A DNA stretch of 41,238 nt from Crocinitomicaceae bacterium (GTDB lineage: Bacteria > Bacteroidota > Bacteroidia > Flavobacteriales_D > Crocinitomicaceae). The stretch's first letter is position 1, and the number at the start of each line of letters is the position of its first letter. The position numbers and the translations under genes are program-made. The DNA is taken from assembly GCA_025210175.1 (NCBI GenBank), contig JAOASF010000063.1, positions 1-41,238 of the forward strand. The letters run 5' to 3'. Below, piece by piece: positions 1 to 41,238 of the stretch. The notes below the pieces were generated by a model. It did not search any database and was not told the DNA's origin. It saw only the letters and a list, made by a program, of their open reading frames with translations.

Positions 1-448
1 AAACCGGATTGTTTCTGATTTCTTGGTAGACCTCGTCTATGCTTTTATCGCTGTAAGAACCACCCGAAAAAATGCGTCGAGCCTCGAATCTGTTCTCTTG
101 TTTGTTATTGTGAATGGTGAACAAGGTTGCTTCCGAAACAATCGACTCCACACCTGGATACTGTAAAATGGAATCACCCAACTCTTTCCACTTCAAAAAG
201 TTTCTCTCCGTGTATAGCGAATCGTTGGAAATGCACAACACAAGAGCCGAGCCGTCTTCGCCAAACATCTCCTTAAACTTCAGGTAACTGCTTTGAGCTG
301 GTGAAGATTTGGGAAGCATGTTTCCATACTTGTTATCTATTTTAAGTCCTGTAATCGCATGGTAACCGAAAAAAACAGTCATCAGGGTAATTATCCCTAT
401 GATAAACAGTCGGTTACGCAATATAAGGTTCGCGATTTTTTGCCACAT
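1..448 (-). CDS. RND/MMPL-family exporter, N-terminal part (runs off window)
   Basis: The first 149 residues of a membrane exporter read on the minus strand from an ATG at 448 and continue past the window edge. The protein opens MWQKIANLILRNRLFIIG, a short basic segment followed by one hydrophobic helix at about residues 9-28. It then enters an extracytoplasmic domain containing GDGSALVLC-like and GVESIVSEATLF-like text, which fits the first periplasmic loop of predicted RND-superfamily exporters (MMPL type). Such proteins move lipids or hydrophobic molecules across or out of the inner membrane; the substrate cannot be told here. It lies 76 bp downstream of the S9 peptidase gene on the same strand, with no clear terminator between them. 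The assignment rests on overall pattern only, since the conserved TM4-TM6 region is outside the window. Confidence 0.72.
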   Translation of the reverse strand, partial: MWQKIANLILRNRLFIIGIITLMTVFFGYHAITGLKIDNKYGNMLPKSSPAQSSYLKFKEMFGEDGSALVLCISNDSLYTERNFLKWKELGDSILQYPGVESIVSEATLFTIHNNKQENRFEARRIFSGGSYSDKSIDEVYQEIRNNPV

Positions 449-524
449 ACAATGGTACGGTATTAATGCAATTTGATAAAGCTGCTAAAATTAGTTATTT
501 CTGAAAAGACGGCAAATACGGACA

Positions 525-2540
525 CTACAGGGTTTCTGCTAACCAGGCAAAAAATTCTCTTTGCCACAAAATGCCGTTCTGCGGTTTCAAAACCCAATGT
601 CCCTCATCTGGAAAATACAGATAACGCGATTTTAGTCCCTTCAATTGTGCAGCCTGATAAGCTTGCATCCCTTCTGATTCAGGTACGCGAAAATCCTTTC
701 CTCCGTGAATAACCAAAATAGGCGTATCCCAGTTTTGAACATAACGATGCGGACTGTTTACCTCGTAAAGTTCTTTGTTGTCTGTATCCCAATACGGACC
801 ACCTATGTCCCAATTGGCGAAGAACAACTCTTCAGTGGTACCATACCAACTCTCTAGGTTAAACAAGCCACAATGCGAAATGAAACTCTTGAATCTACCT
901 TCGTGATTACCTGCTAAAAAATACACCGAATAACCACCATAGGAAGCCCCGACTGCTCCTATGCGATTGGGGTCCACATAAGATTCTTGCGATACTTGGT
1001 CTACAGCCGACAAGTAATCGCGGATAGGTTGTCCGCCCCAGTCCTTAGAAATAGCGTCGTTCCATTCCTGACCAAAGCCCGGCAATCCTCTTCTGTTGGG
1101 AGCTATCACCACATAACCTTGCGAGGCCATCAGCATCAAATTCCAGCGGTACGAAAAGAATTGACTGACCATGCTTTGCGGTCCTCCCTGACAATACAAC
1201 AAGGTCGGGTATTTTTGTCCCTCCTTGTAATTGGTCGGTAGGAGTACCCACGTCAACATTTCCTTTCCGTCGGTCGTTTTGATCCACTTTTCCTGAATGG
1301 TTGGCAAGTTTAACTTTGCAAAGATGTCCTCGTTGATTTTGGTCAACTGAGTCAATGTTTTTGTTTTCAAGTCATAATTCCACAAATCGGTTGGTGCAAT
1401 CATGCTTTGTAAGCCCAAAATAAGGCGTTCTTTACCTTGTGAAAAATGCACAACGTTCATTCGACCTGTTGTTATTTGACTCACCGCTCCATTCATATCG
1501 CAAGTAAACAACTGATTTACTCCTTTAAAAGGAGAGACAAACAGAAAGCCCTTGCCATCTCTAGCCCATTGAAAATCGTTGATTGTTAGATCCTTATTCA
1601 AGGAAATTGATTTTCTAGACTTCGTTTCTAGGTCCATGTATTGAATCACATTTTTGTCGGACTCAAATCCATTTCTCGCCATGTTCAACCAGGCGATCAT
1701 TTTTCCATCAGGGGACAAAATGGGAGAAGTGTCATAACCGTCTTGGGCTGGTGTGAGGTTGACAGTTTGCAAGGTTTCCACATCAAATAAATACAAGGCT
1801 GAATTGGTCGAAGTAGCAAAATCCTTTCCTACTTTTTTCTTCGCGTTGTAGATCAAACCCTTTCCATCATTCACCCACAAGAGAGCTTCGGTACCGCTAA
1901 AAGGTGGCACTACGGCGTCATAAACCTCATCCTTCATTAGGTCATTTCCATCGATATACTGCCCTGCCGAATTTTTGTATCCGATAAAGATATGCGTCGC
2001 ATTTTCGTCGGACCATTGATTCCAGTGACGGTACATCAAATCCGTTTCCATTCGAGCGGTTGATTTCGGCAAATCCGAATGAACCTCCTGAAGGGTTTTA
2101 GAAACCTTTACCGATTGCAAAGTGGCAATTCTTTTTTCATCTGGTGACAGTACGTAACCTTCAACATTGCCTTTGAACTGAGAAATCAGTCCCTTTTTTC
2201 CTGATTTTGGATCTATTTTCCAAAGTTGAACTCCTCCATCTCTTCCGGCCAAAAAGGAAATATTTCCATCCTTCATCCATTTGGCTTCAAATTCGTTTTC
2301 AGGAGTGTCGGTAACCTGCTTTACTGTATTTGAACTTAAATCGTAAATAAAAATATCGGTGTATCCTCTATTTTCATCAATGTTGATACGGGTCTGTGTA
2401 AAAAGAATTTCTTTTCCGTTGGGAGAAAGATCTCCGCCTCCCAGTCTTTTGATTTTCCAGAGTGTTTCTGCGGTCAAATTTTCCTGAGCAAATGCAGCGA
2501 TTGACAAGATGCTCAAAGAGAGTATAACTAATTTTTTCAT
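525..2540 (-). CDS. Secreted S9-family prolyl oligopeptidase-type serine peptidase
   Basis: This 671-aa protein has a cleavable signal peptide (MKKLVILSLSILSIAAFAQ). An N-terminal beta-propeller-like half follows, with repeated LSPDGK/LSPNGK motifs typical of WD40-like (PD40) blades, and then a C-terminal alpha/beta-hydrolase peptidase domain. The catalytic triad is visible: Ser533 in GASYGGYS, Asp616 in GGKDFRVPE and His648 in DEGHWVL. Order and spacing match the S9 family (prolyl oligopeptidase, DPP4/DPP5, acylaminoacyl peptidase). Length and the secreted location resemble the periplasmic dipeptidyl peptidases (DPP5 type) of Bacteroidota, which trim di- or oligopeptides during protein use. 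The exact specificity (S9A, B or C) is inferred. The gene follows the small membrane-protein gene on the same strand by 26 bp and may be co-transcribed with it. Confidence 0.92.
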   Translation of the reverse strand: MKKLVILSLSILSIAAFAQENLTAETLWKIKRLGGGDLSPNGKEILFTQTRINIDENRGYTDIFIYDLSSNTVKQVTDTPENEFEAKWMKDGNISFLAGRDGGVQLWKIDPKSGKKGLISQFKGNVEGYVLSPDEKRIATLQSVKVSKTLQEVHSDLPKSTARMETDLMYRHWNQWSDENATHIFIGYKNSAGQYIDGNDLMKDEVYDAVVPPFSGTEALLWVNDGKGLIYNAKKKVGKDFATSTNSALYLFDVETLQTVNLTPAQDGYDTSPILSPDGKMIAWLNMARNGFESDKNVIQYMDLETKSRKSISLNKDLTINDFQWARDGKGFLFVSPFKGVNQLFTCDMNGAVSQITTGRMNVVHFSQGKERLILGLQSMIAPTDLWNYDLKTKTLTQLTKINEDIFAKLNLPTIQEKWIKTTDGKEMLTWVLLPTNYKEGQKYPTLLYCQGGPQSMVSQFFSYRWNLMLMASQGYVVIAPNRRGLPGFGQEWNDAISKDWGGQPIRDYLSAVDQVSQESYVDPNRIGAVGASYGGYSVYFLAGNHEGRFKSFISHCGLFNLESWYGTTEELFFANWDIGGPYWDTDNKELYEVNSPHRYVQNWDTPILVIHGGKDFRVPESEGMQAYQAAQLKGLKSRYLYFPDEGHWVLKPQNGILWQREFFAWLAETL

Positions 2541-2566
2541 GGCCTTATTTAGTGCCTATGAAGATA

Positions 2567-2791
2567 TTAATTCTCGGCCGAAGGAGAGATGGATTCCTGT
2601 CTTTTCTTGGAAGAAATTGATCGATTCATGAAACTGAATCCGATTAAGATAATAGCTGTAACTACAACGGTGGTGGTGCTATAGTACAGAGCTAACATTA
2701 CATCTCCTTTAAGAGACTGGGTCAAAACAAATACGTTGATACCCAATAGAAGCGTAAACATGGTGCGTTGAAAGCGCCTAATTCCTTTCAT
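2567..2791 (-). CDS. Small two-helix membrane protein, unknown function
   Basis: A 74-aa protein that I do not recognise. It has a basic N-terminus (MKGIRRFQR), a first hydrophobic helix at about residues 11-26, a short loop, a second helix at about residues 36-55 (STTTVVVTAIILIGFSFM), and a hydrophilic Ser/Lys-rich tail. This suggests an inner-membrane hairpin with both ends in the cytoplasm. It sits 26 bp upstream of the S9 peptidase on the same strand and about 93 bp after the response regulator stop. No motif gives a function. It is supported as a gene by its ATG, clean membrane topology and tight fit between same-strand neighbours. Confidence 0.6.
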   Translation of the reverse strand: MKGIRRFQRTMFTLLLGINVFVLTQSLKGDVMLALYYSTTTVVVTAIILIGFSFMNRSISSKKRQESISPSAEN

Positions 2792-2884
2792 TTAAAGCAT
2801 TTAGATGAGTGGAATTTATAAAATACAGCTCAATCAACAAAGAAAATTAACGTGTTTTTAGTAACAGAAAGAAACCTTTAAGGC

Positions 2885-3565
2885 TTAGTCCTTGGTGACC
2901 AATTTGAAGCCTTTACCGTGGATGTTCATGATTTCTACCGTTTCGTCTTCTCTCAACAATTTTCTGATTTTCGCAATGTAAACGTCCATTGAGCGACCAT
3001 TGAAATAGTTGTCGTCTCCCCAAATGGCACGAAGCGTTGCCTGACGGTCCAGAATTTCATTCTTGTTTTTCACCAAGAGGTGTAGCAATTGATTTTCTTT
3101 CGTTGTAAGCTTGCGTTCACCCTCTTTGAGGTAAAGCATTCTAAAGGCAGGTTCAAATTTCAACTTACCAACCATGTATACTTCCTCTTCGGTTTCTTCT
3201 TCGCCAACTGTTCTTCGAGAAATGGCTGTAATGCGTGCCAAAAGCTCCTCCATGGAGAAAGGTTTGGTTAAATAATCGTCTGCCCCTAACGCAAAACCCT
3301 GAAGTTTATCCTCTTTCATGGACTTCGCGGTTAAAAACAGAATGGGCACTTTTTTATCTATTTCTCGAATCTCTTTTGCCAAGGTGAAACCATCCATTTC
3401 AGGCATCATTACATCGAATACACAAAAGTCGTACTTGGACTTATTGAATTCTTCAAAAGCCATTTTTCCATCGCGTACCAATTTAACGTCGTACCCCTTG
3501 TTTTGTAAAAAGTTCGAAAGAAGTTCTCCTAAATTTTGATCGTCTTCAGCCAATAAAAGTCTCAT
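2885..3565 (-). CDS. OmpR/PhoB-type DNA-binding response regulator
   Basis: A 226-aa two-component response regulator. The receiver domain (about residues 1-118) shows the acidic pair in AEDDQ (8-9), the phosphoacceptor Asp51 in VFDVMMPEMDG, the switch Thr in FLTAKS (79) and Lys101 in LTKPFS. The C-terminal winged-helix DNA-binding domain (about 130-226) ends in the typical NGRSMDVYIAKIRKLLRED and IHGKGFKLV segments of Trans_reg_C. It acts in the cytoplasm as a transcription regulator phosphorylated by the partner kinase, whose stop codon lies one base upstream of this start (3566), so the two are surely one operon. The regulon is unknown. The divergently transcribed outer-membrane barrel gene at 5336 shares the promoter region and is one possible target, but that is only inference. 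Confidence 0.95.
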   Translation of the reverse strand: MRLLLAEDDQNLGELLSNFLQNKGYDVKLVRDGKMAFEEFNKSKYDFCVFDVMMPEMDGFTLAKEIREIDKKVPILFLTAKSMKEDKLQGFALGADDYLTKPFSMEELLARITAISRRTVGEEETEEEVYMVGKLKFEPAFRMLYLKEGERKLTTKENQLLHLLVKNKNEILDRQATLRAIWGDDNYFNGRSMDVYIAKIRKLLREDETVEIMNIHGKGFKLVTKD

Positions 3566-3566
3566 A

Positions 3567-5192
3567 CTAATCCTTGTTTATTTTAATCGTGAATGTGGTT
3601 CCTTCGCCAAAGGCACTTTTAACCGTCAAATCCCACTTGTGCAATTCTATGATCGATTTCACGTAACTCAATCCCAGTCCAAAACCTTTCACATTGTGCA
3701 CATTTCCTGTTGGAACTCGATACAATTTATCAAAAATTTTATCGATATGTTCTTTTCTAATTCCCAGACCGTGATCCTTCACTGAAATTTGGTAACTCGC
3801 TTTATCCGAAGTTACAACCACCTCAATTTGCGGAGCATCTTTGCTGTATTTAATTGCATTGTCTAACAAGTTAGATAAACAATTGTTCAAATGCATTTTA
3901 TCGGCATAAACCGTCATTTCTTCTTTTGGCAAATCCAACGAAATCTGACCGTTCATGGAGCGCACTTTTAGTTTTACATTCTCAACGGCATCGTACACCA
4001 TTGTATTGAGTAAAACGAATTCTTTTTTCAATTCGGCTTTTCCTTTTTCGAGTACCGCACTTTGTAAAATTCGTTCGACCAACAAACTCAAACGTTTGTT
4101 TTCCTCATCTATCATACGTACGTAAGGACGTGTTTGGTTTACCGAATCTCCCAACATATCGGAATCGGACATTGCTTCACATGCCAAAGAGATAGTAGAA
4201 ATAGGCGTTTTGAACTCATGAGTCATGTTCGAAATAAAATCGGTTTTCATCTCATCGAGCCTTCTTTGCTCTTGAATGGTCCTCATCATAAAAATCAAGG
4301 TCACCACAATGATCAAAACCAAAGTGAGGGTTACACCAATAGAGCCCAACATTTCCTTAAACAAAAAGGTAAGCTTACTCGGGAAGTAAACATGCAGCAC
4401 CAAGCTATCATCCAACATGTTGCTTGGAAACAAAGCTATTCGACTGTAAACCGTAAGGTTGGTATCAAGGCTCAAGTCGTAATTTTTTGGATTCAGATTG
4501 AATTGGACCGGCAAATCATTCTGATCTTCTACCATGAAGCGATAATTGGCTGGCAGTTCATCTTCGGCAAACTCCTTGTGGATCAAAGAGTCCAAAAACT
4601 CAACATCAACCCTTTCTGATGGCGATGCGTACACATTGTTCCGAAAGGTTTCTACCATCATTTCGTTAACGAACTTGGCTTTCTTGAAAATGTGTTGCAA
4701 AACTTTTTGATCCAACTGAATGGATAAAGCCATCGAGTCGTTGGTTGGAATTTTTTTGTTTTGTCGGTCGAATAGCTGTCTCAACTGTCGCACATCCCTT
4801 GCTAATACGCGATGTTCGGCAGAAACGCCTGATATGGAATCAAATGAGCGACCTTTGATCAGTAAGTAATCATGCGGACCATCGTTTTCCAGAATGGACG
4901 TGTCTTTGATGGAAATTGACTCTTGTAAACTCAACAAATTTTGGAATTCTTCCTTCAAGATATCCTTGTACTGACCACTAAAATCTTTGTTGACGATTTG
5001 CATGTAGCGGCGCATATCCTCTGCTTTCTCATGCTGCAAGGCAATGCGTTCAAGGGAAGTCGACAACTTGCGCTTGAATTGAAAATTTTTTCGATCGTAT
5101 AGTTGAACGACCTGAAAGACTTGTATAATCACCAAGGAAAACAAGGCGATGGCTACAGAAATGGTAACGAAAGAAAAGCGAAAGTTCTTCAC
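3567..5192 (-). CDS. Two-component sensor histidine kinase
   Basis: A membrane sensor kinase partnered with the adjacent OmpR-type regulator. Counting from the GTG at 5192 (541 aa), TM1 is at about residues 7-31, a periplasmic sensor region at about 33-278, and TM2 at about 283-303. The HisKA domain follows with phosphoacceptor His325 in NMTHEFKTP. The HATPase_c domain has an N box (NLLDNAIKYS, Asn445), a G1 box (DHGLGI) and a G2 box (GFGLGL). All catalytic elements are present, so the kinase should be active. The sensor domain has no recognisable fold and the signal is unknown. Start choice: the frame stays open to an ATG at 5273, adding 27 residues with two cysteines that do not look like a kinase N-terminus. 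The GTG start gives the usual (V/M)KNFRFSF-hydrophobic beginning, so I prefer it. The kinase is complete either way. Confidence 0.92.
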   Translation of the reverse strand: MKNFRFSFVTISVAIALFSLVIIQVFQVVQLYDRKNFQFKRKLSTSLERIALQHEKAEDMRRYMQIVNKDFSGQYKDILKEEFQNLLSLQESISIKDTSILENDGPHDYLLIKGRSFDSISGVSAEHRVLARDVRQLRQLFDRQNKKIPTNDSMALSIQLDQKVLQHIFKKAKFVNEMMVETFRNNVYASPSERVDVEFLDSLIHKEFAEDELPANYRFMVEDQNDLPVQFNLNPKNYDLSLDTNLTVYSRIALFPSNMLDDSLVLHVYFPSKLTFLFKEMLGSIGVTLTLVLIIVVTLIFMMRTIQEQRRLDEMKTDFISNMTHEFKTPISTISLACEAMSDSDMLGDSVNQTRPYVRMIDEENKRLSLLVERILQSAVLEKGKAELKKEFVLLNTMVYDAVENVKLKVRSMNGQISLDLPKEEMTVYADKMHLNNCLSNLLDNAIKYSKDAPQIEVVVTSDKASYQISVKDHGLGIRKEHIDKIFDKLYRVPTGNVHNVKGFGLGLSYVKSIIELHKWDLTVKSAFGEGTTFTIKINKD

Positions 5193-5335
5193 AAAATTGA
5201 TTGACCTGATTACGAAATTAAGGCATGAAACACCCGTGGAATTGCACTTAACTAAATTTAACAGCACAAACACCCAAGGAATTTCAGACTACAATCATAC
5301 GCAAACTGAATTGGCTTCGTTGTACATTCGTACAA

Positions 5336-8305
5336 ATGTTTCTACAAACTAGGTTTTTGGGATTGCTTTTGGTGATGTTTTATGCTTCACTTGCATTTGC
5401 GCAAACGGACAATTTGCACCGACAACCTTGGTTGAAAAGTGACTCAATACTGCTCGACTCAATGGTTATTTACCCCAATTCCATTAAGATCTTTTGTGGA
5501 AAAATTGAACTGAGCAGTGAGCAATTTTCCTATTCCAGTTTTAGTGGGAAGTTGACCATACGCACTACATGTTCTGATACTTTTATACTCGAATACCGCA
5601 CCCTTCCTTTGCGCAGAGAGGTGGTTTACCAAAGTAGAGACACGAGTGTGCTATATACCGAAAACAAAGGAGATCGAGAAAAATTTTTGATTCAAAACCT
5701 CCGGCCCAATCAGGACATCTTTGGCGGTAGTGGCTTGAACAAATCGGGTAGTATCTCTCGCGGTGTGACCTTCGGCAACAACCAAAACTTGGGTGTTAAT
5801 TCATCCTTGAACCTCGAACTATCAGGCGATATAGGTCCCGATTTGAAAATGCAGGCTGTGTTGACCGATGACAATTTGCCGATACAGCCCGATGGTAACA
5901 CCAACCAACTCCGCGAGTTCGATCAGGTTTTTGTTCAGATTTACAACAGTCGTTTCAAACTGACAGCCGGGGATTTTTGGCTCCGTAAACCGCCTGGGTA
6001 TTTTTTAACCTACCAGAAAAGAGCACAAGGTCTCTCTCTCGAAAACAGAATTCAACTGGATAGTAGTCGCTTCTGGAAAACTCAATTTTCTGGAGCACTT
6101 TCAAAAGGGAAATTCAACCGACAAATCATTCAAGGAGTAGAAGGCAATCAAGGGCCTTACAAGCTGATTGGTGCCGACAACGAGCCCTTTATCTTAATTC
6201 TATCTGGAACAGAACAAGTTTTTATCGATGGTCAATTGCTCACCAGAGGGCAGGAATTTGACTATACTATCAATTACAATACGGCCGAAGTTATTTTTAC
6301 TTCCAGAAACCTCATCACCAAGGACTCTAGAATCGTCGTTGAATTTCAATATTCCGATCAAAACTATGCGCGCTCCCTCCTTCAAGCCTCCATTGAATAC
6401 CAAGGACCCAAGGCAAAATTTTGGTTGAACGGATTTGGTGAGCAAGATGCCAAAAACCAACCCGTTCAGCAAAGTCTGACACTTTCTCAAAAGCAGTTAT
6501 TGGCTTCCGTGGGCGACAGTCTTTTGGAGGCCCGAAGTACGAGCATCGATTCGGTGGGTTTCATAGACAATCAAGTGCTCTATGCTCTGGTAGACTCTCT
6601 TGGCTACGACAGCGTGTTGGTCGCCTCCGTGCATCCCGATAGTGCATTTTACCGAGCTGCTTTTCTGTATGTAGGACCTGGCAATGGTGACTATGTCTTT
6701 TCCAACTTCAATGCGCTCGGAAGAGTATACAAATGGGTGGCTCCCGTGGCTGGAGTTTCTCAGGGTGACTACCTCCCTGCCCGAATATTGGCAGCTCCCA
6801 AAAAACAGCAAATGATGAATTCGGGATTTAGTTATGCGTTGAATGAACACTGGCAACTCGAAAATGAGATCGCCATTTCTGTTCGAGATGTCAACACTTT
6901 TTCACGTTTAGACGCAGCCGATAACAATGGCGTCGCCGATAAGTTTCGCGTTGTTCACTCCCAACACTTGGGTCCAAAAAGTCGTCCGTGGAAGTGGTCG
7001 CAAGATGCATCTTTGGAGTATTTGGATGCTAATTTTCAACCCATCCAACAATACCGAGCGGTAGAATTTGATCGGGATTGGAACGTGCGTAACAAAGCTT
7101 ACAAGGGGGAACAGTTTTACAATATATTAGGAACAGAATTGCAACGCGACTCCTTTGGTACTGTCAAATTGCAAGGACAGCGATTCAGCATTGGTCGCGA
7201 TTTTGAGGGGTACAATTTGTATTCCTTTGGGAATGTGAATACGCACAATTTCAAAGCCGATTGGCAGGCCAGCTATTTGTCTTCGCGTGCCGAAACCCAA
7301 AACACTTTCAATAGACACCGCGCAGATATTTCACAAGGGATAGGTGCAATTAGAATTGGGTACAAAGATGATTTTGAAGAAAACAACTATACGGGTACGG
7401 GCTATGAATTGGATCGAACGAGTTATCGCTTTTACGATTATCAATTTTACGTGGCTAACAACGACAGCTCGAGCTATGTATTCAAAACCTTTTTTCGCGA
7501 ACGATACGATTGGCGATCGGATTCAACTCGACTCAAAGCAGCAGCTAAGGCAAGAACCTTGGGCGGAGAAGTCAGTTTTCGAAATTGGACCAATCAAAAC
7601 TTGACTATTGTTGCCAACTACAGAAGGTTGACAGTTCAAGATAGAGTCCTACTTCCAGTGGCCCCTGAGAATACCGTTTTAGGGCGTGTCGACTACGAAA
7701 TTCGGGCCTTCAAGAACGCTCTGACTTTTAGCAACTTCTTTGAAACAGGGTCTGGACTCGAATTAAAAAGAGAGTTCCTTTATATCCAGGTAAACGACGG
7801 ACAAGGAATCTACACATGGATTGATTACAACGAAGACGGTGTAAAGGATTTGAACGAATTTGAAATTGCACAATTTGTTGATCAGGCCAGTTACATTCGG
7901 GTGTTTACACCAAGTAATACCTACATCAAAACTTTTTCGAACGAGTTGAACCAAAGTATCGCCTGGCGACCAGAAAGGCTTTGGGCAAGTAAAAAAGGTG
8001 TGAAAAAAGCCCTCTCCTATTTGTCAACCCAAACGCGCTACAGAATTCAACGAAAAAACGCAGGAGGAAATGATTATTCCGTTTTCAATCCGACACAAGG
8101 AACCGTGCGTGACACGCAGCTCATCTCCACTTCATCCACCTTCAGAAATACCATTTATTTCAACCGAACTTCCTCCATTTTTTCTCTGGAATATTCCTAC
8201 CAAATCAATCAAAGTAAAACTCTTTTGGCAAGTGGTTACGACGGGCGCTTACAGGAATACCACGAAGAAAAACCACAGGAAAACATTGCTCGTCAATTCT
8301 TATAA
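5336..8305 (+). CDS. Large outer-membrane beta-barrel-like protein, truncated by an in-frame stop
   Basis: The open frame gives 989 residues with a signal peptide (LLLVMFYASLAFAQ) and long stretches of alternating hydrophobic/polar residues rich in Tyr, Phe, Asn and Arg, as in outer-membrane barrels. Near residues 130-230 it has the text FGGSGLNKSGSISRG, GDIGPDLKMQAVLTDDNLPIQ and AGDFWLRKPPGYF, which I associate with a widespread but unnamed ~1100-aa family of Bacteroidota envelope proteins. An EF-hand-like loop, DYNEDGVKDLNEFE, starts at residue 830. The frame ends at TAA 8303-8305, but the same frame continues without a stop from 8306 to 8776 and ends in VRAFF, a typical barrel C-terminus. 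The gene therefore appears to be split by a mutation or sequence error. It is divergent from the two-component operon. Function is unknown; outer-membrane location is inferred. Confidence 0.75.
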   Translation: MFLQTRFLGLLLVMFYASLAFAQTDNLHRQPWLKSDSILLDSMVIYPNSIKIFCGKIELSSEQFSYSSFSGKLTIRTTCSDTFILEYRTLPLRREVVYQSRDTSVLYTENKGDREKFLIQNLRPNQDIFGGSGLNKSGSISRGVTFGNNQNLGVNSSLNLELSGDIGPDLKMQAVLTDDNLPIQPDGNTNQLREFDQVFVQIYNSRFKLTAGDFWLRKPPGYFLTYQKRAQGLSLENRIQLDSSRFWKTQFSGALSKGKFNRQIIQGVEGNQGPYKLIGADNEPFILILSGTEQVFIDGQLLTRGQEFDYTINYNTAEVIFTSRNLITKDSRIVVEFQYSDQNYARSLLQASIEYQGPKAKFWLNGFGEQDAKNQPVQQSLTLSQKQLLASVGDSLLEARSTSIDSVGFIDNQVLYALVDSLGYDSVLVASVHPDSAFYRAAFLYVGPGNGDYVFSNFNALGRVYKWVAPVAGVSQGDYLPARILAAPKKQQMMNSGFSYALNEHWQLENEIAISVRDVNTFSRLDAADNNGVADKFRVVHSQHLGPKSRPWKWSQDASLEYLDANFQPIQQYRAVEFDRDWNVRNKAYKGEQFYNILGTELQRDSFGTVKLQGQRFSIGRDFEGYNLYSFGNVNTHNFKADWQASYLSSRAETQNTFNRHRADISQGIGAIRIGYKDDFEENNYTGTGYELDRTSYRFYDYQFYVANNDSSSYVFKTFFRERYDWRSDSTRLKAAAKARTLGGEVSFRNWTNQNLTIVANYRRLTVQDRVLLPVAPENTVLGRVDYEIRAFKNALTFSNFFETGSGLELKREFLYIQVNDGQGIYTWIDYNEDGVKDLNEFEIAQFVDQASYIRVFTPSNTYIKTFSNELNQSIAWRPERLWASKKGVKKALSYLSTQTRYRIQRKNAGGNDYSVFNPTQGTVRDTQLISTSSTFRNTIYFNRTSSIFSLEYSYQINQSKTLLASGYDGRLQEYHEEKPQENIARQFL

Positions 8306-8776
8306 GAACTGGTAGGTCAGCAGGGTAGAAAATTAGTAGCGGCCGATTATACCAGCGGACGTAATTACGACCTACAATATCAGTACATTCAACCGAGTAT
8401 TGCCTATCAACCGAATACCGTATTTAGATGGACTGTTGGTGGACGCTACACCGAAAAAAAGAACGACATTTCGCTAGGCGGTGAAAGTGCCTTCTTGGGA
8501 GAACTAAATACCGAAATCAAATACAATCAACCTGAAAAAGGAAGTTTAATCGGCGGATTCAAACTAATTGAAATCAACTTTGACGGGATCCAAAATTCGG
8601 CACTCGGTTTTGAAATGCTGGAAGGCTTGAAAAATGGTCGAAACTATACCTGGAACTTGGGCTACCAACGCACGCTATCCAAGAATCTTCAAATCTCTAT
8701 TCAGTACAACGGCCGTCAATCTGAAAACAGCAAAACGATTCACTCTGGAGGAATGGAGGTACGCGCCTTCTTTTAA
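8306..8776 (+). pseudogene. Detached C-terminal part of the outer-membrane barrel gene
   Basis: This is the in-frame remainder of the gene that begins at 5336, reading ELVGQQGRKLVAADYTSGRNY and on to GGMEVRAFF before TAA 8774-8776. The first ATG in this stretch is at 8495 and would give only 93 residues with no signal peptide, so independent expression as an exported protein is unlikely. The final segment, GFEMLEGLKNGRNYTWNLGY then QYNGRQSEN and a terminal Phe, is what the end of a BAM-inserted barrel should look like. Without it the upstream 989-aa product would lack its C-terminal insertion signal. This may be a real pseudogene or an assembly/consensus error. Confidence 0.65.
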
Positions 8777-8801
8777 TGCCCGTTAAGCGCTCTGATTTTT
8801 T

Positions 8802-8809
8802 TACTTTTG
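8802..8809 (+). promoter_or_regulatory. Candidate -7 promoter box (TACTTTTG) for the paaZ-like gene
   Basis: TACTTTTG matches the Bacteroidota -7 consensus TAnnTTTG exactly and lies 19 bp before the ATG at 8829, implying a very short leader. I could not find a matching TTG/TTTG -33 element 17-23 bp upstream, so support is partial. Confidence 0.4.
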
Positions 8810-8828
8810 GGACACGAAAAAAGATTTT

Positions 8829-10877
8829 ATGCGTCGCTATCAAAGTTATATAGAAGGTCAATGGATTGACGGAGCGGGTACAGAAACCAAGCTTTACAAT
8901 GCCATTAATGGAGATTTAATTGGAGAAACTTCATCGGAAGGTTTTGATTACCAACGTGCCATGGAGTACGCTACCAAAAATGGTGGTCGTGCCTTGCGCA
9001 AAATGACATTCCAAGAAAGAGGTCGAATGTTGAAAGCATTGGCTTTGTTCTTGATGGAAAGAAAGGCGAAATACTACGAAGTAAGTGCTTGGACGGGTGC
9101 GACAAAAGTAGATTCATGGATCGACATCGAAGGTGGTATTGGGAACTTGTTTGCGAATGCTTCTTTACGTCGCCAATTTCCGGATTTGCCTTACTACGTG
9201 GATGGCGTAGCTGCCCCTTTGTCTAAAAATGGAACGTTTATCGGTCACCACATCATGGTGCCAAAGGAAGGTGTCGCGGTTCATATCAATGCATTTAACT
9301 TCCCGATTTGGGGTATGTTGGAGAAAATTGCGGTGAACTTAATGGCCGGTGTTCCTGCTATCGTGAAGCCGTCTGAATATACGTGTTACTTGACGGAGGT
9401 AATGGTACGCGATATCATCGATTCGAAAATATTGCCAGAAGGATCCCTTCAGTTGGTTTGTGGTTTGGGTCGTGGAATTTTAGATCACGTTAGCTGTCAA
9501 GACGTGGTTACTTTCACAGGTTCAGCAGCAACTGGTAAGAAACTAAAATCATTGCCGAGAATCGTCGATGAGAGTGTCATGTTCAACTTGGAGGCCGATT
9601 CATTGAACGCATCCATTTTGGGTAAGCATGCCGTGCCAGGAACAGCAGAATTTGATTTATTTATCAAAGAAACTACAAAGGAAATTACTGTGAAGGCAGG
9701 TCAAAAATGTACGGCCGTACGTCGTATTATCGTTCCGGAAGACTTAATCGACGAAGTACAAAAAGGAATTGCTGCTCGTTTGGCTACTACTACAATTGGA
9801 GATCCAAGTGTTGAAGGAGTTAGAATGGGTGCACTAGCAACAAGAACACAGGTTGATCGCGTTCGCGAAAACGTTCAATTATTGGCAAAAAGTCAAGATA
9901 TCGTTTTCGGTGATTTGGAATTAAGCGAAGTAATGGGTGCCGATGTGAACAAGGGTGCTTTCTTCTCTCCTATTTTATTCCGCAACAACGATCCATTCAA
10001 TAAAACAGACGTTCACGACATCGAAGCTTTCGGTCCGGTATCAACTATTATGCCTTACAAAGACATCGACGATGCGATTGAATTGGCGAAGATGGGTAAA
10101 GGATCTTTGGTATCGTCGATCGTTACTCCAGATAATAAGGAAGCAAGAGAATTTGTCGTTGGAGCAGCTAGCATGCACGGACGTATCCTGGTCTTGAACG
10201 AGCAATGTGCGAAAGAAAGTACAGGTCACGGTTCACCAATGCCTTTGTTGACACACGGTGGTCCGGGTAGAGCTGGAGGTGGAGAAGAAATGGGTGGAAA
10301 ACGTGGAGTTTTGCATTACTTACAACGTACAGCGATTCAAGGTCACCCAACGACCATCACAGAAATTACGCAGCAGTTCCAAGTTGGTGCTGAAATGCCA
10401 GAGGCAAATCCACACGTTTTCCGCAAGCATTTTGAGGAATTAGTGGTGGGAGAAACTGTGTTTACACACAAGCACACAGTTAGCGATGCAGACATCGTGA
10501 ACTTTGCGAATGTATCGGGTGATAACTTCTACGCACATATGGACGCGACTTCTTTGGACGGAACAATCTTCGAACAACGTGTGGCTCACGGATACTTCAT
10601 CCTTTCGAAAGCTGCAGGATTGTTTGTAGATCCGAAGAAAGGTCCCGTTTTGTTGAATTACGGAATTGACGAAGCACGTTTTACAAAACCTGTTTATCCG
10701 GGAGCAACAATTGGTGTTCGTTTTACCGTGAAAGAAAAAATCGACCAAGAAAAACGCAGCGAGGACGATATCGCAAAAGGTATCGTGAAGTTCCTAGTTG
10801 ACGTTTACGACGAAACTGGCGAGACGGTAGCCTTGGCTACCATTTTGACTATGGTTCGCAAATTGGACCAAAATTAG
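8829..10877 (+). CDS. paaZ: PaaZ-type bifunctional aldehyde dehydrogenase / MaoC enoyl-CoA hydratase
   Basis: A 682-aa fusion that matches PaaZ in length and domain order. The N-terminal aldehyde dehydrogenase domain (about 1-515) has the catalytic Glu255 in FNLEADSLN and nucleophile Cys294 in AGQKCTAVRR. The C-terminal MaoC hot-dog domain (about 535-680) has the Asp565/His570 dyad in SGDNFYAHMD. In E. coli PaaZ the hydratase opens the oxepin-CoA ring and the dehydrogenase oxidises the semialdehyde to 3-oxo-5,6-dehydrosuberyl-CoA in phenylacetate breakdown. All four catalytic residues are present, so both activities are expected. No other paa gene (paaABCDE, paaG, paaK) is near, so the gene stands alone and the physiological substrate is less sure. 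It has its own promoter-like box and a strong terminator, so it is probably monocistronic. The ATG at 8829 is well placed. Confidence 0.93.
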   Translation: MRRYQSYIEGQWIDGAGTETKLYNAINGDLIGETSSEGFDYQRAMEYATKNGGRALRKMTFQERGRMLKALALFLMERKAKYYEVSAWTGATKVDSWIDIEGGIGNLFANASLRRQFPDLPYYVDGVAAPLSKNGTFIGHHIMVPKEGVAVHINAFNFPIWGMLEKIAVNLMAGVPAIVKPSEYTCYLTEVMVRDIIDSKILPEGSLQLVCGLGRGILDHVSCQDVVTFTGSAATGKKLKSLPRIVDESVMFNLEADSLNASILGKHAVPGTAEFDLFIKETTKEITVKAGQKCTAVRRIIVPEDLIDEVQKGIAARLATTTIGDPSVEGVRMGALATRTQVDRVRENVQLLAKSQDIVFGDLELSEVMGADVNKGAFFSPILFRNNDPFNKTDVHDIEAFGPVSTIMPYKDIDDAIELAKMGKGSLVSSIVTPDNKEAREFVVGAASMHGRILVLNEQCAKESTGHGSPMPLLTHGGPGRAGGGEEMGGKRGVLHYLQRTAIQGHPTTITEITQQFQVGAEMPEANPHVFRKHFEELVVGETVFTHKHTVSDADIVNFANVSGDNFYAHMDATSLDGTIFEQRVAHGYFILSKAAGLFVDPKKGPVLLNYGIDEARFTKPVYPGATIGVRFTVKEKIDQEKRSEDDIAKGIVKFLVDVYDETGETVALATILTMVRKLDQN

Positions 10878-10902
10878 TTGAGTCGCATATTGCATAATCT
10901 TG

Positions 10903-10929
10903 AAAGCCTTGTCGAATAGACAGGGCTTT
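10903..10929 (+). terminator. Rho-independent terminator after the paaZ-like gene
   Basis: An 11-bp stem (AAAGCCTTGTC pairing with GACAGGGCTTT, one G-U pair) with a 5-nt loop (GAATA) is followed by a T run. It begins 25 bp after the stop codon. Confidence 0.85.
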
Positions 10930-11006
10930 TTTGTGCTCCAGAATGTGAATGAAAATGAGTGTGAGTGTGAGTAAAAGATACTTTTTCAAATTACGATTTT
11001 GGTGTA

Positions 11007-11070
11007 ACCCCGAAGGGGTGATAGCCAAAAAGAAATAGGGTTGAAGTATTTTATCAAACCCTGAAAGGGT
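11007..11070 (+). repeat. Left pair of REP-like palindromes (GAA loop) beside the Y1 transposase
   Basis: Two short hairpins of one design lie between the paaZ terminator and the 3' end of the transposase gene: ACCCC-GAA-GGGGT at 11007-11019 and ACCCT-GAA-AGGGT at 11058-11070. Both are preceded by A and followed by GA. The second ends 8 bp before the transposase stop codon. They are inverted with respect to the right pair at 11578-11640, which fits REP-like units or transposon ends recognised by a Y1 transposase. Confidence 0.7.
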
Positions 11071-11078
11071 GAAATAGG

Positions 11079-11531
11079 TCAATCGAAGAGGTATTTTTCG
11101 TTGTATTCTATTTCGTATGCTTTGAGGAACTCTAGGTATTCTTTTTGGAAAGTTTTTTTCGCGTGATGTTCTTCTTGATTTTCAATGTAACGATACAAGG
11201 CTCTCACGTGGTCTGTTGAGCACGAAAAGGCTCCGTAGCCTTCTTGCCATTGGAATTTACCTCGAACAAGTCTTCTTTCATTGATGTATTTCGAAGAGTT
11301 GTTTTTTATATCCCGGATGAGATCTGATAGACATACCGTTGGTTTTAGACCAACTAAGACGTGAATATGGTCTTCTATTCCTCCCATGATAATTGGTTTT
11401 TGTCCTTTTTCTCTGATTATACCTGAGATATACTTATAGAGTTCTTCGCGCCAAGATTTGTGAAGAAGTGGTTGTCTGTGTTTCACTCCGAAGATGAAGT
11501 GGACATAGATCTGTGTGTAGGTTCCAGCCAT
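11079..11531 (-). mobile_element. IS200/IS605-like Y1 transposase (RAYT-like)
   Basis: A 150-aa single-domain HUH transposase. It has the metal-binding HIH motif (His55, His57) in GIEDHIHVLVGL and a candidate nucleophile Tyr115 in YRYIENQEEHH, which is the expected layout for TnpA of the Y1 family. The NQEEHH signature, the WQEGYGAFSCS segment and the length match the small IS200/IS605-type transposases frequent in Bacteroidota. No tnpB or other cargo gene adjoins it. On each side lies a pair of short GC palindromes with a GAA/TTC loop, inverted left versus right. That arrangement recalls REP-associated tyrosine transposases (RAYTs), which are usually single-copy, domesticated and linked to REP hairpins. 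Whether this copy is mobile or domesticated cannot be told from one window. All catalytic residues appear intact. Confidence 0.88.
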
Positions 11532-11577
11532 GATAGTAGTTTTGTTTCTATATAAGTTACGCGTTTTTTAGAATGTC

Positions 11578-11640
11578 ACCCCTTCGGGGTTTTAATTTTA
11601 GGCTTTTTGGTTTAGTATGCGTATTAAACCCCTTCAGGGT
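11578..11640 (+). repeat. Right pair of REP-like palindromes (TTC loop) beside the Y1 transposase
   Basis: ACCCC-TTC-GGGGT lies at 11578-11590 and ACCCC-TTC-AGGGT (one mismatch) at 11628-11640. The 16 bases TCACCCCTTCGGGGTT at 11576-11591 are the exact reverse complement of AACCCCGAAGGGGTGA at 11006-11021 on the left side, so the transposase is bracketed by an inverted repeat pair. Confidence 0.7.
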
Positions 11641-11683
11641 TAGTGCATGACGGGGTATTGGGGGTTCTTATTATACTTGCAGC

Positions 11684-12373
11684 ATGCTAAAGACTTTTTT
11701 GAATTGGAGTGGTGGTAAGGATTCTTCGATGACCTTGTTTTATTTGTTGCAAAATACTGAGGTGGAGGTGGAGCAGCTATTTACCTCGATGAACAAGGAG
11801 CAACAGCGAATTTCCATGCATGGCGTTCGAAGAGATTTGTTGGAAAAACAAGCGGCTTCCATTGGCCTTTCTTTGCGGGTTATGGAACTTTCGGAAACGA
11901 CGGATATGGAAGGCTACCGAAACGAGATTTCGAAGCATGTCGACCATCTTGTTCAGGAGGGTTTTCAAGCAACTGCTTTCGGAGATATTTTCTTGGAGGA
12001 TTTGAAAAAATACCGCGAAGAACAATTGGCTCCGTCAGGTTTGAAGGTTCACTTTCCTTTGTGGAAGCGCGACACAACCGAGCTAATGCGAACTTTCATT
12101 GATTTGGGGTTCAAATCCATCGTTACTTGTGTGAATGAAAAGTTCTTGGATAAGAGTTTTGTTGGACGTGTACTGGACGATTCCTTTCTTGCTGATTTAC
12201 CTCCAAACGTTGATCCATGCGGTGAAAACGGAGAATACCACAGTTTTGCTTTTGACGGCCCTATTTTCAATAAACCTATCACTTTTGAATTAGGCGAAGT
12301 TGTTTATCGTAAATACGACCAAGGCGAGGATGCTGATTTGCATACTGGATTTTGGTTTCAGGATTTGATTTAG
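11684..12373 (+). CDS. Dph6-like (DUF71) ATP pyrophosphatase / diphthine-ammonia ligase family protein
   Basis: A 229-aa cytoplasmic protein of the N-type ATP pyrophosphatase superfamily. The PP-loop is at residues 9-14 (SGGKDS), and the family's C-terminal motif GENGEYHSFAFDGP is present at about residues 180-193. The whole length corresponds to the stand-alone DUF71 / MJ0570-related family. The eukaryotic and archaeal homologue Dph6 amidates diphthine on EF-2. Bacteria lack diphthamide, so the bacterial substrate is unknown and the name diphthine-ammonia ligase should be read as a family label. It lies just after the palindrome cluster and its 3' end runs into the structured element at 12392-12482. 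It is probably a single-gene unit. Confidence 0.85.
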   Translation: MLKTFLNWSGGKDSSMTLFYLLQNTEVEVEQLFTSMNKEQQRISMHGVRRDLLEKQAASIGLSLRVMELSETTDMEGYRNEISKHVDHLVQEGFQATAFGDIFLEDLKKYREEQLAPSGLKVHFPLWKRDTTELMRTFIDLGFKSIVTCVNEKFLDKSFVGRVLDDSFLADLPPNVDPCGENGEYHSFAFDGPIFNKPITFELGEVVYRKYDQGEDADLHTGFWFQDLI

Positions 12374-12391
12374 TTTTCAAGGCTCGAACCT

Positions 12392-12482
12392 CGCTTAGGG
12401 ATAGGAGCAACTATCCTCTCAGCTCAGCCGAGAGATAGTGTGGATAGCCCGACCTCTCTCGGCTCAGCCGAGGGGGTAAGCG
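12392..12482 (+). ncRNA. Structured multi-hairpin element, candidate Flavobacteria-type RNA motif
   Basis: Between the Dph6-like gene and the converging MBOAT gene lies a compact fold. An outer stem, CGCTTA (12392-12397) with TAAGCG (12477-12482), encloses the single-stranded text GGGATAG (12398-12404), a long hairpin at 12411-12438 (loop TCA, one bulged C and one mismatch), the text GGATAGCCCGACC (12442-12454) and a second hairpin at 12454-12476 (core CTCGGC-TCA-GCCGAG extended by G-U and C-G pairs). The GGGATAG ... GGATAGCCCG pairing of sequence blocks resembles, from memory, the conserved intergenic motif of Flavobacteria catalogued as Flavo-1. I could not run a covariance search. Strand is chosen from that resemblance. 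It could also act as a two-way terminator. Confidence 0.5.
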
Positions 12483-12489
12483 CCAAATC

Positions 12490-14460
12490 CTAAAACTGGA
12501 AATAAACGAAAGGTTTACTCACATCCGAAACAGCTTGATACATGAGCAAAAGGATGACGGATACCGAAAGTGCCTTTGCATAAAGTGGCATTTTTTCGAA
12601 ACGGAATTCCCAGCCGTCTTTGATTTTTTGGGGTAACCAATGGATGATATACCCCAAAATCATGATGATAAATACGGAATCGTAGGTTGATAGCACCTTC
12701 ACGAAAACATCCCAACTGAAATTAAACTCGTTCCAAATTTGATGCAACATCAGCATCGGTTGTCCATCGCCATCGAGTCGGAACCAGATACGTGTAAAGG
12801 TGATGAAATTGAAGGTGATAAAGATTTTCCAGAAGTGAACCAAAGGCCCCGTTTTCGCTTCGTATGGACTGACTTTTTTCCAATAATTGTAAATCACCAA
12901 AGCACAGCCGTTCATCGCTCCCCAAACCACAAAGTTTTCGCTTGCACCGTGCCACAATCCTCCCACAACCATCGTGATGATCAAGTTCAAATCGCGGTGT
13001 ATCAGCTTTTTGAAATTCTTGATGAAGAGGACTCCATAGATATACAGAATCATTAATCCTATGTACACAAAAATGAGTTCGTACCAACCGGTAATGAGCA
13101 GAAGAAAGAAAAAGATAATGAGTGTTGCAATGTAGGTTCCGATTCCTCCTGTTCGGTTTCCACCAAGCGGTATGTAGAGATAATCGCGCAACCAAGACCC
13201 CAGACTCTTGTGCCATCTTCTCCAGAAATCGGCAACGGAAATAGCCTTGTACGGTGAGTTGAAATTCTCCAACAACTCAAAGCCCATCAAGCGACTCAAA
13301 CCGATTGCAATATCGGTATACCCGGAGAAATCACCATAAATCTGAAGGGAATATCCCCACATGGCCAAAATACTCACGAAACCAGGATAAGCATCGGGCG
13401 CATCGGCGACTTTATCGATGAAATGAATGGCGATGTAATCGGCCAGGACCACTTTTTTGAGAAGACCTTTTACAATTTGTACAACGGCCCAAGAGAAATC
13501 CTTGTTGTTGAGCTTAAACTTCTTGTGAATTTGTGGGATGAAATCGCGTGCGCGAACAATCGGTCCAGCCACCAATTGTGGGAAGAAAGTGACGAAGAAA
13601 GTGTAGTCAAAAAAGTTGTTGACCGGCTTAATTTCTTCTCGGTAAATATCAACGATGTAGGAGATACTTTGGAAGGTGAAAAAAGAAACTCCAACGGGCA
13701 ACAAGATCTTTTCCGTAAAAGTTCCCTCCCCTGCAAAGCCATTGGCCCAACGTGCAAAAAGATTGTAAATCTCAAAGTCGGTGTGGAACATCTCGTTGAA
13801 CGATGAAGTGAAGAAATAGGCATACTTGAAATAGCCCAAAATCAACACATTAAATATCACCGTTATGGCGATAATCCACTTCTTGCTGATTTGTTTTGGC
13901 ACGCGGAAAATCCATTTCCCCATGAAGTAGTTAAAAACCAAACTGACGCCGAGAAGGACTACGAACAAACCGCTCGATTTGAAATACAAAAAGAGGGAAA
14001 TAGCGGTTAGAAATAAACTTCGGACGAGGTATTTTTTTTGGAAACGAGCAAAGACAAAAATGAGCACCAAGAATACCAGCCAAATATCGTAATAGGTCAA
14101 ACCAATGTACACCTCATCAAAAGCAAATTTGTAGATATAATACCCCAACATCAGGATATTGACCGGCGCTAGCGTGTAGAGTTTTTCTTTTTGCGAAATT
14201 TTGGTGGAAAGTAAATACTGAGCGTTGATCCCCAAGCCGAGTAGGAAAATAGCTGAATCGTAAAAGCGAAACACTGCCAACCCAATTAGGGTCAGAGCTC
14301 CGGCTATGATGATTTTCTGCTTACGAGGAAGATCCAACAAGGCATATACGACCATAACTGCCGCAAAGAAGTACCAGAAATTGAGCTGGGTAAAAATCAG
14401 CGGATGCTCCTTGTCAAAAAGGAAGTTAAAAACGGTCGTTAGTCTATTGATCCCCTCCAT
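12490..14460 (-). CDS. MBOAT-family O-acyltransferase (AlgI-like)
   Basis: A 656-aa polytopic inner-membrane protein of the membrane-bound O-acyltransferase family. The AlgI-like core shows VGVSFFTFQSISYIVD (about 256-271), DFWRRWHKSLGSWLRDYLYIPLGG (about 411-434, His417) and the catalytic-type His504 in VGGLWHGASENFVVWG. These enzymes pass an acyl group, usually acetyl, across the membrane to an extracellular partner. The protein is longer than the usual ~470-500 residues because about 150 extra residues with several helices precede the core. Its ATG overlaps the end of the preceding SGNH gene by 17 bp, indicating translational coupling. With two SGNH proteins upstream, the operon probably O-acetylates an exopolysaccharide, wall polymer or glycan; the polymer is unknown because no glycosyltransferases are in view. 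Confidence 0.92.
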   Translation of the reverse strand: MEGINRLTTVFNFLFDKEHPLIFTQLNFWYFFAAVMVVYALLDLPRKQKIIIAGALTLIGLAVFRFYDSAIFLLGLGINAQYLLSTKISQKEKLYTLAPVNILMLGYYIYKFAFDEVYIGLTYYDIWLVFLVLIFVFARFQKKYLVRSLFLTAISLFLYFKSSGLFVVLLGVSLVFNYFMGKWIFRVPKQISKKWIIAITVIFNVLILGYFKYAYFFTSSFNEMFHTDFEIYNLFARWANGFAGEGTFTEKILLPVGVSFFTFQSISYIVDIYREEIKPVNNFFDYTFFVTFFPQLVAGPIVRARDFIPQIHKKFKLNNKDFSWAVVQIVKGLLKKVVLADYIAIHFIDKVADAPDAYPGFVSILAMWGYSLQIYGDFSGYTDIAIGLSRLMGFELLENFNSPYKAISVADFWRRWHKSLGSWLRDYLYIPLGGNRTGGIGTYIATLIIFFFLLLITGWYELIFVYIGLMILYIYGVLFIKNFKKLIHRDLNLIITMVVGGLWHGASENFVVWGAMNGCALVIYNYWKKVSPYEAKTGPLVHFWKIFITFNFITFTRIWFRLDGDGQPMLMLHQIWNEFNFSWDVFVKVLSTYDSVFIIMILGYIIHWLPQKIKDGWEFRFEKMPLYAKALSVSVILLLMYQAVSDVSKPFVYFQF

Positions 14461-15784
14461 CTTCCTGTGATCTGATGTAATTTAATTTGCGCTGACCGAA
14501 TTGCAGCAAGAACTTCTTGAAAGCATCAAAATACAATTCGCCTTTGAGGTGATATCCTTCCGTTGTAAAATGCACGTGATCGCTTTTCATCAGGCCGTTT
14601 CGATACCAAGTTCTAGACGAGCCTACTCCTCCCATCATTCCGTACAAATCCCACACGGGAACCTGATATTTTGCAGCCAAAAGTTCAATCATGTCGCGCT
14701 CTTTTCCAACATTGTAATTCAAATATCTTCTGCGGTACAAGGCATCGTTTGGTACGGTCAAAAGAATGGCACAATTGGGATTGGCACGCAGGACAATCTG
14801 CATCATTTTTTCCAAGTTGTCGTAATAGGTTTCTGGCACAAAATCTCCATTGGGCACGTTGGCATCGTTGGTTCCAACGCTAAACGCAAAGAAATCGGGA
14901 GGATAGGTTTTCAGTTGTTCTTCGAAACGCTCACAATCCAAATAGGTATACAAGCCTGCTCCATTGACCCCTATGGCGGTGTAAGAAATCCCAGGATCGT
15001 CATTCATCAATTGAAAACCATAAATTTCAAGATCGTAGGGCAAAGAGGTTTTACGAGCCAACTGCAAATCAAAATCATCGAGATTTTCCATAAAGGTTAT
15101 CTCGGTAAATCCTAAATTTTCGTTGGTATGTTGGCGCCACCAGAGAATTTCATCATTCCCCCAATTCAAATCAAAAGGGAAAAACCCCTTGTTGTGAAAG
15201 ATGCGAATCTTGTTGAAACGTGGCTTTACCTCCGTTCTATCGTATTCAAATTGAATGTTGATCAAGGAGTCCGGACAAACAATTTTAATTCCCAGCGTTC
15301 CGAAATCTTCCGTTTTGTGACCGCGAACCACGGAGCGATATCCTTTCCACTCATTTGAAGAGGTAAAAGTGTAATTCCATGGATTATTGGTACCTGCCAA
15401 TTTAAATGGGAAAACCCACCCTCGCTCACCGGGTAGCTTGTTCCAATTGGTCTGCATCATGGTTCGGACATCGTGGGTGTAAATATCCGCTTGCAAATGC
15501 GAACCACCAATGTGGTAAAAATTCAAACTCCCTTTTTTGGTGCGTACCATGTCTTCCATTTGTTCGTACAGACAGGCCCAATTGGGCGATTCCGCGCTGA
15601 AGAATTGGAAATAATTCTTGTTGAAATCGACCATGGGATAGGTTGAAATATAGGTCGTGTCGAGTCCCAAAACTTTGGGTGGCTGGTAAGTCGACAAAGA
15701 ATCCTTTACCGGATTTTGAGCATGTGCTTTTTCTCCGCTGAACAGAGTCATAAAAAACAATAAACTAAATGCTACAAAATTCAA
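14444..15784 (-). CDS. Secreted SGNH/GDSL-fold hydrolase or O-acetyltransferase partner of MBOAT
   Basis: From the TTG at 15784 the product is 446 aa with a signal peptide ending GEKAHAQ. The SGNH blocks are recognisable but altered: block I reads HIGGSHLQ (Ser95 in place of the GDS text), block III reads FSVGTNDAN (304-307), and block V is DHVHFT (Asp402, His405). Start choice: the frame remains open to 15949, but those 55 residues lie inside the upstream SGNH gene in another frame. The TTG overlaps that gene's TGA as TTGA and starts a proper signal peptide, so I prefer it; an ATG at 15751 would leave too short a leader. Together with the MBOAT, such periplasmic SGNH proteins finish acyl transfer onto polymers (AlgX/AlgJ-like role), or act as esterases. 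Confidence 0.85.
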   Translation of the reverse strand: MNFVAFSLLFFMTLFSGEKAHAQNPVKDSLSTYQPPKVLGLDTTYISTYPMVDFNKNYFQFFSAESPNWACLYEQMEDMVRTKKGSLNFYHIGGSHLQADIYTHDVRTMMQTNWNKLPGERGWVFPFKLAGTNNPWNYTFTSSNEWKGYRSVVRGHKTEDFGTLGIKIVCPDSLINIQFEYDRTEVKPRFNKIRIFHNKGFFPFDLNWGNDEILWWRQHTNENLGFTEITFMENLDDFDLQLARKTSLPYDLEIYGFQLMNDDPGISYTAIGVNGAGLYTYLDCERFEEQLKTYPPDFFAFSVGTNDANVPNGDFVPETYYDNLEKMMQIVLRANPNCAILLTVPNDALYRRRYLNYNVGKERDMIELLAAKYQVPVWDLYGMMGGVGSSRTWYRNGLMKSDHVHFTTEGYHLKGELYFDAFKKFLLQFGQRKLNYIRSQEDGGDQ

Positions 15785-17268
15785 TTTCCGTTGTATTTGA
15801 GGTATTCTTTCATGAAGGCATCGTAAAACAGCTGAGCTGCAATACTTGCTCCTTTGTTGGTGAAGTGGATATAATCGGAACCGGCCAATCCTTTTTCCAC
15901 CCACGCTGGCATGGAGTTCAATCCACCCATTGCATCGTATAAATCCCAATACCCAACTCCAACACCTTCCGTTGCTTTTTTCAATTGCTCGACGGTGTAT
16001 GGCAACAATGGGTAGGTCTGATATTGACCATCGATGAGGGTCGACATGTCACTCGGTCCAATCATCATGATAGCCGCATTGGGTCTTAATTTTTTCAAAG
16101 TCAATAACTGACCACGTATGTACCTTGCAAAGTTTACCACCTGTGCACTGTCTTTAATTGCTGGAATGGAATTTCCTCCGAATTGCATGATGATCATATC
16201 GGCATTCAACTCCGACATTTGGGTTGCAAACAATCCTTGATCGATAGAACCAAAGAACGTACCACTTGAGCCACGCATACCAATGTTATCGACTTGTACC
16301 CCGAAATCTCCTTCTAGAGAAAAGCCCATAATATTGGGACTGTGGGTGCCTTTAAAGACGAATCTCAACTTCCCTGGAGGCTCAGAGAAACTCAACTTCA
16401 TGGCGTGGTATTTTCCGTCGGTATTGAGTGCTTCTTCATGAATGACCGTTTCGCCTTGATAAACAGAAACCGTACACGGTACTGTGCAAGAGTTGTAGAA
16501 CATCTTGACGTTGTTGTACACCTTTGCTCGTGCATAAGCACTTTTTCCTGGGGCCAACTCAATCCAAGCTTCTTTTTCTAAGCTCGAAGTAGAGTCCATT
16601 TTTTCAGGTGAGAATCGAGCCACCGAGTTCAATAAACCGTATTTGCGCGACGCTAATTTATCCCCTCCAAAACAAGTGTAGCGCGTAAAATTCTCACTAA
16701 ATCCTTGCACAAAAGTGAAGGTTGGGTACACATTATTGGCCGGGATAAGCCCTGGACCATAGCCGCCAAATTGTTCCTGAATTCTTTGGCGAATGAAGGA
16801 AGTCATGCGGTCTCCTTCAATTTGTGAATCCCCATAATGTAGGATTCGAATCTTTTTTTTCTCCTCTGCAACCGCGTTCAACTTTTGAAAGAACATCTGA
16901 ATTTGAGCGTCGAAGGACTTATTGGTACGTACCGAACTGGCACTGTTCATGGAATAATTCACCTTCACAGGAGCTCCCATCGATCCGTCTGAACTATCTG
17001 CCATTTGGGTTAGTTCATCGTCTATGTTGAGCAAGCTCGTGTCTACCGATTCCACGATGGCAGAAATATCCTTTTTTACAATTTCTTTTTCCCAAAGAAG
17101 CTGCTCTTTGTCGATGAATTTCAAGCGGAACAAACCTAAGTTGAGTCCCTCATTCGGGAATAACCAACTCGCAATACCCAATGTCAAAAAGATCATTCCT
17201 GTAAAGGCAAGTATATGGTATTTGCGAATTTTCTGCATGCGAGACACAAAAATAGACATGTCGCCCAA
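15781..17268 (-). CDS. Membrane-anchored SGNH/GDSL-fold protein, first gene of acetylation operon
   Basis: A 495-aa protein with one N-terminal membrane anchor (about residues 17-36, ILAFTGMIFLTLGIASWLF) and a large extracytoplasmic part. The SGNH hydrolase blocks are clear: block I HYGDSQIEGD with Ser148, block III QFGGNS (Gly364-Asn366), and block V SDYIHFTNKG with Asp465 and His468. All catalytic residues of the family are therefore present. The paralogous gene follows with a TTGA overlap and the MBOAT follows that, so this looks like a three-gene unit for extracellular O-acylation or deacylation of a polysaccharide. A second in-frame ATG lies three codons in (17259) and either could be used. 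It is divergent from the DUF255 gene, with 85 bp between the starts. Confidence 0.88.
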   Translation of the reverse strand: MGDMSIFVSRMQKIRKYHILAFTGMIFLTLGIASWLFPNEGLNLGLFRLKFIDKEQLLWEKEIVKKDISAIVESVDTSLLNIDDELTQMADSSDGSMGAPVKVNYSMNSASSVRTNKSFDAQIQMFFQKLNAVAEEKKKIRILHYGDSQIEGDRMTSFIRQRIQEQFGGYGPGLIPANNVYPTFTFVQGFSENFTRYTCFGGDKLASRKYGLLNSVARFSPEKMDSTSSLEKEAWIELAPGKSAYARAKVYNNVKMFYNSCTVPCTVSVYQGETVIHEEALNTDGKYHAMKLSFSEPPGKLRFVFKGTHSPNIMGFSLEGDFGVQVDNIGMRGSSGTFFGSIDQGLFATQMSELNADMIIMQFGGNSIPAIKDSAQVVNFARYIRGQLLTLKKLRPNAAIMMIGPSDMSTLIDGQYQTYPLLPYTVEQLKKATEGVGVGYWDLYDAMGGLNSMPAWVEKGLAGSDYIHFTNKGASIAAQLFYDAFMKEYLKYNGN

Positions 17269-17353
17269 ACAGTCACCCTCTTAAGCCGCTAAATCCCAAA
17301 AAAGTAAACGGAAGTTTTCCACCTACAGCCTTTGAAAAGGATAACTTTACAGC

Positions 17354-19387
17354 ATGATTTTGGACCAAAACGAATTGAGCACCGAAAGCTCATTGTACCT
17401 GCAACAGCATGCCAGTAATCCTGTGCACTGGAAATCTTACTCCAAATCTGCTTTTGAAAAAGCCGAAAAAGAGGGAAAAATGGTCTTGGTGAGCATCGGC
17501 TATTCCGCTTGTCATTGGTGTCACGTAATGGAGCACGAAAGTTTCGAAGATGAAGAAGTGGCTGCATATCTCAATCAGTATTTCGTCTGCATCAAAGTAG
17601 ATCGCGAGGAGCGTCCGGATGTCGATCATATTTACATGACTGCTGTTCAATTGATGACCCAAAAAGGAGGATGGCCTCTGAATTGTTTTACCTTGCCAGA
17701 TGGTCGGCCAATTTATGGCGGAACCTATTTTCCGAAGGATCAATTTTTGCATCTGCTTCGTTCGCTGGTCCACACCAAAAATCAAGATCCTGAGCGCGTA
17801 CTGCAATATGCGAACAACCTGAAAGAAGGAATCGACCAAGCAGACCTCATTCCCATTTCAAAGGAAAAACCGCAATTTTCTATAGAAAAGATCGACGAAT
17901 TGGTTTTGCGCTGGAAAAAAAGGATGGATCGACAAGAAGGCGGTCCAAATGCCGCACCGAAGTTTCCTCTTCCAAATAATTACCTGTTTTTGTGGAAATA
18001 TGCACTTCAATACAACGATGATTTCGTGGATGATTATGTCCTTCTAACAGCCAACAAAATTCAACGCGGAGGTATCTACGATCAAATAGGAGGTGGTTTT
18101 GCCCGCTACAGTGTGGATGTGCTTTGGAAGGTTCCTCACTTTGAAAAAATGTTGTACGACAACGGCCAGTTATTACAGATGTACGCTACCCTTTTACGCG
18201 ACACCAACAAGCTTGAGTACCGCTTTATTTTGAAACAAACCATGGCTTGGTTGGATCGTGAAATGCTGTCAGAAAAACATGGGTTTTATTCAGCCCAGGA
18301 TGCAGACAGTGAAGGAGAAGAAGGAAAATATTACTGTTGGACACCTGATTCCATGAAAAATCAGCTGCATGAAAATGGAGAACTCATTTCTCAATACTTC
18401 AACATGAACAAGCGCGGGTACTGGGAAGAAGAGAAATACATCCCTCTACGCACCATGAGTGACCGACATTTTTCGAAGCAAAACAACCTTAATTTGGACG
18501 AATTCGAGCAAATTAAAAAAGTGGCTATCGACGAATTGTTGACAGCTAGACTCAAAAGAATTGCTCCGGTAACTGACCAAAAACAACTGACCAGTTGGAA
18601 TGCCTTAACACTTACCGGTCTCATTGAGGTTCATCGTGTTTTGCAGGATGAAGATTCACTTCGTATGATGCGAAGGGCTTATGTGTTCTTGAAGAATACC
18701 ATGTATAGAGGAAAAGGAAAGGGTCTTTACCGCAATTTCAACCAAGGCACTGCAAATATCAATGGCTTCTTGGACGACTATGCCTTTACTATTGAGGCCT
18801 TTGTGGAATACTATTCCATTCAGGGCGATGTGGAGGCTTTGGAGTTGGCTGTTGACCTTACACTTTATGCTTCACAACATTTCAGCCACGAAAACGAGAC
18901 CTTCTTTTATTTTGCGGAGGCAAGCGATGAGCTCATTAGTCGAATACAAGAAATCAACGACAATGTGCAACCGAGTTCCAATAGCACCATGGCACGCAAT
19001 CTATATAAATTGGGGCTCCTCTTAGGTAAAACGGCTTGGGTGAGCAGAGCAAAAGCCATGTTACATGCCATTCAAGATGGAATGGAACATTATGGCAGTG
19101 GCTACTCGAATTGGGGATTACTGTATTTAGACATTCTAAAAGAACCCGCTCAAATCTACATTGAAGGGGAAAACTTCAAGGAAGTTGCTCAGCAAATCTC
19201 CAATTTTACCAAGGGTTGGGCTTGGATCCATGGAACGCTCAACGGTTCCACTGAATTCTTTCCAGATAAAACCACAGGTAAGCCTTTGTCCATATACATC
19301 TGTCAGCATCAAACTTGTTCTCTGGCTTTCCACAGTGTGGAGGAGTTCCAAGAAAGTTGGAAAGCAAATTATTTAACGAATCATTGA
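17354..19387 (+). CDS. DUF255 thioredoxin-like / YyaL-SPATA20 family protein
   Basis: A 677-aa cytoplasmic protein (no signal peptide). The N-terminal DUF255 (Thioredoxin_7) domain, about residues 5-165, holds the redox-type motif CHWC (Cys53, Cys56) in [15 protein letters not shown], followed by [14 protein letters not shown] and GGWPLNCF, all hallmark segments of the family. The rest is an alpha-toroid (glycosidase-like six-hairpin) region with [31 protein letters not shown] and FLDDYAF motifs. Length matches E. coli/Bacillus YyaL and human SPATA20. The biochemical role is not established; a thiol-disulfide or sugar-modifying function has been suggested for the family. It is the first gene of a plus-strand run and is followed 60 bp later by a sugar kinase with its own promoter-like box. 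Confidence 0.93.
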
Positions 19388-19421
19388 TGCCCCTTCTACC
19401 CTTTTAAACAGGACATTTGTT

Positions 19422-19429
19422 TATTTTTG
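19422..19429 (+). promoter_or_regulatory. Candidate -7 promoter box (TATTTTTG) for the PfkB kinase gene
   Basis: TATTTTTG fits TAnnTTTG and is 18 bp before the ATG at 19448. The only TTTG nearby (19416-19419) is too close to be a -33 box, so the match is half a promoter. Confidence 0.35.
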
Positions 19430-19447
19430 GGGCTCTAAACAAGAAGC

Positions 19448-20380
19448 ATGAGTTTATTAACAGTAGGTAGCGTTGCTTTCGACGCCATTGAAACCCCATT
19501 CGGGAAAACAGATAAAATCATCGGTGGAGCCGGAACGTACATCGCGTTGTCTGCATCGTTTTTTGAGAAAAACCAAGGAATTTGCGCCGTTGTAGGTGAA
19601 GATTTCCCTCAGGAAATGTTGGACAAACTAAGCTCTCACAATGTCAACTTGGAAGGTTTACAAGTGAAGAAAGGTGAAAAAACCTTCTTTTGGTCGGGTA
19701 AGTACCACAACGACATGAACACGCGTGACACTTTAATCACCGAGCTGAATGTGTTGGAACACTTCGACCCAATTGTGCCGGATAGCTACCAATCACATGA
19801 CTACTTGATGCTGGGAAATTTGAGTCCACAGGTGCAATCTACTGTAATTGAGCGCATGAACAAGCGTCCAAAATTGGTCGCAATGGATACGATGAATTTT
19901 TGGATGGACATTGCGATGGACGACTTGAAGAAAACCATTTCGATGGTTGACCTTTTGATCTTGAACGATGAAGAGGCACGTCAACTTTCTGGTGAATACA
20001 GCTTGGTGAAAGCAGCGAAGAAAATCAAAGAAATCGGTTGTAAATATTTGATCATTAAAAAAGGTGAACACGGAGCTTTGTTGTTCCACGGTGAAGAAGT
20101 TTTCTATGCGCCAGCGTTGCCTTTGGAAGAAGTTTTTGACCCAACAGGAGCAGGTGATACTTTCGCAGGAGGGTTTATGGGCTACTTGTCTGCAACGGAT
20201 GACATCAGCTTCGAAAATATGAAGAGAGCCGTAATCGTTGGTTCGGCATTGGCTTCTTACTGTTGCGAGAAATTCGGAACAGAAAAATTGACTACAATAA
20301 ACAAGAAGGAGGTAGAAGCGAGAATCAATGAATTCGTTGCTTTGGCAAACTTCGACATGAAAGAATTGGTTACTGAATAA
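19448..20380 (+). CDS. PfkB-family carbohydrate/nucleoside kinase
   Basis: A 310-aa cytoplasmic kinase of the ribokinase/PfkB family. The N-terminal glycine pair is in GGAGTYIALSASF (about residues 26-38), and the C-terminal signature DPTGAGDTFAGGFMGYL starts at Asp231 with the catalytic base Asp237 in the GAGD motif. The middle contains LLILNDEEARQLSGE, a typical PfkB segment. It phosphorylates a sugar, sugar-phosphate or nucleoside using ATP; specificity is not readable from these motifs. It is followed by the DUF349 gene after 13 bp, so the two are probably co-transcribed, though no functional link is obvious. Confidence 0.93.
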   Translation: MSLLTVGSVAFDAIETPFGKTDKIIGGAGTYIALSASFFEKNQGICAVVGEDFPQEMLDKLSSHNVNLEGLQVKKGEKTFFWSGKYHNDMNTRDTLITELNVLEHFDPIVPDSYQSHDYLMLGNLSPQVQSTVIERMNKRPKLVAMDTMNFWMDIAMDDLKKTISMVDLLILNDEEARQLSGEYSLVKAAKKIKEIGCKYLIIKKGEHGALLFHGEEVFYAPALPLEEVFDPTGAGDTFAGGFMGYLSATDDISFENMKRAVIVGSALASYCCEKFGTEKLTTINKKEVEARINEFVALANFDMKELVTE

Positions 20381-20393
20381 GCTACAAACAGTT

Positions 20394-22094
20394 ATGGAAA
20401 AGTCTGCATTTCTAGATGAATTGAAGAAATTGGTTGAAACAGAAGAAGTTTTAACCGTTTCGCGCTCTGTGAATGAATTGAAACACAAGTTTGATGACTT
20501 TCTTTTGGAGGAAGAACGCAAGGCACAAGTGGCTCAATTGGAAGCTGGAGAGGAAATTGAAAGTTCGAACGAACCCGACCCAATCAAGCAAGAGTTTTAT
20601 GACATCTACCGCATGTTTCAATTGAAACGCAAGGATGCTGCAGACTTGAAAAAAGCCCAACAGGAAGAAAACCTTCGCAAGAAAAGAGCCCTTATTGGTC
20701 GCTTGGAAGCCTTGGTGAAAAACGAAGAAAACATCGGAGCAGCATTTGCTTCTTACAAAGAAATCCACGAAGAGTGGAAAAATACAGGCGACATCCCGCG
20801 CGACAAAAGAGCAGAAGTGCAGCACGACTACTCTCAGTTGCTCGAAACCTTCTTTTACCAGGTAAAAATTTATCGCGAGTTGAAAGAACATGATTTGCAT
20901 CGCAACGAGCAACTGAAGCTTGAGTTGATTGACAAATTAAAAGCCTTGGCAGAAGTAAATTCCATTAAGGAAACGGAGAGTCAAATCAAATTGCTTCAAA
21001 ACGAATGGGAAGAAATTGGACCTGTTTCAGACGATAAATGGGAAGAAATTAAAACCCAATACTGGGAAGCAGTAAGAGCCATTTACAACAAAATCAATGT
21101 CCATTACGAAGCACGTCGCGGACAACTGGCAGAAAATATAGAAAAGAAAAATGCTTTGGTTAGCCAAGCCAAAGAACTCATCCAAGGCACGCAGGATTTC
21201 AAGCATTCAAAAGAATGGGAAGACCGCACGGCTGACTTGTTGAAAATTCAAGAAGAGTGGAAAACCATTGGCTTTGGTCCAAAGAAAGAAAACGAGGAAG
21301 TCTGGCACGAATTCAGAGCTGTATGCGACGCGTTTTTCGCTGATAAAAAAGCTTTCTATGATTCACTTCGAGAGGAATCAAAAGTTTTCGTAGATGCAAA
21401 AAAGGCACTCATCGAGAAGGCCAAAGAACTAAAAGACAGCACCGATTGGAAAACAACTTCCGATCAGTTGATTCGCTTGCAAAAGGAATGGAAAAAAACC
21501 GGTCATGCAGGTCAGCGAATGGAACAACGCTTGTGGAAAGAATTCCGCGGAGCCTGTGATGTTTTCTTCAACAATCGCCAAGCGCATTTTGCCGAAAAGG
21601 ACAAGGAAAACGAAGCGAATTTGGTGCTCAAAAACGAGATTATTGCGGAGATCAATGCCTATCAACCGGGAACTGACAAGCAGCAAGTGCTGAAGGATTT
21701 GAAAGAATTTTCGGCCAAATTTTCGGCCATTGGTCATGTGCCAATGAAGCAAAAAGACAGTGTTTATAACGCCTTTAAGACTGCTTTAGACAAGCATTAT
21801 GATCAAATCAAGTTGGAAGGTAAAGAAAAAGAAAACATGCTTTTCCAAGCCAAATTGGACACCATCAAAGCAAGTCCGGATGCAGGTCGATTGATGCAAA
21901 AAGAAAAAGGTGATATCCGTCGTCAAATCGACAAGTTGAACCAAGAAATCTTGCAATACGAGAACAATCTTGGCTTTTTCGGAAACTCCAAAGGTGCGGA
22001 TTCTTTGAAAAAGGAAGTTGAACAGAAAATCAACGTTCACCGAAGAAAAATAGACGAACTCAAACAAAAACTGAAGCAACTTTCTCATGAATAA
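20394..22094 (+). CDS. DUF349 repeat protein (coiled, charged cytoplasmic protein)
   Basis: A 566-aa highly charged, helical protein with at least five DUF349 repeats. Each repeat has the form (I/L)Q.EW...G......D..W..F...CD.FF; they start near residues 124 (EEWKNTGDIP), 202 (NEWEEIGPVS), 287 (EEWKTIGFGP), 363 (KEWKKTGHAG) and 438 (AKFSAIGHVP). A C-terminal coiled coil follows, rich in Lys, Glu and Leu (about 510-566). There is no signal peptide or membrane helix. The family is common in Bacteroidota and Actinobacteria and has no settled function. It lies 13 bp after the PfkB gene and overlaps the next gene by 8 bp, so a three-gene operon is likely. Confidence 0.9.
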   Translation: MEKSAFLDELKKLVETEEVLTVSRSVNELKHKFDDFLLEEERKAQVAQLEAGEEIESSNEPDPIKQEFYDIYRMFQLKRKDAADLKKAQQEENLRKKRALIGRLEALVKNEENIGAAFASYKEIHEEWKNTGDIPRDKRAEVQHDYSQLLETFFYQVKIYRELKEHDLHRNEQLKLELIDKLKALAEVNSIKETESQIKLLQNEWEEIGPVSDDKWEEIKTQYWEAVRAIYNKINVHYEARRGQLAENIEKKNALVSQAKELIQGTQDFKHSKEWEDRTADLLKIQEEWKTIGFGPKKENEEVWHEFRAVCDAFFADKKAFYDSLREESKVFVDAKKALIEKAKELKDSTDWKTTSDQLIRLQKEWKKTGHAGQRMEQRLWKEFRGACDVFFNNRQAHFAEKDKENEANLVLKNEIIAEINAYQPGTDKQQVLKDLKEFSAKFSAIGHVPMKQKDSVYNAFKTALDKHYDQIKLEGKEKENMLFQAKLDTIKASPDAGRLMQKEKGDIRRQIDKLNQEILQYENNLGFFGNSKGADSLKKEVEQKINVHRRKIDELKQKLKQLSHE

Positions 22095-22770
22095 GGCGGC
22101 CAACATTGCCATTCTATTTTTCACCTTTCCCATTCTCCTGTTCAGCATTTTTGTAGGTTACGACCTGCCACTCGAAATGCTTAAAACAACGGGAGCACAA
22201 ATTCCCTATCAACCCATAATAGGTGGGGCACTTGCGGCATTGATTTTCATCCCTACATTTTGGAGAAGCACCAAGCGCTGGTACGGTGTATCCTTGTTGC
22301 GTCAGAAGAGTCGCTTTGTTTGGAATGAACCCATTAGCCAGGTCCGCAAGCAACGCGCTCTTACATACAACCTCTTGGAGGCATTGGTTTTACTTGCTCT
22401 TTGTTTTGGGATTTACAAAATATACAACCAAGGTTGGCCCATCTATCTAGCTTACGGTATTGCTTTCTTGGACTCAATGGTGTACACCTTAGCTGGCGCT
22501 AAAGGCAACAACTGGCGAATCGGGATCACCAAAAAGGCTGTGGTTCTGGCCGATCGAGAAGTTAAAGTGGTTTACTTCACCGGTTTGCGAAAAATTGAAA
22601 AAGCACAAGACACCTTGTATTTCAATTACATCAAAGACTTACAAATGGATATGCCCATTGTTGCAGCCGAAAACCAGAAAGAATTCTTGGAACAACTCAT
22701 GCAACACATTGATCACAACAAGGTTTATGTCGATCAATCGGTAAAGAAAATCCTTCAAAACATCGATTAA
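22087..22770 (+). CDS. Membrane protein with four predicted helices, unknown function
   Basis: A 227-aa protein that I do not recognise. Hydrophobic helices are at about residues 6-25 (IAILFFTFPILLFSIFVGY), 41-60, 96-112 (LLEALVLLALCFGIYKIY) and 116-135. A soluble C-terminal part follows (about 145-227), with a PH-like alternation (GITKKAVVLADREVKVVYF). Four helices followed by a small beta domain suggests an inner-membrane protein with a cytoplasmic tail. Its ATG lies inside the end of the DUF349 gene (8-bp overlap), so its translation is probably coupled to it. No terminator was found in the 127 bp that follow. Confidence 0.7.
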   Translation: MNKAANIAILFFTFPILLFSIFVGYDLPLEMLKTTGAQIPYQPIIGGALAALIFIPTFWRSTKRWYGVSLLRQKSRFVWNEPISQVRKQRALTYNLLEALVLLALCFGIYKIYNQGWPIYLAYGIAFLDSMVYTLAGAKGNNWRIGITKKAVVLADREVKVVYFTGLRKIEKAQDTLYFNYIKDLQMDMPIVAAENQKEFLEQLMQHIDHNKVYVDQSVKKILQNID

Positions 22771-22825
22771 TCTGCTGATTTCCTTCGTTTTATTTTCAAA
22801 TTAAGGAAAGAAAACTCTCTGGATA

Positions 22826-22858
22826 TTTGAAGAATTGACAGAAAACTCTGTATCTTTA
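22826..22858 (+). promoter_or_regulatory. Candidate Bacteroidota promoter (TTTG-N21-TATCTTTA)
   Basis: TTTG at 22826-22829 and TATCTTTA at 22851-22858 are separated by 21 bp, within the TTG-N17-23-TAnnTTTG pattern; the last base of the -7 box differs. It lies 39 bp before the lipoprotein ATG at 22898 and is the best two-part promoter I could place. Confidence 0.45.
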
Positions 22859-22897
22859 GGCAACTAAAGTCTCGCTGAAAACTGACTCGCAATCATT

Positions 22898-23302
22898 ATG
22901 AAACTGAAAATTACCCTCTATTTGAGCTTTGCCTTTCTTCTCATTTTTTCTTGTGCCCAAGACGAAAGTGCGTTCGCCAATCACATTAACCAAATAGATC
23001 TTCTTCAAAACAAATTGGTCAATCACACGTGGAAGCACACCGAAAAATTGGACGATAAATTTACCCAAAAGGCAGAAATTCGCTTCTTCCCAAATGGTGA
23101 ATTCGTCAAAAAAGACTCCTATAACTACATTGGAATTGAAGAACATTTTGAAGAAGGAGGTAAATGGAGCATCGACTCGAACGGCAAAAGAATCTCCATT
23201 AAATGGAACAAATCGAATAAAGAAGAATCTTTCCGAATTGTTAAAAATCAATCCCAGTCGCTAGAGCTGGTCTCCGAACAAGAAGATGAATCGTACAGTT
23301 AA
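22898..23302 (+). CDS. Small lipoprotein, possibly lipocalin-like
   Basis: A 134-aa predicted lipoprotein. The signal peptide ends in a lipobox-like IFSC with the lipidated Cys at residue 19 (FAFLLIFSCAQDE). The mature part, about 115 residues, has alternating strands with HTWKHTEKLD, RFFPNGEFVKKDS and GGKWSIDSNGKRISIKW. This reads like the small beta-barrel 'lipocalin-like' proteins that measure replacement of a default conformation, but the similarity is weak and I give no function. It converges on the vWA gene with a 4-bp overlap of the two stop regions. Confidence 0.75.
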   Translation: MKLKITLYLSFAFLLIFSCAQDESAFANHINQIDLLQNKLVNHTWKHTEKLDDKFTQKAEIRFFPNGEFVKKDSYNYIGIEEHFEEGGKWSIDSNGKRISIKWNKSNKEESFRIVKNQSQSLELVSEQEDESYS

Positions 23303-24714
23303 CGTCTAAAACTGATGTAACGTATCTCCTGGAAAAGATTGTTTTGCGCATCGCTTAACTTCATGATCGGAATATAACGGCCTCCACCTAATTCCGCCGC
23401 TTCGATCATTTTTTCCGCATCTCGTTCTGCATTTTTTACCCCAACAATCGAGAGCGTAATTCCCTTTTTGCGGTATTTTCGGACATATTTTTTGTAATCC
23501 TTACTAGCTCTATTAAAGGCTCCATCTGTGATCACAATTACGTGATTGGCTCCATCTGCCAAATAATTTTTTAAGTTTTCCTTATAACCTAACTTAATTC
23601 CCTCTCCACCTGCAGTTAAGCCACCAGCCCTTAACTTTTGAACTTGTTCGTTTACCTTTTCCTTCTCCGTGCCATTGGTCGGATCCAAAAGAACTTTGGC
23701 ATGATCGGCATACGTAACAATCGAAATGTAATCGGTTTCTCTCAATTCGGCATTGAGGGCCTGCAAAGCAAATTTCAACAACTCCATTTTATCGCCGTTG
23801 TTCATAGATGATGAAACATCCAAAACAAACGACACATTCACTGGCTTGAAATGTTCTTTTGAAAAGTCTGTTGTTGCCAATTCGTTCAATTCCAAAGGAA
23901 CAACCTGCTCCTCTTCCTTCAATTGCTCTCTAACTTCTTCAATGGTTCGTTCAGGTAGTGTTGTTTCAACTATTTCCTCCTCTGCTGCTTCTTCATCAAT
24001 GATGATCACCTCTTTCAGAACCACTGGTTCCTTTGGTTCAACCGCCTTCATTTCGAGAACCAAAACATTTCGTTGGCTGTTCACATAAGTTCCTGTTTCA
24101 CTGGGGACATAGCCCTCCTTTTGGGCGTAGAAGTATGCCAAACCAAGCAACATCTTTTCTTCAATTTGACCCTTCCTATTGGTTTTAAACTGATGTTCCA
24201 ATTGACCGTTTTGCAAAACCAAAACTTCGGCTTTATCGATTGGCACCTTGGTTTCTTGGTCGACAACTTGAATGTGCATCGTGAACTCCATAGGATTAGA
24301 GTTGGGTGGTCGAACACCGAAGCTGGGGCAATCTTGTCCTGCATTGGTAGCCGTATAGGGCAACTCTTGCATATTCCCTTTCAGTTGAACTTGATAGGGC
24401 TCCATTTTATCACTTGCGAAAACTTCAATATCGTAAGAAAATCGTCCTTTTTTCTTCGGATTTACTTGAAAACGAAGGGTAACAGTGCTATCGGGTAAAA
24501 TGGTATTTCCCGATTGAATGAAAACTACCTCATTGGGTTTTCTAACATTCAAAAGATACTCTTTCTTCGCTCCTACATTTTTTAGTTGAATGTCCACGTA
24601 TCTCTCAGAATAAGCATACAAATCACCATAATCATAATTGTTAACTGACAACTGTGTTTGTGCCGACAAGCGAATGGACGTAAACAAGAAAAATAAAAGA
24701 GAAATACGAGTCAT
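23299..24714 (-). CDS. Secreted von Willebrand factor A (vWA) domain protein
   Basis: Counted from the ATG at 24714 the product is 471 aa with a signal peptide (SLLFFLFTSIRLSAQ). The frame also allows an ATG at 24750, but the 12 added residues precede a proper signal peptide, so the inner start is preferred. Domains in order: an Ig-like DUF1573-type region (about 22-120, DYGDLYAYSERYVDIQLKN); a carboxypeptidase-regulatory-like segment (about 145-220, VVDQETKVPIDKAEVLV); an acidic linker rich in Glu; and a vWA domain (about 290-471) with an intact MIDAS: Asp299-x-Ser301-x-Ser303 in DVSSSMN, Thr in GLTAGGEG and Asp in VITDGAFN. It should bind a divalent metal and a partner protein in the envelope. 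The partner is unknown. It follows the hydrolase gene after 39 bp. Confidence 0.88.
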   Translation of the reverse strand: MTRISLLFFLFTSIRLSAQTQLSVNNYDYGDLYAYSERYVDIQLKNVGAKKEYLLNVRKPNEVVFIQSGNTILPDSTVTLRFQVNPKKKGRFSYDIEVFASDKMEPYQVQLKGNMQELPYTATNAGQDCPSFGVRPPNSNPMEFTMHIQVVDQETKVPIDKAEVLVLQNGQLEHQFKTNRKGQIEEKMLLGLAYFYAQKEGYVPSETGTYVNSQRNVLVLEMKAVEPKEPVVLKEVIIIDEEAAEEEIVETTLPERTIEEVREQLKEEEQVVPLELNELATTDFSKEHFKPVNVSFVLDVSSSMNNGDKMELLKFALQALNAELRETDYISIVTYADHAKVLLDPTNGTEKEKVNEQVQKLRAGGLTAGGEGIKLGYKENLKNYLADGANHVIVITDGAFNRASKDYKKYVRKYRKKGITLSIVGVKNAERDAEKMIEAAELGGGRYIPIMKLSDAQNNLFQEIRYISFRR

Positions 24715-24753
24715 ACTAGTGATAACGCAAAAACATGACCAAAGTATCAATAT

Positions 24754-25515
24754 TTATCGTAGGAGAAAGGAAAGAACAGCTTCCATGAACTCTTCTGGCG
24801 CTTCTGCATGAACCCAGTGCCCGGCATTTTCGACCGTTTTCAGGTCCATGTCAACGAACAACTCTTCCAGATCATCCAGATCATCATCGAGAATATAATC
24901 GGACTGCGCTCCACGAATGAACAAAGTTGGCTGAAACATCTCTTCCCGAGGCAATGCTTTCAAGATATTGGGCATCTCACGCTCCAAAACGGGTATGTTC
25001 ATCCGCCATCCCAATTGCCCCTTTTCCACCCAATAGAGATTCTTTAACAAAAACTGGCGAACACCGAACGATGGTATAAAAGACATCATGGCTTCTTCCG
25101 CTTGGGAACGACTATTCATGGTCGATAAATCTACGGAATGAAGCCCTTTCAAAATGGCATCATGGTGAGAGGGATATGTTTTCACACCGATGTCTACAAC
25201 AATCAATTTTTGAATTCGATCTGGGTATTTCTGAGCGAAGCGCATGGCGGTTTTTCCCCCCATGGAGTGACCCAACAACAAGAATTCTTCAATTCCTTCG
25301 TCCTGGAGTAATTCATTAAGATCGTCGGCCATAAGATCATACGAAAACTCCTCCGACCACTCTGAATGTCCGTGATTTCTTTGATCTACTAAAATGACTT
25401 TAAAATAATCGGCCAGTTTCTTGGCGTGAGTTTGCCAATTGTCTGAATAGCCAAAAAGACCGTGTAGTATAACGACGGGTTCCCCTTCTCCGAGAATTCT
25501 GTAATGCAACTTCAT
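24754..25515 (-). CDS. Alpha/beta-fold hydrolase (esterase YbfF-like)
   Basis: A 253-aa cytoplasmic alpha/beta hydrolase. It shows the oxyanion-hole segment LHGLFGYSDNW (about 18-27), DQRNHGHSEW, the nucleophile elbow GHSMGG with Ser84, Asp206 in GAQSDYI and His233 in NAGHWVHAEAPEEF. The overall text (NHG.S, GHSMGGKTAM, WVHAEAP) resembles the YbfF-type acyl-CoA/ester hydrolases rather than lipases or haloalkane dehalogenases. Substrate is unknown. It is 38 bp upstream of the vWA gene on the same strand and could share its transcript. Confidence 0.9.
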   Translation of the reverse strand: MKLHYRILGEGEPVVILHGLFGYSDNWQTHAKKLADYFKVILVDQRNHGHSEWSEEFSYDLMADDLNELLQDEGIEEFLLLGHSMGGKTAMRFAQKYPDRIQKLIVVDIGVKTYPSHHDAILKGLHSVDLSTMNSRSQAEEAMMSFIPSFGVRQFLLKNLYWVEKGQLGWRMNIPVLEREMPNILKALPREEMFQPTLFIRGAQSDYILDDDLDDLEELFVDMDLKTVENAGHWVHAEAPEEFMEAVLSFLLR

Positions 25516-25556
25516 GATGGTGTCAACTTCCGCTGCAAAGAAACCTAAAACTGATC

Positions 25557-26060
25557 TTAATTATGGAAAAAACTTGCCAAAATCTCAACGAAATTTGGCA
25601 TTTCGATATTGGTAGACGTGGAAACTTTCAATTTTGAATCGTCTACTTTGTCGCTCGGTACTTCCTCCACCTTGGTGCGGATATTCACCGAAATATCTTC
25701 AGTTTCGTTATTCCCCACCTTGAATTGACCTTTGTTCATTGTAGAAACGATCTCGATGATTTTGTCTACCGTGATTTTGTCTTTGTCAAATGAAATTTTC
25801 GCTGTGTTCATTGCACGACCTTCCTCAAACTCGAATTCGCACGACTCAATAGCCTGAGTAGCTGCCAACTCTTTGCGAATGGAACCACCACAACCCATTA
25901 CACAGGTCATGCCTTCAATTTCAAGCGTTAACAGTCGATTCCCCTTAACAGGTTCAGCGGCTTTCACTTCATTTTGAGCGGTATTTGCCTCGGGAGTAGC
26001 TTCCGAACAGGAAACAGAAATTAAGGCAATAACTAACGTAAAGGCGAACAATCGATTCAT
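25557..26060 (-). CDS. Lipoprotein with heavy-metal-associated (HMA) domain
   Basis: A 167-aa exported protein. The signal peptide ends at Cys18 (VIALISVSCSEA), giving a lipoprotein. After a Glu/Ala-rich linker comes an HMA-like domain (about residues 43-115) with LTLEIEGMTCVMGCGGSIRKEL and the closing DKITVDKIIEIVSTMNKG. The metal site is CVMGC (Cys53, Cys57), a CxxxC spacing instead of the usual CxxC of copper chaperones. A ~50-residue tail follows. It probably binds a soft metal such as copper at the envelope, or mediates a protein contact using the same fold. No efflux pump is next to it. Confidence 0.85.
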   Translation of the reverse strand: MNRLFAFTLVIALISVSCSEATPEANTAQNEVKAAEPVKGNRLLTLEIEGMTCVMGCGGSIRKELAATQAIESCEFEFEEGRAMNTAKISFDKDKITVDKIIEIVSTMNKGQFKVGNNETEDISVNIRTKVEEVPSDKVDDSKLKVSTSTNIEMPNFVEILASFFHN

Positions 26061-26179
26061 TTGGTAATTAATTGCACAAATATTACAATTCTTTTTTCAC
26101 AATTTAAAATAAAGTTTCCCTTGCACTATACAAGTCTACTCCCATCCGCAAAATGACTGGCTAAATCTCACTAATTGTG

Positions 26180-26187
26180 TAGCTTTG
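26180..26187 (+). promoter_or_regulatory. Candidate -7 promoter box (TAGCTTTG) for engB
   Basis: TAGCTTTG is a full match to TAnnTTTG, placed 19 bp before the GTG start at 26207. No -33 match was found. Confidence 0.4.
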
Positions 26188-26206
26188 TGCCTTTAAAGTT
26201 TGAGAC

Positions 26207-26809
26207 GTGGAAATAAAGCAAGCCGAGTTTGTTATCAGTAATAGTGATCCAAAGAAAATCCCAACCGATAAGGTGGAATATGCTTTCATCGGGCGATCAA
26301 ATGTTGGTAAGTCGAGCTTGATCAACATGCTCACCAACCATAAAAAATTAGCGAAGACTTCGGCTCGTCCGGGTAAAACACAATTGATCAATCATTTTTT
26401 AATCAATCAAGATTGGTATTTGGTCGATTTACCGGGATACGGTTACGCCAAGGCCTCTAAAAGTGCCCGGTCGACTTGGGAGCGTTTCATAGCTGATTAC
26501 CTTTTGGACAGCAAGCAACTGGCGAATGTTTTTGTTCTATTAGACTGTCGCCACGAACCACAGAAAATAGACATGGAGTTCATGAACTGGTGTGGCGAAA
26601 AAGGCATTCCTTTCTCCATGGTTTTCACGAAGGTCGACAAGTTATCTAGCTCCGCCCTTCAAAAAAATGTGGCCAAATACAAAAAGGAAATGTTGAAACA
26701 ATGGGCCGAAATTCCACCTGTTTTTATGACTTCAAGCGATTCTAGTTTTGGTCGTGAAAAACTATTAAACTACATCGATCAAATCAACAAAGCACTGAAA
26801 AACGGCTAA
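26207..26809 (+). CDS. engB: Ribosome biogenesis GTP-binding protein EngB/YsxC (YihA)
   Basis: A 200-aa TRAFAC GTPase required for assembly of the large ribosomal subunit. Motifs: G1 GRSNVGKSS (29-37), G2 region [10 protein letters not shown]3 [12 protein letters not shown]4 TKVDK, and a SSDSSFG-type G5 segment. Length is standard for the family. It starts with GTG (26207-26209), giving [11 protein letters not shown], which is the usual N-terminus; no upstream ATG fits. The stop region overlaps the stop of the converging TfoX-like gene by 4 bp. Confidence 0.97.
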
Positions 26810-27153
26810 TCTTTCAGGGTTTCGTTGAACTTCAAACAAGCTTTTAGCCAATAATCCAGTTCCTCTTCTCGGTCCAAGGCTTCCAAGCCAATGAAAAGAT
26901 ATCCTTTCATGGTCCGTCCGGTAAAGTCCATGGGGTAGACGCCTTCTTTACCCAGTGCCTGTTGGGCAAACTCCTCGCCTACTCGAATCATCAAGACATG
27001 GAGTTCTCTCTTTTTATTATAAATGGGGCCACATAGCATCTTTCCATTGACCATAAAACACAAGCCTCCCATCATTTTTTTAGCTTCAAAATCGACTCCT
27101 AACCTGACTAAGGTACTCTCTACTCTTTCTGCTAAAAATGCATCGTATGCCAT
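26806..27153 (-). CDS. TfoX/Sxy N-terminal domain protein
   Basis: A 115-aa single-domain protein. The text [18 protein letters not shown], followed by [18 protein letters not shown] and a terminal [12 protein letters not shown], matches the TfoX N-terminal domain. In gamma-proteobacteria TfoX/Sxy co-activates competence genes. The stand-alone N-terminal domain in Bacteroidota has no known role, so a competence function should not be assumed. No signal peptide is present. It converges on engB. Confidence 0.85.
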
Positions 27154-27221
27154 GTCCTCGGAAAATTAAATGAAATACGATTTTACAAAAATTCCTTACT
27201 ATTGTTCAAAACAAAATCACG

Positions 27222-27701
27222 ATGAAAAAGATCTTATTTACGCTGGCTGCCATCACTTTGACAGCAACCTCCTTTTCTCAAGAAGAGAAAAAGGAAGAAC
27301 CAAAAAAAGTGGAAATCCAAAAAGAAGTGAAGGTGGAAATGGTGAATGGTGTGAAGACCTTAACGGTAACAACCCAAGCCAATGGTGAAACCAAAACCGA
27401 GACTTTCACTGGAGAAGAGGCTGATAAAAAATTGGCTGAATTAGACCAAGAAGCAGAAAAAGCGCGAGAAGCAGCCGAAAAGGACCCGAACAAGAAAGTC
27501 AAAATCAAAAAGGAAATCAATATCGAAGAAAATGAAGGTGAAAAGGAAGCCAATATAGAGAAGGAGGTGAAAGTAGAAGAAAAAAATGGTGAGCTGACAC
27601 TAACCATCATCACTAGGGAAAAGGGTCAAGAAAAAGAAGAGGTTTTTACCGGTGAAGCCGCCAAGAAAAAACTAAAAGAACTCGAAAACGAAAATCAATA
27701 A
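27222..27701 (+). CDS. Secreted Lys/Glu-rich protein with an internal duplication
   Basis: A 159-aa protein with a signal peptide (MKKILFTLAAITLTATSFSQ) and a mature part made almost wholly of Lys, Glu, Thr and Val. It contains two copies of one ~50-residue unit: KEVKVEMVNGVKTLTVTTQ ... TETFTGEEADKKLAELD (about residues 34-75) and KEVKVEEKNGELTLTIITR ... EEVFTGEAAKKKLKELE (about 114-156), joined by a charged helix. The pattern strand-turn-strand then a short helix suggests two small beta-hairpin plus helix domains. Probably periplasmic; function unknown. A terminator follows 4 bp after the stop codon. Confidence 0.75.
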   Translation: MKKILFTLAAITLTATSFSQEEKKEEPKKVEIQKEVKVEMVNGVKTLTVTTQANGETKTETFTGEEADKKLAELDQEAEKAREAAEKDPNKKVKIKKEINIEENEGEKEANIEKEVKVEEKNGELTLTIITREKGQEKEEVFTGEAAKKKLKELENENQ

Positions 27702-27705
27702 ACAA

Positions 27706-27734
27706 AAAAGTCCCTCCGTAACGAAGGGACTTTT
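27706..27734. terminator. Bidirectional Rho-independent terminator
   Basis: AAAAGTCCCT (27706-27715) pairs with AGGGACTTTT (27725-27734), with a small CG-TAA-CG step in the loop. A and T runs on both sides let it serve both the Lys/Glu-rich gene (plus) and rplY (minus), which converge here. Confidence 0.85.
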
Positions 27735-27753
27735 CTTATAGAAAGAATCTTTC

Positions 27754-28371
27754 TTATTCTGCTGCTGGAGCTTCTGCTGCTGGTGTAGCACCTTCTTCCT
27801 CCTCATCATCTCCTGAATCATCAACCGATCCACGAGCTCTGTTAACAGCAACTACAACTGCGTTATGCGGATCCAAGAAACGCAATTTATCGTTTGCGAT
27901 ATCTTTGATACGAGTCGACTGACCAATACGCAATTTAGTAATGTCAATAACGATTGCCTCTGGCAAATCAGCTGGCAAAGCTTGAACGTTCAAACGACGG
28001 AAAACTTGCATCAATTTACCTCCGTTCATAACACCACGAGAGTTTCCTGTCAAACGAACTGGCAAACCAACTTTTACTGGCTTGTTTTCGTTCAATTCCA
28101 AGAAATCAACGTGCTCGATAGTATCCTTCAATGGGTGAGACTGCATTTCTTGGATAATACCAACCGCTTTCTTACCATCAATGTCCAATTCAATTTGGAA
28201 TACATCTGGTGAGTAAACGATTTTATCCAAATCAACTGCCTTTATAGAAAAGTGTGTTTGCTCACCTTGTCCATAAAGTACACAAGGAACCAAACCTGCT
28301 AAGCGAAGAGCTTTGGAATCCTTCTTCCCTACGTTCGTACGAAGCGAACCGCTCAATTGTACTTTTTTCAT
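27754..28371 (-). CDS. rplY: 50S ribosomal protein L25 (general stress protein CTC type)
   Basis: A 205-aa long-form L25 that binds 5S rRNA. The N-terminal L25 domain (about 1-90) has LRTNVGKKDSKALRLAGLVPCVLYG, and the C-terminal CTC (TL5-like) beta domain follows (about 95-185), with VRLTGNSRGVMNGGKLMQV and LRIGQSTRIKDI. An acidic, Ala/Glu-rich tail ends the protein (DDEEEEGATPAAEAPAAE). This is the usual Bacteroidota form. It lies 19 bp after prs, the standard prs-rplY order, and ends at a shared terminator. Confidence 0.97.
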   Translation of the reverse strand: MKKVQLSGSLRTNVGKKDSKALRLAGLVPCVLYGQGEQTHFSIKAVDLDKIVYSPDVFQIELDIDGKKAVGIIQEMQSHPLKDTIEHVDFLELNENKPVKVGLPVRLTGNSRGVMNGGKLMQVFRRLNVQALPADLPEAIVIDITKLRIGQSTRIKDIANDKLRFLDPHNAVVVAVNRARGSVDDSGDDEEEEGATPAAEAPAAE

Positions 28372-28390
28372 TAGTATATTATTAAAGTAT

Positions 28391-29326
28391 TTACGAAACT
28401 ACAAAGTGTGAACTGATGGATTGATTGTTAACCAAACGTCGAATAACATCGGCAAACAAATCAGCTACAGTTAACACACGGATTTTATCACTTTTTTGTT
28501 TCAAAGGAATGGTATCCGTAACAACCAATTCTGTCAAGCGAGATTTTTCAATGCGCTCGTATGCTGGACCACTCAATACTGCATGCGTACAGAAAGCGCG
28601 AACACTTTTTGCTCCTCTTTCCATAAACAAATCTGCCGCTGCAGTTAATGTTCCTGCTGTATCGCACATATCGTCAACCAAGATCACGTCCTTGCCTTCA
28701 ACATCTCCAATCACAGTCATCTCAGCCACTTCATTAGGCTTGCGACGGTGCTTGTGACAAAGAGCCAAACTCAATTCCAATTTCTTCGCATAAGAATTCG
28801 CTCTTTTGGCACCCCCTGCGTCAGGAGCAGCCATAATCAGGTTTCCTGTATTCAATCGCTCCAATTCGTGCATGAAAATAGTAGACGCAAAAAGGTGATC
28901 TACAGGCACTTCAAAGAAACCTTGAATCTGATCAGCATGAAGGTCCATTGTGATGATACGGTCAACTCCAGCAGACATTAACATGTTGGCAATCAATTTG
29001 GCACCGATTGCTACACGCGGTTTGTCTTTGCGATCTTGACGCGCGAAACCAAAGTAAGGAACCACCACAATGATTTTACGAGCTGAAGCTCTTCTTGCGG
29101 CATCCACCATCAGCAATAATTCAAAAAGATTTTCTGTGGGAGGCATCGTACTTTGCACCAAGAAAACATCCTTACCACGCACTGTTTCTTCAAATGACGG
29201 TTGGAATTCGCCGTCGCTGAACTCCATAACTTTTACATCTCCTAATGAAACACCGTATGATTTGGCAATGTTTTCAGCCAAATCCATGGATGCTCTTCCT
29301 GCAAATATTTTAACGCCTATAGACAT
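28391..29326 (-). CDS. prs: Ribose-phosphate pyrophosphokinase (PRPP synthetase)
   Basis: A 311-aa enzyme (from ATG 29326) that makes PRPP from ribose-5-phosphate and ATP for nucleotide, His and Trp synthesis. It shows the FSDGEFQP segment, the PYFGFARQDRK catalytic region (90-100), metal-binding DLHADQIQGFF (128-138) and the PRPP-binding loop VDDMCDTAGT (217-226). The frame is open to an ATG at 29359, but the extra 11 residues are atypical; MSIGVKIFAGRAS is the normal start. It is co-transcribed with rplY. Confidence 0.97.
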   Translation of the reverse strand: MSIGVKIFAGRASMDLAENIAKSYGVSLGDVKVMEFSDGEFQPSFEETVRGKDVFLVQSTMPPTENLFELLLMVDAARRASARKIIVVVPYFGFARQDRKDKPRVAIGAKLIANMLMSAGVDRIITMDLHADQIQGFFEVPVDHLFASTIFMHELERLNTGNLIMAAPDAGGAKRANSYAKKLELSLALCHKHRRKPNEVAEMTVIGDVEGKDVILVDDMCDTAGTLTAAADLFMERGAKSVRAFCTHAVLSGPAYERIEKSRLTELVVTDTIPLKQKSDKIRVLTVADLFADVIRRLVNNQSISSHFVVS

Positions 29327-29434
29327 ATTTAACTTTTTGAGGGTGCAAAGATAGTTCAAATATCCTGAACCTTAAAAACTAATTCGCTCTAAATCGAGCT
29401 CGCAAAATTAGTCGATTTCTCCTATCTTCGAATC

Positions 29435-30145
29435 ATGTGTTATTCGGCAGCTTTGACCTCCAAGAACGTGGACCTTAAAGAGAAGTACAAAAAGAAAATT
29501 CCGACAGATTTGATGGAAGAGCCCCTCTTTCATGTACATGGTTTTAGTTTTCCGTATTGGCGCGTACTTACTCGTCATGAGGATATTCAGCTCATGCGCT
29601 GGGGACTGGTGCCCAGTTGGTATCAAGGCCCTAACCACAACGAAATGGCCGGCATGACCCTCAATGCTCGAGCAGAAAGTATACGCGAAAAAGCTTCTTT
29701 TCGGCACCTGATTGGCAGTCAACATTGCATTGTTCCCATGAACGGATTCTACGAATATCAGACCAATGGGAAGGAAAAAAAACCATTTTTTGTTTTTCCT
29801 TCTGAAGGAGATCTTTTTTCAATGGCTGGTATTTACGACTCTTACTTGGATAAGTCTACTGGGGAAATTCTTACCTCCTTTTCAGTCATAACTTGTGAAG
29901 CCAATGAACTTATGGCTGATATTCACAATTCCAAAAAACGGATGCCTGTATTATTAGATGAGGCAGGACAAGATCTTTGGTTAAACGAACCTACGAAAAC
30001 AGACCACTTACTTGTTCCTTCTCCCAACGAATGGCTTTCTGCACACCCTGTAGATGCGAAAATATTGAAGAGTGCAGACCACAATAGCCCCAGAGCACAA
30101 CAGAAATTTGACCCTCCCAAGTACGAACAAGGAAGTTTGTTCTAG
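29435..30145 (+). CDS. SRAP-domain protein (YedK/HMCES-type abasic-site sensor)
   Basis: A 236-aa SOS-response-associated peptidase-family protein. The catalytic Cys2 is exposed after Met removal (MCYSAAL), and the other active-site residues are in place: Asn77 in LNARAES, Glu107 in NGFYEYQ and His164 in IHNSKKRMPVLL. These proteins form a thiazolidine crosslink to abasic sites in single-stranded DNA, protecting them during replication; crosslink reversal uses the Glu/His pair. Length is typical. The stop overlaps the stop of the converging small secreted-protein gene by 4 bp. No LexA-type box was looked for in detail. Confidence 0.93.
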   Translation: MCYSAALTSKNVDLKEKYKKKIPTDLMEEPLFHVHGFSFPYWRVLTRHEDIQLMRWGLVPSWYQGPNHNEMAGMTLNARAESIREKASFRHLIGSQHCIVPMNGFYEYQTNGKEKKPFFVFPSEGDLFSMAGIYDSYLDKSTGEILTSFSVITCEANELMADIHNSKKRMPVLLDEAGQDLWLNEPTKTDHLLVPSPNEWLSAHPVDAKILKSADHNSPRAQQKFDPPKYEQGSLF

Positions 30146-30669
30146 TTCTGTTTTTTGATTTTTATATCTCGCTGATTGATCAGCACAAAACGCAAGGAAA
30201 CAAACAGGATATTGGTTGGAAAATCAACCGCAGGTCTGGTCATGAGGTGACAACCCGTTTGCAAGTGCAATTGCCATATTTTATAACCAATTACCGGACA
30301 AATGCCCACTCTCGTGCTTGAAAAATCGGTTCGATAAACAAAATTTGCCCCATACGTTAAATTCAACCTGCCTTGTTTGAACCAGTAACCTACATCGTAG
30401 CCCAGCACGTTGCGAAAGAAGTTATAATTGAACCCCATGTGGGCAGCGTGGGTAACATTTTTGATCAGCCTTACCCGCTTGTATTGTCCCTCCATACCAA
30501 ACTCCAGGGTATTATAAAGCCCTTTTTGTAGCCCCACATAAGGTCCCGACTGCGTTACTGTAACCTTGGGCAAGGAGAATTTTTTCTTTTTTCGATCCAA
30601 AACTTCTTGACTCGTAGCCGTTGTAAACCAAAACAATACAAGCAACAGCAGACTAATCCCCTTGTCCAT
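30142..30669 (-). CDS. Small secreted, probably outer-membrane, protein of unknown function
   Basis: From the ATG at 30669 this is a 175-aa protein with a signal peptide (GISLLLLVLFWFTTATSQ). The frame is open to 30711, but the 14 extra residues fall in the cvpA gene and spoil the signal peptide. The mature part has alternating polar/hydrophobic strands (NVTHAAHMGFNYNFFRNVLGYDVGYWF, LNLTYGANFVYRTDF) like a small 8-strand barrel, and ends in a basic tail. I cannot name the family. The start overlaps the end of cvpA by 17 bp, so translation is probably coupled. Confidence 0.7.
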   Translation of the reverse strand: MDKGISLLLLVLFWFTTATSQEVLDRKKKKFSLPKVTVTQSGPYVGLQKGLYNTLEFGMEGQYKRVRLIKNVTHAAHMGFNYNFFRNVLGYDVGYWFKQGRLNLTYGANFVYRTDFSSTRVGICPVIGYKIWQLHLQTGCHLMTRPAVDFPTNILFVSLRFVLINQRDIKIKKQN

Positions 30670-31294
30670 ATTCCTGGTGTATTCTATAAATCTCTTTGGC
30701 ATCTGATGCATCTATTCCAAGGCTGTCTGCCACCTCCTTGGCGCGCAGTATTTGTTCTACAGTGAGACCTGTTTCCTCCTTCTCTTCCTTTAACGCATTT
30801 TGTAAGAAAATCGTGCTCGATGAAATACCTGGAATGGTGTTTTTACCTAAATCTTGTATTGGATGATATAGTATCGACTTCTCCTTGATATCCGTTTTCA
30901 CCCAATGCTTTCTTTCATCGAAGGATTCGAACAAAATCAAAATAACGCTCAAAATGTAAACCATTTTAACCATGGAGAAAACGATTCCCGCGACTTTATT
31001 AAGCGGTGATAACAAGGTAATAGTGAGCATCTTTTCAATCACCTTTCCCAAAAAGTACACGCCAGCACCTACTGCTAAAAAGGTGACTAAAAAGGCAACA
31101 GGCGTAAGATACAAATGATCCAAATCAAATTCATTGGTCAGTTTTCTCTCCGCAAAATGCGAAAAATTCAAGGCCGCATACAAACCTACTAACAGAGCCA
31201 ATAAGGTGAATAGTTCAATGACAAACCCTTTCTTGAAGCCAACCCAGGCGGCATAACAAAGGGGAATCAGTAAGACTATGTCGATGACATTCAT
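30653..31294 (-). CDS. CvpA-family membrane protein
   Basis: A 213-aa inner-membrane protein with four helices: about residues 5-20 (VLLIPLCYAAWVGFKKG), 27-46 (ELFTLLALLVGLYAALNF), 63-86 and 101-122. The start DIVLLIPLCYAAWVGFKKGFV is the classic CvpA opening. A cytoplasmic C-terminal tail follows. CvpA is linked to colicin V production in E. coli and more broadly to envelope homeostasis; its molecular role is unclear. In this window it is followed by the small secreted-protein gene with an overlap. Confidence 0.93.
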   Translation of the reverse strand: MNVIDIVLLIPLCYAAWVGFKKGFVIELFTLLALLVGLYAALNFSHFAERKLTNEFDLDHLYLTPVAFLVTFLAVGAGVYFLGKVIEKMLTITLLSPLNKVAGIVFSMVKMVYILSVILILFESFDERKHWVKTDIKEKSILYHPIQDLGKNTIPGISSSTIFLQNALKEEKEETGLTVEQILRAKEVADSLGIDASDAKEIYRIHQEYGQGD

Positions 31295-31309
31295 TTTTCA
31301 AAAATAAAA

Positions 31310-31337
31310 AGCCATCCGCTCCTTCGAACAGATGGCT
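31310..31337 (-). terminator. Rho-independent terminator for the YceI-like gene
   Basis: On the minus strand AGCCATC and GATGGCT form a 7-bp stem around a 14-nt loop, followed by TTTTATTTTTG. It lies 26 bp past the YceI-like stop codon and just before the cvpA start. Confidence 0.75.
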
Positions 31338-31362
31338 CCTTAAAGATTCAAACGTTGTATTG

Positions 31363-32001
31363 TTATTTACAATCGCTTTTTAATGTTGTACTAAAATGCA
31401 AGCCCACTTCCGACCAAAGCTTTGAAACTCCATCAGGACCTGTGTGCAAGTCTTTGCATTCTGCGTTCAATGCATCAATTCCATTCTGCGCATTCCAGTT
31501 GGCCACATCCATCGCCGCGTCGAAAGTAAACACATTGTCTTCGAAGGTGTAGTCTCCTTCCAATTCTCCTGTCATTCCTCCCAAGCTAATTTCGAGGGTA
31601 GCCTTTCCGTTATCGCCCAACATTTTAATCTTGGCCGTAATTTCTTTTGCTCCTATCGTTCCGAAAAACAAGCGTGAAATTTTTTCATTTCTACTCGGGT
31701 CTTGTGATTCAACGCTTTCCGTCTTCATCGTTAAAGTCATCCCCATCAAAATAGAAATGGGGTCGTCCGATTCGGTTAAACCAGTCGCTTCGATTGACGT
31801 AAACGTACCCTTCACTGCTTTTTTCTCTGTGAATTTGTACGATGCCCACTCCAAAACAGTAGTTCCTGGATTGTACGAATAAAAACAAGCAGCTGCTTCT
31901 TCGGTTGGCGTTTCATCTGCCTTATCGCTACCTGAACAACTTGTCAGCCCCAGACTCAGGGCAAATGCACATCCTAATAGTGTATATTTCATCATATCCA
32001 T
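31363..32001 (-). CDS. YceI-like lipoprotein
   Basis: A 212-aa lipoprotein with the lipobox LTSC at residues 19-22 (SLGLTSCSGSD). The mature domain (about 45-205) has LEWASYKFTEKKAVKGTFTSIEATG near the start and LEGDYTFEDNVFTFDAAMDVANWNAQNG near the end. This is the beta-barrel layout of the YceI-like family, which binds isoprenoids or other amphiphiles in the periplasm. The match is by pattern. Two or three in-frame ATGs lie at the start (MDMMKY), so the exact first residue is open. Transcription ends at the terminator just downstream. Confidence 0.82.
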   Translation of the reverse strand: MDMMKYTLLGCAFALSLGLTSCSGSDKADETPTEEAAACFYSYNPGTTVLEWASYKFTEKKAVKGTFTSIEATGLTESDDPISILMGMTLTMKTESVESQDPSRNEKISRLFFGTIGAKEITAKIKMLGDNGKATLEISLGGMTGELEGDYTFEDNVFTFDAAMDVANWNAQNGIDALNAECKDLHTGPDGVSKLWSEVGLHFSTTLKSDCK

Positions 32002-32105
32002 CGATTTTTAATAAAGGTAACAGTTCTGTACAGTTTGGGTTTTTATATTATCAAATTTTATGAAGAAAGATGTTGGGAAAGGCCTATGAAAGTGGGTAGT
32101 TTAAC

Positions 32106-32113
32106 TACTTTTG
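32106..32113 (+). promoter_or_regulatory. Candidate -7 promoter box (TACTTTTG) for the gene pair ending in rseP
   Basis: TACTTTTG matches TAnnTTTG exactly and is only 4 bp before the GTG start at 32118, implying an almost leaderless transcript if used. No -33 partner was seen. Confidence 0.35.
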
Positions 32114-32117
32114 TGCC

Positions 32118-32477
32118 GTGGATTACGATATTGAATTACGCTTTCAAAAGCTAAAAGGAAAATTAGAAGAGCAGTTCGGTGAGGACATGGACGTTCAAGC
32201 CATTTTGTTTTTAATTGGCGTGGATGCTTTGGGGGCAGGATATCGCAAATTCAACAAGCAAGAAAAAACAGACTTACTCCATGTAGCTGTATGTACCTTG
32301 CTAGAGCCAGCTGGTTATTACGAACTCGAAAAACGTGATGAAGACGGTTGGCCTCATTTCAAATTAATAAAGCCACTTCCCAATTTAAATGACCGCGAAC
32401 AGCAACATTTAATCAAAGAAGCGATGTTGGATTTCTTTACGGCTAATGGCATATACGAGGAAGAAAATTTGAATTGA
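32118..32477 (+). CDS. Conserved small protein upstream of rseP, unknown function
   Basis: A 119-aa soluble, mostly helical protein beginning with GTG. It reads DYDIELRFQKLKGKLEEQFGED, then a hydrophobic stretch AILFLIGVDALGAGYRKF and the segment LLHVAVCTLLEPAGYYELEKRDEDGWPHF. I have no family name for it, but its place directly before rseP, and the 38-bp gap, suggest a shared transcript. There is no signal peptide; the middle stretch is too short and polar to be a membrane helix. Confidence 0.8.
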   Translation: MDYDIELRFQKLKGKLEEQFGEDMDVQAILFLIGVDALGAGYRKFNKQEKTDLLHVAVCTLLEPAGYYELEKRDEDGWPHFKLIKPLPNLNDREQQHLIKEAMLDFFTANGIYEEENLN

Positions 32478-32515
32478 AAATTTAACTTTACACAACGCAT
32501 TGATCTAAATCAATT

Positions 32516-33853
32516 ATGGACATTCTAATAAAAGCCTTACAACTCATTCTTTCCCTTTCCATCCTGGTCGTTTTGCACGAGTTTGGGCATTACATTCCAG
32601 CTAAATTGTTCAAAACACGAGTAGAAAAGTTCTACTTGTTTTTCAATTATAAGTTCTCTCTATTCAAAAAGAAAATTGGAGAAACCGAATGGGGAATTGG
32701 TTGGATTCCGCTGGGTGGCTATGTCAAAATTGCTGGTATGATTGATGAAAGTATGGATACTGAGCAAATGAACGCTCCGGCTCAACCTTGGGAATTTAGA
32801 TCGAAACCAGCTTGGCAAAGATTGATCATCATGACAGGTGGCGTAATCGTTAATTTGATCGTTGGTGTTGTTATTTATATAGGCATCGTTGGAACTTGGG
32901 GAGAAGAACAACTGGCTCCAGAAGATATAAAGGCAGGATTGTCCGTAGCCCCAATCATGGAGCAATATGGCTTTCGTACGGGTGACGTAGTCCTTTCTGC
33001 AGACGGTAAAAAGTTAGAAGACGCGCTAGAAGTAAACAAGGAAATCATGTTGCGCAGCGCTACCTCTTTCGAGGTGAAACATCAAGACGGAACCATCGAA
33101 ACCCTGTCTATTTCGGATGACACCGACATGGCTCTTTTCAAGGCAGGTGTTATGCTACCGTTTAATTATAGAATAAAAAGCAACACGGTTGACTCGGTGC
33201 CGCCTAAAGGAAAATCAAATGCAGCGGGATTGTTAATGAAAGGTGATACCATAGTTTCAATCAATGGAGAACCAATTGCGTATTTCGATCAAACCACCAA
33301 AGCCCTTTGGAAAGCCAAGAACAAAACCGTGAATGTTGAAATTCGTCGTGACGGCAAAAGTTTAACGCAAAAAATCAAAGTAACAAAGGAAGGAACGATC
33401 GGATTTTTTCCTCGATTCGAAGAAATTGATGTCGACACCAATAAGATTCAACATGTAGAATATGGGTTTGCAGAAAGTATCGGGAGAGGGACTCATTATG
33501 GTATGCAAACCTTGGGTGACTACATTGGTCAATTGAAATACATCTTCACCAAAAAAGGAGCAAGCTCAATAGGTGGCTTTGTTTCGATCGGCAACTTATT
33601 TCCTGCCACTTGGAATTGGCTAGCTTTCTGGGAAAAAACGGCTCTTATTTCTATTATCCTAGCCTTTATGAATATACTGCCTATTCCAGCATTGGATGGG
33701 GGACATGTTATGTTCTTGCTATACGAAATGATTACCGGAAAAGAAGCTCCTCAAAAAGTTCTGGAATATGCGCAGTACGCAGGAATCATCATCCTTCTTA
33801 CCTTGATGCTTTACGCCAATGGTCTAGACCTGGTGAAAAGCTTTATCAATTAG
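32516..33853 (+). CDS. rseP: RIP zinc metalloprotease RseP (site-2 protease)
   Basis: A 445-aa intramembrane protease. The zinc motif HEFGH is at residues 21-25 in the first helix, and the second metal-binding motif is in NILPIPALDGGHV near the C-terminus. Two PDZ-like segments are readable between them: about 145-180 (YGFRTGDVVLSADGK) and about 235-270 (AAGLLMKGDTIVSINGEP). RseP cuts membrane-bound anti-sigma factors and cleared signal peptides after a first cut. No anti-sigma or sigma gene is nearby. The C-terminal helices YAGIIILLTLMLYANGLDL complete the topology. Confidence 0.95.
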   Translation: MDILIKALQLILSLSILVVLHEFGHYIPAKLFKTRVEKFYLFFNYKFSLFKKKIGETEWGIGWIPLGGYVKIAGMIDESMDTEQMNAPAQPWEFRSKPAWQRLIIMTGGVIVNLIVGVVIYIGIVGTWGEEQLAPEDIKAGLSVAPIMEQYGFRTGDVVLSADGKKLEDALEVNKEIMLRSATSFEVKHQDGTIETLSISDDTDMALFKAGVMLPFNYRIKSNTVDSVPPKGKSNAAGLLMKGDTIVSINGEPIAYFDQTTKALWKAKNKTVNVEIRRDGKSLTQKIKVTKEGTIGFFPRFEEIDVDTNKIQHVEYGFAESIGRGTHYGMQTLGDYIGQLKYIFTKKGASSIGGFVSIGNLFPATWNWLAFWEKTALISIILAFMNILPIPALDGGHVMFLLYEMITGKEAPQKVLEYAQYAGIIILLTLMLYANGLDLVKSFIN

Positions 33854-34309
33854 CCCTTTAACTCAGTCCGGCTTCACATTTGCTTCCCTTTATTATTTAG
33901 AAGTTTGACCTAAAGTGGTCGCTTCTACAAGGCATACGGTCATGGCTATTTACATTCAACGCTCGCATAAGATGTGGCTGGTTATGAAATCTTTATTATC
34001 TCCTAATTTAACTGACTGATTAAAAGGCTTTTACCCTACCTCTGTTCGCTATAAGAATGGTGATTTACTCTGCGCCAGAAGGCCAATTAATACTCAATTG
34101 CACCGTTCACAAAAGAGCACTAACTAAAATCCAAGACATCCACGCTACTGTACAATCAATAAAAGGCACATTTAAATCAACAATGTGTGATATTATTAAC
34201 ATTAACGCATGAATCTGTTATTTAAACCATAGGTTAAGGCAACTTAATTTAAATTTTAACGGACGTCCAAATAATTTTTAAATACATTAGGAAAAAATTG
34301 TTTGGTTTT
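33854..34309. other. Gene-free region upstream of the T9SS surface-protein gene
   Basis: About 456 bp without a credible reading frame. The left half is mixed; the right half becomes AT-rich. It contains two short perfect palindromes near the gene: AATTTAAATT (34246-34255) and GGACGTCC (34261-34268). I found no tRNA, no full promoter consensus and no terminator after rseP. It may hold a long leader or regulator sites for the surface-protein gene. Confidence 0.5.
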
Positions 34310-37300
34310 ATGAAAAAATGTTACCACGGATTTTCGCTTGGTCGAACCTTGCGTTATCCACTTTATCTACTCTTGGCTATTATTTGGAGCCTTAATGCAA
34401 ATGCCCAATGTCTGAACACTACCCCTTACGGTAATGCGACAGTTGGTGCTACTAACGGAAGTTCTGCAACTATTGGTTGTCAGTTTGCTTCTGAGTACGG
34501 AACTTGGAATGGTATTCAAGCAAGCTTCGCTTACACCACCACTTCCACAAATCCCACTGATTACATCACGGTTCGTTCAGGCACCTCTAATGGTCCTGTT
34601 GTAGCACATGGTTCGGGTCCATTGTCATGGATATCCACTGCTGCTGGTACTTACTACATTCACATTACTGTGGATGCAGCATGTAACACCTCAAGCGGTT
34701 GTCGTGATATCACAACTACAAACAACGGTTCAGCAACTCCTTGTACGGATCCAGCAACAGCCGGAGCCGCAGTAAGTTCTGTGCCAAATGCTTGTGATGG
34801 ACAATCCTTCTCTCTCAGCCTTAATGGAGCTACAATGGCTTCAGGGTTGATGTACCAATGGCAATCGTCTCCTGACAATGTGAATTACACGCCAATTGTT
34901 GGAGCTACAGCCTCAACTTATTCCACAACTCAAACTACAGCGACGTACTACCGTTGTGAAGTGAAATGTGGTATCCTTGGAACTCCTTCTAATTCTACTG
35001 AAGTATTGGTTGGTCAAAACACTTTCTTGGATTGTTACTGTACTTCCACTGCAACCAGCACTGCTGACGAAGAAATTTTAGGCGTTTCATTGGGTACATT
35101 ATCAAATACCTCAACTTGTAGTACAACAGGTGGTCCTGGAAGTACATTGAACAGATACTCCGATTACACCTCTACCGTTCCAGCCCCACCATTGGCAAGA
35201 ACAGTTGCTTACACAATGACCATTGATGTTGGAACATGTGGTGGTAACTACACCAACGTTACAGGAGCTTGGATTGATTGGAACCAAAATGGTTTGTTTA
35301 CTGATCCAGGAGAAGATGTTCTAATTGGTAACCCTACAGTTGGGCCTCACCAAGAAAACTTTATTGTAACTGTTCCAGTAGGAGCGGCGCTTGGACTAAC
35401 GAGAATGCGTGTTCTTGTTGAAGAAACAGGAAGTTCAGCAAACATTGATCCTTGTGGTACTTACACATGGGGTGAAACAGAGGACTACTATGTTGAAGTT
35501 TTCGACGTACCAACTTGTCCTCAACCAACCAACTTAACCGTATTGAGTACAACAACGAATTCAGCTGATTTGGATTGGACTCCAGGTGGATCTGAAACCG
35601 CATGGCAATTGCAATATGGTCCTACAGGTTTCGCCTTAGGAACTGGTACTATCGTAAATGTTACTGGTACATCCGATGAAGTTTTAGGAAGTTTAACTCC
35701 ATACTCTTTCTTCGATGTATATGTTCGAGCAATTTGTGGGGCAGGAGATACTTCTTTCTGGTCGCCAAAACAAAAATTCAATACCTATGGTCTAGGAGCT
35801 TATATGGAAATGGACATGACTTGTCACCCTGACGGTTTCATCGATATTTCTGAAACAGGAGCTGCCAACCCATTGTTAAGTGATGGAGAAACAGGATTCT
35901 CTCTTCCTTTCCCAATGTATTTCCAAGGAACGGAGGTGAATCAAATCACTATTGCGAATAACGGTGTGATTGAGTTCAATACCATAAGTGCACAGGTTAG
36001 CGCCTTTAACAGCAATACTATTGCAACCAACGCACCTGCAGGTTTGTACCCTTTCTGGGACGACTTAGAAGATGCTGGTGGAATGGTTTATTTCGAAGAA
36101 TTGGGTGTTGCTCCAAACAGAAAATTTGTTGTACAATGGGTAAAAAAACACGATTTGTTCACTTCTGGAGTTGCCTATAATTTTGAAGTTATCCTTGAAG
36201 AGGGAACGGGTAAAATTTACTACCAATACGCGAACACTGTTGTTGGTTCTACGTCTTACGACAATGGAAACTCAGCAACTGTTGGTTTGGCTGGTATCAA
36301 CCAAGACTTCCCACTTTCATACAACAACCAAAGTTTCCTAACGGAAAATTCTTGTGTGGAATTCTACTACACGAATTGTCCGAAACCAGAAAACTTAATC
36401 TTGCAATACGTAACTCCAGATGAAGCTGCCTTCTCTTGGTCTGCTGGTTTGTTTGGCGAGTCTGATTGGACTGTAATCTACGGTCCTGAAGGATTTGATC
36501 CTGCAACTGGAGGAACCACATTAACAGTAAATGGGTCGCCAACGGTTACGCTTGTTGGTCTTACTCAACTTACTTGTTATGACATTTACGTCTATGCAGA
36601 ATGTTCTGCAGGAAATCAATCCTTTGCACTGATTGGTAACTTCTGTACATTACCATTGTGTGCGAACCCTACCAACTTCACAGGTTCTACAGATATCGAC
36701 AGCTTGTTTACCAATTGGTCATGGTCTCCATACGACCCAATGTACACCATCACGAATTACGATTTACTATACGGAACTCCTGGATACGATCCAGCAAACG
36801 AAGGTACTTATGTAATGGATGATGCATTTGAAGGTGATACCATTTACGACCAGTCTTTGCTTGCAGGTGGTGTTTATGAAATGTATGTACGCGGAGTTTG
36901 TGACACCTTGGTTTCTTCTTGGGTAGGACCGATTACAGTAACGATGCCATTGACCAACGATAGTGTTTGTGGTGCTGAATTACTTCCGGTAAACGGTCTT
37001 CACAATGTGTTCAACAATTCTGGTTCAACTACACAAGCTAACGAAAGCACCATCGCACCTCCAGTAACTGGAGCTCAAGAAACCGACGGTTGGTTGAACA
37101 ACTCTTTGTCTAAAACAACTTGGTTCAAATTTATCGCTCCTTCTACAGGACAAATTAGAATCAACGCGACAGATGTGAGCTACAACGGACAGGTTGCTGT
37201 TTATGAAATTGTTACATGTAACGACTTCACTACCTTCAACTTGGTTGCTGCTAACGACGATGATATCGATGGAAACTCTTTGGCGCCGAATTTCACAATT

Positions 37301-38158
37301 TGTGGTTTGACTCCTGGAGCTGAGTACTACTTAATGCACGATTCATACAACACGGCAACGGGTAGTTACGCACTTCGTTTGTCAGAAATTGATCTGATCC
37401 CAGGAGTTGCTGGACCAATTACAGACATCTGTTCGAAAGACACAGTGAACTTGTTTGACGGTATTTCTGGCTACCAAGCTGGTGGTGTTTGGAACGACTT
37501 AGATGGAACCTTCCACATTGTAAACGACAGTTTATTCAACACTTCAGGTTTGGCTTACCAAGTTTACAACTTCGAATACCGTTTAACGGATGGTTGTGCT
37601 ACTGAAGGAGTAACGGCTCAATACCAAGTTTACGCGCCTTCATCAGCAGGTACAGATGGTTCATTAACAATCTGTAAGAACCAACCATTTAGTACTGTAA
37701 GTGCTTTGGGTGGAACAATCAATGCAGGTGGACAATGGTATGATGCAGGTAACAACCCAATCGCAGGACCAAACGTTCCATTTGGAACTTTGAACATCCC
37801 AGGTAACTACAATTACCGATACATTGTTGGAAATGGAGTATGTCCAGATGACACATCAATTGTGACCGTTTCTGTGGATGCAACGTGTGATGCGTTAGGA
37901 ATTGAAGAGGCTTTTGCTCAAGAGTTCCAATTGTATCCAAATCCAACAACAGGAGCAATCAACGTAACTTTCTCTGCTCTTTCTGAGACTACAACAGTGG
38001 AAGTGTTGGATGCCAAAGGAAGATTGATCCAAACGAAAACGATTAAGGCTGGTGGAACATTCACTTCATTTGACATGGAGGGTGTTGAAACAGGTGTATA
38101 CATGATACACTTAATCAATACCGAGTTTGACACTACCAAGCGTTTCGTGAAACAATAA
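34310..38158 (+). CDS. T9SS-exported multidomain surface protein (GEVED, FN3, nidogen-like, sorting domain)
   Basis: A 1282-aa protein from the ATG at 34310 (a TTG at 34298 is in frame but less likely). Domains in order: signal peptide ending NANAQ (about 1-33); an N-terminal beta region; an Ig-like domain (about 155-235, YQWQSSPDNVNYTPI); a GEVED domain (about 275-400) with WIDWNQNGLFTDPGED and GETEDYYVEV; an FN3-like domain (about 403-492); a nidogen-like region (about 500-685, TIANNGVIEFNT); two more FN3-like domains (about 690-880); a PPC-like domain (about 885-1028); then a C-terminal T9SS type A sorting domain (about 1205-1282) with LYPNPTTG and ending KRFVKQ. It is exported by the Por/Gld secretion system and likely attached to the cell surface, as an adhesin or matrix protein. 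No enzyme domain is seen. The gene is alone and ends at a strong terminator. Confidence 0.93.
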   Translation: MKKCYHGFSLGRTLRYPLYLLLAIIWSLNANAQCLNTTPYGNATVGATNGSSATIGCQFASEYGTWNGIQASFAYTTTSTNPTDYITVRSGTSNGPVVAHGSGPLSWISTAAGTYYIHITVDAACNTSSGCRDITTTNNGSATPCTDPATAGAAVSSVPNACDGQSFSLSLNGATMASGLMYQWQSSPDNVNYTPIVGATASTYSTTQTTATYYRCEVKCGILGTPSNSTEVLVGQNTFLDCYCTSTATSTADEEILGVSLGTLSNTSTCSTTGGPGSTLNRYSDYTSTVPAPPLARTVAYTMTIDVGTCGGNYTNVTGAWIDWNQNGLFTDPGEDVLIGNPTVGPHQENFIVTVPVGAALGLTRMRVLVEETGSSANIDPCGTYTWGETEDYYVEVFDVPTCPQPTNLTVLSTTTNSADLDWTPGGSETAWQLQYGPTGFALGTGTIVNVTGTSDEVLGSLTPYSFFDVYVRAICGAGDTSFWSPKQKFNTYGLGAYMEMDMTCHPDGFIDISETGAANPLLSDGETGFSLPFPMYFQGTEVNQITIANNGVIEFNTISAQVSAFNSNTIATNAPAGLYPFWDDLEDAGGMVYFEELGVAPNRKFVVQWVKKHDLFTSGVAYNFEVILEEGTGKIYYQYANTVVGSTSYDNGNSATVGLAGINQDFPLSYNNQSFLTENSCVEFYYTNCPKPENLILQYVTPDEAAFSWSAGLFGESDWTVIYGPEGFDPATGGTTLTVNGSPTVTLVGLTQLTCYDIYVYAECSAGNQSFALIGNFCTLPLCANPTNFTGSTDIDSLFTNWSWSPYDPMYTITNYDLLYGTPGYDPANEGTYVMDDAFEGDTIYDQSLLAGGVYEMYVRGVCDTLVSSWVGPITVTMPLTNDSVCGAELLPVNGLHNVFNNSGSTTQANESTIAPPVTGAQETDGWLNNSLSKTTWFKFIAPSTGQIRINATDVSYNGQVAVYEIVTCNDFTTFNLVAANDDDIDGNSLAPNFTICGLTPGAEYYLMHDSYNTATGSYALRLSEIDLIPGVAGPITDICSKDTVNLFDGISGYQAGGVWNDLDGTFHIVNDSLFNTSGLAYQVYNFEYRLTDGCATEGVTAQYQVYAPSSAGTDGSLTICKNQPFSTVSALGGTINAGGQWYDAGNNPIAGPNVPFGTLNIPGNYNYRYIVGNGVCPDDTSIVTVSVDATCDALGIEEAFAQEFQLYPNPTTGAINVTFSALSETTTVEVLDAKGRLIQTKTIKAGGTFTSFDMEGVETGVYMIHLINTEFDTTKRFVKQ

Positions 38159-38180
38159 ACAACACGTTATCTTCAAATAA

Positions 38181-38211
38181 AAATGCCCCTGCAGATTTTG
38201 CAGGGGCATTT
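38181..38211 (+). terminator. Strong Rho-independent terminator after the T9SS gene
   Basis: A perfect 13-bp stem, AAATGCCCCTGCA with TGCAGGGGCATTT, and a 5-nt loop are followed by TTT. It begins 22 bp after the stop codon. Confidence 0.93.
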
Positions 38212-38293
38212 TTTATATCGGCTTGCAAATAGGCAAAGGCGCCTTCTCAAATTTAATCGTTCAGGCACTTTTGCGTATTTGGTGTAATACACA

Positions 38294-38800
38294 TTAATCT
38301 TCTCCGTAAGTTATTACGGCTATTTTGTTCTCTAAAACTGAAATAACGCAAACGAAATATGCGAAAAAATTCAATTGTACATGATTACTCTCAGATAGCC
38401 AATCTAGACATAGAAAAAAATGATTGTCGGTATGAAAATCACATTGACTCAAATATTCGTCAACATTAAATTTATGTTTCTTAAATACCTCCAGATCCTT
38501 GCCCCAATTATTATCTGACCAGTATTTGGTATAACATTCTTCCAATTTTGCATTATCACATTTAATAAAATCAGTCGAATCAAGTTCTTCAAGTTCAAGT
38601 GGACCATACACCGATGTTGGTATTGCTTTGGAGTCAATTTCTCTTGCAAAATGGTCGTCGATTAGCAATCCAAGGTCAATCAAGTCTTTTATCTCGTAGC
38701 TCGGTAGTGTTTTTTCACATTCATAAATGTTTACACCAACAAAACCTAGATGGTTTTTATCGTCTACAATCCATTTATGGCTTTCGAGTGTAAATTTCAT
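38294..38800 (-). CDS. Hypothetical soluble protein, 168 aa
   Basis: A protein I do not recognise. It has no signal peptide and no membrane helix. It is acidic, with several Cys (SQCDFHTDNHFFLCLDW), many Asp/Glu and a hydrophobic C-terminal strand set (LNFFAYFVCVISVLENKIAVITYGED). The opening KFTLESHKWIVDDKNHLGFVGVNIYE reads like the first strands of a small beta-rich domain. Base composition is more AT-rich than in the neighbouring housekeeping genes, and it has no operon partner. It could be an accessory gene such as an immunity-like protein, but nothing specific supports that. Confidence 0.6.
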   Translation of the reverse strand: MKFTLESHKWIVDDKNHLGFVGVNIYECEKTLPSYEIKDLIDLGLLIDDHFAREIDSKAIPTSVYGPLELEELDSTDFIKCDNAKLEECYTKYWSDNNWGKDLEVFKKHKFNVDEYLSQCDFHTDNHFFLCLDWLSESNHVQLNFFAYFVCVISVLENKIAVITYGED

Positions 38801-38891
38801 TGCGTAGAAAGGTCTTCAGCTAATAAGCCTTCGAGCCGCTACCAAGAATGTAAGTAAAAGGCTTGAGGCTTTGGTGATGTTGTACTTAGTT

Positions 38892-39323
38892 TTATCTTAT
38901 TTCTATTTCAAAAAGCAAAACTTCTTCATCTGCTTCGTCTTCTATATAATAAAATCTCAAAATTGAGCTACTGTTCTCAAATGCTAGAACTTGCAAGTCT
39001 GTGGTTTTAATCTTAAAGCTATAATTACTTAATGAGTTGTTTATTCTTCTTATTTCCTTGTTTTTATCCGTTCTTATTGTCAGGCTTGCTATGCAGTCTA
39101 TGCAAGGTGTGTCGTCAAAATATTTAACTTCTACCGTATCGATTGCTCTAATTTTTCCTTTAGTTAGAAGAATTCTGTAATCCGTGCTCAATGCATTAAA
39201 AACCTTTAACAGTTTACCACCGTTGTAAACCTGCCAATTAGAAATAGTATCCATCTCTTGCTCAGACTTTGCGAATGAGGAAATAGAAATCAGCATCAGG
39301 ATGATTGTTATTGTGTTTTTCAT
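38892..39323 (-). CDS. Hypothetical secreted protein, 143 aa
   Basis: A predicted periplasmic or secreted protein with a signal peptide (ITIILMLISISSFA) and a mature part of about 125 residues. It has a short CIDC motif (DDTPCIDCIASLTIRTD), a possible disulfide or metal site, and otherwise alternating strands (RILLTKGKIRAIDTVEVKYF, LRFYYIEDEADEEVLLFEIEI). I know no family for it. It is AT-rich like its neighbour at 38294-38800, which is 91 bp away on the same strand, and lies 33 bp after the ABC permease stop, so it might be the last gene of the ABC unit. Confidence 0.62.
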   Translation of the reverse strand: MKNTITIILMLISISSFAKSEQEMDTISNWQVYNGGKLLKVFNALSTDYRILLTKGKIRAIDTVEVKYFDDTPCIDCIASLTIRTDKNKEIRRINNSLSNYSFKIKTTDLQVLAFENSSSILRFYYIEDEADEEVLLFEIEIR

Positions 39324-39356
39324 TCTATCAATTAAGTAAAACTATTCTATAAAGAT

Positions 39357-40106
39357 CTAACCTTTATCTTTCTTCAAGCGGTAAATTAAAAACCCACCCA
39401 CTCCAAGCAACAAAATGTGAGCCGATAAGTACAAGTGAAATTCATCTGGTTTGGGCAAACCGAGAGAGAGGTTGATGGTATACGAAAAAGGCAACAACCA
39501 CTTGTAAGACCATGCGAGGGCCAATAATGAACCGATCAACCCCAACAGTCCGATACCCACCGAAGCCAAAAAATTCTTGAAAAAGATACTGAGCGCAAAC
39601 TGAAAAAACACAATGGGCAGTGTGACCCAAAAATAGTCTACTACCAAATCCAGAATTGACATAAGTGGTAAACTTTCGTTAGGCAACTGACCGTCTAAAA
39701 ACAAACAGGTCGTGGTCACGGCCAGACACAAACAAAGGGTGAAGAAAAGCAGAAAAGTAAGGACTACCAGGAGTACCATCGTCACTTTTGAAGCAAAAAT
39801 TACCCCGTATGACTGTGGGGAAGCATGAAGCTGTTTCCAAGAATTATTCTTCTCCTCCAAATGGGTAATCATGCTAGCTGCAAGTACAACAATCATAGGT
39901 AATAAAAAATTTCCCATATTTTTAAATGTGCTTGAAACGGTGACTAGCCAACCTGGCTCCCCTTCCTCATTGATGTGGTGACCTGTTACCAAACCAGCAA
40001 TCAACCGTATCACGGGAACGAACAAACCGGCAATGCAACAAAACCAGAAAACATTGCTCCTACGAAGCTTGCGTAATTCGCTTTTTAAACTAATTAGGTA
40101 CTTCAT
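39357..40106 (-). CDS. ABC transporter permease (ABC-2 / lantibiotic-type exporter)
   Basis: A 249-aa polytopic protein with about six helices, near residues 18-40, 65-85, 108-135, 145-170, 172-200 and 225-243. The opening KYLISLKSELRKLRRSNVFWFCCIAG and the MITHLEEKNNSWKQLHASP segment are typical of ABC-2 type permeases of the bacitracin/lantibiotic immunity group (BcrB/MutE-like). Its ATG overlaps the ATPase gene end by 17 bp, so they form one unit. The exported substrate is not known. Confidence 0.88.
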   Translation of the reverse strand: MKYLISLKSELRKLRRSNVFWFCCIAGLFVPVIRLIAGLVTGHHINEEGEPGWLVTVSSTFKNMGNFLLPMIVVLAASMITHLEEKNNSWKQLHASPQSYGVIFASKVTMVLLVVLTFLLFFTLCLCLAVTTTCLFLDGQLPNESLPLMSILDLVVDYFWVTLPIVFFQFALSIFFKNFLASVGIGLLGLIGSLLALAWSYKWLLPFSYTINLSLGLPKPDEFHLYLSAHILLLGVGGFLIYRLKKDKG

Positions 40107-41022
40107 TATTCTCTGTAGTTAGATCCATAAAAATTTGTTCCAAATCATCCTTAGTAGTTGCCACTTCATACACCTCTAGTCCATTCTCTACCAAGGCTCG
40201 AATTCCTTTTGCCATTTGCGAATCACTGTTGTCTTGGACCATGATCATTCCATCAATTCGGCTCGGGTTCATTCCGCATTGTGTTAGAATTTGTTCTCCT
40301 TTCTCGGCATCCGAAGTCCTAAAAAACCCTTTTGATCCTTGCTTTTGTTTGGTTTGCAATTCTGCCAGAGTACCTTGAAAAATAAGATCGCCTTTGTGGA
40401 TAATGCCAATATGGGAGACCAATTTCTCGATCTCCGCCAATAAGTGAGAAGATATCAAAATGGTCACTCCGGTTTCACGATTCAGGTGCTTCAATAGCTG
40501 TCTCATCTCCAAAATTCCGTTCGGGTCAAGGCCATTGGTTGGTTCGTCCAAAATCAACAAGTCAGGTTGGTGAGCCATGGCTATTGCAATGCTCAACCGT
40601 TGCTTCATTCCCAATGAGAAGTTTTTAGCTTTTTTGGAACCTGTTTTGTCCAACCCCACCAGTGCCAAGATTTCGTCTATTCTCTCTTTTGAAAAACCAA
40701 AAATTGGCTGCCAAACCTTCAAGTTCTCTTTGGCGCTCAAATGCCCATACAGCGAGGGTGATTCGATAAGTGAACCCACCTTTTGAAGAATATCAACCCG
40801 GAGTGTTGCCAAGTTCTTTTCGAAAATCTCAATTTGGCCTTTTTGCACTTTTAACAAGCCTAGTATGAGTTTCAGGGTGGTCGTTTTTCCTGCTCCATTA
40901 GGCCCTAAAAATCCATAAATTGATCCCTTAGGTACAGTTAAGTCAATGTTGTTTAACACCGGTGAACCGTCCGAAAAAGAAAAACTTAAGCCCTTTGATT
41001 GGAGGCACAATTTTTCAGTCAT
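40090..41022 (-). CDS. ABC transporter ATP-binding protein (BcrA-like)
   Basis: A 310-aa ABC ATPase. It has Walker A GPNGAGKTT (40-48), the Q-loop region KVGSLIESPSLYGHLSAKENL, the signature FSLGMKQRLS (135-144), Walker B LLILDEPTNGLDP (155-167) and the switch His in ISSHLLAEIEKL. The ESPSLY.HLSAKENL text is characteristic of the bacitracin/lantibiotic (BcrA/NatA-like) exporter ATPases. A C-terminal extension of about 80 residues follows the ATPase core. With the overlapping permease it should form a two-component exporter; self-protection against a peptide antibiotic is one possible role, with no direct evidence here. Confidence 0.93.
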   Translation of the reverse strand: MTEKLCLQSKGLSFSFSDGSPVLNNIDLTVPKGSIYGFLGPNGAGKTTTLKLILGLLKVQKGQIEIFEKNLATLRVDILQKVGSLIESPSLYGHLSAKENLKVWQPIFGFSKERIDEILALVGLDKTGSKKAKNFSLGMKQRLSIAIAMAHQPDLLILDEPTNGLDPNGILEMRQLLKHLNRETGVTILISSHLLAEIEKLVSHIGIIHKGDLIFQGTLAELQTKQKQGSKGFFRTSDAEKGEQILTQCGMNPSRIDGMIMVQDNSDSQMAKGIRALVENGLEVYEVATTKDDLEQIFMDLTTENNEVPN

Positions 41023-41106
41023 AATGTTTATTTGATTTCACAAAATAAGTAGTCCAATTGATATAATGCGTTTTTCTATACAAGTGAGCGACTTTGCTGC
41101 AAAAAA

Positions 41107-41200
41107 CGGTCAAACTGACCACCTGATTCCGGACTAAAGTGACCACCCCAGATCGGAGCAAAGTGACCACCCTAATTCGGAGTAAAGTGACCCCCTAATT
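41107..41200. repeat. Four tandem ~24-bp repeats, probable IS21-family element end
   Basis: Units begin at 41107 (CGGTCAAACTGACCACC, most diverged), 41130 (CGGACTAAAGTGACCACCCC), 41154 (CGGAGCAAAGTGACCACCCT) and 41178 (CGGAGTAAAGTGACCCCCT). They share CGGAnnAAAGTGACC and have a period of 23-24 bp with no spacers. Multiple short repeats at each end are a known feature of IS21-family elements, where the transposase IstA binds them, and from memory this AAAGTGACCACC text is common at such ends in Bacteroidota. The istAB genes would lie beyond the window. The exact IS boundary cannot be fixed. Confidence 0.6.
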
Positions 41201-41238
41201 GTGGAAAACTTTTCGGTATTAAAAATGCCCGTTTTCTT

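Follow-up and report, generated by a model that had tools for sequence, protein, structure and literature searches.

An extended Flavo-1 element in a Crocinitomicaceae genome that may belong to a family of dispersed structured repeats

The window analysed here is the whole 41,238-nt stretch of contig JAOASF010000063.1 from a Crocinitomicaceae bacterium. Two genes in it converge, and the 116-nt gap between their 3' ends (12374-12489) is mostly taken up by one structured element, whose parts and neighbors are as follows.

11684-12373, + strand: upstream convergent gene, diphthamide synthase family (PF01902)
12387-12490, + strand: extent of the whole element in its match to R1, the three-way-junction model (48.9 bits, E 7.7e-12)
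12392-12397, + strand: P1 outer stem, 5' strand CGCTTA, covarying across copies
12398-12450, + strand: P2 rod, the Flavo-1 core (GGGATAGGAGC...GGATAGCCC), matched by RF01705 and R1
12404-12406 and 12442-12444, + strand: symmetric GGA/GGA internal loop of P2, with conserved G.A/A.G mismatches
12417-12433, + strand: P2 apical hairpin with an AGC-TCA-GCC tip; the GGCTSAGCC tip is common to the Flavo-1 copies of this genome
12454-12476, + strand: P3 second hairpin of 10 bp, with a TCA loop and the tip GGCTCAGCC, from the constrained fold; P3 is present in relatives
12477-12482, + strand: P1 outer stem, 3' strand TAAGCG, pairing with CGCTTA
12483-12487, + strand: conserved 3' border or tail CCAAA (74 copies)
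12490-14460, - strand: downstream convergent gene, MBOAT acyltransferase (PF03062)

An initial annotation, made from the letters of the window, had described an outer stem around two hairpins that share a TCA loop. The closing pair CGCTTA/TAAGCG is present at 12392-12397 and 12477-12482, GGGATAG lies at 12398-12404 and GGATAGCCCG at 12442-12451; both hairpins carry a GCTCAGC tip (at 12422 and 12462), but the first tip, AGCTCAGCC, contains an A.C mismatch. Both strands of 12392-12482 fold more stably than chance would allow (z -3.8 for the + strand and -5.0 for the - strand; equalled by 0 of 200 shuffles). The branched fold of the annotation, which is also that of the family, amounts to -39.5 kcal/mol by constrained folding and is not the minimum-energy fold, in which one tip palindrome pairs with the other (-42.9 kcal/mol); it is nevertheless preferred because compensatory changes in relatives support it. 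The U-tract expected after the stem of an intrinsic terminator is absent, and the window tail reads CCAAATCC. The borders of the element are YY on the 5' side and CCAAA on the 3' side, the tail being conserved at C.97, C.93, A.72, A.91 and A.84 over the 74 copies.

The proposed kinship with Flavo-1 (RF01705) is supported. In an Rfam search of 171 nt, RF01705 was by far the best of 4227 families (12388-12458, 29.0 bits, E 1.3e-4), but its gathering score is 42 bits, and at the gathering threshold the window returned no match; miRNA matches in the same search were dismissed as hairpin noise far below the cut-off. The window element has in common with Flavo-1 the sequence and pairing of the core rod (GAU..AG..GG.AUCC ... 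AGAU..AGCGGAwAGC), a distribution in Bacteroidota, an intergenic location, and several copies per genome. It differs in that the Flavo-1 model (76 positions) lacks P1, P3 and the CCAAA tail, and in that its rod has AA before AUCC, where Flavo-1 usually has GG. Three relatives that do pass the cut-off (64.9, 56.3 and 56.1 bits; L015, L051 and L025) share the full architecture of the window element and are linked to it through detection by R1. These comparisons, together with five other copies in the genome, support the view that the window element is a true Flavo-1 copy, albeit divergent, and that its form is extended.

When approximately 95 copies were read, a short form (CCTAGCCC-rod-GGGAAATAGCTYC), the one described by the Rfam model, could be told from a long form, in which a second hairpin comes after the rod, an outer stem (usually GCGTTA/TAACGC) encloses the two, and CCAAA follows the stem. 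The window element and L002, a second copy in the same genome, belong to the long form. When 20 long-form copies, the window's excluded, were aligned with MAFFT, RNAalifold returned exactly this architecture as a three-way junction, 23 of its 26 pairs having changed on both sides. The covariance model R1, built from this alignment and hence without the window, matches the window once, at 48.9 bits (E 7.7e-12) and with P1 and P3 covered, and genome-wide finds just L002 (60.1 bits) and the window element (E 6e-10). An alignment of 91 copies has 93.9% of its cells paired and both sides changed in 26 of 27 pairs, and its covariation score is.625, as compared with.195 for shuffled and at most.12 for slid alignments; P1 itself occurs as GCGTTA/TAACGC, GCGTGA/TCACGC, CGGTTA/GAACCG and CTGCTA/TAGCAG. 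Since the 91-copy alignment had been fitted to the model, an independent test was made on copies from named genomes, using a pattern that fixed the 5' half alone and reading the free 3' side. Of 70 copies with T in P1, 61 have AACGCC as the partner motif, and of 10 with G, 8 have CACGCC; the sole T copy counted under C (L168) carries AACGCC at its P1 too, and the upstream control gave AACGCC in 0 and CACGCC in 2 of 80. Given the compensatory double changes in 26 of 27 pairs, and since R1 covers the outer stem and second hairpin, the complete element is, as a predicted structure, a three-way junction of P1, the Flavo-1 rod P2, the hairpin P3 and the CCAAA tail. Purine mismatches of the rod are kept (G.A in 89 and A.G in 86 of the 91 copies), one A.G becoming G.A in seven copies, and among helix cells G-U outnumbers A-C (about 70 vs 26). 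A depletion of G-U was considered as proof of a DNA structure and set aside as suggestive only, at approximately 3% G-U and 1% A-C; the loci contain no tRNAs that could serve as a control for this count.

This genome harbors six copies, four in the short Rfam form and two junctions. A DNA similarity search of the genome with the element returned only the element itself; four further copies were found as Flavo-1 matches of 33-40 bits, and a fifth (L164) via its hairpin tip. The tip sequence YGGCTSAGCCR occurs nine times in the 3.25-Mb genome, six of these in the six Flavo-1 copies, at the P2 tip in the four short forms and at the P3 tip in the two long forms; the remaining three sites have no Flavo-1 around them. 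Every copy here has GGCTSAGCC at a tip of P2 or P3, and other palindromes are seen elsewhere. In four cases in other genomes (L168-L247), the P2/P3 loops hold other palindromes, GAGC..GTCGA occurring there at about 1 per kb vs 0.03 outside. It is as if Flavo-1 loops were landing sites for other repeats.

Flavo-1 is present in 53 of the 150 genomes from the same bacterial family, at 1 to 29 copies and with big swings within genera, and matches extend to named Flavobacteriaceae, Bacteroidales and Lentimicrobiaceae. No match to the family was found in phage and plasmid collections, and a scan of 2.9 million viral contigs gave 5 with a match to the 5' half of the element. Genes beside the copies are mostly unrelated to one another. 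The nearest neighbor of a copy comes from the same genome in 41 of 64 cases, where 9.8 are expected and 500 shuffles gave a maximum of 19. The convergent bioA/argD gap carries a copy in one genome alone (G098), several relatives having empty gaps of 12-36 nt; upstream of sufS, four of ten congeners carry a copy whose core is kept and whose loops are wholly different. Comparison of these two sites revealed no clean empty site or junction with a target duplication. Within the genus of the window, four relatives have the MBOAT gene with no R1 match beside it, and since the upstream gene of the window also has no match in them, their MBOAT site does not represent a clean empty site. In two different genera, one and the same ABC transporter gene (77% amino acid identity) has a long form close to its 3' end, at 34 nt for L002 and 33 nt for L103, a hint of either long retention or repeated insertion. 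Pairs of long forms in the same direction were observed 2.2 kb apart in L109 (G006 C16), 289 bp apart in L091 (G067 C4) and 449 bp apart in L327 (G181 C20), with nearly equal scores in the pairs of L109 and L091. In a congener of the window, one 4-kb contig (L070, G028) carries opposed long forms at 701-818 (- strand) and 3173-3284 (+ strand).

Relations to transcription were counted over three pooled sets of copies, with genes taken from simple ORF calls, so that single cases may be wrong. Between codirectional genes, 62 copies are sense and 54 antisense. Convergent gaps hold 61 of 206 copies (30%) vs 122 of 749 in the background (16%) and are thus favored about twofold, while divergent gaps hold 29 of 206 (14%) vs 173 of 749 (23%). 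The Bacteroidota -7 box TAnnTTTG shows no excess upstream on the sense side (11 vs 10), and T5 within 30 nt after the element shows none either (9 of 139 copies vs 14 on the other side). The sense/antisense balance and the missing promoter and T-run signatures agree with the transcriptome of F. psychrophilum, in which Flavo-1 matches lie indistinctly sense or antisense and many fall outside any transcript (PMC9723704). A signal of replication orientation in the first set of 155 copies (a positive GC-skew intercept corrected for gene direction, t 4.8) was withdrawn because it failed in a separate test set (64 copies, loci of at most 20 kb; -0.009, t -1.2).

The window also carries an IS200-type Y1 transposase gene (11079-11531, - strand), within 11006-11641, between inverted pairs of AACCCYGAARGGGTGA-like palindromes. 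These palindromes have exact matches nowhere else in the genome and therefore look like the Y1 element's own ends rather than dispersed REPs. Across genomes, Y1 genes are weakly associated with Flavo-1 (38 of 53 positive genomes vs 50 of 97; Fisher p 0.02), the 10 strongest Y1 transposase loci hold no R1 match, and some copy-rich genomes, such as G113, have no Y1 match. GTAG- or CGTC-type unpaired tags are absent from the element borders.

The alignments show that the copies are homologous and that their predicted fold is kept by compensatory change. The copies are also scattered over intergenic sites that are mostly unrelated, and they point either way with respect to genes; homologous elements of such complexity at unrelated sites argue for dispersal by copying. 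We therefore favor, at a probability of roughly 0.6, the reading that the Flavo-1 family is a small non-autonomous structured repeat of REP or MITE type and not a dedicated RNA gene. Such a repeat would persist through DNA-level copying inside genomes and would be tolerated mainly where gene 3' ends meet; the copying enzyme, possibly of the Y1/HUH type, may recognize the fold, probably as single-stranded DNA, and RNA hairpins arising from read-through would be of secondary importance. Against this reading, no transposase is tied to the family, the sites compared gave no clean empty site with a target duplication, and the family is absent from phage and plasmid collections. Among known systems, the REP and the GTAG- and CGTC-tagged palindromic repeats are short imperfect intergenic hairpins with an unpaired tail, and CGTC repeats likewise have no linked transposase (PMC3733652). 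The present element resembles them in its imperfect intergenic hairpins, its swings in copy number from genome to genome and its unpaired tail, whereas it forms a branched junction of about 80-190 nt where they form a hairpin of 20-40 nt, and it has neither tag. Another class of intergenic repeat, the ERIC-type or MITE-like, consists of imperfect palindromes of about 100 nt with terminal inverted repeats and no coding capacity, features that the element would share (P1 taking the place of the terminal repeats); these repeats are not known to have any sequence in common with Flavo-1, and the target duplication of MITE-like repeats was not seen for the Flavo-1 copies compared here. An integron attC site was considered and rejected on inspection, as the polarity of the GTTA/TAAC arms is wrong for attC.

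Rfam files Flavo-1 as Gene; sRNA, and the element could accordingly be a bona fide small RNA or an RNA element that acts in cis in transcripts, the junction being either a functional RNA or a module for stability or processing at transcript 3' ends. Flavo-1 has been listed among abundant small-RNA families without an assigned function (PMC9029176). Compensatory evolution is strong on one strand, the tandem G.A mismatches are nearly invariant, as is typical of RNA internal loops, and the excess of G-U over A-C points the same way; both of the latter are expected of any one-strand fold and suit RNA as well. The core is retained at the sufS site in four species while its loops turn over, which could reflect a cellular function, and the near-constant distance to the ABC transporter gene in two genera also fits an RNA. 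An RNA function is still conceivable, since one strand keeps the fold and cores are retained. The claim of the initial annotation that the element is an RNA is, however, unsupported: copies have no strand preference relative to genes and no promoter or terminator signature, some lie between divergent genes, presence differs within genera, and the published transcript data are indifferent to strand (PMC9723704). On balance, we consider an RNA element unlikely.

Less likely again is that Flavo-1 is a REP proper, a special case of the dispersed repeat, mobilized by RAYT/IS200-type Y1 transposases like the one that lies 0.9 kb away in the window. The imperfect hairpin with its unpaired conserved tail and the somewhat greater frequency of Y1 genes in positive genomes would fit; the best Y1 loci without Flavo-1, the copy-rich genomes without Y1 and the different palindromic ends of the window's own Y1 gene do not. 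Least probable in our judgment is a bidirectional barrier at gene 3' ends, whether terminator, insulator or protein-binding DNA site of BIME-like kind, retained for separating convergent transcription units. The twofold enrichment in convergent gaps, the depletion in divergent gaps and the better-than-shuffled folding of both strands would suit a barrier, but no T-run follows the element in either direction, about 70% of copies lie outside convergent gaps, the element is missing from most relatives at the matching gene pair, and avoidance of promoters would by itself produce such a distribution.

For the dispersed repeat, a further-reaching proposal, tentative and in our view rather doubtful, is that Flavo-1 has been misfiled as RNA and comprises branched single-stranded-DNA repeats propagated by a trans-acting enzyme, with hairpin tips that are swappable and specific to each genome. 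If true, a common class of Bacteroidota repeats would have gone unrecognized as mobile DNA until now. The larger, strongly covarying three-way junction predicted in many members would provide a better model of the family with clear element borders. Indifference to transcription and homogenization within genomes may shift the question from the role of an RNA to what copies the DNA.
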